DNA from: Patulibacter minatonensis DSM 18081
GTDB taxonomy: Bacteria > Actinomycetota > Thermoleophilia > Solirubrobacterales > Solirubrobacteraceae
Length of the DNA stretch: 64,000 bases
Direction of reading: 5' to 3'
NCBI RefSeq assembly: GCF_000519325.1
Contig: NZ_KI912613.1
Location: forward strand, 3,739,859 to 3,803,858
Shown here one piece after another: positions 1 through 64,000 of the stretch; within the stretch, counting starts at the first letter, position 1; the number at the start of each line of letters is the position of its first letter. Both the position numbers and the translations under genes were made by a program. The notes under the pieces were generated by a model, which saw nothing but the letters and a program-made list of their open reading frames with translations, did no database searches and had not been told where the DNA came from.

Positions 1-30
1 GTCGCGGCGCCCGCCGGGGACCGCGACTGA
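1..30 (+). CDS. Possible 3' end of an upstream gene
   Basis: The frame starting at base 1 is open and ends in a TGA at 28-30, just before the convergent aminotransferase gene. Only nine codons lie in the window, so neither the gene nor its product can be identified. The call rests only on placement and an open frame and could be chance. Confidence 0.25.
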   Translation, partial: VAAPAGDRD

Positions 31-45
31 CGGCGCAGGGCTCGG

Positions 46-1257
46 TCAGCGCCCGGCCGCGTCCGCGAACGCGTCCTTCAGTCGCCCCATCCCCGTGCGG
101 ATCTCGGCCGGGTCGTGGGTGGTGAACGACAGCCGCAGCGTGCGGGGGTCCGGGGTCGTCGCGTAGAACGGCGCGCCCGGGACGTAGGCGACCTGCCGGG
201 CGATCGCCGCGGGGAGGATCGCCGTCGCGTCCAGGCCCTCCGGCAGGCGCGCCCAGATGAACATCCCGCCCTCGGGCCGGTTGAAGGTCGACCCCTCGGG
301 CAGGGTGCCCGGCAGCAGCGCGAGCATCGCGTCGCGCCGCTCGCGGTAGACGTCGCGGAGCCGGTCGAGGTGCGCGTCGAGGTCCACGTGCGCCAACCAG
401 AGCGCGGTCGCGGCCTGGTCGATCGTCGAGCTGTGGAGGTCCGCCGCCTGCTTGGCGATCGTCAGCGGGCGACGGAGGAGGGCGGGCGTCCGGACCCAGC
501 CGATGCGGAGTCCCGGTGCCGCGACCTTCGACAGGGTCGACAGCGCGAGCGTGCGCTCGGCCGCGCCGGGGATCGAGGCCAGCGGGGTCGAGGCCTCGCC
601 GGCGTACCGCAGCTCGCCGTACGGGTCGTCCTCGATCGCCCAGAGGCCGGTGCGCTCCATCACGGCGGCGAGCTGCACGCGGCGCTCCTCGCTCAGCGTG
701 CGACCCGTCGGGTTGTGGAACGTCGGCACCACGTAGAGGAGCTTCGGCCGGTGCTCGGCCACGAGCCGCTCGACCGCCGCCGGGTCGATGCCGTCCTCGT
801 CGCACGGCACGGGGACGGGGATCGCGCCGGCGAGCTGGAACGCCTGCAGGGCCGCCAGGTAGCTGGGGTCCTCGACGAGGATCCGGTCGCCGGGCTCCAG
901 GAAGACCGTCGCGATCAGCGTCAGCGCCTGTTGCGACCCGCTCGTGATCAGCACGTCGTCCGGACCGGTCGGCAGTCCGCGGACGCTCAGGCGGTCGGCG
1001 ACGCGGCGTCGCAGCTCGGGGTCGCCCTCCGTCGTGGAGTACTGGAGCGACCGGCCCGCGCTGCGCGGCTCCAGCGCCGCGGCGTACGCGGCCGCGATGC
1101 CCTGGTGGTCGAAGAGCTCCGGGGCGGGGAGCCCGCCGGCGAACGACAGGACGCCGGGCTTCTCGGTCAGCGCCAGGATCTCGCGTACCGGCGAGCTCGC
1201 GACCCCGCGCAGGCGCGCGGCGACGGGAGCTTCAGGACCGGGGGGCGTGACCGTCAT
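46..1257 (-). CDS. PLP-dependent aminotransferase (2-aminoadipate/MocR-type fold I)
   Basis: The 403-residue protein has the full fold-type I aminotransferase pattern: a SFAGGLPAPELF start typical of LysN/aminoadipate-type transaminases, SGSQQAL in the cofactor-binding region, HNPTGRTLS, and STLSKVAAPGLRIGW with the Schiff-base lysine at about residue 244. It should move amino groups between an amino acid and a 2-oxoacid in the cytoplasm; the substrate cannot be read from sequence. A longer open frame continues upstream, but the ATG at 1257 is preferred because the homologous region begins about 25 residues after it and a TATCCT box lies 8 bases before it, as expected for a leaderless mRNA. 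It has no GntR-type DNA-binding domain, so it is an enzyme and not a MocR regulator. It is divergent from the glutathione transferase gene. Confidence 0.88.
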   Translation of the reverse strand: MTVTPPGPEAPVAARLRGVASSPVREILALTEKPGVLSFAGGLPAPELFDHQGIAAAYAAALEPRSAGRSLQYSTTEGDPELRRRVADRLSVRGLPTGPDDVLITSGSQQALTLIATVFLEPGDRILVEDPSYLAALQAFQLAGAIPVPVPCDEDGIDPAAVERLVAEHRPKLLYVVPTFHNPTGRTLSEERRVQLAAVMERTGLWAIEDDPYGELRYAGEASTPLASIPGAAERTLALSTLSKVAAPGLRIGWVRTPALLRRPLTIAKQAADLHSSTIDQAATALWLAHVDLDAHLDRLRDVYRERRDAMLALLPGTLPEGSTFNRPEGGMFIWARLPEGLDATAILPAAIARQVAYVPGAPFYATTPDPRTLRLSFTTHDPAEIRTGMGRLKDAFADAAGR

Positions 1258-1373
1258 CACCCCGCAGGATACGGGGGGAGCCGGCCCGGCGGTCCCCCGA
1301 CCCTTGGCCGATGCAAGAACTTCTGGCGCGGCGGCATCGATGAGTCCGCGGTCCCCGGACGGTCCGTGCCCCG

Positions 1374-2066
1374 ATGACCGCTCCGCACCTCGTCCTCCAC
1401 CAGCACCCGTTCGCCTCGTTCTGCCAGAAGGCCGTGATCGCGCTGTACGAGCTCGACCTGCCCTTCGAGACCGCGCTGATCGACGGGCCCGAGGCCCACG
1501 CCGAGATGGTGGCGCTCTGGCCGACCGGGAAGATGCCGGTCCTCCGCGACGACGGAGTGGACGCGACGGTCGGCGAGTCCACGACCGTGATCGAGTACGC
1601 CGACGGGATCGCCGCAGGCGGGCCGCGACTCGTTCCCGCGGATCCCGGGGCGGCACTGACGGTGCGGATGTGGGACCGCTTCTTCGACCACTACGTCCAG
1701 GTCCCGATGCAGAAGGTCGTCGCCGACGCGCTGCGGCCTGAGGGCTCCGAGGACCCCTTCGGCGTCGCCGAGGCCCGGGAGACCCTCGACGCGTCGTACG
1801 TCACCCTCGACGACCGGCTCGCCGGGATCCCGTGGGCGGCGGGGGACGCGTTCTCGATGGCCGACTGCGCCGCCGCGCCGGCGCTCTTCTACGCCCGCAT
1901 CGTGCATCCCTGGGACGAGGCCGCCCGTCCGCACCTGACGCGCTACTACCGCGACCTCGTCCACCGCCCGTCGGTGCTGCGCTCGATCGACGACGCCCGC
2001 CCGTTCCGCGGCGTCTTCCCGCTGCCGTGGCCCGACGACGCGGACGCGCACCAGCCGGCGCGCTGA
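1374..2066 (+). CDS. Glutathione S-transferase family protein
   Basis: A 230-residue protein with an N-terminal thioredoxin-like half (LHQHPFASFCQKAVIALYEL, then GKMPVL with the cis-proline and a GESTTVIEY helix start) and an all-helical C-terminal half containing FSMADCAAAPALFYA, the usual GST helix-6 signature. The motif positions and length match GSTs. Most actinobacteria make mycothiol rather than glutathione, so the natural thiol is uncertain. The gene is convergent with efeB, with 18 bases between them, and looks monocistronic. Confidence 0.85.
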   Translation: MTAPHLVLHQHPFASFCQKAVIALYELDLPFETALIDGPEAHAEMVALWPTGKMPVLRDDGVDATVGESTTVIEYADGIAAGGPRLVPADPGAALTVRMWDRFFDHYVQVPMQKVVADALRPEGSEDPFGVAEARETLDASYVTLDDRLAGIPWAAGDAFSMADCAAAPALFYARIVHPWDEAARPHLTRYYRDLVHRPSVLRSIDDARPFRGVFPLPWPDDADAHQPAR

Positions 2067-2085
2067 GCGACCGCCGAGCGGGGCG

Positions 2086-3387
2086 CTACCGGAAGAGGCC
2101 CTCGCCGATGCACCCGCCGGGACGGATCCCCGGCGGCACGGCGAAGAGGCCGGAGCCCGTGTGCTGGATGTACTCCATGAGCGCGTCGCCGACGCCGAGC
2201 TTGCGCTGGATCGCCACGAACTGCCGGTGCGGGTCCTGCTGGAAGGCGATGAAGAACAGGCCCGCGTCGAGCTGGTTCGTGCGCGGGTCGACGCCGTCGG
2301 TGTAGGAGTAGCCGCGGCGCAGGATGTGCTGGCCGTCGTTGATCTCCGGCGACGCGAGGCGGATGTGGGCGTCGGGCGGGATCACGGTGACGCCGTCGCT
2401 GCCCTTGATGTCGAGGTCGACGGTGTCGAACTCCTTCGTGCCCGTGAGCGGCGCGCCGGAGACCTTGGAGCGCCCGAAGACGGCCTCCTGGTCCGCGAGG
2501 CGGTCGCGGTCCCACGTCTCGATGAACATGCGGATCCGGCGGGCGACGAGGTACGAGCCGCCCCGGAACCACTCCTGGGGCTCCTCGCGGCCGACCCAGA
2601 CGAAGCGGTCCATGCCCGTCGTGTCCTCGGCACGGAGGTTGTTCGTGCCGTCCTTGAAGCCCATGAGGTTGCGCGGCGTGGCCTGCCCGCGCGTCGTCGA
2701 CGAGGTGCGCCCGAAGCCCAGCTGGGTCCACCGCAGCGTCGCGGACCCGAACGCGATGCGCGCGAGGTTGCGCACGGCGTGGAAGGCGACCTGGGGGTCG
2801 TTCGAGCACGCCTGGACGCAGAGGTCGCCGCCGGTGCGGGCCGGGTCGAGCTGGTCGCCCGGCAGGTCGCCGAGCGGCTTCAGCGCGCTCGGGCGCCTGG
2901 ACCGCAGGCCGAAGCGGTCCTTCCCGTCCTTCTCGAAGACGTCCGGGCCGATGCCGAACGTGATCGTCAGCTGGGCGGCGGGCAGCCCGGCGGCCTCGCC
3001 GGTGTCCTCGGGCGGCGTCTGCGGGTGGCCGGCGACGGCACCGGTCGGCCGACCCGCGCACATGAGCTCGGCGGCCCGCGTCCACTCGCGGAGGAGGTCG
3101 CGGAGCTCGGCGGCGGTCTCGATCGTGAGGTCGAACGCGCCGAAGGCGAGGCGGTCCTGCGCGGGGGTGGCGATGCCGGCCTGGTGCTCGCCGTGGAACG
3201 GGACGGCGTCCTGCGCGGCGCCGCCGCCGGTGTCGGCGTCCGCCTGCCCGGTGGCGTAGCCCGCGCCGCCGGCGGCGGCCAGCCCGAGCAGTCCGCCGCC
3301 GGTGAACAGCGCGCGGCGGCGGGTCATGCCGCGGCGCGGGGTGCTCTCGCCCCCCTTGGCCGTGCCCTCGTCGCCGCGCTCCGCCAT
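2086..3387 (-). CDS. efeB: Deferrochelatase/dye-decolorizing peroxidase EfeB, Tat-exported
   Basis: This 433-residue DyP-type heme peroxidase is the third gene of an efeU-efeO-efeB operon, starting 5 bases after efeO ends. The N terminus has a twin-arginine signal (MTRRRALFTGGG plus a hydrophobic stretch), so it should be exported folded with its cofactor. The family motif GFKDGTNN is present with the catalytic aspartate at about residue 246. In the EfeUOB system the protein works outside the membrane, oxidising ferrous iron or releasing iron from heme for uptake by EfeU. Operon position and family together make this assignment strong. Confidence 0.94.
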   Translation of the reverse strand: MAERGDEGTAKGGESTPRRGMTRRRALFTGGGLLGLAAAGGAGYATGQADADTGGGAAQDAVPFHGEHQAGIATPAQDRLAFGAFDLTIETAAELRDLLREWTRAAELMCAGRPTGAVAGHPQTPPEDTGEAAGLPAAQLTITFGIGPDVFEKDGKDRFGLRSRRPSALKPLGDLPGDQLDPARTGGDLCVQACSNDPQVAFHAVRNLARIAFGSATLRWTQLGFGRTSSTTRGQATPRNLMGFKDGTNNLRAEDTTGMDRFVWVGREEPQEWFRGGSYLVARRIRMFIETWDRDRLADQEAVFGRSKVSGAPLTGTKEFDTVDLDIKGSDGVTVIPPDAHIRLASPEINDGQHILRRGYSYTDGVDPRTNQLDAGLFFIAFQQDPHRQFVAIQRKLGVGDALMEYIQHTGSGLFAVPPGIRPGGCIGEGLFR

Positions 3388-3392
3388 GCGGG

Positions 3393-4538
3393 CTACTCCA
3401 GCACCTTGCCGGCGACCAGGGACAGCGGGTCGGCCAACGCGTTGACCTGCGACGCGAACGTCTTCGTGTCCGCGGGCGTGAGCTCGTCGTAGAGCGCGAA
3501 GCCCAGCGGCGTGCTGCGCTTGTACTTGTCGAGCCCCTTCTGGACGGCGGCGAAACGCGGCTCGATCTGGTCGATCAGCGCCTGCTGCTTGCGGGCGACG
3601 AGCGCGGGCTTCAGGAGGTCGAACGCCTTCTTCGAGCCGTCGAGGTTGCCCTGGAAGTCGGAGAGGTCGGTGTGCGAGTAGCGGTCCTCCTCACCGGTGA
3701 TCTTGCCGGACGAGACCTCGTTCAGGAGCTCGAGCGCGCCGTTGGCGAGCTGGGCGGCCTGGAGGTCGATGTCCTTGATCTTCGCGTCGAGCGTCGCGAC
3801 GTCGTCGACGAGTTTCGTCGCGTACGCCTTCGTGCCCTTGGTGGTGTTCTTCTGCCACAGGATCTGCTCGATCTTGTGGAAGCCGGTCCACTCGTCCTTG
3901 TCGGCGACGTCGTTGACGCGGGCGTCGATCTTCGGGTCGAGGTCGCCGAACGCCTCGGCGACGGGCTCGATCCGCTCGTACGGCAGGCGGGCGGGACCGA
4001 AGAGGTCCTTGGCGGCCTTCAGGTCGCCGTCGCGCAGTGCCGCGGCGAACCTGTCGACGCGCTTGACGAGCTCGTCGGACTGCTCCTGGACGTACGCGTT
4101 GTAGTCCGCGACGGCCTTCGTGAGGGCCGGGTCGGTCGGGCCCTTCGCCGCTGCGGCGCCGGTCACCGTGAGCTTGCCGGGCGTCCGCTCGGTGTCGCCG
4201 GGGCTGGCGCAGTAGACGACGTAGTCCCCGGCGTCGAGCTGCAGGGAGAAGTCGCCCGAGAGGCCCGGGGTCAGGTTCTCGCGCTCGCCGAGGATGATGC
4301 CGTCCTTGTTCTTCAGCTCGACCTCGGTGGTCTTGCCGGTGCCGTTGTTGACGGCCTCGAAGCGCACCTTGCCGGCCGGGGCCTCCAGCGCGCTCGGCGA
4401 GCAGCCCTTGTCCGTGAGCTCGACCTTGAGGTTCGTGGCGTTCGGGTCGTCCTTGTCGTCGCTGCCGCAGGCCGTGAGTCCGAGCGACGCCGTGACGGCG
4501 GCGGCGACGGCCAATGAACGTGGGGTGCTGCGGGTCAT
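3393..4538 (-). CDS. efeO: EfeO iron-uptake lipoprotein (cupredoxin plus imelysin/M75)
   Basis: A 381-residue secreted protein with a short signal ending in a lipobox-like LGLTAC. Next is a cupredoxin-like domain (about residues 35-130, including the VVYCASPGD stretch) and then an imelysin-like helical domain with the metal-binding motif GFHKIEQILW (HxxE). EfeO binds iron outside the membrane and hands it to EfeU. A much longer open frame runs upstream, but the ATG at 4538 fits the signal peptide and overlaps the efeU stop codon in an ATGA arrangement, indicating translational coupling. Confidence 0.94.
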   Translation of the reverse strand: MTRSTPRSLAVAAAVTASLGLTACGSDDKDDPNATNLKVELTDKGCSPSALEAPAGKVRFEAVNNGTGKTTEVELKNKDGIILGERENLTPGLSGDFSLQLDAGDYVVYCASPGDTERTPGKLTVTGAAAAKGPTDPALTKAVADYNAYVQEQSDELVKRVDRFAAALRDGDLKAAKDLFGPARLPYERIEPVAEAFGDLDPKIDARVNDVADKDEWTGFHKIEQILWQKNTTKGTKAYATKLVDDVATLDAKIKDIDLQAAQLANGALELLNEVSSGKITGEEDRYSHTDLSDFQGNLDGSKKAFDLLKPALVARKQQALIDQIEPRFAAVQKGLDKYKRSTPLGFALYDELTPADTKTFASQVNALADPLSLVAGKVLE

Positions 4539-5422
4539 GCGGGGACCTCGGACTCGGTGCGGGGGTTCGTGGCGCGCGGACGTCCCGCGGGCCAGAGGAC
4601 GAAGGCGAGCATCGGGAGGGCATAGACGAGCCAGCCGATCGTCTCGACGTAGCTGGGACGCGGCTGGATGCCGAACAGGCCGGTGACGAGCCCGGAGAAG
4701 ATGTTGTCCTGATCCGGCGAGACGACGGCCGACAGGTCGAGCCCCGGGAACTGCTCCTGCCCGAAGTTGACCCAGCCCGCCTCGTGCGCCGTGTGCATCG
4801 CGCCGGCGACGAGGCCCGCGGCGATGATCACGAGGAAGACCGCCGTGAAGCGGAAGAACTTCGTGAGGTTGAGCTTCACGCCGCCGCGGTAGATGCCCCA
4901 GCCGATCGCGCAGGCGATGATGATGCCGACGAGCGCCCCGGCCGAGGCGTTGAAGGTCGAGATCTGCGACGAGTCCAGCTGGAACTGGGCGACGAGGAAG
5001 AACGCGGTCTCGACGCCCTCGCGCAGCACGGCGAGGAACGCCATGCCGACGAGGCCGAACGCCGACCCGGCGGCGAGCGCGCTCGCCGCGGACGTCCTGA
5101 GCGTCGTGCTCATCGTCCGCGCGTTCTTGCGCATCCACAGGATCATGCCGGTCACCATCACGACGGCGACCAGGGCGATCACGGTCTCGAGCTGCTCCTG
5201 CTGCTTCTGGGGGAGCTGCTCGTTGACGGCGTGGAGGGTCACGGCGACGCCGAGGGAGATCGCGACGGCGGCCAGGACGCCCAGCCACATCCAGCGCAGT
5301 GCGTCCTTGCGGCCTTCCTGGACGAGGAACGCGGCGATGATGCCGACGATCAGCGACGCCTCGACCCCCTCGCGGAGCCCGGTCACGAACTGGACGGTGG
5401 GGAGGGCGGCGGTGATGATCAT
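4535..5422 (-). CDS. efeU: EfeU/FTR1-family ferrous iron permease
   Basis: A 295-residue membrane protein with about seven hydrophobic helices and two copies of the iron-binding REGVE motif, at residues 17-21 and 134-138, the hallmark of FTR1/EfeU permeases. It transports iron oxidised or delivered by EfeB and EfeO. It is the first gene of the operon and overlaps efeO by four bases. The upstream intergenic region contains a 12-base direct repeat and a perfect palindrome that could control iron-responsive transcription. Confidence 0.95.
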   Translation of the reverse strand: MIITAALPTVQFVTGLREGVEASLIVGIIAAFLVQEGRKDALRWMWLGVLAAVAISLGVAVTLHAVNEQLPQKQQEQLETVIALVAVVMVTGMILWMRKNARTMSTTLRTSAASALAAGSAFGLVGMAFLAVLREGVETAFFLVAQFQLDSSQISTFNASAGALVGIIIACAIGWGIYRGGVKLNLTKFFRFTAVFLVIIAAGLVAGAMHTAHEAGWVNFGQEQFPGLDLSAVVSPDQDNIFSGLVTGLFGIQPRPSYVETIGWLVYALPMLAFVLWPAGRPRATNPRTESEVPA

Positions 5423-5432
5423 GGGGTTCTGC

Positions 5433-5460
5433 TTCGGGCGCCCTTCAGTTCGGGCTCCCT
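5433..5460 (-). promoter_or_regulatory. Direct-repeat candidate operator in the efeU leader
   Basis: On the minus strand the 12-mers AGGGAGCCCGAA and AGGGCGCCCGAA (11 of 12 identical) lie 16 bases apart, 11-38 bases before the efeU start codon. The spacing is about one and a half helical turns. This could be an operator half-site pair or a translation-control site. No known Fur or IdeR box is recognisable in it. Confidence 0.35.
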
Positions 5461-5496
5461 ACGCGACTGCAGGACGCTAGCACCGTGGGTTCGGGT

Positions 5497-5511
5497 CGCC
5501 AACTGTTGGCG
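5497..5511. promoter_or_regulatory. Perfect palindrome upstream of efeUOB
   Basis: CGCCAAC-T-GTTGGCG is a perfect inverted repeat with 7-base arms around one central base. It lies 75 bases upstream of efeU and 126 bases upstream of the divergent HAD gene. A dimeric repressor could bind it. It does not match the classic Fur or DtxR consensus, so the regulator is unknown. Confidence 0.4.
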
Positions 5512-5636
5512 CGTAGGCAGCTTCGAGCGCTCTGGCGCGCCATTGCGTACGCCGTTGGGAGCCCGATGGTGCGCGCCGGGGACGCCGTGCGCCCGCAGCA
5601 CTCGGATTCGCGATCCGCATATGACACGCTCGGTCC

Positions 5637-6380
5637 ATGACCCAGCTCCCCGACGGGGTCCGTGCCTGCCTGTTCGACATGGACGGCGTGCTGACCGACA
5701 CGGCGCGGATCCACGCCGCCGCCTGGCAGGCCGCCTTCGACGCGTTCCTGGAGGACCGGGCGTCGGGGACGCACGGCGACGACGAGGACCTGCGGCCCTT
5801 CGACGTCGACGCCGACTACCGGGCGCACGTCGACGGCCTGCCGCGCGAGGACGGCGTCCGGGCGTTCCTGGCGTCCCGCGGGATCGAGGTCCCGGACGGC
5901 TCCGACGACGACCCGGCCGGCGCGCCGACCATCGCGGGGATCGCGACCGCGAAGAACGACCGCGTCGGGCCGATGATCGACGAGCAGGGCGTCGAGCTCT
6001 ACCCCGGCACCGTCGTGCTCCTCGACGCGCTGCGGGCGGAGGGGACGCCGTGCGCCGTCGTCTCGTCCAGCGCGAACACGCGGCACGTGCTGGAGGCCGC
6101 GGGCGCCCTGGACCGCTTCGACGTGATCGTCGACGGCACCGCGCTGAAGCCCCGGGACCTCCGTGGCAAGCCGGCGCCCGACACGTTCCTCGCCGCCGCG
6201 CAGGACCTCGGGGTCGCGGCGAACGACGCCGCGGTCTTCGAGGACGCGCTGTCCGGCGTCGAGGCGGGCCGCGCCGGCGGCTTCGGCCTCGTCGTCGGCG
6301 TCGACCGCGTCGGGCACGCCGACGCGCTGCGCGAGCACGGCGCCGACCGCGTCGTCCAGGACCTGGCGGAGCTCGCATGA
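5637..6380 (+). CDS. HAD-family beta-phosphoglucomutase-like phosphatase/mutase
   Basis: A 247-residue HAD hydrolase of the beta-phosphoglucomutase type. The nucleophile motif FDMDGVLTDT puts the two aspartates at residues 14 and 16; later motifs are VVSSSAN (motif II), LRGKPAPDTFL (motif III lysine) and VFEDALSGVEAG (motif IV acids). A helical cap lies between motifs I and II. The stop codon overlaps the start of the GH65 gene (ATGA). GH65 phosphorylases release beta-glucose 1-phosphate, which beta-phosphoglucomutase converts to glucose 6-phosphate, so the two enzymes probably act in sequence. Confidence 0.9.
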   Translation: MTQLPDGVRACLFDMDGVLTDTARIHAAAWQAAFDAFLEDRASGTHGDDEDLRPFDVDADYRAHVDGLPREDGVRAFLASRGIEVPDGSDDDPAGAPTIAGIATAKNDRVGPMIDEQGVELYPGTVVLLDALRAEGTPCAVVSSSANTRHVLEAAGALDRFDVIVDGTALKPRDLRGKPAPDTFLAAAQDLGVAANDAAVFEDALSGVEAGRAGGFGLVVGVDRVGHADALREHGADRVVQDLAELA

Positions 6381-8818
6381 TCGGCCACGACGTCATCCCC
6401 GTCGAGCCCTGGGGCGTGCGGGAGACGCGCCTGGACCTCGACCTCCTCCCGGAGACGGAGTCGGTGTTCGCGCTGGCCAACGGGCACCTCGGGCTGCGGG
6501 GCAACCTCGACGAGGGCGAGCCGCGCGGGTCCAGCGGCACGTACCTGGGCGGCGTCTACGAGTCCTATCCGCTCGAGTACGGCGAGATCGGCTACGGGTT
6601 CCCCGAGGACGGCCAGGCGGTCGTCGACGTCACCGACGGCAAGATCATCCGGCTGCTGGTCGACGACGAGCCGCTGGACGTCCACCGCGGTCGGCTGGAC
6701 GAGCACGAGCGGTTCCTCGACTTCCGCACCGGGGTGCTGGAGCGCACGATGCGGTGGACGTCGGAGGCCGGGCGCTCGGTCCGCGTCCGCTCGCGGCGGC
6801 TCGTGTCCTTCGACCAGCGCAGCGTCGTCGCGATCCGCTTCGAGGTCGAGGCCGACGACGGGCAGCCCGTCCGCGTCGCGCTGCAGTCCAACCTGCTGGC
6901 CAACCAGGCGCCGCAGGAGCGCGCGAACGTCGACCCGCGCTCGGCGTCGGAGCTCCGCAACGTGCTGGAGCCGCGCCTGGCGACGCGGCACGACCACCGC
7001 GTCGTCCTCGCGCACACGACGCGGCGCAGCGGCATCTCGCTCGCCGCGGGGATGGATCACGAGATCGAGGTCGAGGACCACCCGAAGTCGCTCACCCAGG
7101 TCGACGACGACCTCGGCCGCGTGACCGTCTCGGCGCTTCTCGAGCCGGGCAAGCCGCTGGTCCTGACGAAGTACCTGTCGTACCACTGGTCGTCGCAGCA
7201 GTCGGTCGAGTGGCTGCGCGACCAGGTCGACGCCAGCCTGGAGAGCGCGCTGGCGGAGGGCTTCGACGGGCTCGTCGAGTCCCAGACCCGCGAGCTCGAC
7301 GCGTGGTGGAAGGTCGCCGACGTCGAGCTCGAGGGCGACGACGAGGTCCAGCAGGGCCTGCGGTTCGCGCTGTTCCAGATGCTCCAGGCGTCCGCGCGCG
7401 CCGAGACGCAGCCGATCCCCGGCAAGGGCCTCACCGGCTCGGGCTACGACGGCCACGCGTTCTGGGACACCGAGGCGTTCGTCCTGCCGGTGCTCACGTA
7501 CTCGCGGCCGGACCTCGTCCGCCACGCGCTGCGGTGGCGCCACGACACGCTGCCGCAGGCGAAGGAGCGCGCCGCCCAGCTGGGGCTGCACGGCGCCTCC
7601 TACCCGTGGCGGACGATCCACGGCGAGGAGTGCTCCGGCTACTGGCCCGCGGGCACCGCGGCGTTCCACGTCAACGCGGCGATCGCGGACGCGGTCCGCC
7701 GGTACGTGCTGGCCACCGACGACCGCGCGTTCGAGCGCGACTACGGGGCGGAGCTCCTGATCGAGACCGCCCGCCTCTGGGCGAGCCTCGGCCACCACGC
7801 GCACGACGGCAGCTTCCGGATCGACGGGGTGACGGGCCCCGACGAGTACTCGGCGCTCGTCGACGACAACGTCTACACGAACCTCATGGCGCAGGCGAAC
7901 CTGCTGGCCGCCGCCGACGCCGTCGAGCGTCACGTCGACGTGGCGCGCGACAAGCGGGTCCACGACGACGAGGTCGCCGCGTGGCGGACCGCGGCCCACG
8001 CGATGTTCGTGCCGTACGACGAGCGGCTCGGCGTCCACCCGCAGGACCAGGACTTCCTCCAGCACGCCCGGTGGGACTTCGAGGCCACGCCGGCGGAGGA
8101 CTACCCGCTGCTGCTCACGCACCCGTACTTCACGCTCTACCGGACGCAGGTCGTCAAGCAGGCGGACCTCGTCCTCGCCCTCTTCAAGCGCGGCGACGCG
8201 TTCACCGCGGAGGAGAAGCGGCGCGACTTCGAGTACTACGAGGGCCTGACCGTCCGCGACTCGTCGCTCTCCGCCGGGGTGCAGGCCGTGATCGCGGCCG
8301 AGGTCGGGCATCTCGACCTGGCGCACGACTACCTCGCCGAGGCGGCGCTGACCGATCTGCGCGACCTCCGGGGCGACTCCGACAACGGGCTGCACATCGC
8401 GTCGCTCGCCGGGGCGCTGACCGCCGTCACCAGCGGCTTCGGCGGCCTCAGGGACCACGGCGACCACCTGGAGTTCTCGCCGCGCCTGCCGGCCGCGCTG
8501 CCGCGCCTGAAGTTCCCGATCGTCTGGCGCGGGCTGCGGCTCTGCGTCGAGATCACCCCCGACGAGGCGTGCTACACGCTGGACGCCCTGGACGACGCCG
8601 CACCGGGGGAGAACGGGGACGGCGCCGACGGGACGCCCGAGGGCGTCGACCAGGACGAGATCGTGATGCGGCTGTCGCACTGGGGCGACGACTTCGAGCT
8701 GCGCCCGGGCCAGGAGGAGCGCCGCAGCATCGAGCCCGCGCCGGACCTCCGGCGCCCGCTCCAGCCCGAGGGCCGGGCGCCACGGCGGCGGGACCCGGAC
8801 GCCGAGGGCGGACGCTGA
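6377..8818 (+). CDS. Glycoside hydrolase family 65 (trehalose/kojibiose-type phosphorylase)
   Basis: An 813-residue GH65 enzyme. After an N-terminal beta-sandwich (ETESVFALANGHLGLRGNL), the (alpha/alpha)6 catalytic barrel holds GHAFWDTEAF, the acid catalyst in VTGPDEYSALVDDNVYTN (Glu at about 490), KQADLVLAL and DSSLSAGVQA; the last two form the phosphate pocket in phosphorylases. Phosphorolysis of an alpha-linked glucose disaccharide to beta-glucose 1-phosphate is therefore likely; trehalose, maltose and kojibiose are all possible substrates. The C-terminal 80 residues are acidic, then arginine-rich, and look disordered. The ATG at 6377 overlaps the HAD stop codon, so the longer open frame upstream is not used. 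Confidence 0.93.
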   Translation: MIGHDVIPVEPWGVRETRLDLDLLPETESVFALANGHLGLRGNLDEGEPRGSSGTYLGGVYESYPLEYGEIGYGFPEDGQAVVDVTDGKIIRLLVDDEPLDVHRGRLDEHERFLDFRTGVLERTMRWTSEAGRSVRVRSRRLVSFDQRSVVAIRFEVEADDGQPVRVALQSNLLANQAPQERANVDPRSASELRNVLEPRLATRHDHRVVLAHTTRRSGISLAAGMDHEIEVEDHPKSLTQVDDDLGRVTVSALLEPGKPLVLTKYLSYHWSSQQSVEWLRDQVDASLESALAEGFDGLVESQTRELDAWWKVADVELEGDDEVQQGLRFALFQMLQASARAETQPIPGKGLTGSGYDGHAFWDTEAFVLPVLTYSRPDLVRHALRWRHDTLPQAKERAAQLGLHGASYPWRTIHGEECSGYWPAGTAAFHVNAAIADAVRRYVLATDDRAFERDYGAELLIETARLWASLGHHAHDGSFRIDGVTGPDEYSALVDDNVYTNLMAQANLLAAADAVERHVDVARDKRVHDDEVAAWRTAAHAMFVPYDERLGVHPQDQDFLQHARWDFEATPAEDYPLLLTHPYFTLYRTQVVKQADLVLALFKRGDAFTAEEKRRDFEYYEGLTVRDSSLSAGVQAVIAAEVGHLDLAHDYLAEAALTDLRDLRGDSDNGLHIASLAGALTAVTSGFGGLRDHGDHLEFSPRLPAALPRLKFPIVWRGLRLCVEITPDEACYTLDALDDAAPGENGDGADGTPEGVDQDEIVMRLSHWGDDFELRPGQEERRSIEPAPDLRRPLQPEGRAPRRRDPDAEGGR

Positions 8819-8886
8819 GCGGCGCCGCCTGCCGGCGGCCGGTCCGGGCGGGGGATGGGCGGCCGACCCCGGGGTAGCCACCCGCA

Positions 8887-9492
8887 ATGCGCGAGATCAC
8901 CGAGGGCATCGTCCACTGGACCGCGGAGCACCCGAACATCGGACAGCGCGTCTCGTCGTACCTCGTCGTGCCGTCGGCGACGCTGATCGACCCGCTGCTG
9001 CCCGACGAGGGGGTCGACGGGATCCGCGGGTTCGTGCGCCCCGACCGCATCGTCCTCACCAACCGCCACCACGTCCGCGACGTGCAGGCGCTCGTCGACG
9101 CGTTCGGCTGCAGCGTCCACGTGCACGAGAAGGGCACGGCGCCGTTCCAGGACCTCGGCGTGTCGCCGCGGCCGTTCGCCTTCGGGGACGAGGTCGCGCC
9201 GGGCATCACGGCGCTCGAGGTCGGCTCGATCACCCCCGAGGAGACCGCCCTGCGGATCGACGTCGGCGACGGGGCGCTGGCCTTCGCCGACGGGTTCCTG
9301 AACGACGGCGGGCGGATCGGGTTCATGCCCGACGGCCTGCTCGGCGAGGACCCCGAGCTCGTCAAGAAGGGCCTGCGCCTCGCCGCCGCCCGCCTGCTCG
9401 ACGAGCGGTTCGCGACGCTGCTCTTCGCCCACGGCGACCCGATCGTCGGCGACGGGCGCGAGGCGCTGCAGGCCGTGTCGGTCCCCGCGTAG
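8887..9492 (+). CDS. Metallo-beta-lactamase-fold protein with degraded metal site
   Basis: A 201-residue protein whose order of elements matches the MBL fold: SSYLVVPSATLIDPLLP, IVLTNRHHVRDV, a mid-region GDGALAFADGF strand, and the final LLFAHGDPIV strand. The usual HxHxDH motif is replaced by NRHHVRD, so at least two metal ligands are missing. It may be a non-catalytic or single-metal member. A TAGCCA box ends 6 bases before the ATG, consistent with a leaderless transcript. It is convergent with rnhA, 6 bases apart. Confidence 0.75.
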   Translation: MREITEGIVHWTAEHPNIGQRVSSYLVVPSATLIDPLLPDEGVDGIRGFVRPDRIVLTNRHHVRDVQALVDAFGCSVHVHEKGTAPFQDLGVSPRPFAFGDEVAPGITALEVGSITPEETALRIDVGDGALAFADGFLNDGGRIGFMPDGLLGEDPELVKKGLRLAAARLLDERFATLLFAHGDPIVGDGREALQAVSVPA

Positions 9493-9498
9493 CCCCGG

Positions 9499-10032
9499 TC
9501 AGGCCTGCGCGGCGGCCGCGGCGACCGCGAGCTGGTCGGCGCGGTCGTTGAACGCCTTGTGGGCGTGCTCCGCACCGGTCTCGTGGCCCCGGACCCAGTG
9601 CCAGCGGACCTGGGCGTGGCGGCCGATCTCCTCGTCGAGCGCCTTGACGAGGTCCTGGTTCTTGACCGGGTCACCGCCGGCGGTCTTCCAGCCCTTGCGC
9701 TTCCAGCCGGTGATCCACTGGGTCATCGAGTTCAGCATCAGCTGCGAGTCGGTGACGATGCAGACCGTCGAGCCGTCGGGGAGCGACCGCAGGCCGAACA
9801 GCGCCGCCGAGTACTCCATGCGGTTGTTCGTCGTCTGCGGCTCGCCGCCGGAGAGCTCCACCGGCGGCAGACCGGACTCCGCGGGCGGGACGACGATCGC
9901 GCCCCAGCCGCCCGGTCCCGGGTTGCCCTTGCACGCCCCGTCGGTCCAGATCAGCGTCTCGCCCGGCTGCTGCTCCACGGGCGTCTCGACGATCTTCTTG
10001 GCGGCGGGGCGGCGACGGCGGGCGGGCGGCAT
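9499..10032 (-). CDS. rnhA: Ribonuclease HI
   Basis: A 177-residue protein with all four catalytic carboxylates of RNase HI: WTDGACKGNPGPGGWG (Asp31), NNRMEY (Glu73), IVTDSQ (Asp95) and the closing FNDRADQLA aspartate, with VRGHETG before it. It removes RNA from RNA-DNA hybrids in the cytoplasm. About 24 basic and unstructured residues precede the domain, which is unusual but common in high-GC actinobacteria. A TAGTCT box lies 9 bases upstream of the start codon. It follows ggt on the same strand, 48 bases away. Confidence 0.95.
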   Translation of the reverse strand: MPPARRRRPAAKKIVETPVEQQPGETLIWTDGACKGNPGPGGWGAIVVPPAESGLPPVELSGGEPQTTNNRMEYSAALFGLRSLPDGSTVCIVTDSQLMLNSMTQWITGWKRKGWKTAGGDPVKNQDLVKALDEEIGRHAQVRWHWVRGHETGAEHAHKAFNDRADQLAVAAAAAQA

Positions 10033-10080
10033 CGGTCGCGGAGACTACGGAATGTCGCGCGGGCCCCGCCCCGAGCGGCA

Positions 10081-11895
10081 TCATCTCCGGGGTGTCACCA
10101 CCCCGGCCGAGCCGCCACCGCGCCGCTCGGGCTCGGCGACGGCCTGCCAGGCGCCGCCGGTCGACCGCTCCAGCGCGGCGACGGCGCCGATCTCCGGGTC
10201 GGGGGAGAACGTCGGCGGCGCCTCGACGAACGCGTGACCGATCGCCTCGAGACCCTGACGCTCGGGCGAGGCCAGGAACGCGGGCTCGGCCTCCGTCGTC
10301 GCGGCGTTGCGCTGCGACAGCCGGGGTGCGGCCACGGCGTCGGGCAGGCTCATCCCTCCGTCGATGCGGTTGAGGATGGTCTGGAGGACCGTGGTGATGA
10401 TCGTCGCGCCGCCCGGGCTGCCGACGGCGATCCACGGCTTCCCCTTCTTGAGGATCAGCGTCGGGCTCATCGAGCTGCGCGGGCGCTTGCCCGGGCCCGG
10501 CAGGTTCGGGTCGGTCGACGCGTCCAGGCCGGTGCCCGGTGCGGGGTCGAAGTCCGTGAGCTCGTTGTTGAGCAGGAACCCGCGGCCCGGCACGACGATG
10601 CCGGAGCCGCCCGTCTGCTCGATGGTCAGGGTGTAGGAGACGACGTTGCCCCAGCGGTCCGACGTCACGAGGTGGGTGGTCGACGCGCCCTCGCGCTCGG
10701 CCGCGCCGCCCTTCGGGGCCACGGACCCGCACGTGGGGTTCGCGGGGTCGCCCGCCGTCGCCGGGTTCGCCAGCGAGCTCCCGGGCTGCACGAGGCACGC
10801 CCGGCTCCTCGCGTAGGCCGGTGAGATCAGCCGCCCGCGGGGCACGGTCTCGCGGGTGTCGTCTCCGACCCAGCGGTTGCGGTCGGCGAACGCCAGGCGG
10901 CTGGCCTCGAGGTAGCGGTGGAGGTTCTGGACGCGTGCGCCGGCGGGGTTGCCGAGCGCCTCGACGATGTTCAGGGCCTCGGCCACCGCGATGCCGCCCG
11001 ACGAGCTCGGCGGCATGCCGAGCACGTCGAGGCCGCGGAAGGTGCTGCGCACGGCCCCGCGGCGGCGGACCGCGTAGTCGCGCAGGTCCTTCGTGGCCAT
11101 GCCGCCCTTGAGGACGGTGCCCTTCGTGACGGGCGGCCTCCGGGACGTGCGCACGACGTCTCGGCCGAGGGGACCGTCGTAGAGCGCGGACGCCCCGTCG
11201 CGGGCCAGCAGGCGGTAGGTGTCGGCGAGATCCGGGTTCTTCAGCGTCCGGCCGACGGGGGTGGGCTTCCCGCCGGGCAGGAAGAGCTTCCGCGTCGACG
11301 AGAACCGGGCGAAGCGCTCCTGGTTCTGCACGGTCTGGTCGCGGAACGTCTTGTCGACCGTGAAGCCCGTCGCGGCCAGGTGGGCCGCGGGGCCGAGGTT
11401 GTTCGCCAGCGTCTTCCGGCCGTAGCGGCGCGTCGCCTCGGACCACAGCGCCGGGGTTCCCGGGACGCCGACGGAGAGCCCGCTCGTGACGAGGTCGTCG
11501 AACGGTCGGGGCTTGCCGGTGGCGGGGTCGAGGAAGCTGTCCTCCCGCATGCTGCTCGGCGCGGTCTCACGGCCGTCGAGCGTGACCGCCTTCCCCTGCT
11601 TCGCGTCCCACAGCACCATGTAGCCGCCGCCGCCGACACCGGCGGAGTACGGCTCGGTGACGCCGAGCGCCGCGGCGGTCGCCACCGCGGCGTCGACGGC
11701 GTTGCCGCCGCGCCGCAGGACGCGGACGCCGGCCTGCGTGGCCTCGGCGTCGACCGACGCGACCGCACCGCCGGTGCCGACGGCGATCGCCGGGCGATCG
11801 GCGTCCGCGCCGGGGGCGGCGAGGGCGAGCAGGGCGGCACCGGCGAGCGGTGGGAGCGCGCCGCGGAGATGGCGGGGACGGAGGCGGGGGACCAT
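10081..11895 (-). CDS. ggt: Gamma-glutamyltransferase, secreted
   Basis: A 604-residue Ntn-hydrolase precursor. It has a signal peptide (hydrophobic stretch in the first 32 residues), a GGNAVDAAVA motif, and the self-cleavage and catalytic region ASTTHLVTSDRWGN, where the first threonine of TTH (about residue 406) becomes the nucleophile of the small subunit. GSGIVVPGRGFLLNNELTDF follows. It hydrolyses or transfers the gamma-glutamyl group of small thiol peptides outside the membrane. A TAGGCG box sits 6 bases before the ATG. Length and motif order match full-length members of the family. Confidence 0.95.
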   Translation of the reverse strand: MVPRLRPRHLRGALPPLAGAALLALAAPGADADRPAIAVGTGGAVASVDAEATQAGVRVLRRGGNAVDAAVATAAALGVTEPYSAGVGGGGYMVLWDAKQGKAVTLDGRETAPSSMREDSFLDPATGKPRPFDDLVTSGLSVGVPGTPALWSEATRRYGRKTLANNLGPAAHLAATGFTVDKTFRDQTVQNQERFARFSSTRKLFLPGGKPTPVGRTLKNPDLADTYRLLARDGASALYDGPLGRDVVRTSRRPPVTKGTVLKGGMATKDLRDYAVRRRGAVRSTFRGLDVLGMPPSSSGGIAVAEALNIVEALGNPAGARVQNLHRYLEASRLAFADRNRWVGDDTRETVPRGRLISPAYARSRACLVQPGSSLANPATAGDPANPTCGSVAPKGGAAEREGASTTHLVTSDRWGNVVSYTLTIEQTGGSGIVVPGRGFLLNNELTDFDPAPGTGLDASTDPNLPGPGKRPRSSMSPTLILKKGKPWIAVGSPGGATIITTVLQTILNRIDGGMSLPDAVAAPRLSQRNAATTEAEPAFLASPERQGLEAIGHAFVEAPPTFSPDPEIGAVAALERSTGGAWQAVAEPERRGGGSAGVVTPRR

Positions 11896-11964
11896 CGCAG
11901 CCGCCTACCCCGATGCCGCCCGGTCGTACCGCGCCGGAGCCCGCCGTGGTGCGACCCTTCCCGG

Positions 11965-12225
11965 ATGCCCGACGAGCGCCAGGACGTCCTCACCGCCTTC
12001 GTCGCCTTCGCCACGGAGTACGGCGACGGGCCGTTCGCGACGGCGGTCGCCGGATCCTCGCCGCGCCTCGAGGACGTCGCCAACGGCACCGTGGTCGTGC
12101 TGTCGCCGGCCGACGTGCCGACCCGGAAGTTCCTGCTCGAGGCCGTCAACCGGAAGAACCTCGACGACGCGGTCGACCTCGCGAAGGCGACCGGCTGGCG
12201 GATCGACCCGCCGCGCCCGGCCTGA
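11965..12225 (+). CDS. Small conserved-looking protein of unknown function (86 aa)
   Basis: A short protein with a compact alpha/beta pattern (TAFVAFATEYGDGPFATAV, then TVVVLSPADVPTRKFLLEAV) and no signal or membrane segment. I do not recognise the family. Codon usage (strong G/C at third positions) and the clean ATG at 11965 support it as a real gene in the gap between ggt and the next minus-strand genes. It is divergent from ggt by 69 bases. Confidence 0.6.
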   Translation: MPDERQDVLTAFVAFATEYGDGPFATAVAGSSPRLEDVANGTVVVLSPADVPTRKFLLEAVNRKNLDDAVDLAKATGWRIDPPRPA

Positions 12226-12258
12226 ACGGCGGTCCGCGACGGGCGCGACCGCGGGGAC

Positions 12259-12567
12259 TCAGTCCTCCTCGGGCTCTTGGTGCACGAGCCCGGCGAGGGT
12301 CTCCTCGGCGACGAGCTGGGCGTCGTCGCCGTCGATCGTGCGGATCGCGATCGCGCCGTCCGCCTCCACGGGGGTCTTCGTGGCGATGGTCGAGAGGGCG
12401 CCGATCGCCGCGTCGAGGCCGAGGAACTCCGCCCACCGGCGCGCCAGGGCCCGGTGCCGGGCGCGCTCCTCCTCGTCGAGCGCGGACCAGTCCGAGCCGT
12501 AGGCGACGGCGGAGGTCCGCGCCGCCCGTTCGACGGCGCGGGCCAGGAGCTCGTGCTGCGTGCTCAT
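12259..12567 (-). CDS. Small hypothetical protein, translationally coupled (102 aa)
   Basis: A 102-residue helical, acidic protein (MSTQHELLARAVERAARTSAV... ending QEPEED). No motif is recognised. Its ATG overlaps the stop codon of the upstream 100-residue gene by four bases (ATGA), so the two are probably made together. It contains the stretch AIGALSTIATKTPVEADGAIAI, which predicts a helix followed by strands. Confidence 0.6.
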   Translation of the reverse strand: MSTQHELLARAVERAARTSAVAYGSDWSALDEEERARHRALARRWAEFLGLDAAIGALSTIATKTPVEADGAIAIRTIDGDDAQLVAEETLAGLVHQEPEED

Positions 12568-12866
12568 GCGGGACCGTCGGGGGCGGGCCCGGCGGACGAC
12601 TCCGCCACCTGCGCGCCGGGCGGGACCGGCGCGTCGGGCCAGTCCGCGAGGCAGCGGTACACGAGCGTCTCGGCGTCGTCCGCGGACTCCACCTGGTAGA
12701 GCCGCTCCTCGGGGCAGTCCTCCGGCCGCTCGATCCACAGCCGCGCGAAGAACGTCTCGTCCGGACCGGGCACCTGCACGTACGGCAGGCGGTGGGCCAT
12801 GACGTGCGTCTCGCCGTCGAGGGGACCACCGACGAAGCGGGCGTTGATCGGTTCCGGCGTGATCAC
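12564..12866 (-). CDS. Small hypothetical protein with FVGGPLDGE motif (100 aa)
   Basis: A 100-residue protein beginning MITPEPINARFVGGPLDGET. The FVGGPLDG signature, followed by a short beta-rich domain with YQVES and LVYRCL, occurs in many short actinobacterial and phage hypothetical proteins of unknown role. It has no signal peptide or membrane segment. It is the first gene of a two-gene coupled unit with the 102-residue protein. A phage origin is possible, but no other phage gene is nearby. Confidence 0.6.
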   Translation of the reverse strand: MITPEPINARFVGGPLDGETHVMAHRLPYVQVPGPDETFFARLWIERPEDCPEERLYQVESADDAETLVYRCLADWPDAPVPPGAQVAESSAGPAPDGPA

Positions 12867-12989
12867 GCCCCGAATCGTGCCACGACCGCGAGCCCCGCGG
12901 CGGCCTGCGGCCGGAGGTGGCGCGATGCCGCTCGCCCGGGGCGGTCGGGCCGGGGGCCGGGCAGGCGCGCGAACGGCCGCGCCGCACCG

Positions 12990-14543
12990 TCAGAGGGGCC
13001 CGCGCCCGGCGGTCTGCATCCCGACGAAGAGGACGGTGAGGAGCACGACGGCCGCGGCGGTGGTGCGCCGCGGGCGCGCGGCGGCCAGGGGCAGCGCCCA
13101 CACGGCGTACCAGGCGAAGCTCGTGCCGGCGGTGGCGACGACCAGCGCCGTCGCGATCGCGGCCCCCGTCGTCCACGGGATGCGGCGCAGCGCCGTCGCG
13201 ACGAGCAGCAGCACGGCGACCACGCCTGCGCCGATCAGCAGTCCGCGGAACGTCGCGTCGGACGGGACCCCGGACCCCAGGCGCGACGCGACGTACGCCG
13301 GGACGCTGTGCCGGTGGCCGTCGGCGGTGTGGGTCCCGATCAGCCCGGTCGCCCGGAACGGAGCGGTGCCGAACGCCACGAGGGTGCCGGCGAGCACGAC
13401 GACCGTCGTCCCGACGACGCCGAGGAGGACCCGGGGCCGGCGCTCGCCGGCGAGGAGGAACGGCAGCGCCAGCCCGGCGGACAGCTTGATCGCGGGGGCG
13501 ACGGTCGCCAGGGCCGCGCCGGCGACGTCGGTGCGGCGGGCGAGCAGCCAGAGCCCCGCGGCGAGCGGCAGGACCATCAGGACGTCGTTGTGCCCGCCGC
13601 CGACGCCGTACGCGAGGAGCAGCGGGTTCAGCCCGAGCAGCACCGCCGCCGCCGAGCCCGACCCGGGACGCTCGTCGGTGCGCCGGGCGGCCAGCGCGAC
13701 GAACACGGTCGCCCCCGCCGCCGAGATCGCGGCCACGCCCTTCAGGGCCCACGCGGCGCCGAGCGTCCCGAGCGACGAGACCGCCGCCGAGAGCCCGGTG
13801 AAGACCGGTCCGTAGACCGTCGGCGTGTCGTACCAGTCGGGCGCCACGTACGGGAACGACGGGTCGCCGGCGATCGCCCGCGGCCCGGTGAGGTACGGGT
13901 CGATGCCGTGCTCGCCGAGCATCCGGCCGTAGGAGACGTAGCTGAAGAGGTCGGTCAGCGGTCGCGGCGGCGTGAGGGCCAGCAGGACGTCGAGGGCCAC
14001 GACGACGAGGAGCAGGGGCAGGAGCCGCACGGACCGGGCGAACACCAGGGCGGCGACGTACGCGACGACGAGGATCCACAGCAGCGTGGCGTGGTCCGGC
14101 GAGTGGACGTGGGGGAGCCCCTGGAGCGGACCCCGGGGCATCGGGGCACCCGGGACGTGCTCGTGGTGGCGCAGGTGGCCGAGCGCGATGCCGACGGTCG
14201 CCAGCGCGGCGGTGAGGACGGCCAGGTGCCCGGCGACGGCCCGGGCGGCGGCAGTGGCGGGGCGTCCGCCGGGGCCCGCGATCCGCACGAGCGGGACGCG
14301 GGGGACGCCGGTGCCGGGGACGGTGGCCGAGGGGACGGGTGCGGCGGACGGCGGGTCGGGGGCTCCGGACGGCGACACGTCCGGGACGGACCGGTCGGAT
14401 CCGCCGGCCGGAGTGGGGCGGGAGCCGGTCGCGAGCGGGGGCTGGTCGGTGGGCGAGGACACGTCGGAACGGGGGCGGGACGGACCGCCGCGGGTGCACG
14501 GTACGCCGCCGCGGACGGCCGCGCGGCGGTCGGGCGCGGGCAC
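12990..14543 (-). CDS. GT87-like polyprenol-phosphate-mannose glycosyltransferase, integral membrane
   Basis: A 517-residue polytopic membrane protein with about 11-12 hydrophobic segments. The extracytoplasmic acidic loop motif of GT-C enzymes is seen as PLTDLFSYVSYGRMLGEHGI followed by DPYLTGP. A second conserved region GLNPLLLAYGVGGGHNDVLM matches mannosyltransferases of the MptA/MptB and PimE type. It should transfer mannose from a polyprenyl carrier to a cell-envelope glycan or lipid. The first 75 or so residues are basic and proline-rich. A GTG codon inside that stretch may be the true start, so the N terminus is uncertain. Confidence 0.8.
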   Translation of the reverse strand: MPAPDRRAAVRGGVPCTRGGPSRPRSDVSSPTDQPPLATGSRPTPAGGSDRSVPDVSPSGAPDPPSAAPVPSATVPGTGVPRVPLVRIAGPGGRPATAAARAVAGHLAVLTAALATVGIALGHLRHHEHVPGAPMPRGPLQGLPHVHSPDHATLLWILVVAYVAALVFARSVRLLPLLLVVVALDVLLALTPPRPLTDLFSYVSYGRMLGEHGIDPYLTGPRAIAGDPSFPYVAPDWYDTPTVYGPVFTGLSAAVSSLGTLGAAWALKGVAAISAAGATVFVALAARRTDERPGSGSAAAVLLGLNPLLLAYGVGGGHNDVLMVLPLAAGLWLLARRTDVAGAALATVAPAIKLSAGLALPFLLAGERRPRVLLGVVGTTVVVLAGTLVAFGTAPFRATGLIGTHTADGHRHSVPAYVASRLGSGVPSDATFRGLLIGAGVVAVLLLVATALRRIPWTTGAAIATALVVATAGTSFAWYAVWALPLAAARPRRTTAAAVVLLTVLFVGMQTAGRGPL

Positions 14544-14934
14544 GTGGCGTGGGGCCGTGCGTCTGGCGTGGAGGCGCTCCCGAGGTGCCCGGAGGCGATG
14601 CGGACAGGGTCCCGCCCGACGGTGTCGCGGGGCGCGCCGTCCGGGCGGGGCCGACCCTGCGGTGTCGTGGGCGCGGCACGGGGCGAGGTCCGGCTGGCCC
14701 GGGGCGCTGGAACGACCGATCCGCCCGGCAGGAGCCGGACGGATCGGTGAGCTTGCGGGGTCGGGACGGGCGTTCGGCCTCGTCCGGTCCGGTGCGTGGG
14801 TGCGTGGTGCGAGGACGCGCCGCGGGGCGTGAACTCATCGGCCGGATCCCCGCTTCCGGGTCCCCTGCGCTGATGGATCCAGTATTCGCCAGCGCCGCCC
14901 GTGGGTCTCGGGCGTCCGTCACCGCGCGAGCGCG
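14544..14934. other. Gene-free interval of 391 bases
   Basis: No convincing coding frame was found here. The only structured element is the long hairpin at 14715-14748. The rest is GC-rich sequence upstream of the glycosyltransferase gene and downstream of the cyclase gene, presumably containing the glycosyltransferase promoter, which I could not locate. Confidence 0.6.
14715..14748. terminator. Long hairpin downstream of the cyclase operon
   Basis: ACCGATCCG and CGGATCGGT arms, plus inner CCGGC/GCCGG arms, form a 15-pair stem with one mismatch and an AGGA loop. It lies about 190 bases beyond the cyclase stop codon on the minus strand. It lacks a U-run, as is usual in high-GC actinobacteria, so termination is an inference. 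Confidence 0.45.
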
Positions 14935-16830
14935 TCAGGCGTCACGTTCGGGGCGGGGTTCCGCGGTCAGCCCCGTCGCCCACACCTCGACGGTCCCGGC
15001 GCGGCCGCGGACCGGGACCGGGCCGAGCGGGTCGAGGCCGTCCCGGTCGTGCATCCGCTCGACCGTGCCGGCGGCGACGAGCACCGGCTGGCCGTGCTCC
15101 TTCGTCAGGCCCTCGAGCCGGGCGGCGACGTTCGCGGCGTCCCCGATCGCGGTGTACTCCATGCGGCGCTCGGACCCGACGTTGCCCGCCATCACCGGGC
15201 CGGACGCCACGCCGACGCCCATGCTGAGCCGGTGGTCGAGGCCGTCGGCGCGCAGGGCGGCGTGGCAGCGCTCGAGCGCCGGCCCGACCATCTCGCGCGC
15301 GCAGGCGACGGCGCGATCGGCGTGATCGGACTGCTCGAGCGGAGCGCCGAAGACCGCCATCAGCCCGTCGCCCCGATAGCCGACGAGCGTGCCACCGTGC
15401 GTGTCGACGCAGTCGCTCATCGCCCCGAGGAAGCGGTTCAGGACGGCGATTCCGCGCTCCGGCTCCAGGGTCTCGAGCATGGTGGTCGATCCCCGCAGGT
15501 CGCAGAACAGGATCGTCGTGTCCACCCGGACGCCGCCGAGTCGGACCTCGTCGTCGGTCCGCGCGAGCACGTCGTCGACGACGTCGGTGCTCACGAACCG
15601 CGAGAAGATCTCCCGCGTCCGCTGCCGCTCGACGGCCTCGAACGCGGCACCGGCGGCGACCGCCCCGAGGGTGCCGAGCCCGAGCGCGAGGAGCGGCTCA
15701 GCGACGGGGAGGACGCGGTTCGCCACGAAGGCGACCCAGGCGATCGCGAGGACGACGACCACGCCGACCGATGAGGCGAGCAACGTCGAGAAGCCGCCGC
15801 GACGGAGCGCGACCACAGGCGCGGCGGCGGCGGACAGGAGAGTCAGGAGCCACCCGAGCGGATCCCACGCGTCCCGCAGCGGCACCCCGCGCAGGACGGT
15901 CGCAACGGCGCCGGCCTGCACCTCGGGCCCCGATATCTGTCGTCCGGAGTCCATGGGAGTCGTCTGGACGTCCTTCAACGACGGCGCGGTGGCGCCCACG
16001 ATCACGATCCGGCCCCGGAGCTTCGCCTCCTCGGCACGGACGTTCAGCTTCGCGGGGTTCGGTCGGCCGTCGACGAGCCTGTCGGGCAGCGACGCGTTCC
16101 TTCGGCGTCCGCGCTCGGTGAGGATCGAGAACGGCACCTCGGGGAAGATGCCCTCGCCGCCGGCCCAGTCGATCAGCGCCCGCCCACGGTCGAAGAGCGA
16201 CGGTTCGACGGGTCGTCCGGTCGCACGCTCGGCGGTCACGACGGCGAAGCTCTTCAACCGGTCGTGCTCGCGTGCGAGTCGGCGCAGCACTCCGTCGCCG
16301 TCGACGTCGACCCGGACTCCTCCGACCCGGACCCCGAACCGCCGCTGGGTCTCGACGCCGCCGAGCACCCGGGTCGACCCGTCGTCGGCCGACGCGAGGC
16401 CGGCCAAGACCACCCGTGGAGCGTCTCCGACGGCCAGGACGAGCGCATCGTCGGCGTCCGGATCGTCAGAGGGCTCGGAGAACTCGACGTCGTAGGCGAC
16501 GACCCGCGCCCGCAGCGCCGTCAGGCGTCGCAGCACCTCGGCGTGGTAGGTCCGGCTGAACGGGAAGCGCGGCAGGTCACCGCGGGTCCGGTCGTCGATC
16601 CCCACGATCGTGATCGGGATGGGGCCGCGGCGGTCCGGGTCGCTGCCCCGGACCGCGAACCGCACGTCGAGAGACGAGTGCTCGAGGTCATCGAGCGTGC
16701 CCGCTGCCGAGGCCGAGAACGCGATCGCCGCGGCGACCATGGCGATCGCCAGCAGGATCCGGGGGCGTGCCCTGGTCCCGCGGGTCCGACTCCGCGCGCC
16801 GTCCCGCGTCGGGCGGCGCGTCGATCTCAC
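14935..16830 (-). CDS. CHASE2-domain class III adenylate/guanylate cyclase
   Basis: A 631-residue membrane sensor cyclase. It has one N-terminal transmembrane helix, an extracytoplasmic CHASE2 domain (about residues 45-330, with VVAYDVEFSEPSDDPDADDA and GRIVIVGATA), three transmembrane helices, then a class III nucleotidyl cyclase domain. The cyclase has TILFCDLRGSTT (metal aspartate), YRGDGLMAVFGAP (second aspartate) and EYTAIGDAANVAARLE. The domain looks intact, so cAMP (or cGMP) synthesis is expected. The start is a GTG overlapping the stop of the propeller/FecR gene (GTGA), giving tight coupling. The longer open frame upstream is a shadow of that gene. Confidence 0.9.
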   Translation of the reverse strand: MRSTRRPTRDGARSRTRGTRARPRILLAIAMVAAAIAFSASAAGTLDDLEHSSLDVRFAVRGSDPDRRGPIPITIVGIDDRTRGDLPRFPFSRTYHAEVLRRLTALRARVVAYDVEFSEPSDDPDADDALVLAVGDAPRVVLAGLASADDGSTRVLGGVETQRRFGVRVGGVRVDVDGDGVLRRLAREHDRLKSFAVVTAERATGRPVEPSLFDRGRALIDWAGGEGIFPEVPFSILTERGRRRNASLPDRLVDGRPNPAKLNVRAEEAKLRGRIVIVGATAPSLKDVQTTPMDSGRQISGPEVQAGAVATVLRGVPLRDAWDPLGWLLTLLSAAAAPVVALRRGGFSTLLASSVGVVVVLAIAWVAFVANRVLPVAEPLLALGLGTLGAVAAGAAFEAVERQRTREIFSRFVSTDVVDDVLARTDDEVRLGGVRVDTTILFCDLRGSTTMLETLEPERGIAVLNRFLGAMSDCVDTHGGTLVGYRGDGLMAVFGAPLEQSDHADRAVACAREMVGPALERCHAALRADGLDHRLSMGVGVASGPVMAGNVGSERRMEYTAIGDAANVAARLEGLTKEHGQPVLVAAGTVERMHDRDGLDPLGPVPVRGRAGTVEVWATGLTAEPRPERDA

Positions 16831-18611
16831 CGCTTCTTGCGGACGCGAGCGCCCGGTGCCACGTAGGACTTGCCCTCGGTCAGGGTGACCCGGCGACTCC
16901 GGATCCGGTCCCGGACGCTCACGACACCGCGGAACACGCGCACCCGCGTGGTCGCGTCGCACCGGTCCTCGACGAGCCACCGCGTCCCGACGACCGACGC
17001 CGTCGCCCGGGCACCGCGCGTCCGGAAGTCGCCCTTCCCGTCTCCCCACAGGCGGCGCCCGACCTTCGGGGCCTTCTTCTTCTTCGCCTTCTTGGCCGCG
17101 CGGTGGTGCGCCGCGGGTCCGGCCGCGCGCGTGGTGGCGGTGGAGCCCTCGACGACCCGGTCGCCGCAGGCCAGCGCCCCGGTCAGCCGGACCTCGGTGG
17201 CGGCCCCGGGGATGCGGGCCTGATGGATGATGAACCGGCCGTCCCAGAAGATCGCGGTGCGCGTGATGCCGCTGTCCGGCGCGGTCTCGGCGGTGATGCG
17301 GACCCGGCCCTTCGTGGCGTCGACCTCGGTGCCGTCGGGCAACGAGACGCCGCCCGTGGCGAGGTCCTGGAAGACCTTCTTCCCGGGCAGGCGGACGCGG
17401 ATCGTGCCGGAGACGACCTCGAGGATGGTCGAGCGCCCGGCGACCGGGGTCAGCGCGGGGGGCACCACGGGGGGCGGCGGCTCCTGCACCGTCGGCTGCG
17501 CGGTGCTGACGCGTCCGACGCGACCGTTCGCGCGGGTGTAGCGGAGGTCGCCATCGGTGCCCAGGATCAGGTCCGAGGCGGTGCCCGGGGGATCGGGCAG
17601 CGCGAGCCGGGTGGTCTCGCCGCCGGCGGTGATGCGGCCGATGGCCTGGCCCGCCTGGCCGCTGGCGACGAACCACAGCGCCCCGTCGTTGCCCGGCGCG
17701 ACGTCGCCCGGGGTCCCGATGCTCGCGGGGACGGGCAGCTCGATGATCAGGCCGTTGTCGCCGATCCGGCCGATCCGTCCCGTCCCGGGGGCGCTGAACC
17801 AGATGCGCTGGTCGGGGCCGACGACGATCCTGGACGGGGCGCCTCCGGGGGTCGGCAGCGTCAGCCGGGTGAACGTCGGGCCGTTCGGACCGGGGACGGC
17901 CCGGCCGATCGTGTTGGAGCCGGGCTCGGTGAACCACAGCGCGCCGTCGGCGCCCTGGACGATGTCGTCGGGGTTGCTGCCGTTGAAGTCCGTCGACCAC
18001 GTCGACACCTGGCCCCGGACCGCACCGGCGGTGACCTGGGCGTCGGTCGGCGCGGTGATCCGGCCGATCTGGCCCTGGTCGGGCCGCGTGAACCACATCG
18101 CGCCGTCGGGGCCGGCGGTGATGCCGAGCGTCCGGCCCGCGCCGCGGATCGCGTACCGCGTGACCACGCCGAGCGTGGTGATCCGGGCGATCCCGCCCTC
18201 CTGGATCGTGTACCAGAGGGCACCGTCCGGTCCGAGCGCGATCCGGTTCGGCGTCAGCGCCGGCGGCGACGCGGCGGTGGGGGTGGAGGCCACGTTGGCG
18301 CTGAACCCCTGGATGACGTTCGTCGCGCCGATCCGGCCGATGCGCCCGGCGCCCGGGTCGGTGAACCACGTGACGCCGTCCGGCGCCGGGGCGAGCGCCA
18401 GCGGCGTGGCGCCGGGCGTCGGATCGGTGATCTCGGTCGCGACCGCGGCGTAGGCGGCGGCGGGCAGGGCGAGCGCGAGCAGCGCGACGAGGAGCGCGGT
18501 CCATCGACGACGCCACCAGCGGGGGGACCGCTGCGCCGTGGGACGGCCCGGGTCGTCGGCCGTGCGCCCCGACCGGTCGGCGGACCGCCGCAGCACGCCG
18601 CGCGGCGTCAC
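16827..18611 (-). CDS. Secreted Vgb-type beta-propeller protein with FecR-like and C-terminal domain
   Basis: A 594-residue exported protein: basic N terminus, one hydrophobic signal/anchor (about 45-65), then about seven virginiamycin-B-lyase-like repeats of the form GALWFTEPGSNTIGRI. A FecR-like domain follows (about 390-470; ILEVVSGTIRVRLPGKK, then DGTEVDATKGRVRIT). After a lysine-rich linker there is a C-terminal module GDFRTRGARATASVVGTRW ... VARGVVSVRD-like strands. Lyase activity is doubtful; the repeats more likely bind a ligand. It starts with a GTG that overlaps the Crp stop (GTGA) and its own stop overlaps the cyclase start, so all three proteins come from one coupled mRNA. Confidence 0.82.
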   Translation of the reverse strand: MTPRGVLRRSADRSGRTADDPGRPTAQRSPRWWRRRWTALLVALLALALPAAAYAAVATEITDPTPGATPLALAPAPDGVTWFTDPGAGRIGRIGATNVIQGFSANVASTPTAASPPALTPNRIALGPDGALWYTIQEGGIARITTLGVVTRYAIRGAGRTLGITAGPDGAMWFTRPDQGQIGRITAPTDAQVTAGAVRGQVSTWSTDFNGSNPDDIVQGADGALWFTEPGSNTIGRAVPGPNGPTFTRLTLPTPGGAPSRIVVGPDQRIWFSAPGTGRIGRIGDNGLIIELPVPASIGTPGDVAPGNDGALWFVASGQAGQAIGRITAGGETTRLALPDPPGTASDLILGTDGDLRYTRANGRVGRVSTAQPTVQEPPPPVVPPALTPVAGRSTILEVVSGTIRVRLPGKKVFQDLATGGVSLPDGTEVDATKGRVRITAETAPDSGITRTAIFWDGRFIIHQARIPGAATEVRLTGALACGDRVVEGSTATTRAAGPAAHHRAAKKAKKKKAPKVGRRLWGDGKGDFRTRGARATASVVGTRWLVEDRCDATTRVRVFRGVVSVRDRIRSRRVTLTEGKSYVAPGARVRKKR

Positions 18612-19312
18612 GCGCCGGCCCTCCGCCGCAGCGCCTCGGGGTCGTGGCAGACGATGCTGCGCCGCGCCGTCGTCACCCAGCCGAGGTCGCGCATCTGGCT
18701 GAGCGCGCGGGCCGTCGACTCGCGGGACGCGCCGACCCAGCCGGCGAGGTCCTCCTGCGTGAGCGGCAGGTCGATCTTCGTGCCGCCACCCTCCTCGGGG
18801 ATCCCGAAGCGGTCGCACAGCTCGCCGATCCGCACGCTGAGGCGCCCGACGACGTCGTGCGCGGCGTGCTCGACGCGCTTGCCGTCGGCGTCGCGGAGCC
18901 GCTCGGCGAGGGTCCGCATGACGTAGAGCGCGGCGTCCGGCACGGTGGAGACGTAGCCGAGGAAGTCGGCCGGCGTGATCGCGAGGGCCTCGACGGCGTC
19001 GAGCGCGGTGATCGTCGCGGAGCGGACCTCGCCGTCGATCGCGGACTGCTCGCCGACGAGGTCGCCCGGTCCGCGCAGCGCGAGCATCACGTCGCGGCCC
19101 TCCGGGGTCACGCGCGTGAGCTTCACGTGCCCGCTGGTGATCACGAAGACGCGGTCACCGACCTGGCCGGTGTGGGCCAGCGCGCCGCCGCGTGGGAACC
19201 GGCGCGGCGTGGCCCGCCGGCGCAGTTCCTTGCGCTGCTCCTCGCCCAGCACGTCGAGGAACGTGGCGGCCTGCGTGGGGGCGGCTGATCGCACGGGGGG
19301 AACGGGGGGCAC
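18608..19312 (-). CDS. Crp/Fnr-family transcription regulator
   Basis: A 234-residue regulator with an N-terminal cyclic-nucleotide-binding fold (VFVITSGHVKLTRV, then LALRGPGDLVGEQSAIDGEVRSATITAL carrying the PGD and RSAT motifs of the phosphate-binding cassette) and a C-terminal winged helix (TQEDLAGWVGASRESTARAL). The RSAT pattern resembles true cAMP binders. A GTG at 19312 is chosen because a TACGCT box lies 8 bases upstream, as in a leaderless mRNA; the GTG at 19294 is an alternative. A longer open frame upstream is a shadow. It heads an operon with the propeller/FecR and cyclase genes. Confidence 0.9.
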   Translation of the reverse strand: MPPVPPVRSAAPTQAATFLDVLGEEQRKELRRRATPRRFPRGGALAHTGQVGDRVFVITSGHVKLTRVTPEGRDVMLALRGPGDLVGEQSAIDGEVRSATITALDAVEALAITPADFLGYVSTVPDAALYVMRTLAERLRDADGKRVEHAAHDVVGRLSVRIGELCDRFGIPEEGGGTKIDLPLTQEDLAGWVGASRESTARALSQMRDLGWVTTARRSIVCHDPEALRRRAGA

Positions 19313-19423
19313 GGTCGGGGAGCGTACCGCGCAGACGGGCGTCCCGACACGGGTTTCGGGGCCGGCACGCCCCAGCGGGACCGCGTCGGGACCCCGCACG
19401 GCACGCTGCGCCACCATGGGGCG

Positions 19424-20599
19424 GTGCGCGCCTCGACCCGCTCCGCCGTCCCGCCGTTCGCCGTCATGGAGATCCTGGACGCCGTCGAGCGCCGCCGGGA
19501 GACCGGGGCGCCGGTGTACTCCCTCTGCGCGGGGGAGCCCGGCGGTGGCGCCCCGGCCGACGTCCGCGACCGCGCCGCGGCGCTCCTCACGGGCGGTGCG
19601 CCGCTCGGCTACACGCCTTCGCTGGGCCTCCCGTCGCTGCGCCGGGCGATCGCCGGGCACTACGAGCGCTGGTACGGGCTCGACATCGACCCCGAGCGGG
19701 TCGCGATCACCACCGGCTCCTCGGGCGCGTTCGTCCTCGCGTTCCTGGCGGCCTTCGAGCCCGGCGACCGCGTCGCGCTGGCACGGCCGGGCTACCCGGC
19801 GTACCGGAACATCCTCACCGCGCTCGGCTGCGAGGTCGTCGAGCTGCCGTGCGGCGCCGGGGAGCGCTACCAGCCGACCCCGGAGCGGCTCGACGCCGAG
19901 GTCGCCGCGAACGGGCCGCTGGCCGGCCTCGTCCTCGCGTCGCCGGCCAACCCGACGGGCACGATGGTCGACGCCGCCGAGCTCCACGCGCTCGACGCCT
20001 GGTGCGCGGCGCACGACACCCGCCTGGTGAGCGACGAGATCTACCACGGGATCGTCGCCGGGACCCGCGAGCAGAGCTGCGCGTGGGCGCACGGCGACCG
20101 GTCGATCGTCGTGTCGTCGTTCTCGAAGTACTGGGGCATGACCGGCTGGCGGCTCGGCTGGGCGCTCCTGCCGGACGACCTCGCGGGGCCGGTCGACGCG
20201 CTGGCCGGCAACCTCGCGCTCTGCCCGCCGACCCTGGCCCAGCACGCGGCCGAGGCGGCGTTCACCGAGCGTTCCTACGCGGAGTGCGAGGCCGCGACCG
20301 CCCGCTACCGCGAGCACCGCGCCCTGCTGCTGGACCGCCTGCCGGCGCTCGGCTGGGGCACGACCGCGCCGGCCGACGGCGCGTTCTACCTCTACGCCGA
20401 CATCACCGACCGCATCCGCGAGGCGGGCGACGCCGACGCCGTCGCGTGGTGTGGCCGGCTGCTCACCGACACCGGCGTCGCGCTGACCCCCGGCACCGAC
20501 TTCGACGCGGTCGACGGCACGCAGTGGGTGCGGGTCTCCTACGCGACGGACACCGAGACCCTGACCGCGGGCCTCGAGCGGCTCGCGGCCTGGTCCTGA
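19424..20599 (+). CDS. Class I/II aminotransferase (aspartate aminotransferase-like)
   Basis: A 391-residue fold-type I PLP enzyme: SLCAGEPGGGAP at the N terminus, GYTPSLGLPSLRRAIA, ITTGSSGAFVLAF, SPANPTGTM, LVSDEIYHGIVAG and the Schiff-base motif SSFSKYWGMTGWRLGW. This pattern is typical of aspartate/aromatic aminotransferase subgroup I-gamma; the substrate is not determined. The start is a GTG at 19424 (the ATG at 19416 is out of frame); an internal ATG 14 codons later is an alternative. Divergent from crp and convergent with the DUF4272 gene, three bases apart. Confidence 0.9.
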   Translation: MRASTRSAVPPFAVMEILDAVERRRETGAPVYSLCAGEPGGGAPADVRDRAAALLTGGAPLGYTPSLGLPSLRRAIAGHYERWYGLDIDPERVAITTGSSGAFVLAFLAAFEPGDRVALARPGYPAYRNILTALGCEVVELPCGAGERYQPTPERLDAEVAANGPLAGLVLASPANPTGTMVDAAELHALDAWCAAHDTRLVSDEIYHGIVAGTREQSCAWAHGDRSIVVSSFSKYWGMTGWRLGWALLPDDLAGPVDALAGNLALCPPTLAQHAAEAAFTERSYAECEAATARYREHRALLLDRLPALGWGTTAPADGAFYLYADITDRIREAGDADAVAWCGRLLTDTGVALTPGTDFDAVDGTQWVRVSYATDTETLTAGLERLAAWS

Positions 20600-20602
20600 G
20601 GC

Positions 20603-21547
20603 TCAGCCGCGCTCGGCCCGGACGTCGAACTCGAGCTCGAGGTCGTCCCACGGCTCGCGCGTGAGGACCCACTCCAGAGCGCGGCGGCGCTCGGCGATCG
20701 CGCCGGGCACGACGTCGGGCGGCAGGGTCGTCGCCGCGCCGCGGAGCTCGAGCTCCTGGACGGCGCGCAGCGCGCAGGTGAGCACGTCCAGCCGGGCGAC
20801 GACCTCGGCGCGGGGCCGCAGCCGCAGGTCGTCGGCCGGGTCGCCCGCGGCGTCGGCGGGGCGCACGGGACGGAAGGTGTCGGGGTGGACGTCGCTGAAC
20901 CCGGTGGCCCCGAGCTCGGGGAGCAGGCCGAGCGCCCAGCCGAGCGCGTGGAGCCCCTCGACGCGGCGGCCGATCCAGGCGCGGTGCTGCTCGAGCTCGG
21001 CGTCGCCCTTCTCGCGCTTGGCGGCGAGCACGAGGAACGTGCGCTCCTGCGGCGTCAGCCACGGCAGCAGGCCGCGCTGCTGGGCGGAGCGGCCGACGGT
21101 CATGGCGCTCGCGCCGTGCACCACGTGCAGCACCGCCATCAGGGCGCGGACGCGGTCGACGGCGGCCTGCTCGTCGCGGCGCGCGCCCACGTAGAGCTCG
21201 AGCAGCAGCGGCACGCGCTCGGGCGACGGGGTCAGGCCGGCGTGGGCGAGGGTCGACAGCGTGCGGCGCCGGACGTCCTTCGCGTCGACGCCCTGGAGCG
21301 CCAGCGCGCGCTCGGTGAGCCGGCGCTCGAGCGCGTCGAGCTCGTCCGCGGCCGCGACGTCGTCGGGGTCCGACGATCCGCCGAGCAGGTCGGCCTGCGA
21401 GCGGAGCTCCTCGACGGCGGTGTCGAGCGCCTCCGGGTCGTCGGGCGACTCGCGCAGCACGGTGGTCGCGATGCAGGACCCGACGGCGGACGCGAAGTCC
21501 CGGACGAGCACGTCCTTGTCGGACCGGTGGGTGCGGAACCGCAGCAT
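20603..21547 (-). CDS. DUF4272-type protein of unknown function
   Basis: A 314-residue soluble helical protein. The ending AERRRALEWVLTREPWDDLELEFD matches the family signature in which ER-ALNWL is followed by WDDV near the C terminus, and LRPRAEVVARLDVLTCALRAVQE matches the adjacent helix. The function of the family is unknown. A GTG at 21583 would add 12 residues; the ATG at 21547 is preferred because the family domain starts after it. The gene lies downstream of a tRNA and its terminator-like hairpin. Confidence 0.72.
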   Translation of the reverse strand: MLRFRTHRSDKDVLVRDFASAVGSCIATTVLRESPDDPEALDTAVEELRSQADLLGGSSDPDDVAAADELDALERRLTERALALQGVDAKDVRRRTLSTLAHAGLTPSPERVPLLLELYVGARRDEQAAVDRVRALMAVLHVVHGASAMTVGRSAQQRGLLPWLTPQERTFLVLAAKREKGDAELEQHRAWIGRRVEGLHALGWALGLLPELGATGFSDVHPDTFRPVRPADAAGDPADDLRLRPRAEVVARLDVLTCALRAVQELELRGAATTLPPDVVPGAIAERRRALEWVLTREPWDDLELEFDVRAERG

Positions 21548-21608
21548 CGCGCGAACGTAGCCCCGGAGGGTCTCCTTCGCCACCGGTGACGGAGGTCCTG
21601 CAGAACGG

Positions 21609-21635
21609 CGAAAGGCCCGCGGTGCGGGCCTTTCG
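21609..21635 (-). terminator. Hairpin terminator after tRNA-Met
   Basis: CGAAAGGCCCGC and GCGGGCCTTTCG form a perfect 12-pair stem with a three-base loop, 4 bases past the tRNA 3' end. The closing CCTTTCG gives a short U-run on the tRNA strand. This is a typical intrinsic terminator for a stable RNA. Confidence 0.8.
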
Positions 21636-21639
21636 AGGA

Positions 21640-21713
21640 TGCCGGAGGAGGGACTTGAACCCCCGACACGCGGATTATGATTCCGCTGCTCTAACCGACT
21701 GAGCTACTCCGGC
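21640..21713 (-). tRNA. tRNA-Met (anticodon CAT)
   Basis: A 74-base cloverleaf on the minus strand: acceptor GCCGGAG/CTCCGGC, D arm with AGCTCAGTCGGTTAGAGC, anticodon stem GCGGA/TCCGC around ATCATAA (anticodon CAT), and T arm with GGTTCAAGTCC, discriminator A. CCA is not encoded. The 5' G:C pair rules out initiator tRNA. An elongator Met is most likely; Ile2 (CAT, lysidine-modified) cannot be fully excluded. Its first 10 bases overlap the end of the upstream PH-domain gene. Confidence 0.93.
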
Positions 21714-23269
21714 GGGGCGGCGAAGGATAGCGAGCCGTCGCGACGGACGGCGGGTGACGGTCGTCGGGACGTCCGGGCGCTCACGCGGCGCTGCAGGTCG
21801 TCGGCCGTCGCGGCGTCCAGATGACGGACCGCGCCGTGCCGTCCGGTGGCCAGGACGACGTCGAAGGTCGCGAGGTCCGCGCGGCGCTGGAACGGCTGGC
21901 TGCGCCGGTCGACGTGCTGGATCCGGCGGGCGAGGGCGAGCAGCGTCGTGCGGGCGAGGAGCTGGTGGCGGACGGCGAGGGTCTCGGGGCCGAGCGACCA
22001 GCCCGCGCCGCGCCAGCGGGCGTCGCCGATCGCGAGGCCGAGCAGCGGCGGGAGGAGCGCGGTGAGGTTCCACGCCCCGGGGAGGGCCAGCGCGAACACG
22101 GCCGGGACGAGCGACACCAGCACCGGCACGGTCCAGTAGCGGCGCCGGGCACGGGCCGGCGGGCGCTCCAGCTCGTCGACGGGCCAGGGGACCTCGGGCA
22201 GCATGCGGGTCAGCAGCGCCGGGAGCTCGCTGCGCCGGACGAGCGGGATCAGCGTGCGCGTGAGGTCGTCGTCGCCCCGGTAGCCCGCGACCTCGACCTG
22301 CACCGTCGCGTACCCGAGCGGCCGGCGCAGCAGGCCTTCGACGATGCGCACGCCGTGGATCCGGTCCAGCGCGATCGTCCCCGTCCGCTCGGTGAGGAGG
22401 CCGCGGCGGACGCGGAGGCGGCGGTCGTCGCGGACGACCTGGAACTCCGCGAACGCCAGCACGGTCGCGACGACCGACACCGTCGCGGCGGCGACGAGGC
22501 CGAGCAGGACGAGCACGACGACGGTGGTCGCGTCCGCGCCCGAGACCTCGTCGCCGACGCGGTCCCGCAGGCCGTCGGGCACGAGATCGCCGGCCTGGCT
22601 GAAGAGCGAGCCCACGAGCACGCCGACGAGCCCGAGCTGCGGCCCGGTGAGCGCGGCGATCACGAGCTCGCGGCCGCTCACCGCGTAGACCGGGTCGGGC
22701 TGCGGGGCGAACGGGGACGCGGGACGCGGGGCGGCCGTCGGAGGCGCGTGGCCCGCCGTCGCGTCGGGCGGGCCGCCGGTGAATGCCTCGTGCGGTCCGC
22801 CCTGCGCGACGCTCCCGTCGTCGTCGCGCTGCGTCCCGCCCGCGTGCCCGAGCGCCGCGCGGAGGCGCTCGGCCTCGTCGAAGGTCAGGGCGTCGAGCTT
22901 CAGCTCGGCGTGCTTGCCACCGCCGGCGGTCTGGACCTCGAGGGACACCAGGCCGAACGCCCGCTGGACGACGCCGCGGCTCGTGTCGAGCGCCGAGATC
23001 CTGGACGCGGGGACGACGCGCTCGCGCCGGGCGAGGATGCCGCTCCGGAGCCGCAGGCCCCCGTCGACGACCGCGTACCGCGTCGCGCGCCACTCGAGGA
23101 CCCGCAGGCCGATGACGACCACCGCGATCGCGACGGCCGCGGGGACGACCCACTCGCGCAGGCCGACCGCGATGCCGATCAGCGCCGGCACGAGGCCCCG
23201 CAGCACGGCCAGCGTCCGGGTCAGGACCCACGCGGGGTGCAGGCGGCGCTCGTCGACCTCAGAGGTCAT
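21704..23269 (-). CDS. PH-domain (YdbT-like) membrane protein
   Basis: A 521-residue membrane protein with repeated bPH2 domains between paired hydrophobic helices: RATRYAVVDGGLRLRSGIL, then VRDDRRLRVRRGLLTERTGTI and a third copy near WSLGPETLAVRHQLLARTT. A proline/alanine-rich linker (about 175-235) separates the first and second modules. This is the larger partner of the YdbS/YdbT pair, whose role in the envelope is poorly understood. It overlaps the YdbS-like gene by 11 bases. Its TAG stop falls inside the tRNA-Met gene. Confidence 0.85.
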   Translation of the reverse strand: MTSEVDERRLHPAWVLTRTLAVLRGLVPALIGIAVGLREWVVPAAVAIAVVVIGLRVLEWRATRYAVVDGGLRLRSGILARRERVVPASRISALDTSRGVVQRAFGLVSLEVQTAGGGKHAELKLDALTFDEAERLRAALGHAGGTQRDDDGSVAQGGPHEAFTGGPPDATAGHAPPTAAPRPASPFAPQPDPVYAVSGRELVIAALTGPQLGLVGVLVGSLFSQAGDLVPDGLRDRVGDEVSGADATTVVVLVLLGLVAAATVSVVATVLAFAEFQVVRDDRRLRVRRGLLTERTGTIALDRIHGVRIVEGLLRRPLGYATVQVEVAGYRGDDDLTRTLIPLVRRSELPALLTRMLPEVPWPVDELERPPARARRRYWTVPVLVSLVPAVFALALPGAWNLTALLPPLLGLAIGDARWRGAGWSLGPETLAVRHQLLARTTLLALARRIQHVDRRSQPFQRRADLATFDVVLATGRHGAVRHLDAATADDLQRRVSARTSRRPSPAVRRDGSLSFAAPPE

Positions 23270-23765
23270 CGGGCACCCGCGCCAGCACCGAGACCCGCGC
23301 GCGCAGCCGTTCGGCCTCGTCGTGGTCCAGCGCGGGGATCGTGACGGAGCCCGCGGCCGTGTGGAGCTCGATCTCGGCGAGGCCCATCCGGGTCGACAGC
23401 GGCCCGCGGTGCAGGTCGACGTGCTGGACCCGGACCATCGGCACCACCGTGCGCGTGATGACGACGAGGCCCTCGTGCAGGTCGACCTCCTCCTCGCCGA
23501 TCGCGTACCACCAGATCCGCCGGCGGACCGGCGGCACGACGACGACCACGGCCGCCGCGAGCACCCACGCGACCACCGCGCCGGCGACCGCGACACCGGT
23601 GGCGACGCCGGCCACGAAGAGCGCGACGGTGACGGCCGCCGCGACCGGCACGAGGACGGTCGCCAGCCGCACGCGCCAGTACGGGACGGCGCGCCGGGAG
23701 AGCTGCCGGCGACCGTCGTCGCCGGGCAGCGGCACGCCGTCGGCCGCGGGGGAGGACACCGACAT
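23259..23765 (-). CDS. PH-domain (YdbS-like) membrane protein
   Basis: A 168-residue protein with two transmembrane helices (about 35-80) followed by one bPH2 domain: WWYAIGEEEVDLHEGLVVIT, then VPMVRVQHVDLHRGPLSTR. The pairing with a longer multi-domain bPH2 protein matches the YdbS-YdbT arrangement. A TAGGGT box ends 6 bases before the ATG, consistent with leaderless transcription. Divergent from the formimidoyltransferase gene. Confidence 0.86.
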   Translation of the reverse strand: MSVSSPAADGVPLPGDDGRRQLSRRAVPYWRVRLATVLVPVAAAVTVALFVAGVATGVAVAGAVVAWVLAAAVVVVVPPVRRRIWWYAIGEEEVDLHEGLVVITRTVVPMVRVQHVDLHRGPLSTRMGLAEIELHTAAGSVTIPALDHDEAERLRARVSVLARVPDDL

Positions 23766-23855
23766 GCCCCGACCCTACGAGGTCGGCGGCCAGCGCCCGT
23801 CCCACGGGGTCCCACACGGTCGCCGCGGTCGGGCCGTCGGCTAGCGTCCGCCGGG

Positions 23856-24788
23856 ATGCCCGCCCCGCCCGTCCCGACGCTCCCCACCGACGCCGCCGAC
23901 CCGCGGCTCCTCGTCGCCGTGCCGAACGTCAGCGAGGGACGCGACCGGTCGGCGATCGAGGCCGTCGGGCGGGCGTACGGGATCTTCTCCGGCGCCCGCG
24001 TCCTCGACGTCCACAGCGACCCCGACCACCACCGGACCGTCCACACGGTCGCGGGGGTCGCCGGCGGCCTGTGCGACGCGCTCGTGGCCGGCGCGGAGGC
24101 AGCGATCGCCAACGTCGACCTGCGGACCCCCCGGGGGCTCCACCCGCACGTCGGGGCCCTCGACGTCTGCCCGGTCGTCTTCCTCGACGAGGCGCGGCGG
24201 GGCGCCGCGATCCTCGAGGCGCTCGCACTCGGCGACGCCCTCGGGCGCCTCGGGCTCCCCGTCTTCCTCTACGGCGACCTGGGCGACGGCCGCACCCGCG
24301 CCGAGCTGCGGCGGGGCGGGGTCGCGGCGCTCGCCGAGCGGATGGCGACGGACGGACTCCGCCCGGACTTCGGGCCCGCCGCGCCCCACCCGACGGCCGG
24401 CGCCGTGCTGGTCGCCGCGCGCCCGCCGCTCCTGGCGTTCAACGTCGAGCTCGCGGCGCCGGCGACCGTCGAGCACGCCCGGGCGATCGCCGCCGCGGTC
24501 CGCGAGGGCGGCGCGGACGGCCTGCCCGGCGTCCGCGCGATCGGGCTCGGACTCGAGCACGCCGAGGGTCTCGCGGCGGGTGGCGCGACCGTGGCGCAGG
24601 TCTCGTGCAACGTCGAGGACCACCGTCGGGTGCCGCTCGCCGAGCTGGTCCGCGTGATCGCGCGGCACGCGCCCGTGGCCGCCTGCGAGGTCGTCGGGCT
24701 CCCGCCCGCCGCGGCGTTCGACGGCTTCCCCGACCACCTCGTCGTCCGGCACCGCCGGACGATCGAGGAGGTCCTGGCGGTCGGCTAG
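23856..24788 (+). CDS. Glutamate formimidoyltransferase
   Basis: A 310-residue protein with the N-terminal and middle subdomains of formimidoyltransferase: LLVAVPNVSEGRDRSAIEAV, then DPDHHRTVHTVAG, LHPHVGALDVCPVVFL and LLAFNVELAAP. It should move the formimino group of N-formimino-glutamate to tetrahydrofolate in histidine breakdown, or act in folate repair. It lacks the cyclodeaminase half found in mammalian FTCD. No hut genes are adjacent. A TAGCGT box lies 8 bases before the ATG. Confidence 0.9.
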   Translation: MPAPPVPTLPTDAADPRLLVAVPNVSEGRDRSAIEAVGRAYGIFSGARVLDVHSDPDHHRTVHTVAGVAGGLCDALVAGAEAAIANVDLRTPRGLHPHVGALDVCPVVFLDEARRGAAILEALALGDALGRLGLPVFLYGDLGDGRTRAELRRGGVAALAERMATDGLRPDFGPAAPHPTAGAVLVAARPPLLAFNVELAAPATVEHARAIAAAVREGGADGLPGVRAIGLGLEHAEGLAAGGATVAQVSCNVEDHRRVPLAELVRVIARHAPVAACEVVGLPPAAAFDGFPDHLVVRHRRTIEEVLAVG

Positions 24789-24813
24789 CGCGTCGGATCG
24801 GGAGAGGTCGGTC

Positions 24814-24843
24814 CGCGCCGGGGCCGCGTCGGGCCCCGGCGCG
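24814..24843. terminator. Bidirectional hairpin terminator
   Basis: CGCGCCGGGGCC and GGCCCCGGCGCG form a perfect 12-pair stem with a six-base loop, between the convergent formimidoyltransferase and ferritin-like genes. Its placement suits termination from both sides. It has no U-run. Confidence 0.65.
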
Positions 24844-24852
24844 CCGCGGCCC

Positions 24853-25521
24853 TCAGCCCTGGACGATGAAGGGCTTGACGGCCACGAGGACGTCGGCCTG
24901 CTTCGACGCGACGTCGAACGCCTGCGGCGCCGGCGGCTTGTCGCGCTCGAGCCGGACGAGCGCCGCGTGCCGGGCCTCGACCTGGACGATCGAGCCGGCC
25001 GCCCCCAGGATCTTCTTCGTCTTGATCATCGGGGCGGCGCCGTTGTAGGCGCTGACCCCGGTGTCCTCGAGCGTGTTGGCCGTCTTCAGGAACGTCTTCT
25101 CGTCCGTCAGCGCCGAGTCGAAGTTGAACTTGGGGCGGGCGGCCTTGTCCCCGCCGAGCTGCTCGACCGCGGCCGTCAGCGCCTTCACGTGGGCCTCCTC
25201 GTCCTCCTGGATCTGCTCGACGAGCTTCTTCGTGTCGCTGCTCAGGCCGCTGACCTGCTTCAGCGCGCGCTCGTAGAACGTCGCCTCCAGGTACTCGAGG
25301 ACGAGCGCGAAGTTCAGGACGATGATGTCCTGGTCCTGGTTGCTCTCGGGGTCCTTGCTCTGCGCGAACGCGTTGCGGACGGCGGGCGAGACGGCGGAGG
25401 CGCCGTAGATGCCGCCGGTCACGAGGGCCGTCCGCAGCAGGAACGCGCTGCGGGTCGTGCCCTCGACCTCGATGCCGGCCAGCTCGCGGGACGGCTCGTC
25501 GGTGGTGATGAAGTGGTTCAT
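24853..25521 (-). CDS. Exported ferritin-like domain protein
   Basis: A 222-residue protein with a hydrophobic segment at 27-50 and a four-helix ferritin-like domain. Candidate diiron ligands are in LEYLEATFYE (Glu76, Glu79), EDEEAHVKAL and VEARHAALV. It belongs to the Ferritin_2 type common in Thermoleophilia; the role is not established and may be iron binding or oxidation at the envelope. The segment resembles a Tat signal but has no twin arginine. It lies 19 bases after a paralog that has a twin-arginine lipoprotein signal, so both are probably in one operon. Confidence 0.83.
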   Translation of the reverse strand: MNHFITTDEPSRELAGIEVEGTTRSAFLLRTALVTGGIYGASAVSPAVRNAFAQSKDPESNQDQDIIVLNFALVLEYLEATFYERALKQVSGLSSDTKKLVEQIQEDEEAHVKALTAAVEQLGGDKAARPKFNFDSALTDEKTFLKTANTLEDTGVSAYNGAAPMIKTKKILGAAGSIVQVEARHAALVRLERDKPPAPQAFDVASKQADVLVAVKPFIVQG

Positions 25522-25540
25522 GGGGAGTCTCCGGTCGGGC

Positions 25541-34703: not shown

Positions 34704-34752
34704 GGGCGTGCGGGCGTCCCGACCCCTCGGGGCCGGAGGGACCCGCGTACTG

Positions 34753-34763
34753 TGACAGTGTCA
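34753..34763. promoter_or_regulatory. TGACA-G-TGTCA palindrome between MMPL and agmatinase genes
   Basis: A perfect 11-base palindrome 49 bases upstream of the MMPL start and about 200 bases upstream of the agmatinase start. The minus strand reads TTGACACTGTCA, resembling operators bound by TetR-family repressors of export pumps in actinobacteria. No regulator gene is adjacent. Confidence 0.4.
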
Positions 34764-34964
34764 AGCCGTGGGCGTCAGGTCGTCCGCGCCCGCGACGCCG
34801 CGACGGCGAGATCGGCGGCCGCCGTCGCCCGCGCCCGGCGAGCCGTCCGTCCCGGGGCACGAGGCAGCGACAGCCTGCCCCCTGCCGGCGGCCGGACCGG
34901 CTGCGAGCATCGAGACCGGCGTCCCGTCCGGGGCCGCGCACCGCGAACGCACCGAGGAGCCCCG

Positions 34965-35945
34965 ATGATCGACCCCCTCTCCCGCTGGGCCCAGTACGGC
35001 GAGAAGCCCGACTACGCGGGGCTGCTCAGCTTCTCCGGGATGCCCTACACGGAGGACCCGGCCGAGCTGCGGGGCGTCGACGTCGCGATCGTCGGCGCGC
35101 CGACCGACGACCTCGTCTCCGACCGCCCCGGCGCCCGCTTCGGCCCGCGGGCGATCCGCGCGGCGAGCTGCCCGCCGGGCCCGCACCTCGAGGTCGGCGT
35201 CGACGCGTTCGCCGAGCTCGAGGTCGTCGACTTCGGCGACGCCCCGGTCCTGCCGGCGGACCCGGCGCGATCGCACGCCGCGATCGAGGCGACCGTCGGC
35301 CAGGTGCTCGCCGCCGGCGCGCTGCCGGTGATCCTCGGCGGCGACCACTCGATCGCCGAGCCCGACATCCGGGCCTGCGCCGCGGTCCACGGTCCGGTCG
35401 GGCTGATCCACTTCGACACGCACACGGACACCGGCCGCGAGGTCTTCGGCGTCGAGGTCTCGCACGGGACGCCGATGTACCGGCTCGTCGAGTCCGGGCA
35501 CGTCGACCCGGCCCGCTACGTCCAGGTCGGCCTGCGCGGCTACTGGCCCGGGCCGGAGGAGTTCGGCTGGCAGCGGGAGCGCGGGATCACGTCGCTGTTC
35601 ATGCACGACGTCCGCGACCGCGGGATCAAGGCCGTGATCGCGGACGCGATCGCCGCCGTCGGGGGGCTCGGCGGCGGGCCGGTGTTCCTGTCGGTCGACG
35701 TCGACGTGCTCGATCCCGCGTTCGCGCCCGGTACGGGGACGCCCGAGCCGGGCGGGATGACGTCCGCCGACCTGCTCTGGGCCTGCCGGACCGTCGCGGC
35801 GGGCGTCGACCTCGTCGGCATGGACGTCGTCGAGGTGCTCCCCGAGCGGGTCGGCTCGCGCGACGTCACCGCGCTCGTCGCCGAGCGCGTCGTGCGCGAG
35901 ACGCTGACCGGCGTCGCGATGCGGCGCCGCGCGGCCGCGGGCTGA
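34965..35945 (+). CDS. speB: Agmatinase/ureohydrolase family protein
   Basis: A 326-residue ureohydrolase with the two-manganese motifs GGDHSI, IHFDTHTDTG and SVDVDVLDPAFAPGTGTPE. It is closest in pattern to agmatinase and guanidinobutyrase, which release urea from agmatine or related guanidino compounds. The usual HFDAHxD is HFDTHTD, which is common. GAGGAG lies 5 bases before ATG 34965, a strong ribosome site. The substrate is not certain. Confidence 0.88.
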   Translation: MIDPLSRWAQYGEKPDYAGLLSFSGMPYTEDPAELRGVDVAIVGAPTDDLVSDRPGARFGPRAIRAASCPPGPHLEVGVDAFAELEVVDFGDAPVLPADPARSHAAIEATVGQVLAAGALPVILGGDHSIAEPDIRACAAVHGPVGLIHFDTHTDTGREVFGVEVSHGTPMYRLVESGHVDPARYVQVGLRGYWPGPEEFGWQRERGITSLFMHDVRDRGIKAVIADAIAAVGGLGGGPVFLSVDVDVLDPAFAPGTGTPEPGGMTSADLLWACRTVAAGVDLVGMDVVEVLPERVGSRDVTALVAERVVRETLTGVAMRRRAAAG

Positions 35946-35963
35946 GGCCGCCGCGCGGGCCGG

Positions 35964-36530
35964 TCAGGGCGTGGAGGTCGTCGGTGCGCGCCCGGTGGTG
36001 CGGGTCGACGGCGGGAGCCCGACGCCCTCGGCGACCCGCTTGGCCGGCGCCTCGAGCGACGGCGCGCGCCGGGCGAGCTCCTCGGTGGCGGCCCTCGCGC
36101 CGTCCGCGTCGTGCGCGGCGGCCGCGTCGCCGATCCGCTTGAGGTCGCCGTCGAGGGCCCGCGCGATGCGCGTCATCTCGTCGAAGTCCTTCCGCACGTC
36201 CTCCGGCGGGTCGAGCCGCTCGAGCTTCGTGAGCCCCGCGTCGAACGCGCGCTCCACGTCGCGGATCTCGGTGGTCACCTGCTCGTCGGTCTTGCCGTCG
36301 GCGCCGGTCAGGACCTCGCCGATCCTCGCGGTGATCGCGTTCAGCTCCGTCCGCTGGGCGTCGTACTGCCGCTTGAACGCCCCGGTGTCGGGGCCGTCGC
36401 CCCCGCCGCAGGCGGCGAGGCCGAGCCCCAGGGCCAGGATCGCGGCCGTCGTGGCGGCGTGCCGCCGGACGGCGGACCCGCGGGCGGTCCGAGGTCGGGA
36501 GGTGGGAGGGCGGGTCGTGATGCTCGACAT
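35964..36530 (-). CDS. Predicted lipoprotein with helical domain
   Basis: A 188-residue secreted protein with a signal ending in a lipobox (LGLAACGGGD), followed by a helical, charged domain (about 50-170). No motif of known function is seen; the pattern AITARIGEVLTGADGKTDE and FDEMTRIARALDGDLKRI suggests coiled-coil-like helices. It ends in a threonine/proline-rich tail. Convergent with speB. Confidence 0.75.
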   Translation of the reverse strand: MSSITTRPPTSRPRTARGSAVRRHAATTAAILALGLGLAACGGGDGPDTGAFKRQYDAQRTELNAITARIGEVLTGADGKTDEQVTTEIRDVERAFDAGLTKLERLDPPEDVRKDFDEMTRIARALDGDLKRIGDAAAAHDADGARAATEELARRAPSLEAPAKRVAEGVGLPPSTRTTGRAPTTSTP

Positions 36531-36601
36531 GCGGCCATCGTGGCCCGCACCCGCCCCGGTCGGCATCGGGAGACTCCCCAGACCTGACCCCGGTGCTCGC
36601 C

Positions 36602-37273
36602 CTAGGTGTCGCCGTGGTCGGCCAGGCCCGCGAGCGCCCGGATGCCCGGGTAGAAGAGCGTGATGATCCAGTCGACGAGCTCGTCCGGCGGCACGTCGCG
36701 GTTGGCCCGCCACCAGTAGGCCAGCCCCTCGAAGGCCCCGTTGAGCGCGTGGGCCAGGGCCTCGACCCGCCACTCGTCGAGCCGCACGCCGAGGCCCTCG
36801 ACGGTCTCGCGGGTGAGGGCGGTCAGGAGCGCGCTCTGCTGGGCGCGGATCGCGAGGATCGGCTCGGCGCCCGGCTCGGGTCCGGCGGTCAGCAGGAGGT
36901 CCCAGCCGCCCTGCTCCTCGGCCACGAAGCGCAGGAACGCGACGGCGCCCGCCCGCATCCGCTCCTCGGGGTCGGTCTCCGTCAGCGCCGCGGTGGCGAC
37001 GACCTGGGCCAGCGCCTGTCCGGCGCGCTCGACGCACCGCAGGTACAGCGACTCCTTGCTGCCGACCAGGTCGTAGACGACCGGCTTGGAGACCCCGGCG
37101 CGGGCGGCGAGCTCGTCCATCGAGGCACCCTGGTACCCACGCTCCGCGAACAGCCCCTGGGCGATCGAGAGCACCTGCTGCTCGCGCACCTGCCGCGGGA
37201 CGCGACCGTGCGGGAAGTCCCCGACGGCCGGGGTCGGAGGCGGGAGGCGATCGGTCGGCGGGTCGGTCGGCAT
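36602..37273 (-). CDS. TetR-family transcriptional regulator
   Basis: A 223-residue regulator. The N-terminal helix-turn-helix is clear (VLSIAQGLFAERGYQGASM, then ELAARAGVSKPVVYDLVG and KESLYLRC), followed by a ligand-binding helical domain. It is divergent from the serine hydrolase gene, and the 82-base gap contains a GTAC dyad overlapping the likely -10 box, so autoregulation and control of that neighbour are likely. Confidence 0.9.
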   Translation of the reverse strand: MPTDPPTDRLPPPTPAVGDFPHGRVPRQVREQQVLSIAQGLFAERGYQGASMDELAARAGVSKPVVYDLVGSKESLYLRCVERAGQALAQVVATAALTETDPEERMRAGAVAFLRFVAEEQGGWDLLLTAGPEPGAEPILAIRAQQSALLTALTRETVEGLGVRLDEWRVEALAHALNGAFEGLAYWWRANRDVPPDELVDWIITLFYPGIRALAGLADHGDT

Positions 37274-37335
37274 GCGGCGCGCCCCATTCTCCGCCATCCG
37301 GCGGCGGGGGACCATCGATCCCGCGCCCGATCGGT

Positions 37336-37348
37336 GTACTGGTACGTT
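37336..37348. promoter_or_regulatory. GTAC-TG-GTAC dyad overlapping the -10 box of the serine hydrolase gene
   Basis: GTACTGGTAC at 37336-37345 is an inverted repeat with a two-base spacer. It overlaps a TACGTT box at 37343-37348, which ends 7 bases before the ATG of the serine hydrolase. This arrangement suits repression by the adjacent TetR protein. Confidence 0.45.
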
Positions 37349-37355
37349 CATCGCC

Positions 37356-38972
37356 ATGGTCGGACGACGGGTGCTCCGGACGCTCGCGACGACGGGTGCG
37401 GCCGCCGTGCTCCTCGCGCTCACCGCGTCCGCCGCCCCGGCCGCGTCACCCGCTCCGGGGATGCGCTGCGCCCCGCCGACCGGCGCGGCGGAGCTGCCCG
37501 CCAGGTCCCCGGCGGCGCTCGGCCTCGACGAGGGCGGGCTGCGGCGCGCGATCGACGCCGCGACGGCGAAGGCCGGCGGATCGGTCGCCGTCTACCGCTA
37601 CGGCTGTCTCGCGGCGTCCAGTCACTCCGAGGGCCCGGACCGCGGGTACCAGAGCTGGTCGGCGTCGAAGTCGGTCGTGTCGATGGCCGTCTCGCGGGCG
37701 ATAGAGCTCGGGCTGCTCTCGATGGACGACACCGTCGGGTCGCTCGTGCCCGAGGCCGACGCGCCACACGGGGCGATCACCGTCCGGCAGCTCCTGCAGC
37801 AGAACAGCGGCCTGCACCAGCACCTGGTCCGCGACTACAACTTCATCCTCGACGACCATCTCCAGAACGCGTTGACGCTGCCGTTCGACCATGCGCCGGG
37901 GACCCACTTCACGTACGGGCAGGTGACCGTCTCGCTGCTCGCCGAGGTCGTCGGCCGGGCGGCGGGGGAGGACTACCAGGCGTTCCTCCGGCGCGAGCTC
38001 CTGGCCCCGCTGGGGATTCCCGGCGACGCCGCCGCGATCCACCGCGACCGTGCGGGCCGGACCGACGGGTACATGGGGATCGAGATGCCCACCCGGTACT
38101 GGGCGCGGCTGGGGCAGCTGCTGCTCCAGGACGGCCGCTGGGGCGGCCGGCAGCTCCTGGACGAGGACTGGATGGCCCAGGTCGGCCGGAGCTCCCCGAC
38201 GAACGCCTGCTACTCGCTGCTGTTCTGGCCGGACGCACCGGGCTGCGCCCCGCGCTGGGCGCCCGCCGACGGCTACGAGATGAACGGCCTCGGCGAGCAG
38301 ATCGTCTGGGTCGTCCCGAGCCAGGGACTCGTCGTCGTCCGCTTCGGGACGATGACCGGCGGCGTCAAGGACCCGCTGAAGGAGGGCGTCACGAAGGCGG
38401 TCGTGGCCCCGCGCCCCGTCCCGCTGCGGCCGGAGGAGCCGGAGGACGGGGAGCCCGCGCTCGACCCCGACGCCGCGTTCCGGACGATCCTCGACCTGCG
38501 GGACGTCCTCGCCGTCGCGGGCGTGCAGCTCGCGCAGCTGCCGGGCCGCGGGCCGGCGCGGGCCCGTGCCCTGCAGCTCCCGGACCGGGCGCTCGCCGCC
38601 CGCCCCGACGGCGACGTGGTGGTGCCGGTCGCGTGCCCGCCCGTCGCGCGGGTCGCGTGCGCGGGGCGCCTGCGGGCGACCACCGTCACGGGCGACGCGA
38701 CGCTGTCGAGCGCGACGTTCCGGGTCGCCGCGGGCGGGCGCGGGACGGTCCGCCTCGGGTCCGCCGCGCTGGACCGGGTCCTCGCGGGCACCGCGAAAGC
38801 CCGCCGCGGCGCGCGGTCGGGGGCCACGACCCGAGCGGTGACCACGCGGATCACGCTCCGCTCGCGGACCGACGACGCGGCGGGCGGGGTCCCGACCGCG
38901 AGGAGCGTCGACGTCCGGGGCCCGGTGCGACGGACGACGGCCGCGCGCCGGAAGCACGCCACGCGCCGCTGA
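37356..38972 (+). CDS. Secreted serine hydrolase of the beta-lactamase/PBP type
   Basis: A 538-residue exported protein with a signal peptide (first 30 residues) and a class C beta-lactamase-like domain (about 50-360) containing the nucleophile motif SASK and a Tyr-containing TYGQVT, where YxN is usual. Near the end of the domain, NGLGEQIVWVVPSQGLVVVR matches the family. A C-terminal extension of about 150 residues with two cysteines in ACPPVARVACAG may be a separate beta domain. The substrate is unknown. It is divergent from a TetR gene. A TACGTT box suggests a leaderless mRNA. Confidence 0.86.
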   Translation: MVGRRVLRTLATTGAAAVLLALTASAAPAASPAPGMRCAPPTGAAELPARSPAALGLDEGGLRRAIDAATAKAGGSVAVYRYGCLAASSHSEGPDRGYQSWSASKSVVSMAVSRAIELGLLSMDDTVGSLVPEADAPHGAITVRQLLQQNSGLHQHLVRDYNFILDDHLQNALTLPFDHAPGTHFTYGQVTVSLLAEVVGRAAGEDYQAFLRRELLAPLGIPGDAAAIHRDRAGRTDGYMGIEMPTRYWARLGQLLLQDGRWGGRQLLDEDWMAQVGRSSPTNACYSLLFWPDAPGCAPRWAPADGYEMNGLGEQIVWVVPSQGLVVVRFGTMTGGVKDPLKEGVTKAVVAPRPVPLRPEEPEDGEPALDPDAAFRTILDLRDVLAVAGVQLAQLPGRGPARARALQLPDRALAARPDGDVVVPVACPPVARVACAGRLRATTVTGDATLSSATFRVAAGGRGTVRLGSAALDRVLAGTAKARRGARSGATTRAVTTRITLRSRTDDAAGGVPTARSVDVRGPVRRTTAARRKHATRR

Positions 38973-38984
38973 CGCGGCGGCCGC

Positions 38985-40286
38985 TCAGGCCAGCGGCTCG
39001 ACGTCCCCGTCGATCACGCCGTCGCCCGTCCCGCCGCCGGCCGGCAGGGCACCCACCGGACGCAGCCAGCGGCGCACGTGCTCGTACACGCGGTGGTGGT
39101 GCAGGAGCCCGAAGTGGTCGATGCCGCCGAGGATCACGACGTCGTCCTCCTCGAACGCCAGCCGCCGCTCGCCGCGGGCGCGCGACGCCGCGCTCGACGG
39201 CGTCACGAGCAGGTCGCCCAGGACGTTCGCCGCGAGCCACGACTCGGGGTTGCGGGCCATCGTCACGCCGACCGCGTGGTGACGGACGCCCTGAAGCAGC
39301 GGCACGTGCGTCCCGCGCTCGCCCCACGGCCAGCGGTCGACGGGCAGCGGCAGGTCGTCGATCACGATCGCGCCGTCGCGGAGGTCGAGGACCCCGTCGC
39401 TGCGCAGCTCGAGCAGGTCCGCGAAGAGCTGCGTCTCCGGCAGCAGGCCGGCGGCCCAGTGCGCGGTCGCGGCGGCGCGCTCGAGGTTCGCGCCCAGGTG
39501 CGGGGCGCCGAGCGTCACGACGTCGTTCAGCGGCTCGAGCCACCCGTGGCCGGTCTCCTGCCCGACGGCGCAGGCGCTGCGGGCGACGAGGCCGCCCATC
39601 GAGTGCCCGATCAGCGCCAGGTCCCGGACGCCGCCGGGCCAGGCCGCGACGAGGCGCTCCAGCAGGCTGGCCAGCTCGGCGCCGTTCTGCGGGATCCGGC
39701 GGCCGCTGTTGTAGCGGATCGAGACGACGTCGTAGTCGAGGTCGCGGTGCAGGCGGCGGGCGTAGTACGCGTCCTCGTCGTCGCCGAGCTCCCACGCCGC
39801 GTCGGTCATGCAGAGGCCGTGGACGAGGACCGCGACCCGGCCGCTCGGGAGCGGGAACGCGCGCCGGAGCCCCTCGGGGTCGAGCGGGACGTCGGCCCCG
39901 CGGACCCGCGCGGTCATCCGGAGCGCGAGCGGGCTGTCCTCGGCCGCGAACCGCGCGCCGAACGCCCCGTTCAGGGCGCCGAGGAGCGCGTTGCCGATCG
40001 GGCGGTCCGCGAGCGCGGCGAGGTCCTCGTCGGGCGGGCGGACGACCGCCGCGGTGCGTGCGGCGCCGTGGAGCGCGACGCTCCCGATCCCGCGGACGGC
40101 GGCGTAGACCCCGTCGGCGATCCCGTCGTGCGCCAGGCGCACGGTCGAGGCCGCGGGGCCGACGGCAGTGGTCGCGCCGAACACCCGGCGGGCGATCGCG
40201 CGGTGCGTGGACTGCACGTGGTCGACGCCGCCGCGGAACGCGCGCGCGGCGCTGTCGCCGGCGGCGACGAGTTCGTCGGTCCTCAT
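38985..40286 (-). CDS. Alpha/beta-hydrolase (PGAP1/lipase-like)
   Basis: A 433-residue hydrolase with an oxyanion-side VAVLVHGLCMTDAAW, a nucleophile elbow LIGHSMGGLVARSA and a late histidine in GGIDHFGLLHHH. The first 120 residues are helical. No signal peptide is visible. Polyester or lipid substrates are possible. A longer start (40367) is open, but ATG 40286 is favoured. An imperfect GTGTAC/GTGCAC dyad and a TACGAT box lie 44-59 bases upstream. Confidence 0.82.
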   Translation of the reverse strand: MRTDELVAAGDSAARAFRGGVDHVQSTHRAIARRVFGATTAVGPAASTVRLAHDGIADGVYAAVRGIGSVALHGAARTAAVVRPPDEDLAALADRPIGNALLGALNGAFGARFAAEDSPLALRMTARVRGADVPLDPEGLRRAFPLPSGRVAVLVHGLCMTDAAWELGDDEDAYYARRLHRDLDYDVVSIRYNSGRRIPQNGAELASLLERLVAAWPGGVRDLALIGHSMGGLVARSACAVGQETGHGWLEPLNDVVTLGAPHLGANLERAAATAHWAAGLLPETQLFADLLELRSDGVLDLRDGAIVIDDLPLPVDRWPWGERGTHVPLLQGVRHHAVGVTMARNPESWLAANVLGDLLVTPSSAASRARGERRLAFEEDDVVILGGIDHFGLLHHHRVYEHVRRWLRPVGALPAGGGTGDGVIDGDVEPLA

Positions 40287-40329
40287 CGTGCCGCGTCCGG
40301 GGTGGTGTCCGTCGCCTGCGAAGCCATCA

Positions 40330-40345
40330 GTGCACAATCGTACAC
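40330..40345. promoter_or_regulatory. GTGTAC-gatt-GTGCAC dyad at the lipase promoter
   Basis: On the minus strand GTGTAC and GTGCAC face each other around a four-base spacer (one mismatch from perfect symmetry). The TACGAT inside it looks like a -10 box, 51-56 bases upstream of the start codon. It resembles the GTAC dyad next to the TetR gene 3 kb away. Confidence 0.35.
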
Positions 40346-40395
40346 CGAAGTGCGCGTGCGGTTTCACGCACCGCCACGGTCGGGGCCGGCGCGGG

Positions 40396-42060
40396 TCAGC
40401 GCGGCCCGGCGATCTCGTCCGCGACGTCGGCGAACCGCTCGCGGAGGTCGCGCTTGAGGATCTTGCCGCTGGCGTTCTTCGGCAGCGCGTCGATCACGCG
40501 GAACGCCTTCGGGACCTTGAAGCCGGCGAGCCGCTCGCGGGCGTGGACCCGGAGCGCCTCAGCGTCGGCCTGCTCGCCGTCGCGGAGGACGACGATCGCG
40601 ACGACCGCCTCGATCCACTCGGGGTGCGAGAGCCCGACGACGGCGACCTCGGCCACGGCGGGGTGCTCGTAGATCGCCTCCTCGACCTCGCGGGAGGCGA
40701 CGTTCTCGCCGCCGGTCTTGATCATGTCCTTGATGCGGTCGACGACCGTGATGTAGCCCTCGTCGTCGGCCACGCCGAGGTCGCCGGAGTGGAACCAGCC
40801 GCCGGCGAACGCCGCGGCGGTGCGGTCCGGGGCCTCCAGGTACTCGAGGATCGCGTGGGGGCTGCGCAGGACGATCTCGCCGACCTCACCGGCCGGCAGC
40901 TCGGACCCGTCGGGCGCGGCGATGCGGGCCTCGACGTTCGTGGCCGCGCGACCTGCGGACCCCGCCTTGCGCAGCTGGTCCTCGGGACGCAGCACGGTCG
41001 CCAGCGGCGCCATCTCGGTCTGCCCGTAGAAGTTCCAGAGCCGCAGCTCCGGTCGGCGGCGGCTGAGCTCCCGCAGCACCTCGACCGGCATGATCGCCGC
41101 GCCGTAGTAGCCCTTCGTCAGCGTCGACAGGTCCCGGGTGTCGAAGTCCGGGTGCCGCAGCAGCCCGATCCAGATGGTCGGCGGCGCGAAGAACGTCGTC
41201 GCGCCGTGCTCCTCGATCGTGCGCAGGACCGTCGCAGGATCCGGGGCACCCAGCAGGATGCTCGTCATCCCGAGCTGGATCGCCGGGACGAGGAACACGT
41301 GCTGCTGCGCGCAGTGGAAGAGCGGCAGCGCGTGGACCTGCACGTCGGAGACGTGCATCTCGCCGTCGATGATGCACGTCGAGTAGTTCGTGATCAGCGA
41401 CTCGTGCGAGAGCACCGCGCCCTTCGGCCGGGACTCCGTGCCCGACGTGTAGAGCACCTGCGCAGGGGCGTCGGACGCGATCACGAGGTCCTCGCCCCAC
41501 GGGCCGTCGTGCCCGGGCGATCCCTCCAGGAGCGCGGCGAACGGCTCCGACCCGTCGCGGTCGCCGTCGGCGTCGATCACCGCGCGGACGCGCAGGCGGT
41601 CGGCCACCCCGGCGATGCCGACCGCCTCGTCCGCGGTGGCCAGGAGCGCGTCCTGGGCGATCAGGCCGACGGCGCCGGAGTGCTCGAGGACGTAGGCGAC
41701 CTCGGTGCCGCCGAGCATGAAGTTCGCCGGGACGAGGACGGCGCCGGCACGCGCGACCCCGAAGATCACCTGCACGTAGGGCAGGCCGTTGCGGGCCAGC
41801 AGAGCCACGCGGTCGCCGGGGCCGATGCCGCGTGCGTCGAGCGCGGCGGCGATCCGGTCGGCGTCGGCGTCGAGTTCCGCGAACGTCCGGCGGCGCGGGT
41901 CGGGCACGCCGGCCTCGACGACCGCCGGGCGGTCCGGGAACCGTCGCGCGGAGCGGTGCAGCAGGTCCCCGAGCGTCTGGCGGCGCGCCCGGGCGACGAT
42001 GCGCTCGAGGTCGGGGGACGAGGCGGTCGTGGAGGAGGCGGTCGAGCTCATCGGCGCCAT
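40396..42060 (-). CDS. Acyl-CoA synthetase / AMP-dependent ligase
   Basis: A 554-residue ANL-family adenylating enzyme. The P-loop is LYTSGTESRPKG, and further motifs are FFAPPTIWIG, NFYGQTEMAP, WFHSGDLGVADDEGY, DRIKDMIKTGGENV and the closing PKNASGKILKRDL with its catalytic lysine. It activates a carboxylic acid to its CoA thioester; a fatty acid is the likely substrate. It may share a lipid-use pathway with the neighbouring lipase-like hydrolase, but the two are not overlapping. No TANNNT box is seen near the start. Confidence 0.93.
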   Translation of the reverse strand: MAPMSSTASSTTASSPDLERIVARARRQTLGDLLHRSARRFPDRPAVVEAGVPDPRRRTFAELDADADRIAAALDARGIGPGDRVALLARNGLPYVQVIFGVARAGAVLVPANFMLGGTEVAYVLEHSGAVGLIAQDALLATADEAVGIAGVADRLRVRAVIDADGDRDGSEPFAALLEGSPGHDGPWGEDLVIASDAPAQVLYTSGTESRPKGAVLSHESLITNYSTCIIDGEMHVSDVQVHALPLFHCAQQHVFLVPAIQLGMTSILLGAPDPATVLRTIEEHGATTFFAPPTIWIGLLRHPDFDTRDLSTLTKGYYGAAIMPVEVLRELSRRRPELRLWNFYGQTEMAPLATVLRPEDQLRKAGSAGRAATNVEARIAAPDGSELPAGEVGEIVLRSPHAILEYLEAPDRTAAAFAGGWFHSGDLGVADDEGYITVVDRIKDMIKTGGENVASREVEEAIYEHPAVAEVAVVGLSHPEWIEAVVAIVVLRDGEQADAEALRVHARERLAGFKVPKAFRVIDALPKNASGKILKRDLRERFADVADEIAGPR

Positions 42061-42235
42061 CCTCGCACCCGCGGGCGGGCTTTCGGGACGGGTTCGGCGT
42101 CCGCGGGAGCGCGGGCCCGGCGCGTCGGGCGGTCTCCGCGTCGCGTACGACGTACCCGCACCCGGTATCCGCCGTTCGTCCGGTCGGATCGTCCGTGGCG
42201 GCGGGATCCGCGGCGCTCACGGCTACCCTCCGTCG

Positions 42236-43663
42236 GTGGCTGATTGGCGCTACGAGGAGCACCTGCGCTCGCCCGTCGGGCTGGCGGAGCTCCCGCCCAC
42301 GGGACACGACGGCGTCGCCGGCGGGGCCGCGTGCGGCGATCTCGTCCGCCTCGTGATCCGGGTGGAGGGCGATCGCGTCGCGTCCGCCGGGTTCGTCGCC
42401 GAGGGCTGCGGCGCCCTGACGGTCTGCGGCTCGGTGGCCTGCGAGCTCCTCGAGGACGCGACGGTCCGCGACGCCGCACGGATCTCGGTCGACGGCCTCG
42501 CGGAGGAGGTCGGGGGCCTGCACCCGGGCAAGCGCCACGCCGCGGAGCTCGTCGTCGACGCGCTGCACCGCGCCCTCGGCGCCGCGGTGGCCGCCGACGC
42601 CACGCCGTCCGGGGCGGAGCCCTCCGGCACGCTCGTCGCGATGAGCGGCGGCGTCGACTCGGCGGTCGCCGCGCTGAAGGCCGGCCCGGACGCCGTGGCC
42701 GTCACCCTCGAGCTGTGGCGGGACCCAGCGAACGACGCCGAGTCGTCGTGCTGCTCCCACTCCGCCGTCCGTCGTGCCCGCGACCTCGCGCACCGGATGG
42801 GCATGCCCCACCTGACCCTCGACCTGCGCGACGCGTTCCGCGACGGCGTCGTCACCCCGTGGATCGAGGACCACCGCGACGGCCTCACGCCGAACCCGTG
42901 CGTCCGCTGCAACGGGAACGTCCGCCTGGACGCGATGCTCGACCTCGCCGACCGCCTCGGCTGCGCGACGCTCACGACCGGCCACTACGCCCGGACGACC
43001 GACGACGGCCTCCTGCGCCTGGCCGTGGACCCCGGCAAGGACCAGGCGTACATGCTGAGCGCGCTGCGTCCGTCGTCCGTCGCCCGCATGCGCTTCCCGC
43101 TCGGGGCGCTCCTGAAGCCGCAGGTCCGCGCGCTGGCGGAGGAGGCCGACCTGCCCGTCGCCCGCACACCTGACTCGCAGGACCTCTGCTTCCTCGCGGG
43201 CACCGGGCGCTCGGCGTTCCTCGAGCGCCACGGCGGGCTCGTCGACCGGCCCGGCCCGATCCTCGACGCCGACACGGGGGAGACCCTCGGCGAGCACCAG
43301 GGCGCGCACCTCTACACGCTCGGACAGCGCCGCGGGCTCGGCGTGGGCGGCGGCACGCCGCGCTACGTCGTGGCCACCGACGTCGCCACGAACGTCGTCA
43401 CCGTGGGGCCCAAGGAGCGCCTGATGACCGACGAGGTCCGCCTGCGCGACGTCGTCCTGCACCGCGACGCGTGGCGCGTCGACGGCGTGAAGCTCCGCTA
43501 CCGCCAGCAGCCGCGCCGGGCCAGGGTGGTCGCGTCCCCCGAGACGGGCGTCAGCGGTCCGGGCACGGTGATCCTCGAGGAGCCGCTCCTCCAGGCCGCG
43601 CCGGGCCAGACGGCGATGCTGCTGGACGGCGACGTCGTCGTCGGCGTCGGCACGCTGGCCTGA
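42236..43663 (+). CDS. mnmA: tRNA 2-thiouridylase MnmA with N-terminal IscU-like domain
   Basis: A 475-residue fusion. Residues 1-115 match the NifU/IscU scaffold fold: ACGDLV (Cys33), EGCGAL (Cys58) and LHPGKRHAAEL, where the third scaffold cysteine (HC in IscU) is alanine 102. Residues 130-475 are MnmA: PP-loop SGGVDS (137-142), TPNPCVRCN with the catalytic Cys222, and SQDLCF with Cys318. It thiolates U34 of tRNA for Lys, Glu and Gln. The GTG at 42236 follows a TACCCT box by 6 bases; longer open frames upstream are rejected. It is divergent from the acyl-CoA synthetase and convergent with the histidine kinase. Confidence 0.9.
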   Translation: MADWRYEEHLRSPVGLAELPPTGHDGVAGGAACGDLVRLVIRVEGDRVASAGFVAEGCGALTVCGSVACELLEDATVRDAARISVDGLAEEVGGLHPGKRHAAELVVDALHRALGAAVAADATPSGAEPSGTLVAMSGGVDSAVAALKAGPDAVAVTLELWRDPANDAESSCCSHSAVRRARDLAHRMGMPHLTLDLRDAFRDGVVTPWIEDHRDGLTPNPCVRCNGNVRLDAMLDLADRLGCATLTTGHYARTTDDGLLRLAVDPGKDQAYMLSALRPSSVARMRFPLGALLKPQVRALAEEADLPVARTPDSQDLCFLAGTGRSAFLERHGGLVDRPGPILDADTGETLGEHQGAHLYTLGQRRGLGVGGGTPRYVVATDVATNVVTVGPKERLMTDEVRLRDVVLHRDAWRVDGVKLRYRQQPRRARVVASPETGVSGPGTVILEEPLLQAAPGQTAMLLDGDVVVGVGTLA

Positions 43664-43679
43664 GGTCCCGCGCGCCGCG

Positions 43680-45284
43680 TCACACCGGTTCGGCGGCGAG
43701 CCGCAGCACGAAGGTCGCGCCACCCCCGGGCGTGGCCGACACGGACACCGTCCCGCCGTGCACGGCCGCGACCTGCCGGACGATCGCGAGCCCGAGGCCG
43801 CTCCCGTGTCGCCCTCGAGCGGAGTCGCCGCGGCGGAACCGGTCGAAGATCCGTTCGTGGTCCTCCGGCGGGACCCCGGCGCCGTGGTCGACGATGCGGA
43901 CGACGGCGCACGGCGCCGTGGACGGCGGTGGATGCGCACCGGTGGACCGCGACGACCGCCCCGCCCAGAGCGGCGTGCTCGTCGGATCGTCCCCCGGCTC
44001 GGCGCCCTCGAGCGCGTGGTCGAGTCGCAGCGGCGCGCCGACCGGCGGGGCGTCGTCGTGCTCGACGAGGACCTCCACCTCGACCGTCCCGTCGCCCTCG
44101 GCCCCGTGGAGCGCCGCGTTGTTGACGAGGTTCGACACCGCCCGCGCCAGGCGATCCGGTCGGCCGGAGACGGCGACCGGCTCGACCGTGGTCGTGAACG
44201 TCACGCCGCGGTGGTCCCTCCGCGCGCGCCCGACGCACTCCTCGACCAGTGCGTCGAGGGCGACGGGCTCGTCCGCCCCGTGGTCGGGGTCGTCGCCCCG
44301 GGCGAGCTCGATCAGGTCGGCGACCAGGGTGCCGAGGTCCTCGGCCTGGTCGCGGACGTCCGCGAGGATCCTGCGGCGCTCCTCCGGGCTCAGCGCGTCG
44401 TCGTCCTCGAGCAGCACCTCGGCGTTCGTGCGCAGGCTCGTGACCGGGGTGCGGAGCTCGTGCGACGCGTCGGCGACGAGGTTGCGCTGCTCGACCATCG
44501 AGCGGTCGAGCTCCTCGCGGGAGGACTGCAGGCGGGCGAGCATGCCGTTGAAGCGCCGGGTGAGCTCGCCGACCTCGTCCTCGGTGCGGACCGGGAGCCG
44601 ACCCGCCAGGTCGGCGGTCGCCTCGACGTGCGCGGCGGCGTCGGCGAGGTCGGTGACCGGCCGCAGCACCCGTCGCGCCGTCGCGCGGGCCAGCAGCGCG
44701 GCGGTCGCGACGACGAGGATCCCGAGCCCGAGCAGGACGATCCAGAGGGTGCGCAGCGCGCTGTCGACGCCGGACATCGAGCGGGCGAACTGGAACCCCT
44801 GCACGTCGAGGCCGAGCTGGGCGTACCGCGCCTGGGCCTGCGGCGAGAGGGCGACCGTGATCATCCGCAGGTGCGTGCCGTCGACCGTGACGTCGCGGGG
44901 GCTCGTCCGCCGGCCCGCGGCCACCGCCCTGCGGTCGGCCGAGGTCACCGGCAGCGCGACGTCGCCCCCGACCGGCACGGCGTCCGTGGCGTTCAGGGCC
45001 TGCGCGTAGTCGGCGGGCCCGCCGTCGCGGATCGGGGGGCGGGGGAGGACGAACGTGCCGCCGGATCCGGCGTCCTGCGGCGCGGTCCCCGGCTGGCCGC
45101 CGAGCATCCGTGCGAACCGTGGACCACGACCGTCGACGGCGGCACGCGCCTGTGCGCGGAGCCCGTCGTCGAGGTTGCCGCGCAGCACGGACCGCGTCGT
45201 CAGCCACGCCGCCGCGCCGGCGGCGACCACGACGAGCAGGGCGACGACGGCGACCGTCAGCGACAGCCGGCGGCGCAGCGGCAC
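43680..45284 (-). CDS. HAMP-type sensor histidine kinase
   Basis: A 534-residue kinase: an N-terminal helix, a 150-residue extracytoplasmic domain, a second helix (about 183-205), HAMP, then DASHELRTP (phospho-accepting His275), an N box (LVNNAALHG) and the G boxes VDHGAGVP and GSGLGLAIV. The catalytic domain contains an insertion of about 50 residues between the N box and G1 that is proline- and serine-rich. It follows its response regulator, three bases apart, so the two form one operon (MprAB-like). Confidence 0.92.
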   Translation of the reverse strand: MPLRRRLSLTVAVVALLVVVAAGAAAWLTTRSVLRGNLDDGLRAQARAAVDGRGPRFARMLGGQPGTAPQDAGSGGTFVLPRPPIRDGGPADYAQALNATDAVPVGGDVALPVTSADRRAVAAGRRTSPRDVTVDGTHLRMITVALSPQAQARYAQLGLDVQGFQFARSMSGVDSALRTLWIVLLGLGILVVATAALLARATARRVLRPVTDLADAAAHVEATADLAGRLPVRTEDEVGELTRRFNGMLARLQSSREELDRSMVEQRNLVADASHELRTPVTSLRTNAEVLLEDDDALSPEERRRILADVRDQAEDLGTLVADLIELARGDDPDHGADEPVALDALVEECVGRARRDHRGVTFTTTVEPVAVSGRPDRLARAVSNLVNNAALHGAEGDGTVEVEVLVEHDDAPPVGAPLRLDHALEGAEPGDDPTSTPLWAGRSSRSTGAHPPPSTAPCAVVRIVDHGAGVPPEDHERIFDRFRRGDSARGRHGSGLGLAIVRQVAAVHGGTVSVSATPGGGATFVLRLAAEPV

Positions 45285-45287
45285 GCG

Positions 45288-45974
45288 CTACGCCTCGCGG
45301 AGCGCGTACCCGACGCCGCGGACCGTGTGGAGCAGCCGCGGCTCGCCACCCTCCTCGGTCTTCCGGCGCAGGTACCCGATGTAGACGCCCAGCGCGTTCG
45401 ACGTCGCACCGAGGTCGTAGCCCCAGACGTGCTCGAACAGCTGCGAGCGGCTGAGCACGACCCGGGGGTGGCGGAGGAAGAGCTCGAGCAGCGAGAACTC
45501 CGTCCGCGTGAGCTCGATGTGGCGGTCGCCGCGGAGGACCTCGCGGGTGGACGGGTCGAGGTGGAGGTCGCCGAAGCTCACGGCCTCGCGGCCCTCGTCG
45601 TCCTCCGGCACCTCGGCGCGCCGGAGCAGCGCACGGACCCGGGCGCGGAGCTCCCGCAGCGCGAACGGCTTGGAGAGGTAGTCGTCGGCGCCCGCGTCGA
45701 GGCCGTCGACGCGGTCGTCGATCCCGTCCCGTGCCGTCAGCATCAGGACCGGGGTGCGATCGCCCGCGGCGCGGAGCCGCCGGCAGACCTCGAGGCCGTC
45801 GACGCGGGGCATCATCACGTCGAGCACGACGAGGTCCGGCGTGCTGCCCGCCAGCCGGTCCAGCGCCACCTGCCCGTCGACGGCGACCGCGACGTCGTGC
45901 CCGTCCAGGCGGAGCGCGCGCTCGAGCGCCGTGACGAGAGCGGGTTCGTCATCGACGACGAGGACCTGGGCCAT
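45288..45974 (-). CDS. OmpR-family response regulator
   Basis: A 228-residue regulator with a receiver domain (VVDDEPAL, phospho-acceptor Asp52 in [21 protein letters not shown] lysine) and a winged-helix DNA-binding domain ending [12 protein letters not shown]. The ATG at 45974 is used; an upstream in-frame ATG would add 14 residues. A TACGCT box ends 6 bases before it, suggesting leaderless transcription. It is the first gene of the kinase operon and divergent from two secreted proteins. Confidence 0.93.
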
Positions 45975-46090
45975 CGGCGCAGCGTACGCCCCGATGCTGG
46001 GAAGTTCCTGTGCCATCCCGAAGAGGCGGCGAAGAGCGGTTCCGCCGTACGGCTGTGGACGGCTCCCACCGGACGGAGCAGGATGCCCGC

Positions 46091-46564
46091 ATGTCCTCCG
46101 TCACCGTCCCGACCGACCAGCACGACTCCCGCGTCGCCCGCCTGCGGCGCGTCGCGATCCGGGTGGCGCTCCCCGCGCTCCTCCTCGCACCGCTCCTGAT
46201 CCCGCCGGCCGCCGACGCACGCACGTTGCGCGGGAACAACGTCTACGCCTACGGGGACGGGAAGGTCAACTGCTACGTCGTGCACTACGGCGGAACCGGC
46301 ATCGAGTGCATGTCGCAGGCCGTGCCGTCCGGCGACGGCGACGGCTACCTCGCCCTGCGCCGGACGGGCCGGGCGCGGGTCGGGGCGCGCGGTGACTACC
46401 CGGGCTACGGCGGCACGCGCCGGAAGCTCCGGTCCGGCGACACCTGGCGCCCCGGTCACAGCGCCCGCGGCATCACGTGCGCCATCCAGCACGGCGTCGT
46501 GAAGTGCATCAACCGCAGCGGCCACGGCATCGCGCTCAGCCCGTCCGAGTACTACCGGTTCTAG
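46091..46564 (+). CDS. Small secreted DUF6636-like protein, copy A
   Basis: A 157-residue exported protein with a signal peptide (hydrophobic 32-42, ending PPAADA). The mature part has four cysteines in two pairs ([31 protein letters not shown]) and conserved [13 protein letters not shown] and NRSGHGIAL segments. It resembles DUF6636-type secreted proteins. Function is unknown. The next gene is a clear paralog. It is divergent from a two-component regulator, which may control it. Confidence 0.78.
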
Positions 46565-46622
46565 TCTTCCGCGCACCCTGTACACGACGTCCTTCGACCG
46601 ACCGACCCATCCGGAGCCCCTC

Positions 46623-47102
46623 ATGACCCGCCGTCGCACTCCACGCCGACCGTCCACGATCGCCTCCCGGCGCCGCCCGCGAGGCCGCGCGCTGCTGCCG
46701 CTGCTCGCGGTCGTCCCGCTCGCCCTGCCCGCCGCGGCGGACGCGAGGACGGTGCGCTCGAACAACGTGTCCGCGTTCTCCGACAACGGCGTCAGCTGCC
46801 TGGTGGTCCGGCAGTTCAAGGGCGTCCCGAACCAGGGCATCGAGTGCTCCTCGCAGGCCGTGCCGCGCAAGGAGCTCGACGGGTACGTCGAGCTCCACCG
46901 CACGGGCCGGTCGAAGCTCGGCGAGCGCGGCGACTTCCCCGGCTACTCGGGGAAGGCGACGAAGCTCAAGGTCGGCGACGTCTGGCGTCCGGGCCACAGC
47001 GCGAAGGGCATCCGCTGCGAGTTCGAGAGCCAGGGCCTGCGCTGCAAGAACAGGAGCGGCCACGGCTTCGTGATCGAGCCCGAGGCGTTCCGGCGGTTCT
47101 AG
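46623..47102 (+). CDS. Small secreted DUF6636-like protein, copy B
   Basis: A 159-residue paralog of copy A with the same order of elements: signal peptide, ASAFSD-like start, two cysteine pairs (SCLVVRQFKGVPNQGIECS; IRCEFESQGLRC), GDFPGYSG, WRPGHSAKGI and NRSGHGFVIEPEAFRRF. The copies are only partly identical, so the duplication is not recent. The 58-base gap between them suggests one operon. Confidence 0.8.
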   Translation: MTRRRTPRRPSTIASRRRPRGRALLPLLAVVPLALPAAADARTVRSNNVSAFSDNGVSCLVVRQFKGVPNQGIECSSQAVPRKELDGYVELHRTGRSKLGERGDFPGYSGKATKLKVGDVWRPGHSAKGIRCEFESQGLRCKNRSGHGFVIEPEAFRRF

Positions 47103-47177
47103 CGTCGCCCCCCGGACGCGCCGCGCTCCGACGAAGGTCCGTCGACGTGGCGCGCTGCCGCTGCCAGCATCCGCCCG

Positions 47178-47597
47178 GTGGAGGACGTGCTCCAGCGGTG
47201 GACGAACGGCAACCTGACCGAGATCAAGGTCGTCCTCACGTCGGTCGTGGCGGCGCTCGCCGTCTACCAGCTCGTCCTGATCTCGGTCGTCTACGGCAAG
47301 GTCCGGCCGCCGTTCCTCGCGGGTCGCGCCGCCGGGCTCACCCATCGCGCCTCCGGGGACGCGATCGTCGTGCTGATCCTGCTGATCGGCGCCGCCTGCC
47401 TGTCCTACGGCGAGGTCGAGGACGACGCGGGGCTCCACGCGGTCGCGGGCTGGGCGCTCGCCGTCGTCCTCGCACTGAAGATCGTCGTGGTCCGCTGGTG
47501 GCACGCCGCCGGCCGGTTGCTCCCGGTCCTCGGGATCGCCGTCTTCTCGCTGCTCGTGCTGATCTGGGTGGCGACCGTCCGCTCGTTCCTCTCCTGA
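47178..47597 (+). CDS. Four-helix membrane protein of unknown function (139 aa)
   Basis: A 139-residue protein with four predicted transmembrane helices (about 18-40, 60-80, 85-105, 113-135) and a short N terminus. It resembles cytochrome b561-like or DUF-type small membrane proteins in hydrophobic pattern (LTHRASGDAIVVLILL), but no heme ligands are convincing. GTG start at 47178. It is followed 13 bases later by a small anchored coiled-coil protein. Confidence 0.7.
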   Translation: MEDVLQRWTNGNLTEIKVVLTSVVAALAVYQLVLISVVYGKVRPPFLAGRAAGLTHRASGDAIVVLILLIGAACLSYGEVEDDAGLHAVAGWALAVVLALKIVVVRWWHAAGRLLPVLGIAVFSLLVLIWVATVRSFLS

Positions 47598-47610
47598 TGC
47601 CGGAGCCGTC

Positions 47611-47949
47611 GTGACCGACCAGCCCGCCGATCCCGACGACCGCACGAGCCCGGCGGAGGACGGGCCCGCGGCCCGCGCGGCGCACGCCGGGCGCGAGGCC
47701 GCCGAACGCCGGCGGGGCGTGGTCCAGCTCGTCGGCTCGCTGCTCGTCGCGCTGGCGATCGCCGGCGGCACCGTCGCGGCGGTCACGTCGAAGCTCGGGA
47801 CCACGAGCGTCGCGGCGCTCGAGGCCCGTGAGGAGCGGGCGAAGCAGGCCGAGGACGTCCGCGAGGAACGCGCGAAGGACCGCGAGGACGCGGCGAAGGA
47901 CCGACGCAAGGCGCGCGAGGACGCGGCGACGGACCGCGGCCGGGACTAG
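47611..47949 (+). CDS. Small membrane-anchored coiled-coil protein (112 aa)
   Basis: A 112-residue protein: acidic N-terminal 30 residues, one transmembrane helix (about 40-60), and a highly charged C terminus (EERAKQAEDVREERAKDRED and similar), predicted as a coiled coil. GTG start at 47611, 13 bases after the previous gene. Function is unknown; it may partner with the adjacent four-helix protein. Confidence 0.65.
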   Translation: MTDQPADPDDRTSPAEDGPAARAAHAGREAAERRRGVVQLVGSLLVALAIAGGTVAAVTSKLGTTSVAALEAREERAKQAEDVREERAKDREDAAKDRRKAREDAATDRGRD

Positions 47950-47951
47950 GA

Positions 47952-47972
47952 CGCCCGGCCGGCGGACGGGCG
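47952..47972. terminator. Weak hairpin between convergent genes
   Basis: CGCCCG and CGGGCG arms with a 9-base loop lie in the 30-base gap between two convergent genes. Placement fits a terminator; the stem is short and has no U-run. Confidence 0.35.
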
Positions 47973-47979
47973 CGAGGTC

Positions 47980-48363
47980 TCAGACGCCCGCGTCCTCCGG
48001 CAGCCCGTACCGCGCCACGATCCGGTCGTAGTTCAGGCCGAGCAGCTCGACGACGTCGGCGACGTCCCCGTCGCTCGTGATCCGCCGCGCGCCGAGCGTC
48101 GGCTTGTCGGTCACGGGGTGCGGTTCGACGTGGCCCTCGTCGCGCAGCCGACGCCCGAGCTCCATCCCGAAGGCGAAGTGCGCGACGCGGTCGCCGTGCA
48201 GGTGACCGACCTCGCGGCGGCCGAGCATCAGCGACATCTCGCCGCGCTCGCCCGGGCCGGTCAGCGTCACGCCGGGCCACGCCGTGGCCGTCGCGAAGAT
48301 CCGGGCGCTCGGGCTGCTCCCGGCCGCGGCCGTCGGCGTCGTGTGGGTCTCGGTGGTGCTCAT
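47980..48363 (-). CDS. DUF5519 / luciferase-domain small protein
   Basis: A 127-residue protein matching the short luciferase-domain family: AWPGVTLTGPGERGEMSLML, then GRREVGHLHGDRVAHFAFG, and EGHVEPHPVTDKPTLGARR. The conserved histidines (HLHG, EPHP) suggest a metal or small-molecule site; no activity is known. The name luciferase is historical. AGGAGG precedes the start, and a MerR-type promoter lies upstream. Confidence 0.8.
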   Translation of the reverse strand: MSTTETHTTPTAAAGSSPSARIFATATAWPGVTLTGPGERGEMSLMLGRREVGHLHGDRVAHFAFGMELGRRLRDEGHVEPHPVTDKPTLGARRITSDGDVADVVELLGLNYDRIVARYGLPEDAGV

Positions 48364-48391
48364 CGGGTCCTCCTGGTCCGGGGTCGGACCG

Positions 48392-48425
48392 ACGATGCAC
48401 CTTCAAGCGTGGTCGAGGTCAAGGG
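48392..48425 (-). promoter_or_regulatory. MerR-type promoter upstream of the DUF5519 gene
   Basis: On the minus strand a TTGACC -35 box is followed by a 19-base spacer and a CATCGT -10 box (48397-48392). The spacer contains the partial dyad CTC...TTGAAG typical of MerR-family activators (SoxR-like). The 19-base spacing is the classic MerR-class distance. The regulator gene is not in the window. Confidence 0.5.
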
Positions 48426-48608
48426 CGCCGGGCGATTTCGGTCGGTCGCAGACCCCGTGCGCCCACCGGTGCGCCGGGCGTCGGCCGCCCGGGACGTCGA
48501 CCGCCTAGGGGGTCCTCCCGCGATGGTCGCGGTGGGTCCGGGATCGAACCGCCGCCCGCGCCCGGCGACGGCCCATCGCCCCGCAGGCCCGTCGGTCACA
48601 ATGGAGGG

Positions 48609-51302
48609 GTGAGCACCAGCCTGCCCGTCACGAGCGACGAGATCCGCGAGACCTTCCTGCGGTTCTTCGAGGAGCACGGCAGCCGCCGGCTGGCGTCGGC
48701 GTCGCTCGTCCCGGCGCAGCACGACCCCTCCGTGATGCTCACGACGGCCGGGATGCACCCGCTCAAGCCGTACTTCCTGGGCGCCGACACCCCGCCGTCC
48801 AAGCGCCTGACGAGCTGCCAGAAGTGCTTCCGGACGCCGGACATCGACAACGTCGGCGTCACCGCCAGGCACCTGACGTGCTTCGAGATGCTCGGCAACT
48901 TCTCGATCGGCGACTACTTCAAGCGCGAGGCCATCGCGTTCGCCTGGGAGCTCACCGTCAAGGGCTTCGGGTTCGACCCCGAGAAGGTCTTCGTGACGGT
49001 CTTCGGCGGCGACGAGGCCCTCGGCCTGGGCGTCGACCAGGAGTCGATCGACTTCTGGCTCGAGGTCGGCGTCCCGCGCGAGCGGATCATCGAGCTCGGT
49101 CGCGAGGACAACTTCTGGCAGGCCGGCCCGAACGGTCCCTGCGGTCCGTGCACCGAGCTCTACCTCGACCGCGGCCCCGAGTACGGGCCCGCCACGAAGC
49201 CGGGCGAGGACGAGTCCGACCGCTTCATGGAGTTCTGGAACCTCGTGCTCATGCAGTACGAGCAGACGACCCACGACGACGGCACCTCGACCCTGAAGCC
49301 GCTGCCGACGAACAACATCGACACCGGCATGGGCCTGAACCGGATGGCGATGCTGCTGCAGGGCAAGGAGACGATCTTCGAGACCGACCAGTTCGTCCCG
49401 CTGATCGCGCTCGGCGAGGAGCTGTCGGGCAAGACCTACGAGTCCGGCGACGAGGCCGTCGACCGGGCCATGCGCATCCTCGCCGACCACACGCGCGGGA
49501 TGACGTTCCTGATCTCCGACGGCGTCGTGCCCTCCAACGAGGACCGCGGCTACGTCCTGCGCCGCCTGATGCGCCGCGCCGTCGTCCAGGGCCGCCGGAT
49601 CGGCATCGAGGGCGAGTTCCTCGGCCGCTACCTCGACGCGGTCGTCGACGTCATGGGCGCCGCGTACCCCGAGCTCGTGGAGCGCCGCGAGGAGATCCGC
49701 ACCTGGGTCACCGCCGAGGAGCAGGGCTTCGGCCGCACCCTGACCGCCGGCCTGAAGCTCCTGGAGGGCCTGCTCGAGGCCGGGACCGTCTCGGGCGCCG
49801 ACGCCTTCCTGCTGCACGACACCCACGGCTTTCCGGTCGAGCTGACGGTCGAGCTGGCCGAGGAGCGCGAGATCGCGTGGACCGGCCAGGACGAGTTCGA
49901 CCGCCTGATGGCCGACCAGCGCGACCGCTCGAAGGCCGGCTCGCGCCGCGGCGACCACGGCGGCGCGTCCGCCGGGTCGATCGCGTCGCTCGTGGCCCCG
50001 ACGCCCACCGAGTTCACGGGCTACGCCGCGCTGGAGCAGCACACGACCGTCGCGGGCATCCTCGAGCGGGACGGCAAGACGTACCTGAAGCTCGCCGAGT
50101 CGCCGTTCTACCCCGAGGGCGGCGGCCAGGTCTCCGACGGCGGCACGATCGTGCTGGAAGACGGCTCCGAGGCCGCGACCGTCGTCGGGCTCGTCCGCGC
50201 CGGCGACGACCAGGCGATCCTCGTGCAGCCGGCCGACGGGGTCGGGGACGGGCGCCTGAGCGCCGACGTCGCGTTCCGGTCCGGTCAGGCCGTCGTCGCC
50301 CGTGTCGACCGCAAGGCCCGCCACGCGACGGAGTGCAACCACACCGCGACGCACCTGCTGCACGCCGCTCTGCGCGAGCGGCTGGGCGATCACGTCCACC
50401 AGGCCGGCTCCGCCGTGCGCCCCGACAAGCTGCGCTTCGACTTCAGCCACCCGGGCAAGCTCACGCCGGAGGACGTCCGCTGGGTCGAGGACCGCGTCAA
50501 CGAGCGCGTCCTCGCCGCCGACCCCGTCCGCGCGATCACGACGACGCTCGACGAGGCCCGCGCGATGGGCGCCCAGGCCCTGTTCGGCGAGAAGTACGGC
50601 GACGTCGTCCGCATGGTCGAGGTCGGCGACGGCGAGTTCAGCCGCGAGCTCTGCGGCGGCACCCACGTGCGCAACACCGCGGAGATCGGCGTCTTCAAGA
50701 TCACGACCGAGACCTCGAGCTCGGCGAACGTCCGGCGCGTCGAGGCCATCACGGGCCCGGTCGCCGTCGACTTCCTGCGCGAGCGCGACGCCGTCCTCGA
50801 CGAGATCAGCGAGGCCGCGAAGGTCCCGGCCGGCCAGGTCGTCGAGCGGATCGCGAAGCTGCGCGACGACGCGAAGGGCGGGGCCGCGAAGGCCGCCCCG
50901 GTGGTGGACGAGAGCGCGCTGGCGGCCGAGGCGATCGAGGTCGGCGGGGACGCGGTCGGCGGCGGGGCACCGGTGCCGGTCGTCGTCGCGCGCGTCGAGA
51001 ACGTCCCGCCGAAGGAGCTGCCCGCGATCGCCGACCGCGTGAAGGGCAAGCTCGGCGCCCCGGGCGTCGTCGTCCTGGCGTCGCCGTCGGAGGACAAGGT
51101 CGCGCTGATCGTGGCGGTCGGCCCGGAGGTCGTCGAGCGCGGCGTGAAGGCGGGCGACATCGTCAAGGCCGCCGCCGCGGTCGTCGGCGGGGGCGGTGGC
51201 GGCAAGCCGACGATGGCCCAGGCCGGTGGCAAGGACCCGGCGAAGACCGACGACGCGCTGCGCGCCGCGCACGACGCGATCGTCGCGGCGCTCGGGGGCT
51301 GA
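48609..51302 (+). CDS. alaS: Alanyl-tRNA synthetase
   Basis: An 897-residue class II synthetase: TSDEIRETFLRFFEEHGSRR at the start, core motifs (MLTTAGMHPLKPYFLG, FFxR region CFRTPDIDNVG), editing domain with NHTATHLLHAAL (HxxxH) and CGGTHVRNTAEIG, and a C-terminal glycine-rich oligomerisation domain. It charges tRNA-Ala and clears mischarged Ser/Gly. The GTG at 48609 directly follows GGAGGG, and a CACAAT box lies 6 bases upstream. It heads alaS-ruvX. Confidence 0.97.
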   Translation: MSTSLPVTSDEIRETFLRFFEEHGSRRLASASLVPAQHDPSVMLTTAGMHPLKPYFLGADTPPSKRLTSCQKCFRTPDIDNVGVTARHLTCFEMLGNFSIGDYFKREAIAFAWELTVKGFGFDPEKVFVTVFGGDEALGLGVDQESIDFWLEVGVPRERIIELGREDNFWQAGPNGPCGPCTELYLDRGPEYGPATKPGEDESDRFMEFWNLVLMQYEQTTHDDGTSTLKPLPTNNIDTGMGLNRMAMLLQGKETIFETDQFVPLIALGEELSGKTYESGDEAVDRAMRILADHTRGMTFLISDGVVPSNEDRGYVLRRLMRRAVVQGRRIGIEGEFLGRYLDAVVDVMGAAYPELVERREEIRTWVTAEEQGFGRTLTAGLKLLEGLLEAGTVSGADAFLLHDTHGFPVELTVELAEEREIAWTGQDEFDRLMADQRDRSKAGSRRGDHGGASAGSIASLVAPTPTEFTGYAALEQHTTVAGILERDGKTYLKLAESPFYPEGGGQVSDGGTIVLEDGSEAATVVGLVRAGDDQAILVQPADGVGDGRLSADVAFRSGQAVVARVDRKARHATECNHTATHLLHAALRERLGDHVHQAGSAVRPDKLRFDFSHPGKLTPEDVRWVEDRVNERVLAADPVRAITTTLDEARAMGAQALFGEKYGDVVRMVEVGDGEFSRELCGGTHVRNTAEIGVFKITTETSSSANVRRVEAITGPVAVDFLRERDAVLDEISEAAKVPAGQVVERIAKLRDDAKGGAAKAAPVVDESALAAEAIEVGGDAVGGGAPVPVVVARVENVPPKELPAIADRVKGKLGAPGVVVLASPSEDKVALIVAVGPEVVERGVKAGDIVKAAAAVVGGGGGGKPTMAQAGGKDPAKTDDALRAAHDAIVAALGG

Positions 51303-51310
51303 GAGCGCCC

Positions 51311-51727
51311 GTGCGCGTGATGGCCCTCGACCACGGGTCGGCGCGCACCGGCGTCGCGCTCAGCGACCCGTCGGGGACGATCGCCTCGCCGCTGCCGGCG
51401 ATCCTCCGCGTCGGTGCCCGCAAGGGCCGGCGCGAGCTGCTGCGCCTGATCGCCGAGAAGGAGGTCGAGCGCATCGTCGTCGGCCTCCCGGTCGGTCTGC
51501 AGGGGCACGACACGGACCAGACCCGCGAGGCCCGCGCCTTCGCAGCAGCGCTCCAGGAGCACGTCGGCGAGGCGATCCCGGTCGAGCTGTACGACGAGCG
51601 CTTCACCACCCGCATGGCGCAGGCGGCCGGCGGCGACGCGGACGAGGACTCCCGCGCGGCCGCGGTGCTCCTCGAGGAGTGGCTCCGCCGTGGGATCTCC
51701 CCGACGGCGGCGGACGACCGCGGCTGA
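51311..51727 (+). CDS. ruvX: Putative Holliday junction resolvase RuvX (YqgF)
   Basis: A 138-residue protein with the RNase H-fold nuclease pattern: MRVMALDHGSARTGVALSD (first acid), ERIVVGLPVGLQG, and ELYDERFTTRMA (later acid). YqgF/RuvX proteins process rRNA or Holliday junctions. Follows alaS by 8 bases, starting at GTG 51311. The alaS-ruvX-mltG-aroE order is the actinobacterial norm, here interrupted by a methyltransferase. Confidence 0.92.
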   Translation: MRVMALDHGSARTGVALSDPSGTIASPLPAILRVGARKGRRELLRLIAEKEVERIVVGLPVGLQGHDTDQTREARAFAAALQEHVGEAIPVELYDERFTTRMAQAAGGDADEDSRAAAVLLEEWLRRGISPTAADDRG

Positions 51728-51973
51728 GCGGGCCCTCGGCGCCGCCCGCCGCCGCGGGTGGCGGCGGTATGCGCGCCGGAGCGGCACGTTCCGCTGCCGG
51801 TCGTCGCGATCGCGCGGGTGGCAGCGGTCCGAGCGCTCCGGCCTCGGGGGCAGCGCGGCGGGAGCACCGCCGCGATCGATCGTCGCGCCGCCGTGAGCCG
51901 GTCACCCACCCCGGCCGGACCCGTGGGACCGGGGGAGACGTTCGCCCGTGCGCGGCCGGGTAGCGTCGGACGC

Positions 51974-52627
51974 GTGCCGAGCCTCCAGGACACGTGGAGC
52001 ACCGACCGGGTCGTCGCCGCGCTCTACGACACCGCCGTCCAGTACCGCGCCACCGCGTGGGCGGGCGCACGGGTGCTCTGGGGGTTCCCGTTCTCGGTGA
52101 TCGAGCAGGAGCTCCGGGGCGTCGCGGCACTGCCGCGCGGGACGCGGATCCTCGACCTCCCGACGGGCGGTGGCCTCGCGTTGAACGGGCTGGCCCCCGA
52201 CCACGGACTCGACTACGTCGCGGCGGACCTCTCGTCCGAGATGCTGGACCGCACCCGCGCACGGGTCGCCGAGCGAGGGCTGCCCGACATCCGGGTGACG
52301 GAGGAGGACGCCGCCGCGCTGACGTTCGACGACGACGCGTTCGACGTCGTGCTGAGTCTCACGGGCCTGCACTGCTTCGCCCGTCCCGCCGCCGCGCTCG
52401 CGGAGTTCCGTCGCGTCCTGCGCCCCGGCGGCGAGCTCCGGCTCACGACGGTCGTCCGCGGCGCCGGTCGTCGGCACGACGACGCCGTCCGGCTGCTCCG
52501 CGGCCTCGGCGTCTTCGGGCTCGTCGGCACGCCCGACGACCTGGCCGCCTGGCTCGACGCGGCCGGGTTCGCAACCGTGACGCAGACGCAGTCGGGCGCC
52601 CTCGCGATCGTGCGCGCGACCGCCTGA
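51974..52627 (+). CDS. SAM-dependent methyltransferase (class I)
   Basis: A 217-residue class I methyltransferase: motif I ILDLPTGGGLAL, motif post-I YVAADLSSEML, motif II FDVVLSLTGLHCF and motif III RRVLRPGGELRLTTV. The substrate is unknown; the sequence is closest to the Methyltransf_11 type. It sits between ruvX and mltG. A TAGCGT box ends 7 bases before the GTG start. Motif I is DLPTGGG where D-x-G-x-G is usual; the glycine shift is minor. Confidence 0.85.
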   Translation: MPSLQDTWSTDRVVAALYDTAVQYRATAWAGARVLWGFPFSVIEQELRGVAALPRGTRILDLPTGGGLALNGLAPDHGLDYVAADLSSEMLDRTRARVAERGLPDIRVTEEDAAALTFDDDAFDVVLSLTGLHCFARPAAALAEFRRVLRPGGELRLTTVVRGAGRRHDDAVRLLRGLGVFGLVGTPDDLAAWLDAAGFATVTQTQSGALAIVRATA

Positions 52628-52810
52628 TCGCCGGCAGGAGGCCCGCCGTCCGCGGCATCGGGGTCCGGCCGATCGTGCCCGTCGTGGGCGATCTCGCGGA
52701 GAGCACCGCGCGCACGCGCCGTGCGTCGTGTCGACCCCGTGCACCGCAAGTCCGCGCCCGCAGGGCGATCGGTCGCGCACGCGTCAGGCTCCTCGACTAG
52801 CGTTCCCGCG

Positions 52811-52840
52811 ATGCCGACGTCGGACGGGACCCAGCGGTGA
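52811..52840 (+). CDS. Nine-codon leader ORF overlapping mltG
   Basis: ATG at 52811 opens a nine-codon frame (MPTSDGTQR) ending in a TGA (52838-52840) that overlaps the GTG start of mltG by four bases. A TAGCGT box ends 7 bases before the ATG, matching the leaderless promoters of neighbouring genes. It may only serve to couple translation, or may regulate mltG; a chance ORF is also possible. Confidence 0.4.
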   Translation: MPTSDGTQR

Positions 52841-54900
52841 GTCCTCGCGGAAAGCGCGGGGGCGGGGCGCGGTCGGAGGACGACCGCCAGCGGGCGCGCC
52901 TCGAGCGCGAGCAGCGGCGCGCCCAACGCGAGGGCCGACCGGTCCCGCGCAGCATCGACGACCTGCCCGTCGCCGAGCCGTCCCTCGGCCTCGGGGGCGC
53001 GCAGGACACGGCGCGACCAGGCGCCCCGGAGACGGCCGCGACCGGCGATCGCACGACGCCCGAGAGCCCCGAGGACGCGGCGGCCGTCGGACGTCGCGAG
53101 CGCCTCGCGGCCCTGCGCGAAGGGACCGAGACGGGCCCGACCCGCTCCGGCGACCGTCCGGACCCGGTCACCGACGCCCGTCCCGCCGCCGCGACGGGCC
53201 CGGCGGCCGACGACCGCGGCGCCGCAGCCCGCCCGGAGCCGGACGCGCGCCCCGCGGCCGGTCCGCCGCCGAGCACCGACCCGCGCCCGGCCGGCGACAC
53301 CGTCCGCCGCGCCTCGGCGCCCCGCGACCCGGCGGCCGGACGGTCCGACGCCGACGGGCAGCCCGCGGCGCGCCGTTCCGCACCCGCACCCGACCTCGCG
53401 CCGGCGGGCACCCGCGGGCCCTGGTGGTCGCAGGGCGCCGCCGGCCCGCCGCCCCCGCCGCCGCAGGAGGCGCCCGAGCGCCCGACGACCTCCGGCGCGC
53501 GGCCCTCGGCACCCGACGCTCCGACGGACCGGCCCGCCCGGGCGTCCGCCGCCCAGGAGACCCGCCCGAACCCCGCGGGCCCGCGCATCGGGCCGCCCGG
53601 CACCGGTGCACCGCCGCAGCGGCAGGACCCCGACGACTGGTTCGGCACGGACGACGGGCACGACGACCACGCCGACCACGCCGACCACGCCGATCACGAC
53701 GACGACCAGACGCCGATCGGCACGATCGACGCCGCCACCCGGAACACGCTGCCCGAGTCGCCGAAGAAGCGCCGGTTCCGGCGCGACCGCGACGCGTCCC
53801 CCGCCAGCGTCCACGTCCGCAAGGCGCCCGCGCGCCGTGGCGTCTCCCGGATCGCGGCGATCGTCGTCCTCGTCCCGTTCGTCCTGGTGCTCGCGGCGGT
53901 CGTGTTCCTCTTCCAGCCGTTCCACGGCGAGGGCGAGGGCGAGATCCGCGTGCGGATCAAGCCCGGGTCCTCGGTCGACGACATCGGCAAGCTGCTGAAG
54001 GAGAAGGGCGTCGTCAGCAACTCGCTGGCGTTCGCGATCCGCGCGCGGATCTCCGGCGACGGCGGCAACCTCAAGGCGGGCGTGCTGCGCCTGAAGCGGG
54101 ACATGTCCTACGGCGCGGCGCTGAAGGCGCTCCAGCAGGACCCGCTGCCGCCGTCGGTCGTCCGCGTTTCGATCCCCGAGGGCCTGTCGCGGAGCGAGAT
54201 CGCCTCGTCGATCAAGAAGGCGGGCGTCTCCGGCAGCTACCTGACGGCGAGCGCCAGGTCGAAGGGCTTCAACCCCCGGACGTACGGCCAGCCGCGCAGC
54301 CGCAAGGGCCTCGAGGGCTTCCTGTACCCGGCGACGTACGAGCTCCAGCGCGGGGGCGCCACGTCGGCCGCACTGGTCGCGGAGCAGCTGAAGGCGTTCG
54401 AGGAGAACTTCTCGAAGGTCTCGATGCGGCGCGCCAAGCGGGCGAACCTCTCCGACTACGACGTGCTGATCATCGCGTCGATGGTCGAGCGCGAGGTCCG
54501 GGTCCCGTCCGAGCGGAAGATCGTGGCGTCGGTGATCTACAACCGGCTCAAGAACGACATGCCGCTCGGGATCGACGCGACGACGCGCTACGCGCTCAAG
54601 AACTGGGACACGCCGCTGAAGAACTCGGATTTCGACCCGAACGACCCGTACGACACCCGGCGCCGCAAGGGCCTCCCGCCGACCCCGATCGGGTCGCCGG
54701 GCCTGGCGTCGATCAAGGCCGCCGCCAACCCGGCCTCGACCTCGTACATCTACTACGTGGTCAAGCCGTGCGGCGGCGGGCGTCACAGCTTCAGCACCAA
54801 CAACGCCGAGTTCCAGAAGGACGACGCGGCGTACAAGGCCGCACAGCAGCGCGCCGGGGGCGACCCGTCGGCGAAGGACGCGAAGGGCTGCAGGTCTTGA
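52837..54900 (+). CDS. mltG: Endolytic transglycosylase MltG
   Basis: A 687-residue inner-membrane protein: about 330 disordered, proline/alanine/aspartate-rich cytoplasmic residues (including a His/Asp-rich tract at 272-291), one transmembrane helix (about 338-358), a LysM-like part (IKPGSSVDDIGKLL), and the YceG catalytic domain with IIASMVEREV (catalytic Glu about 551) and GLPPTPIGSPGLASIKAA. It cleaves nascent peptidoglycan glycans. Much longer N terminus than E. coli MltG (340 aa). GTG start at 52837; its stop overlaps the aroE TTG start. Confidence 0.92.
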   Translation: MSPRGKRGGGARSEDDRQRARLEREQRRAQREGRPVPRSIDDLPVAEPSLGLGGAQDTARPGAPETAATGDRTTPESPEDAAAVGRRERLAALREGTETGPTRSGDRPDPVTDARPAAATGPAADDRGAAARPEPDARPAAGPPPSTDPRPAGDTVRRASAPRDPAAGRSDADGQPAARRSAPAPDLAPAGTRGPWWSQGAAGPPPPPPQEAPERPTTSGARPSAPDAPTDRPARASAAQETRPNPAGPRIGPPGTGAPPQRQDPDDWFGTDDGHDDHADHADHADHDDDQTPIGTIDAATRNTLPESPKKRRFRRDRDASPASVHVRKAPARRGVSRIAAIVVLVPFVLVLAAVVFLFQPFHGEGEGEIRVRIKPGSSVDDIGKLLKEKGVVSNSLAFAIRARISGDGGNLKAGVLRLKRDMSYGAALKALQQDPLPPSVVRVSIPEGLSRSEIASSIKKAGVSGSYLTASARSKGFNPRTYGQPRSRKGLEGFLYPATYELQRGGATSAALVAEQLKAFEENFSKVSMRRAKRANLSDYDVLIIASMVEREVRVPSERKIVASVIYNRLKNDMPLGIDATTRYALKNWDTPLKNSDFDPNDPYDTRRRKGLPPTPIGSPGLASIKAAANPASTSYIYYVVKPCGGGRHSFSTNNAEFQKDDAAYKAAQQRAGGDPSAKDAKGCRS

Positions 54901-55736
54901 CCGAAGCCCCGTCGCCGGCGGCCGCGGGCCTCGACCCGGCCCGCCCGTGGCGCCTCGGCGTCTTCGGCTGGCCGGTCGCCCACAGCCGTTCGCCCGCGAT
55001 GCACGGCGCGGCGCTCCGCGCGCTCGGCCTCGCGCACTGGACGTACGGGGCGCTGCCGGTCCCGCCGGAGCACGTCGCCGCCGCGTTCGCCGCGCTGCCG
55101 GACTCCGGGTTCGCCGGCGCGAACGTGACGATCCCGCACAAGCACGAGGCCCTCGCCGCCGCCGACGTGGCCACCCCGGCCGCCGCGGAGATCGGTGCTG
55201 CGAACATGCTCACGGTGCTCGGCGACGGGACGATCGAGGCGGACAACACCGACGCACCGGGCCTGATCGACGTGCTGGGCGAGCCGGCCGCCGGGCGCAC
55301 CGCGCTGATCCTCGGCGCCGGCGGCAGCTCCCGCGCGTGCGCGTGGGCGCTGCGCGAGGCCGGTTGCTCCCGCGTCGCCGTCTGGAACCGCACCGCCGGG
55401 CGCGCCGTGGAGCTGGCCCACGACCTCGGCGTCGACGCGGTCGACGCCCCGTTCGACGCCGACCTGCTGGTCAACTGCACCGCGGTCGGGCTCCACGACC
55501 CGGAGGAGACGTTCGAGCGCCTGCCGGTCCGGGCCGCGGACCTCGGCGTCCACCGCGTCGTCGTCGACCTGGTCTACCGCGCCGGCGGCACACCGCTCCT
55601 GCACGCCGCGGCGGACGCCGGTGCGCGGACCGTCGACGGCCTCGCGATCCTCGTCGCCCAGGGCGCCCGGAGCCTGGAGCGCTGGACCGGACGGCCCGCG
55701 CCGCGGGACGTCATGGACGACGCCGTGCGCACCTGA
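54897..55736 (+). CDS. aroE: Shikimate dehydrogenase
   Basis: A 279-residue enzyme with GWPVAHSRSPAMHGAAL (shikimate site), NVTIPHKHEAL (catalytic lysine), ADNTDAPGLI (conserved Asp) and the NADP fold ILGAGGSSRACAWAL. It reduces 3-dehydroshikimate in aromatic amino acid biosynthesis. The start is TTG 54897, overlapping the mltG stop (TTGA), typical of the alaS-ruvX-mltG-aroE block. An upstream open frame is not used. Confidence 0.93.
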   Translation: MTEAPSPAAAGLDPARPWRLGVFGWPVAHSRSPAMHGAALRALGLAHWTYGALPVPPEHVAAAFAALPDSGFAGANVTIPHKHEALAAADVATPAAAEIGAANMLTVLGDGTIEADNTDAPGLIDVLGEPAAGRTALILGAGGSSRACAWALREAGCSRVAVWNRTAGRAVELAHDLGVDAVDAPFDADLLVNCTAVGLHDPEETFERLPVRAADLGVHRVVVDLVYRAGGTPLLHAAADAGARTVDGLAILVAQGARSLERWTGRPAPRDVMDDAVRT

Positions 55737-55940
55737 TCCGGCCGCCCGGCGGCCGGTCGGGGCGCCCGGCTCCTCGCCCGGGGGCCTCCGGCACCACCGC
55801 CCGTCCACCCCGACCCCGCGGCTCCACCGGCCCGGGCCTCACGATCCGTCCAGGCGGCGACGACGGCGTCCCGCTCGTCCGTGCGTCGATTCGTCCAGGG
55901 GTGGAGGTTCGCCCGGATCTGGCCGATACTCGTGAAGACC

Positions 55941-57725
55941 GTGTTGGACCAGCCGTCACTAGGAGCCGAGGAGGGCACCGTCGAGCATGCCCATCCGGGT
56001 GGCCTCGACGGCGAGATGCTGCCCCTGGAGCGGGCGCTGTCCTCCCCGCGCCTCGAGCTCGCCGGCATGCCGCTGACCGAGATCCTCGTCGCCCGCGGCG
56101 CCGAGCCCCAGGGGGTCCGCGACGCCGTCGCCGCCGCCCGCGACCGCGAGCTGCCGCTGGACCGCGCCGTCGTGGAGCTCGGCGTGGCCACCGGGGACGG
56201 GGTCGCCCGCGCCCTCGCGGACCGCTACGGGCTCGACCACCTCGACCTCGCCCACACCCAGCCCGACGCCTCGGTCACCGGGATCCTCTCCGCCGACGAC
56301 GCGCGCACCTACCAGGCGGTCCCGGTCGCCCGTCTCGGCCACGAGCTCGTCATCGCGATCGCCGACCCCAGCAACATGCTGATCGCCGAGGACCTCGCGA
56401 TGCTGACGCGCGGGGCCGTGCGGCTGGCGGTCGCCGCGCGCGAGGACGTGCAGGTGCGCCTCGCGTCGCTGACGCACCTCGACGAGGCCGTCAAGCGCGC
56501 CACGCCGGACGCGCCGACCGACACCGGCGGCCAGGACGACGCGATCGACGTCCGCTCCGGCACGGAGGACGCGCCGGTCATCAACCTCGTCAACACGGTG
56601 CTCGCCCAGGCGATCGAGCGGCGCGCCTCCGACGTCCACTTCTCGCCGCTCGAGCACGGGATGCGGGTCCGCTTCCGCATCGACGGCGTCCTGACGGAGA
56701 CCGCCACGGTCCCCAAGGCGCTCGTCCCGGGGCTCGTCAGCCGCCTGAAGGTCATGGCGGACCTCGACATCGCCGAGCGCCGGCGCTCGCAGGACGGCCG
56801 CGTCAGCATCACCATCGACGGCCGCGGCGTCGACCTGCGCGCCGTGACCCTGCCGTCGGTGCACGGCGAGGCCGTGATCCTCCGCATCCTCGACCGCGCC
56901 GACGGCGTGATCACGCTCGACCGCCTCGGCATGGGGATCGAGGACCGCAGCCGCTTCGAGGCCGCGTTCACGAAGCCCTACGGCGCGATCCTCGCGACCG
57001 GGCCGACCGGCTCGGGCAAGAGCACGTCGCTCTACGCCGCCCTGCAGCGGCTGAACACCGCCGACCGCCACATCGTCACGATCGAGGACCCGGTCGAGCG
57101 CCAGCTCGACGGCGTCACCCAGGTCCAGGTCAACACCCGGGCCGGCGTGTCGTTCGCCAACGGCCTGCGCTCGATGATGCGTGCCGACCCCGACGTGATC
57201 ATGGTCGGCGAGATCCGCGACGCCGAGACCGCGAAGATCGCCGTCGAGTCCGCGCTCACCGGCCACCTCGTCCTCTCGACGCTCCACACGAACGACGCCC
57301 CGACGGCCGTCACCCGCCTGCTCGAGATGGGCGTCGAGCCGTTCCTCGTCGCCTCCGCGATCGACTGCGTCGTCGCCCAGCGCCTCGCGCGGTCGCTCTG
57401 CGAGACCTGCAAGCGCCCCGTCCGGATGCCGGCCGAGCTCGTGCGGCAGCAGGGCTTCGTGGTCGACGACGACGTCGACGTCTTCGAGGCCGTCGGGTGC
57501 GGCCGCTGCGGCGACACCGGCTACCGCGGCCGCATCGGGCTCTACGAGGTGATGGTCGTCGACGAGGAGATGCGCTCGATGATCGTCGAGCGCGCCCCGA
57601 TCGATCGCATCACCGCCCGCGCGGTCGCGACCGGGATGGCCCGGCTGCGCGACGACGGCCTGCGCAAGGTCCTGAGCGGCCGGACCTCGTTCGCCGAGGT
57701 CACGCGCGTCACCGGCGACGCGTAG
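55941..57725 (+). CDS. pilB: Type IV pilus assembly ATPase PilB (GspE family)
   Basis: A 594-residue assembly ATPase: an MshEN-like N-terminal domain (MPLTEILVARGAEP, LADRYGLDHLDL), a Walker A GPTGSGKSTSLYAAL, Asp box and Walker B DPDVIMVGEIRD, His box, and the C-terminal zinc tetracysteine (CETCKRP, CGRCGDTGYRGR). It powers pilin polymerisation. Start uncertain: GTG 55941 with a GATACT box 10 bases upstream, or ATG 56016. A strong GAGGAGG site lies between, before an out-of-frame ATG. Confidence 0.9.
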   Translation: MLDQPSLGAEEGTVEHAHPGGLDGEMLPLERALSSPRLELAGMPLTEILVARGAEPQGVRDAVAAARDRELPLDRAVVELGVATGDGVARALADRYGLDHLDLAHTQPDASVTGILSADDARTYQAVPVARLGHELVIAIADPSNMLIAEDLAMLTRGAVRLAVAAREDVQVRLASLTHLDEAVKRATPDAPTDTGGQDDAIDVRSGTEDAPVINLVNTVLAQAIERRASDVHFSPLEHGMRVRFRIDGVLTETATVPKALVPGLVSRLKVMADLDIAERRRSQDGRVSITIDGRGVDLRAVTLPSVHGEAVILRILDRADGVITLDRLGMGIEDRSRFEAAFTKPYGAILATGPTGSGKSTSLYAALQRLNTADRHIVTIEDPVERQLDGVTQVQVNTRAGVSFANGLRSMMRADPDVIMVGEIRDAETAKIAVESALTGHLVLSTLHTNDAPTAVTRLLEMGVEPFLVASAIDCVVAQRLARSLCETCKRPVRMPAELVRQQGFVVDDDVDVFEAVGCGRCGDTGYRGRIGLYEVMVVDEEMRSMIVERAPIDRITARAVATGMARLRDDGLRKVLSGRTSFAEVTRVTGDA

Positions 57726-57892
57726 CCGGGACCGGGGCCCGCCCCGAGCGTCCGGGTCCGAAGTCCGCGGGACCCGGAGCGCGAAGGGTGCGAGCACGGT
57801 CCACGCGCGCCGTCCATCGCGGTCCACCGTTCGTCCACCGGACGGCGTCCACCTCACCGCGGAGCGCCGCGCGGGCCGATCGGTGGAGGGAC

Positions 57893-59029
57893 ATGGCCCC
57901 CCAGTTCCACGATCTCGTCCAGGCGATGATCGCCCACGAAGCATCCGACCTCCACCTGACGGCGGAGAGCCCCCCGATGATCCGGGTGCGTGGTTCGCTG
58001 ATGCCGGTCCCGAAGTCCGAGGTCCTGGACACGGTCGCCTGCCGGGAGCTGGTGTACGGCCTGTTGAGCACGCCGCAGCGGCAGAAGCTGGAGACCGACC
58101 GCCAGGTCGACTTCGCCTACCCGATCCCGGGCGTGGCCCGCTTCCGCGTCAACGCGTTCCAGCAGCGCGGCGCGACCGGCGCGGCACTGCGCCTGATCCC
58201 CGACCGCATCCGGACGCTCGCCGAGCTCGGGCTGCCCGAGGTCATCGGCGGCCTCACCGAGAAGCCCCGCGGACTCGTCCTCGTCACGGGCCCGACGGGC
58301 TCGGGCAAGTCGACGACGCTCGCCGCGATGATCGACAAGATCAACCTCGAGCGCCACGACCACATCCTCACCATCGAGGACCCGATCGAGGTGCTGCACC
58401 CGCACAAGGGCTGCATCGTCAACCAGCGCGAGCTGGGCACCGACGCGCAGAGCTTCGCCATGGCCCTGAAGGCCGCGCTGCGTCAGGACCCGGACGTGAT
58501 CCTCGTCGGCGAGATGCGCGACATCGAGACGATGGGCACCGCCCTGACCGCCGCGGAGACCGGCCACCTCGTCTTCGCGACCCTGCACACGCAGGACGCC
58601 CCGCAGACGGTCGACCGCATCATCGACTCGTTCCCGGCCGGCCAGCAGAACCAGGTCCGCATGCAACTGGCCTCCGCGCTCCAGGGGGTGCTCTGCCAGC
58701 AGATCCTCCCGACCGCCGACGGCACCGGCCGGCTCTGCGCGATGGAGATCATGATCCCGACCGCCGCGATCCGGAACCTGATCCGCGAGGGCAAGACCCA
58801 CCAGATCCGCTCGTCGATCCAGACCGGGCAGCGCTACGGCATGCAGACGCTCGAGACCTCGCTCGTCGAGCTCGTCCAGAGCGGCCGGCTGGACCGCTCC
58901 GTCGCCGAGCAGCGGGCCAACGAGGTCGGCGACCTGCGCCGCCTGCTGGACAACGCGGGGGAGACGCCGCGCCCGATGTCGCCCGCCCTCGACCCCGCCC
59001 AGCAGCAGCCGCAGCTGGCGGCGATGTAG
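57893..59029 (+). CDS. pilT: Type IV pilus retraction ATPase PilT
   Basis: A 378-residue ATPase: MIAHEASDLHLTAESPPMIR (PAS-like N domain), Walker A VTGPTGSGKSTT, Walker B DPDVILVGEMRD, and a C-terminal AIRNLIREGKTHQI (the AIRNLIRE motif diagnostic of PilT). It depolymerises pili, giving twitching motility. It lacks the PilB tetracysteine. GGAGGG precedes ATG 57893. The presence of PilT indicates true retractile type IVa-like pili. Confidence 0.96.
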   Translation: MAPQFHDLVQAMIAHEASDLHLTAESPPMIRVRGSLMPVPKSEVLDTVACRELVYGLLSTPQRQKLETDRQVDFAYPIPGVARFRVNAFQQRGATGAALRLIPDRIRTLAELGLPEVIGGLTEKPRGLVLVTGPTGSGKSTTLAAMIDKINLERHDHILTIEDPIEVLHPHKGCIVNQRELGTDAQSFAMALKAALRQDPDVILVGEMRDIETMGTALTAAETGHLVFATLHTQDAPQTVDRIIDSFPAGQQNQVRMQLASALQGVLCQQILPTADGTGRLCAMEIMIPTAAIRNLIREGKTHQIRSSIQTGQRYGMQTLETSLVELVQSGRLDRSVAEQRANEVGDLRRLLDNAGETPRPMSPALDPAQQQPQLAAM

Positions 59030-59050
59030 CCCCCGGAGGACCCCCGCCTC

Positions 59051-60259
59051 ATGAGCACCTACTCCTACCTCGCCCTCGAGCCCGCCGGGACGCGCGCCAA
59101 GGGCGAGCTCGACGGCGACAACGCCGACGCCGTCTCCGACCTGCTGCGCCAGCGGGGCATGATCCCGCTCTCGGTCGACCTCAAGCGTGCGGCCTGGAAC
59201 TTCGAGATCAAGATCATGGAGCGCGTCAAGGCGCGCGACATGGTCGTCTTCTCGCGCCAGTTCTCGACGATGATCTCGTCCGGCATGACGGTGCTCCGCG
59301 CGCTGTCGGTGCTCGAGCTGCAGACCGAGAACGACAAGTTCAAGGAGGTGCTGGCCCAGGTCCGCACCGACGTCGAGGGGGGCGCGTCCCTCTCCGAGGC
59401 GATGGAGCAGCACCCGCGCGTCTTCAGCCGCCTGTTCGTCGCCCTGGTCCACGCCGGCGAGATCGGCGGCATCCTCGAGGACGCGCTCGAGCGCGCCGCG
59501 GACCAGCTCGAGAAGGACGACAAGCTCCGCCGCGCCGTCAGGAGCGCGATGGTCTACCCGAGCGTCGTGATCTCGTTCGCGCTGATCGTCGTCCTCGCCC
59601 TCGTCGCCTTCCTCGTGCCGGTCTTCGTCGGCGTCCTGAACGACTTCAACGGCAAGCTGCCGGCGATCACGAAGATCACGGTGGCGATGAGCGACGCCGT
59701 CACCGGCTACTGGTGGGCGGGGATCCTGATCGTCGCGGCCACGGTCTTCTCCGTCCGGCGCTACGTGCGGACGGAGCAGGGCCGCCGCAACAAGGACAAG
59801 CTGTTCCTCAAGCTCCCCGTGAAGATCGGCACGATCGTCCAGAAGGTCGCGATCGCCCGCTGGTCCCGCACCTTCGGCACGCTCGCCGCGGCCGGCGTGC
59901 CGCTGCTCCACGCCGTCGAGATCACGGGTCGCACCTCGGGCAACACCGTCATCGAGGACGCCATGACCGAGGTCGCCGAGAGCATCCGGCGGGGCGGCAC
60001 GATCGCGGCGCCGCTGCGCGAGGCGCCGGTGTTCCCGCCGATGGTGTCCCACATGGTCGGCGTCGGCGAGGAGACCGGCGACCTCGACGCGATGCTGTCG
60101 AAGGTCGCCGACTTCTACGAGGACGAGGTCGACGCCGCGGTCAAGGCCCTGATGTCGATCCTCGAGCCGCTCCTGATCGTCGTCATCGGCGGCGCGGTCG
60201 GCTTCATCGTGATCTCCATGTACCTGCCGCTGTTCGCGGTCTACGACTCCATCAAGTAG
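59051..60259 (+). CDS. pilC: Type IV pilus platform protein PilC (GspF family)
   Basis: A 402-residue inner-membrane protein with two GspF domains: RDMVVFSRQFSTMISSGMTV (domain 1), and IARWSRTFGTLAAAGVPLL (domain 2), each followed by a membrane-associated helical hairpin; three transmembrane segments. It anchors the ATPases PilB/PilT beneath the membrane. GGAGG lies 9 bases before ATG 59051. The pilins, prepilin peptidase and PilMNOQ parts are outside the window. Confidence 0.95.
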   Translation: MSTYSYLALEPAGTRAKGELDGDNADAVSDLLRQRGMIPLSVDLKRAAWNFEIKIMERVKARDMVVFSRQFSTMISSGMTVLRALSVLELQTENDKFKEVLAQVRTDVEGGASLSEAMEQHPRVFSRLFVALVHAGEIGGILEDALERAADQLEKDDKLRRAVRSAMVYPSVVISFALIVVLALVAFLVPVFVGVLNDFNGKLPAITKITVAMSDAVTGYWWAGILIVAATVFSVRRYVRTEQGRRNKDKLFLKLPVKIGTIVQKVAIARWSRTFGTLAAAGVPLLHAVEITGRTSGNTVIEDAMTEVAESIRRGGTIAAPLREAPVFPPMVSHMVGVGEETGDLDAMLSKVADFYEDEVDAAVKALMSILEPLLIVVIGGAVGFIVISMYLPLFAVYDSIK

Positions 60260-60299
60260 CCACGGGCCGGGGGACCGGCCACGCGGGGATGGGCACCGA

Positions 60300-60324
60300 C
60301 GGGGCCGCGCGACGCGCGGCCCCG
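60300..60324 (+). terminator. Hairpin terminator after pilC
   Basis: CGGGGCCGCGCG and CGCGCGGCCCCG form a perfect 12-pair stem around a single A, 41 bases after the pilC stop. No U-run follows. It probably ends the pilBTC mRNA. Confidence 0.65.
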
Positions 60325-60364
60325 CTCGTCGTCGGGCCGGCCCTCCGTCGACGCCCGCAATAAG

Positions 60365-60378
60365 CGGACCACGGTCCG
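60365..60378. promoter_or_regulatory. CGGACC-AC-GGTCCG palindrome upstream of the LLM oxidoreductase
   Basis: A perfect palindrome with 6-base arms and a two-base spacer, 77 bases upstream of the LLM oxidoreductase ATG. It could be an operator of a TetR- or MarR-type regulator. No such gene is adjacent. Confidence 0.4.
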
Positions 60379-60454
60379 AATAGCGCGCTGATGTGCCATG
60401 ATGACCGCAGGCGCCGGGCACCAGCCCCGGCCTCGCATCCCGCAGGAGCTCGTC

Positions 60455-61510
60455 ATGGAACTCGGAATCGCCACCTTCGCCGACGTCGGGCGCGACCCGT
60501 CCACCGGGCAGCTGGTGACCCCGGAGCAGCGCCTGGCCGATCTCCTGGAGGAGGCCGAGCTGGCCGAGCAGGTCGGGCTCGACGTGTTCGGCCTCGGCGA
60601 GCACCACCGGCCCGACTACGCGGTCTCCGCTCCCGCCGTGGCGCTCGCGGCCATCGCCGCCCGCACCGAGCGGATCCGGCTCACCAGCGCGGTCACGGTC
60701 CTGTCGTCCGACGATCCGGTGCGGGTGTTCCAGCAGTTCGCCACCGTCGACCTGCTGTCGCACGGGCGGGCGGAGATCATGGCCGGCCGTGGCAGCTTCA
60801 CCGAGTCGTTCCCGCTCTTCGGCCAGGACCTGAAGGACTACGACGACCTCTACGAGGAGAAGCTCGGCCTGCTGCTGGAGCTGCGGGGGAGCGAGAAGGT
60901 GACCTGGTCGGGCACGCATCGCGCGCCGCTGAACGATGCCGGCGTCTACCCGCGCCCGGTCCAGGATCCGCTGCCCGTCTGGGTCGCCGTCGGCGGCACG
61001 CCGCAGTCGGTCGCCCGGGCGGGACTCCTCGACCTCCCGCTGACGATCGCGATCCTCTCCGGGACCTTCGAGCGCTACGTGCCGCTGGTCGACCTGTACA
61101 AGCGGGCGCGGGACCACGCCGGTCTGGACCCCGAGGGTGGCCGGGTCGCGATCAACACCCACACGTGGGTCGCGCCGGACTCGAAGCAGGCGGCCGACGA
61201 GTTCTGGCCCGCCTACGCGCCGATGATGAACCGGGTCGGACGGGAGCGCGGCTGGCCGCCGATGACCCGCGAGGCGTTCGACCAGCAGCGGTCCGGACTC
61301 AACGCGCTGGGCGTGGGCTCGACGGAGGAGCTCACCGCCAAGATCCTGCACGCGCACGAGCTCTTCGGCAACGACCGCTACATGGGTCAGTTCGCCCTCG
61401 GTGCGATGACCCATCGGAAGGTCCTCGAGGCGATCGAGCTCTTCGGCACCGAGGTCGCCCCGGCGGTCCGGGCCGAGGTCGCACGGCGCGAGGCGCCGGC
61501 CGCGGTCTGA
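60455..61510 (+). CDS. LLM-class flavin-dependent oxidoreductase
   Basis: A 351-residue luciferase-like monooxygenase (Atu2307-type pattern). [16 protein letters not shown] near the N terminus, [34 protein letters not shown] and [14 protein letters not shown] are typical. It binds FMN and oxidises an unknown small molecule. An upstream ATG would add 19 residues; CAGGAG 7 bases before ATG 60455 supports the shorter form. It is monocistronic with a palindrome upstream. Confidence 0.88.
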
Positions 61511-61919
61511 GGCCCCCTGGCGATCGCTCCGCGCGTCCGGCCGCCCGCCATCGGCCCGCGGCGGGGCGTCCAGAGGGCCGTTCGGACGGACATTCGATGG
61601 GTGTTCACGGCGCCGTCGGGCGGGTATCGCTGTACACCCGGAATCGCTGTCCCAGCGGGCGATTCCGGCGCATCGGGTGGACGACCTGACGGAGGTTGCG
61701 GATCTGCACCAGACGGGTTGCCGGGTGTCGTGGGCGGGCTCCGGCCGCCGGTCGTGGACGGTGCTCCAGAGGGAGCACGCTGGGCACGCGACGATCGCCG
61801 AGATGGATGCCAACGGCGTGTGAACGTCGCCTACGATCCACCCGATCGGCGGGGCGACGGTCGCCGGACGAGATGTCCGCGGCCTTCCTCAGCGGCCCGC
61901 CCGAACCCAAGGAGATCCG
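61511..61919. other. Gene-free interval of 409 bases upstream of an ABC transporter
   Basis: No convincing coding frame. It holds a long hairpin at 61638-61668 and, about 80 bases before the transporter start, a TACGAT box that may be the -10 element. The rest is unremarkable GC-rich sequence. Confidence 0.6.
61638..61668 (+). promoter_or_regulatory. Bulged hairpin upstream of the amino-acid ABC transporter
   Basis: CCGGAATCG and CGATTCCGG are perfect 9-base inverted arms; nested inside, CGCTG and CAGCG can pair around TCC. The combined stem-loop is strong. It lies about 250 bases before the substrate-binding protein gene and about 130 after the LLM stop. It could be the LLM terminator or a leader element. 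Confidence 0.45.
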
Positions 61920-62822
61920 GTGCGCACACCGACACTCGGGGCCCTCGCCTCGACCGCCGTCCTAGCCCTCGCCATGACGGGCTGTGGGAGCAGCGACGAC
62001 GACACGACGACGAGCACGAGCGAGCCCGCGAAGACCGAGACGAAGGTCAACACCGAGGCCGTGGCGCTGCTGCCGGCCGAGGTCAAGTCCAAGGGCACGC
62101 TGACGGTCGCGGCCGACGCGTCGTACGCCCCCAACGAGTTCTTCGACAAGGACGGGAAGACCATCATCGGTCTCGACCCCGACCTCGCGAAGGGCCTCGG
62201 CGAGGCCCTCGGCCTGAAGCTGGAGGTCAAGAACGCCGGCTTCGACGGCATCATCGCGGGCCTCCAGTCGGGCAAGTACGACCTCGGCATGTCGTCCTTC
62301 ACCGACACGAAGGAGCGCGAGAAGGTCGTCAACTTCGTCACCTACCTGCGTGCCGGCACGTCGTTCTTCACGAAGGCCCAGGGCGGCCCGGAGGTCACCG
62401 ACCTCGCGAGCCTCTGCGGCCTGAAGGTCGCCGTCGAGAAGGGCACCACGCAGGAGACCGACGCGCAGGCGCAGGCGAAGAAGTGCGGCGGGAAGAAGCT
62501 CGAGCTGTCGTCGCTGCCCGACCAGAGCGCCGCGAACCTCGCGCTCTCCAGCGGCCGCGCCCAGGTCAGCATGGCCGACTCTCCGGTCGCCGACTACCAG
62601 GTGAAGATCGCGGGCGGGCAGTTCAAGATCGCCGGTCAGCCCTACGGCACCGCCCCGTACGGCATCGCCGTGCCGAAGAAGCTCGGTGACCTGACCAAGG
62701 CGCTGCAGGCGGCGCTGAAGGGCATGATCGCCGACGGCTCGTACCAGAAGATCCTCGACAAGTGGGGTCTCGAGAAGAGCGCGGCGATCACCGATCCGGT
62801 CATCAACGGCGCCGAGAGCTAG
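61920..62822 (+). CDS. Polar amino-acid ABC transporter substrate-binding lipoprotein
   Basis: A 300-residue family 3 solute-binding lipoprotein: signal with lipobox LAMTGC, then KGTLTVAADASYAPNEFFDK, GLDPDLAKGLGEALGLKLE, GFDGIIAGLQSGKYDL and GIAVPKKLGDLTKALQAAL. It captures a polar amino acid or opine outside the membrane. The pair of cysteines (LASLCG, AKKCGG) may form a disulfide. GTG 61920 has AAGGAG 5 bases upstream. Confidence 0.92.
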   Translation: MRTPTLGALASTAVLALAMTGCGSSDDDTTTSTSEPAKTETKVNTEAVALLPAEVKSKGTLTVAADASYAPNEFFDKDGKTIIGLDPDLAKGLGEALGLKLEVKNAGFDGIIAGLQSGKYDLGMSSFTDTKEREKVVNFVTYLRAGTSFFTKAQGGPEVTDLASLCGLKVAVEKGTTQETDAQAQAKKCGGKKLELSSLPDQSAANLALSSGRAQVSMADSPVADYQVKIAGGQFKIAGQPYGTAPYGIAVPKKLGDLTKALQAALKGMIADGSYQKILDKWGLEKSAAITDPVINGAES

Positions 62823-62827
62823 GCCCG

Positions 62828-63769
62828 GTGGCCACGAGCCCCACGTCCCCCGCGTCCGACGCGGGGGACATCAAGGCGGTCCCGGTCCGGCACTACGGCC
62901 GGTGGCTGTTCGCGCTGATCGTCCTGGTCTTCGTCGCGTCCCTGCTGTCGTCCGCGATCCGCAACGACAACTTCAAGTGGGACGTCGTCGGCGACTACCT
63001 GTTCGCCGACCGCGTGCTGCGCGGTCTCTGGCTGACGATCTGGCTCTCGACGGTGGCGGTGGTCCTGGGCATCGCGCTGGGGACGCTCCTCGCGGTCATG
63101 CGGCTGTCGGACAACCCGGTGCTGCGCTGGGTCTCGCTGGCCTACATCTGGTTCTTCCGCGGGACCCCGGTCTACGTGCAGCTCCTGGGGTGGAGCTTCA
63201 TCGGGGCGCTGTACTCGACGATCAGCTTCGGCGTGCCCTTCGGCGGTCCGGTGCTGGTCAGCGCGAACGGCAACGACCTGATCACCCCGATCACGGCCGC
63301 GATCCTCGGTCTCGGCCTGAACCTCGCGGCCTACCAGGCGGAGATCGTCCGAGCCGGGTTGCTGTCCGTCGACGAGGGGCAGGTCGAGTCGGCCAAGGCC
63401 CTCGGCATGACCGGGGCGCAGTCGATGCGGCGGATCGTCCTGCCACAGGCGATGCGGGTGATCATCCCGCCGACGGGGAACCAGGCGATCGACATGCTGA
63501 AGACCAGCTCGCTGGTCGCCACGATCGGCGTCGCCGACCTCCTCTACAGCGTCCAGCTGATCTACGCGCAGAACTACCAGCAGGTGCCGCTGCTGGTGGC
63601 GGCATGCATCTGGTACCTCCTCATGACCTCCATCCTGTCGATCGGCCAGTACTACCTCGAGCGGCACTACGCGGCCGGCAACGTGCGCGAGCTCCCGCCG
63701 ACGCCGCTCCAGCGGGCGAGGGCACGAGCTGCGTCCGTGCGCTTCGGCGGACCGGGGAACCCGGGATGA
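62828..63769 (+). CDS. Polar amino-acid ABC transporter permease
   Basis: A 313-residue HisM/GlnP-type permease with the N-terminal WLTIWLSTVAVVLGIALGTL signature, the arginine-rich FFRGTPVYVQLL, and the EAA loop EIVRAGLLSVDEGQVESAKALG before RIVLPQAMRVIIPP. It probably forms a homodimer or pairs with another permease. GTG 62828 follows the binding-protein stop by five bases; its stop overlaps the ATPase start. Confidence 0.93.
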   Translation: MATSPTSPASDAGDIKAVPVRHYGRWLFALIVLVFVASLLSSAIRNDNFKWDVVGDYLFADRVLRGLWLTIWLSTVAVVLGIALGTLLAVMRLSDNPVLRWVSLAYIWFFRGTPVYVQLLGWSFIGALYSTISFGVPFGGPVLVSANGNDLITPITAAILGLGLNLAAYQAEIVRAGLLSVDEGQVESAKALGMTGAQSMRRIVLPQAMRVIIPPTGNQAIDMLKTSSLVATIGVADLLYSVQLIYAQNYQQVPLLVAACIWYLLMTSILSIGQYYLERHYAAGNVRELPPTPLQRARARAASVRFGGPGNPG

Positions 63770-64000
63770 ACGCCGCGAGCGGCACGCCGATGGTCGAGGC
63801 GTTGAACGTGCACAAGCGCTTCGGCCTCAACGAGGTGCTGAAGGGCATCGACATGACGGTGCAGCCCGGCGAGGTCGTCTGCCTGCTGGGGCCGTCCGGC
63901 TCCGGCAAGTCGACGTTCCTGCGCTGCATCAACCACCTCGAGACGATCCACCGGGGGCGCATCTCCGTCGACGGCGCGCTCGTCGGCTACCGCGAGAAGA
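63766..64000 (+). CDS. Polar amino-acid ABC transporter ATPase (cut by window end)
   Basis: The first 78 codons of a GlnQ/HisP-type ATPase: VHKRFGLNEVLKGIDMTV, then the Walker A GPSGSGKSTFLRCIN and LETIHRGRISVDG. The ATG overlaps the permease stop (ATGA). The rest, including the signature motif and Walker B, lies outside the window. Confidence 0.93.
   Translation, partial: MNAASGTPMVEALNVHKRFGLNEVLKGIDMTVQPGEVVCLLGPSGSGKSTFLRCINHLETIHRGRISVDGALVGYREK

What the first reader, a model, noticed from the sequence alone, without database searches (positions are those of the whole stretch)
42236..42640. MnmA fused to an IscU-like domain that has lost one cluster cysteine
Seen: residues 1-115 match IscU/NifU-N with cysteines at 33 and 58 at the right spacing, while the third site (HCS in IscU) is HAA at 101-103. 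The MnmA part keeps its PP-loop and both catalytic cysteines (222, 318). Known: MnmA takes sulfur from a relay that begins at IscS; a dependence of tRNA thiolation on iron-sulfur clusters has been debated. Inference: the domain may dock a cysteine desulfurase or hold sulfur or a labile cluster next to the active site, replacing separate relay proteins.
Basis: partly seen in the sequence, partly recalled or inferred. Interest (0 to 1): 0.75.

Follow-up and report, generated by a model that had tools for sequence, protein, structure and literature searches.

The report
tRNA-thiolating MnmA with built-in IscU-like domain
In a whole branch of bacteria the enzyme that puts sulfur on tRNA carries, in the same protein, a reworked copy of the iron-sulfur scaffold IscU, which probably docks the sulfur-supplying enzyme and may pass on its sulfur instead of building iron-sulfur clusters.

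Summary
The ORF at 42236-43663 (+) encodes a 475-residue protein: an IscU-fold domain (1-118) joined by a short, fast-evolving linker to a complete MnmA (131-475). IscU positions C37/D39/C63/H105 are kept as C33/D35/C58/H101; C106 is Ala102. The window genome has no other MnmA.

It is no oddity of one genome. The fusion occurs across the window's class (Thermoleophilia, named loci) and in Rubrobacter. All 84 fused or split domains examined keep C33 and none keeps both H105 and C106 (His only 61, Cys only 13, neither 10). Twelve unfused IscU genes from the same phylum all keep C-D-C-H-C. The fusion probably arose from an iscS-iscU-mnmA operon, still present in relatives. The domain is under purifying selection as strong as that on MnmA.

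Best explanation (inferred): the domain no longer assembles clusters. It docks a cysteine desulfurase and hands persulfide sulfur, probably through C33, to MnmA in cis. In the window genome the donor would be SufS, because IscS and TusA were not found. The nearest precedent is the SufE-like N-terminal domain proposed for Plasmodium MnmA. No description of this fusion was found in the papers searched.

The parts
42236..43663 (+). Fused gene: IscU-like domain + MnmA (tRNA 2-thiouridine(34) synthase), 475 aa, GTG start, own stop
   Evidence: only full MnmA in the genome
42236..42589 (+). IscU-fold domain, residues 1-118
   Evidence: Pfam NifU_N 4e-15; IscU chains Z 17-20 on the predicted model; dN/dS 0.14-0.21
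42332..42340 (+). C33-G34-D35: equivalents of E. coli IscU C37 and D39; C33 also equals the SufU acceptor cysteine
   Evidence: C33 in 84/84 domains, C33 and D35 in 40/40 Solirubrobacterales-type copies
42407..42409 (+). C58: equivalent of IscU C63
   Evidence: 40/40 in f1-f4
42530..42541 (+). K99-R-H101-A102: equivalents of IscU K103, H105 and C106; the third cysteine is replaced by Ala (GCC)
   Evidence: H101 40/40; residue 102 is Ala 38/40, never Cys, in f1-f4
42590..42625 (+). Interdomain linker, residues 119-130
   Evidence: dN/dS 0.55-3.3 against congeners
42626..43660 (+). MnmA part, residues 131-475; PP-loop SGGVDS 137-142; C172-C173, C222xxC225 and C318 = C-type (CC-CxxC-C) pattern
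   Evidence: NF001138 306 bits, TIGR00420 256.9 bits; motifs; Z 33-35 to solved MnmA

Best explanation
The N-terminal domain is an IscU that was fused to MnmA (shown by sequence, predicted fold and tree) and then gave up cluster assembly (inferred from the missing ligand). It keeps the surface that a cysteine desulfurase recognises and one invariant cysteine, C33. In the inferred mechanism the desulfurase docks on this domain and its persulfide sulfur goes to C33, which may sit on a metal bound by C33/D35/C58/H101 as in zinc-SufU. The sulfur then moves within the same protein to the MnmA active site (C318/C222, or a [4Fe-4S] cluster on C222/C225/C318) and from there to adenylated U34. In Rubrobacter-like relatives the donor would be the IscS encoded just upstream. 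In the window genome it would be SufS, the only clear desulfurase found. The domain thus replaces a Tus-type relay.
For: (1) Domain and fold. (2) Tree of 67 domains: fused copies separate from standalone ones with 99/99 support. (3) Both H105 and C106 kept in 0 of 84 fused/split domains; 12 of 12 standalone IscU keep both. The ISCU2 C138S variant (C138 = C106) is not persulfidated (PMC11021402), so cluster assembly is unlikely. (4) C33 invariant in 84/84, even in f9 and f12, where D35, C58 and H101 are lost; it equals the SufU acceptor, which is freed by zinc-ligand exchange (PMC11408855), and the most exposed IscU cysteine, nearest IscS (PMC2854127). (5) C33/D35/C58/H101 in 40/40 Solirubrobacterales-type copies; QM/MM puts Zn on C37, D39, C63, H105 without C106 (PMC4243993). 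(6) IscS gene directly upstream of the fused gene in f23, f10, f11 and of iscU-mnmA in f6, f29. (7) No TusA, no IscS-type hit; SufS and SufU present, SufS with HPHD, the position of the zinc-swapping His. (8) dN/dS like MnmA's. (9) SufE-like N-terminal domain proposed for Plasmodium MnmA, fed by SufS (PMC10219651).
Against: In human ISCU2 the acceptor is the residue that is missing here, and C69 (= C33) is not needed for persulfide transfer. f7 copies have a shortened N-terminal region without any of these cysteines, so in that lineage a relay through the domain cannot operate. Two f8 genomes (L129, L137) have an MnmA without the domain. The fused domain is closer to IscU than to SufU (Z about 20 against 14-15; SufU model score 24.3, cut-off 92.5), so a switch from IscS to SufS as partner is an inference.
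Confidence: 0.5

Rival explanations
1. Docking only: the domain binds the desulfurase and places its mobile persulfide loop at the MnmA active site, but never carries the sulfur itself. The conserved metal site (C, D, C plus His or Cys) only stabilises the fold.
For: B. subtilis YrvO delivers sulfur to MnmA with no relay protein (PMC5372745). Metal stabilises IscU (PMC4243993). f7 has lost the cysteines but kept what looks like a remnant of the domain. One of H105/C106 is kept in 74 of 84, as expected for a four-ligand metal site.
Against: C33 is kept in f9 and f12 even where the other ligands are gone, which a purely structural metal site does not explain.
Confidence: 0.23
2. The domain holds iron or a labile Fe-S cluster and either loads the C-type cluster site of MnmA or tunes MnmA to iron or oxygen.
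For: The MnmA part has the CxxC-C pattern of MnmAs reported as [4Fe-4S]-dependent (PMC8584467). Four possible ligands remain. A [2Fe-2S] SufU from M. tuberculosis has been deposited (9dcl).
Against: The third cysteine is missing. f9, f12 and f7 lost the metal site while MnmA kept its own CxxC-C. Unfused MnmAs of the same phylum have the same CxxC-C pattern, so the pattern does not track with the fusion.
Confidence: 0.15
3. A relic: the fusion is a frozen accident, and the domain now serves only MnmA folding or stability.
For: The domain is degenerate in f7, f9 and f12 and absent in two f8 genomes.
Against: In the window's own order C33, D35, C58 and H101 are invariant in 40/40 while the domain averages 56% identity to the window's; dN/dS of the domain is like that of the catalytic part.
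Confidence: 0.1

Closest known systems
Apicomplexan (Plasmodium falciparum) apicoplast MnmA with SufE-like N-terminal domain (PMC10219651)
   Same: An acceptor-type domain is proposed N-terminal to MnmA, in a compartment where SufS is the desulfurase.
   Different: Called SufE-like there from bioinformatics; here the domain is an IscU/NifU_N homologue with metal-ligand residues, in bacteria, and fused next to an iscS gene in several lineages.
Bacillus subtilis YrvO-MnmA
   Same: A cysteine desulfurase gene next to mnmA and no Tus proteins.
   Different: No fused domain; YrvO delivers sulfur directly to MnmA.
C-type MnmA of Thermus thermophilus (Shigi et al. 2020, via PMC8584467 and PMC11784392)
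   Same: CC-CxxC-C cysteine pattern in the catalytic part.
   Different: No fusion is mentioned in the passages of these reviews that I read.
IscU / NifU_N scaffold
   Same: Fold, N-terminal helix, C-D-C-H residues, K103 equivalent.
   Different: Third cluster cysteine (C106) missing; covalently part of MnmA.
SufU zinc-dependent transpersulfurase
   Same: IscU fold used as sulfur acceptor; acceptor C41 = C33; zinc bound by C, D, C and a fourth residue.
   Different: Scores far below the SufU model; fourth ligand would be His101 instead of Cys; not a separate protein.

Membership tests
MnmA (tRNA 2-thiouridine(34) synthase) | Whole-protein score above the curated cut-off | tested here: met
   NF001138 306 vs 284 bits; TIGR00420 256.9 vs 236.95
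MnmA (tRNA 2-thiouridine(34) synthase) | PP-loop and the two catalytic cysteines | tested here: met
   SGGVDS 137-142, C222, C318; C222 and C318 invariant in 50 fused proteins
MnmA (tRNA 2-thiouridine(34) synthase) | MnmA fold | tested here: met
   2hma Z 34.6, 2deu Z 33.8 on the predicted model
C-type (Fe-S-dependent) MnmA | CC-CxxC-C cysteines | tested here: met
   C172-C173, C222xxC225, C318
C-type (Fe-S-dependent) MnmA | Binds an oxygen-sensitive [4Fe-4S] cluster needed for activity | not testable with these tools
   needs purified protein
IscU scaffold | IscU / NifU_N fold and sequence | tested here: met
   NifU_N 56.5 bits, cut-off 22; IscU chains Z 17-20
IscU scaffold | Three cluster cysteines C37, C63, C106 | tested here: not met
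   C33, C58, Ala102
IscU scaffold | Score above the IscU or NifU_clost equivalog cut-off | tested here: not met
   TIGR01999 43.4 vs 192.4; TIGR03419 58.3 vs 187.9
IscU scaffold | Assembles and transfers a [2Fe-2S] cluster | not testable with these tools
   needs purified protein
SufU | Score above the SufU cut-off | tested here: not met
   TIGR01994 24.3 vs 92.5; the genome's real SufU scores 101.7
SufU | Zinc ligands C-D-C-C | tested here: not met
   C-D-C-H-A in the fusion; C-D-C-K-C in the genome's SufU
SufU | Accepts persulfide from SufS on the first cysteine | not testable with these tools
   needs a transfer assay

The most novel reading that the evidence does not exclude
An Fe-S scaffold became, by fusion with MnmA, an in-cis transpersulfurase for tRNA, in parallel with the SufE-like domain proposed for apicomplexan MnmA, and in the window's order it switched partner from IscS to SufS after IscS was lost. 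It would be a further class of sulfur relay for s2U34, in which scaffold and relay share one protein family.
Probability: 0.3. Interest if true: 0.72.

Novelty: new variant of a known kind. Interest (0 to 1): 0.55.

Why it matters
How sulfur reaches MnmA without Tus proteins, and whether s2U34 formation depends on Fe-S biology, are open and disputed (PMC11784392). Here the two machineries are joined in one polypeptide across a bacterial class, with the third cluster cysteine replaced in the window's lineage. That natural separation makes docking, sulfur relay and cluster supply testable in one protein with point mutants at C33, C58 and H101. It also warns that domain searches for IscU can mistake these fusions for scaffolds.

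Tried and rejected
Oddity or frameshift of one genome: rejected, same architecture in many genomes and in named loci L149-L155 and L157. Pseudogene or decaying domain in the window lineage: rejected by dN/dS and invariant residues. A Solirubrobacterales-only trait: rejected (f23, f55, f16; Rubrobacter L157). Fusion linked to C-type MnmA only: no, unfused MnmAs of the phylum are C-type too. f7 remnant: the Foldseek rows shown for its model list no IscU chain, so its origin from IscU rests on profile alignment (74%, E 3e-6) and the order of strands and helices. Shigi 2020 is not held. Paper searches for the fusion found nothing.

Full report
WHAT IS THERE. The ORF at 42236-43663 (+) encodes 475 residues. 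Residues 25-114 match NifU_N (4e-15) and 133-473 match MnmA above its cut-off. It is the only full MnmA in the 5.52-Mb single-contig genome; the other PF03054 hit is a weak 44-position match. The genome's other NifU_N match is a separate protein that passes the SufU cut-off. AlphaFold2 gives pLDDT 94.3 and pTM 0.92. The N-domain matches IscU (A. fulgidus 4eb5 Z 20.6; human and E. coli about 19) better than SufU (14-15), and the rest matches MnmA (Z 33-35). The gene is flanked by genes on the opposite strand, so it looks monocistronic.

THE CLUSTER SITE. E. coli IscU C37, D39, C63, K103, H105 and C106 correspond to C33, D35, C58, K99, H101 and A102. In 40 copies of the window's order (f1-f4) C33, D35, C58 and H101 are invariant; residue 102 is Ala in 38 and never Cys.

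DISTRIBUTION. A class sample of 299 genomes gave matches in 287; in f1-f5 and f8-f11 the listed matches mostly run from the IscU-like part through MnmA in one open frame. In the phylum sample the same holds for f23, two f16 genomes and one f55 genome. Named loci include Solirubrobacterales, Thermoleophilaceae, other Thermoleophilia and Rubrobacter, all fused where the match covers the domain. Family labels f1, f2 and so on are the search tool's own; genomes behind them are unnamed.

A RULE. At C37/D39/C63/H105/C106, 84 domains (83 fused, one, L100, split from MnmA by a stop) read C-D-C-H-x (f1-f5, f23), C-D-C-x-C (most f8, all f10, f11, f55), C-G-C-H-x (f16), or have lost more (two f8, f9, f12). 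His only 61, Cys only 13, neither 10, both 0. Twelve standalone IscUs of the same phylum, ten of them directly upstream of mnmA, all read C-D-C-H-C. C33 is present in all 84. f7 has a shortened N-terminal region without these cysteines, probably a remnant, not certain. A tree of 67 domains separates fused from standalone with 99/99 support, compatible with one fusion. Its inner order is partly unresolved, and the ligand columns were not removed from it.

ORIGIN. In f6 and f29, and in the Bacillota and Dehalococcoidia loci, canonical iscU lies just upstream of mnmA; in f6 and f29 an IscS-type gene precedes it. In f23, f10 and f11 that IscS gene lies directly upstream of the fused gene. An iscS-iscU-mnmA operon followed by fusion of the last two genes is the simplest history (inference).

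SULFUR SUPPLY IN THE WINDOW GENOME. No TusA. A type I IscS query finds nothing at 1e-30 in the window genome; within f1-f4 only G103 and, weakly, G178 match (the list of genomes without a match is cut). The PF00266 hits include one clear SufS (484 bits, cut-off 475), one SufS-like protein below the cut-off and a more distant PLP enzyme that passes no cut-off. SufS carries HPHD, where SufU-type SufS has the zinc-swapping His (PMC11408855; the exact placement in this protein is my reading).

SELECTION. Against five congeners dN/dS is 0.14-0.21 for the domain, 0.10-0.22 for MnmA and 0.55-3.3 for the 12-residue linker.

MECHANISM. Shown: homology, predicted fold, conservation, gene order. Inferred: desulfurase docking, persulfide on C33, transfer to MnmA. 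Cluster assembly is unlikely, because ISCU2 accepts sulfur on C138 (= C106) and C138S accepts none (PMC11021402). SufU shows that the same fold can relay sulfur through the first cysteine with zinc, and zinc can sit on C37, D39, C63 and H105 without C106 (PMC4243993). Retention of C33 after loss of the other ligands (f9, f12) favours a relay over a purely structural metal. The f7 lineage shows that the relay is not universal. The catalytic part has the CC-CxxC-C pattern described for cluster-dependent MnmA (PMC8584467; PMC11784392).

NOVELTY. No paper found describes this fusion; the library is partial. The SufE-like domain proposed for Plasmodium MnmA (PMC10219651) is the nearest precedent, so I rate this a new variant of a known kind.

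Noticed in passing
L116 and L100 (Rubrobacter-like genomes G496, G359): IscU-like part and MnmA are separate ORFs here, yet the third cysteine is already lost: either a gene split, a sequencing error or a pre-fusion state.
   Followed up: partly
L129, L137 (G028, G022, family f8): MnmA without the IscU-like domain inside a family where other members have it; both genomes have IscS-type genes. Probably secondary loss.
   Followed up: partly
L107 (G330, family f34), MnmA N-terminus: About 165 residues before MnmA read like a cysteine-poor, degenerate IscU-like domain in a small genome outside the class.
   Followed up: no
L104, L105 (family f16): Fused MnmA that lacks the CC motif but keeps CxxC-C; among the most divergent fused domains in the tree.
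   Followed up: no
G000:C1:1915010-1916104 (L006): A second SufS-like desulfurase, below the SufS cut-off (267.9 of 475 bits); its role is unknown and it could be an alternative donor.
   Followed up: partly
window 46010-46564 and 46623-47102 (+): Two neighbouring ORFs encode clearly similar small, apparently secreted proteins with conserved cysteines (tandem paralogues).
   Followed up: no
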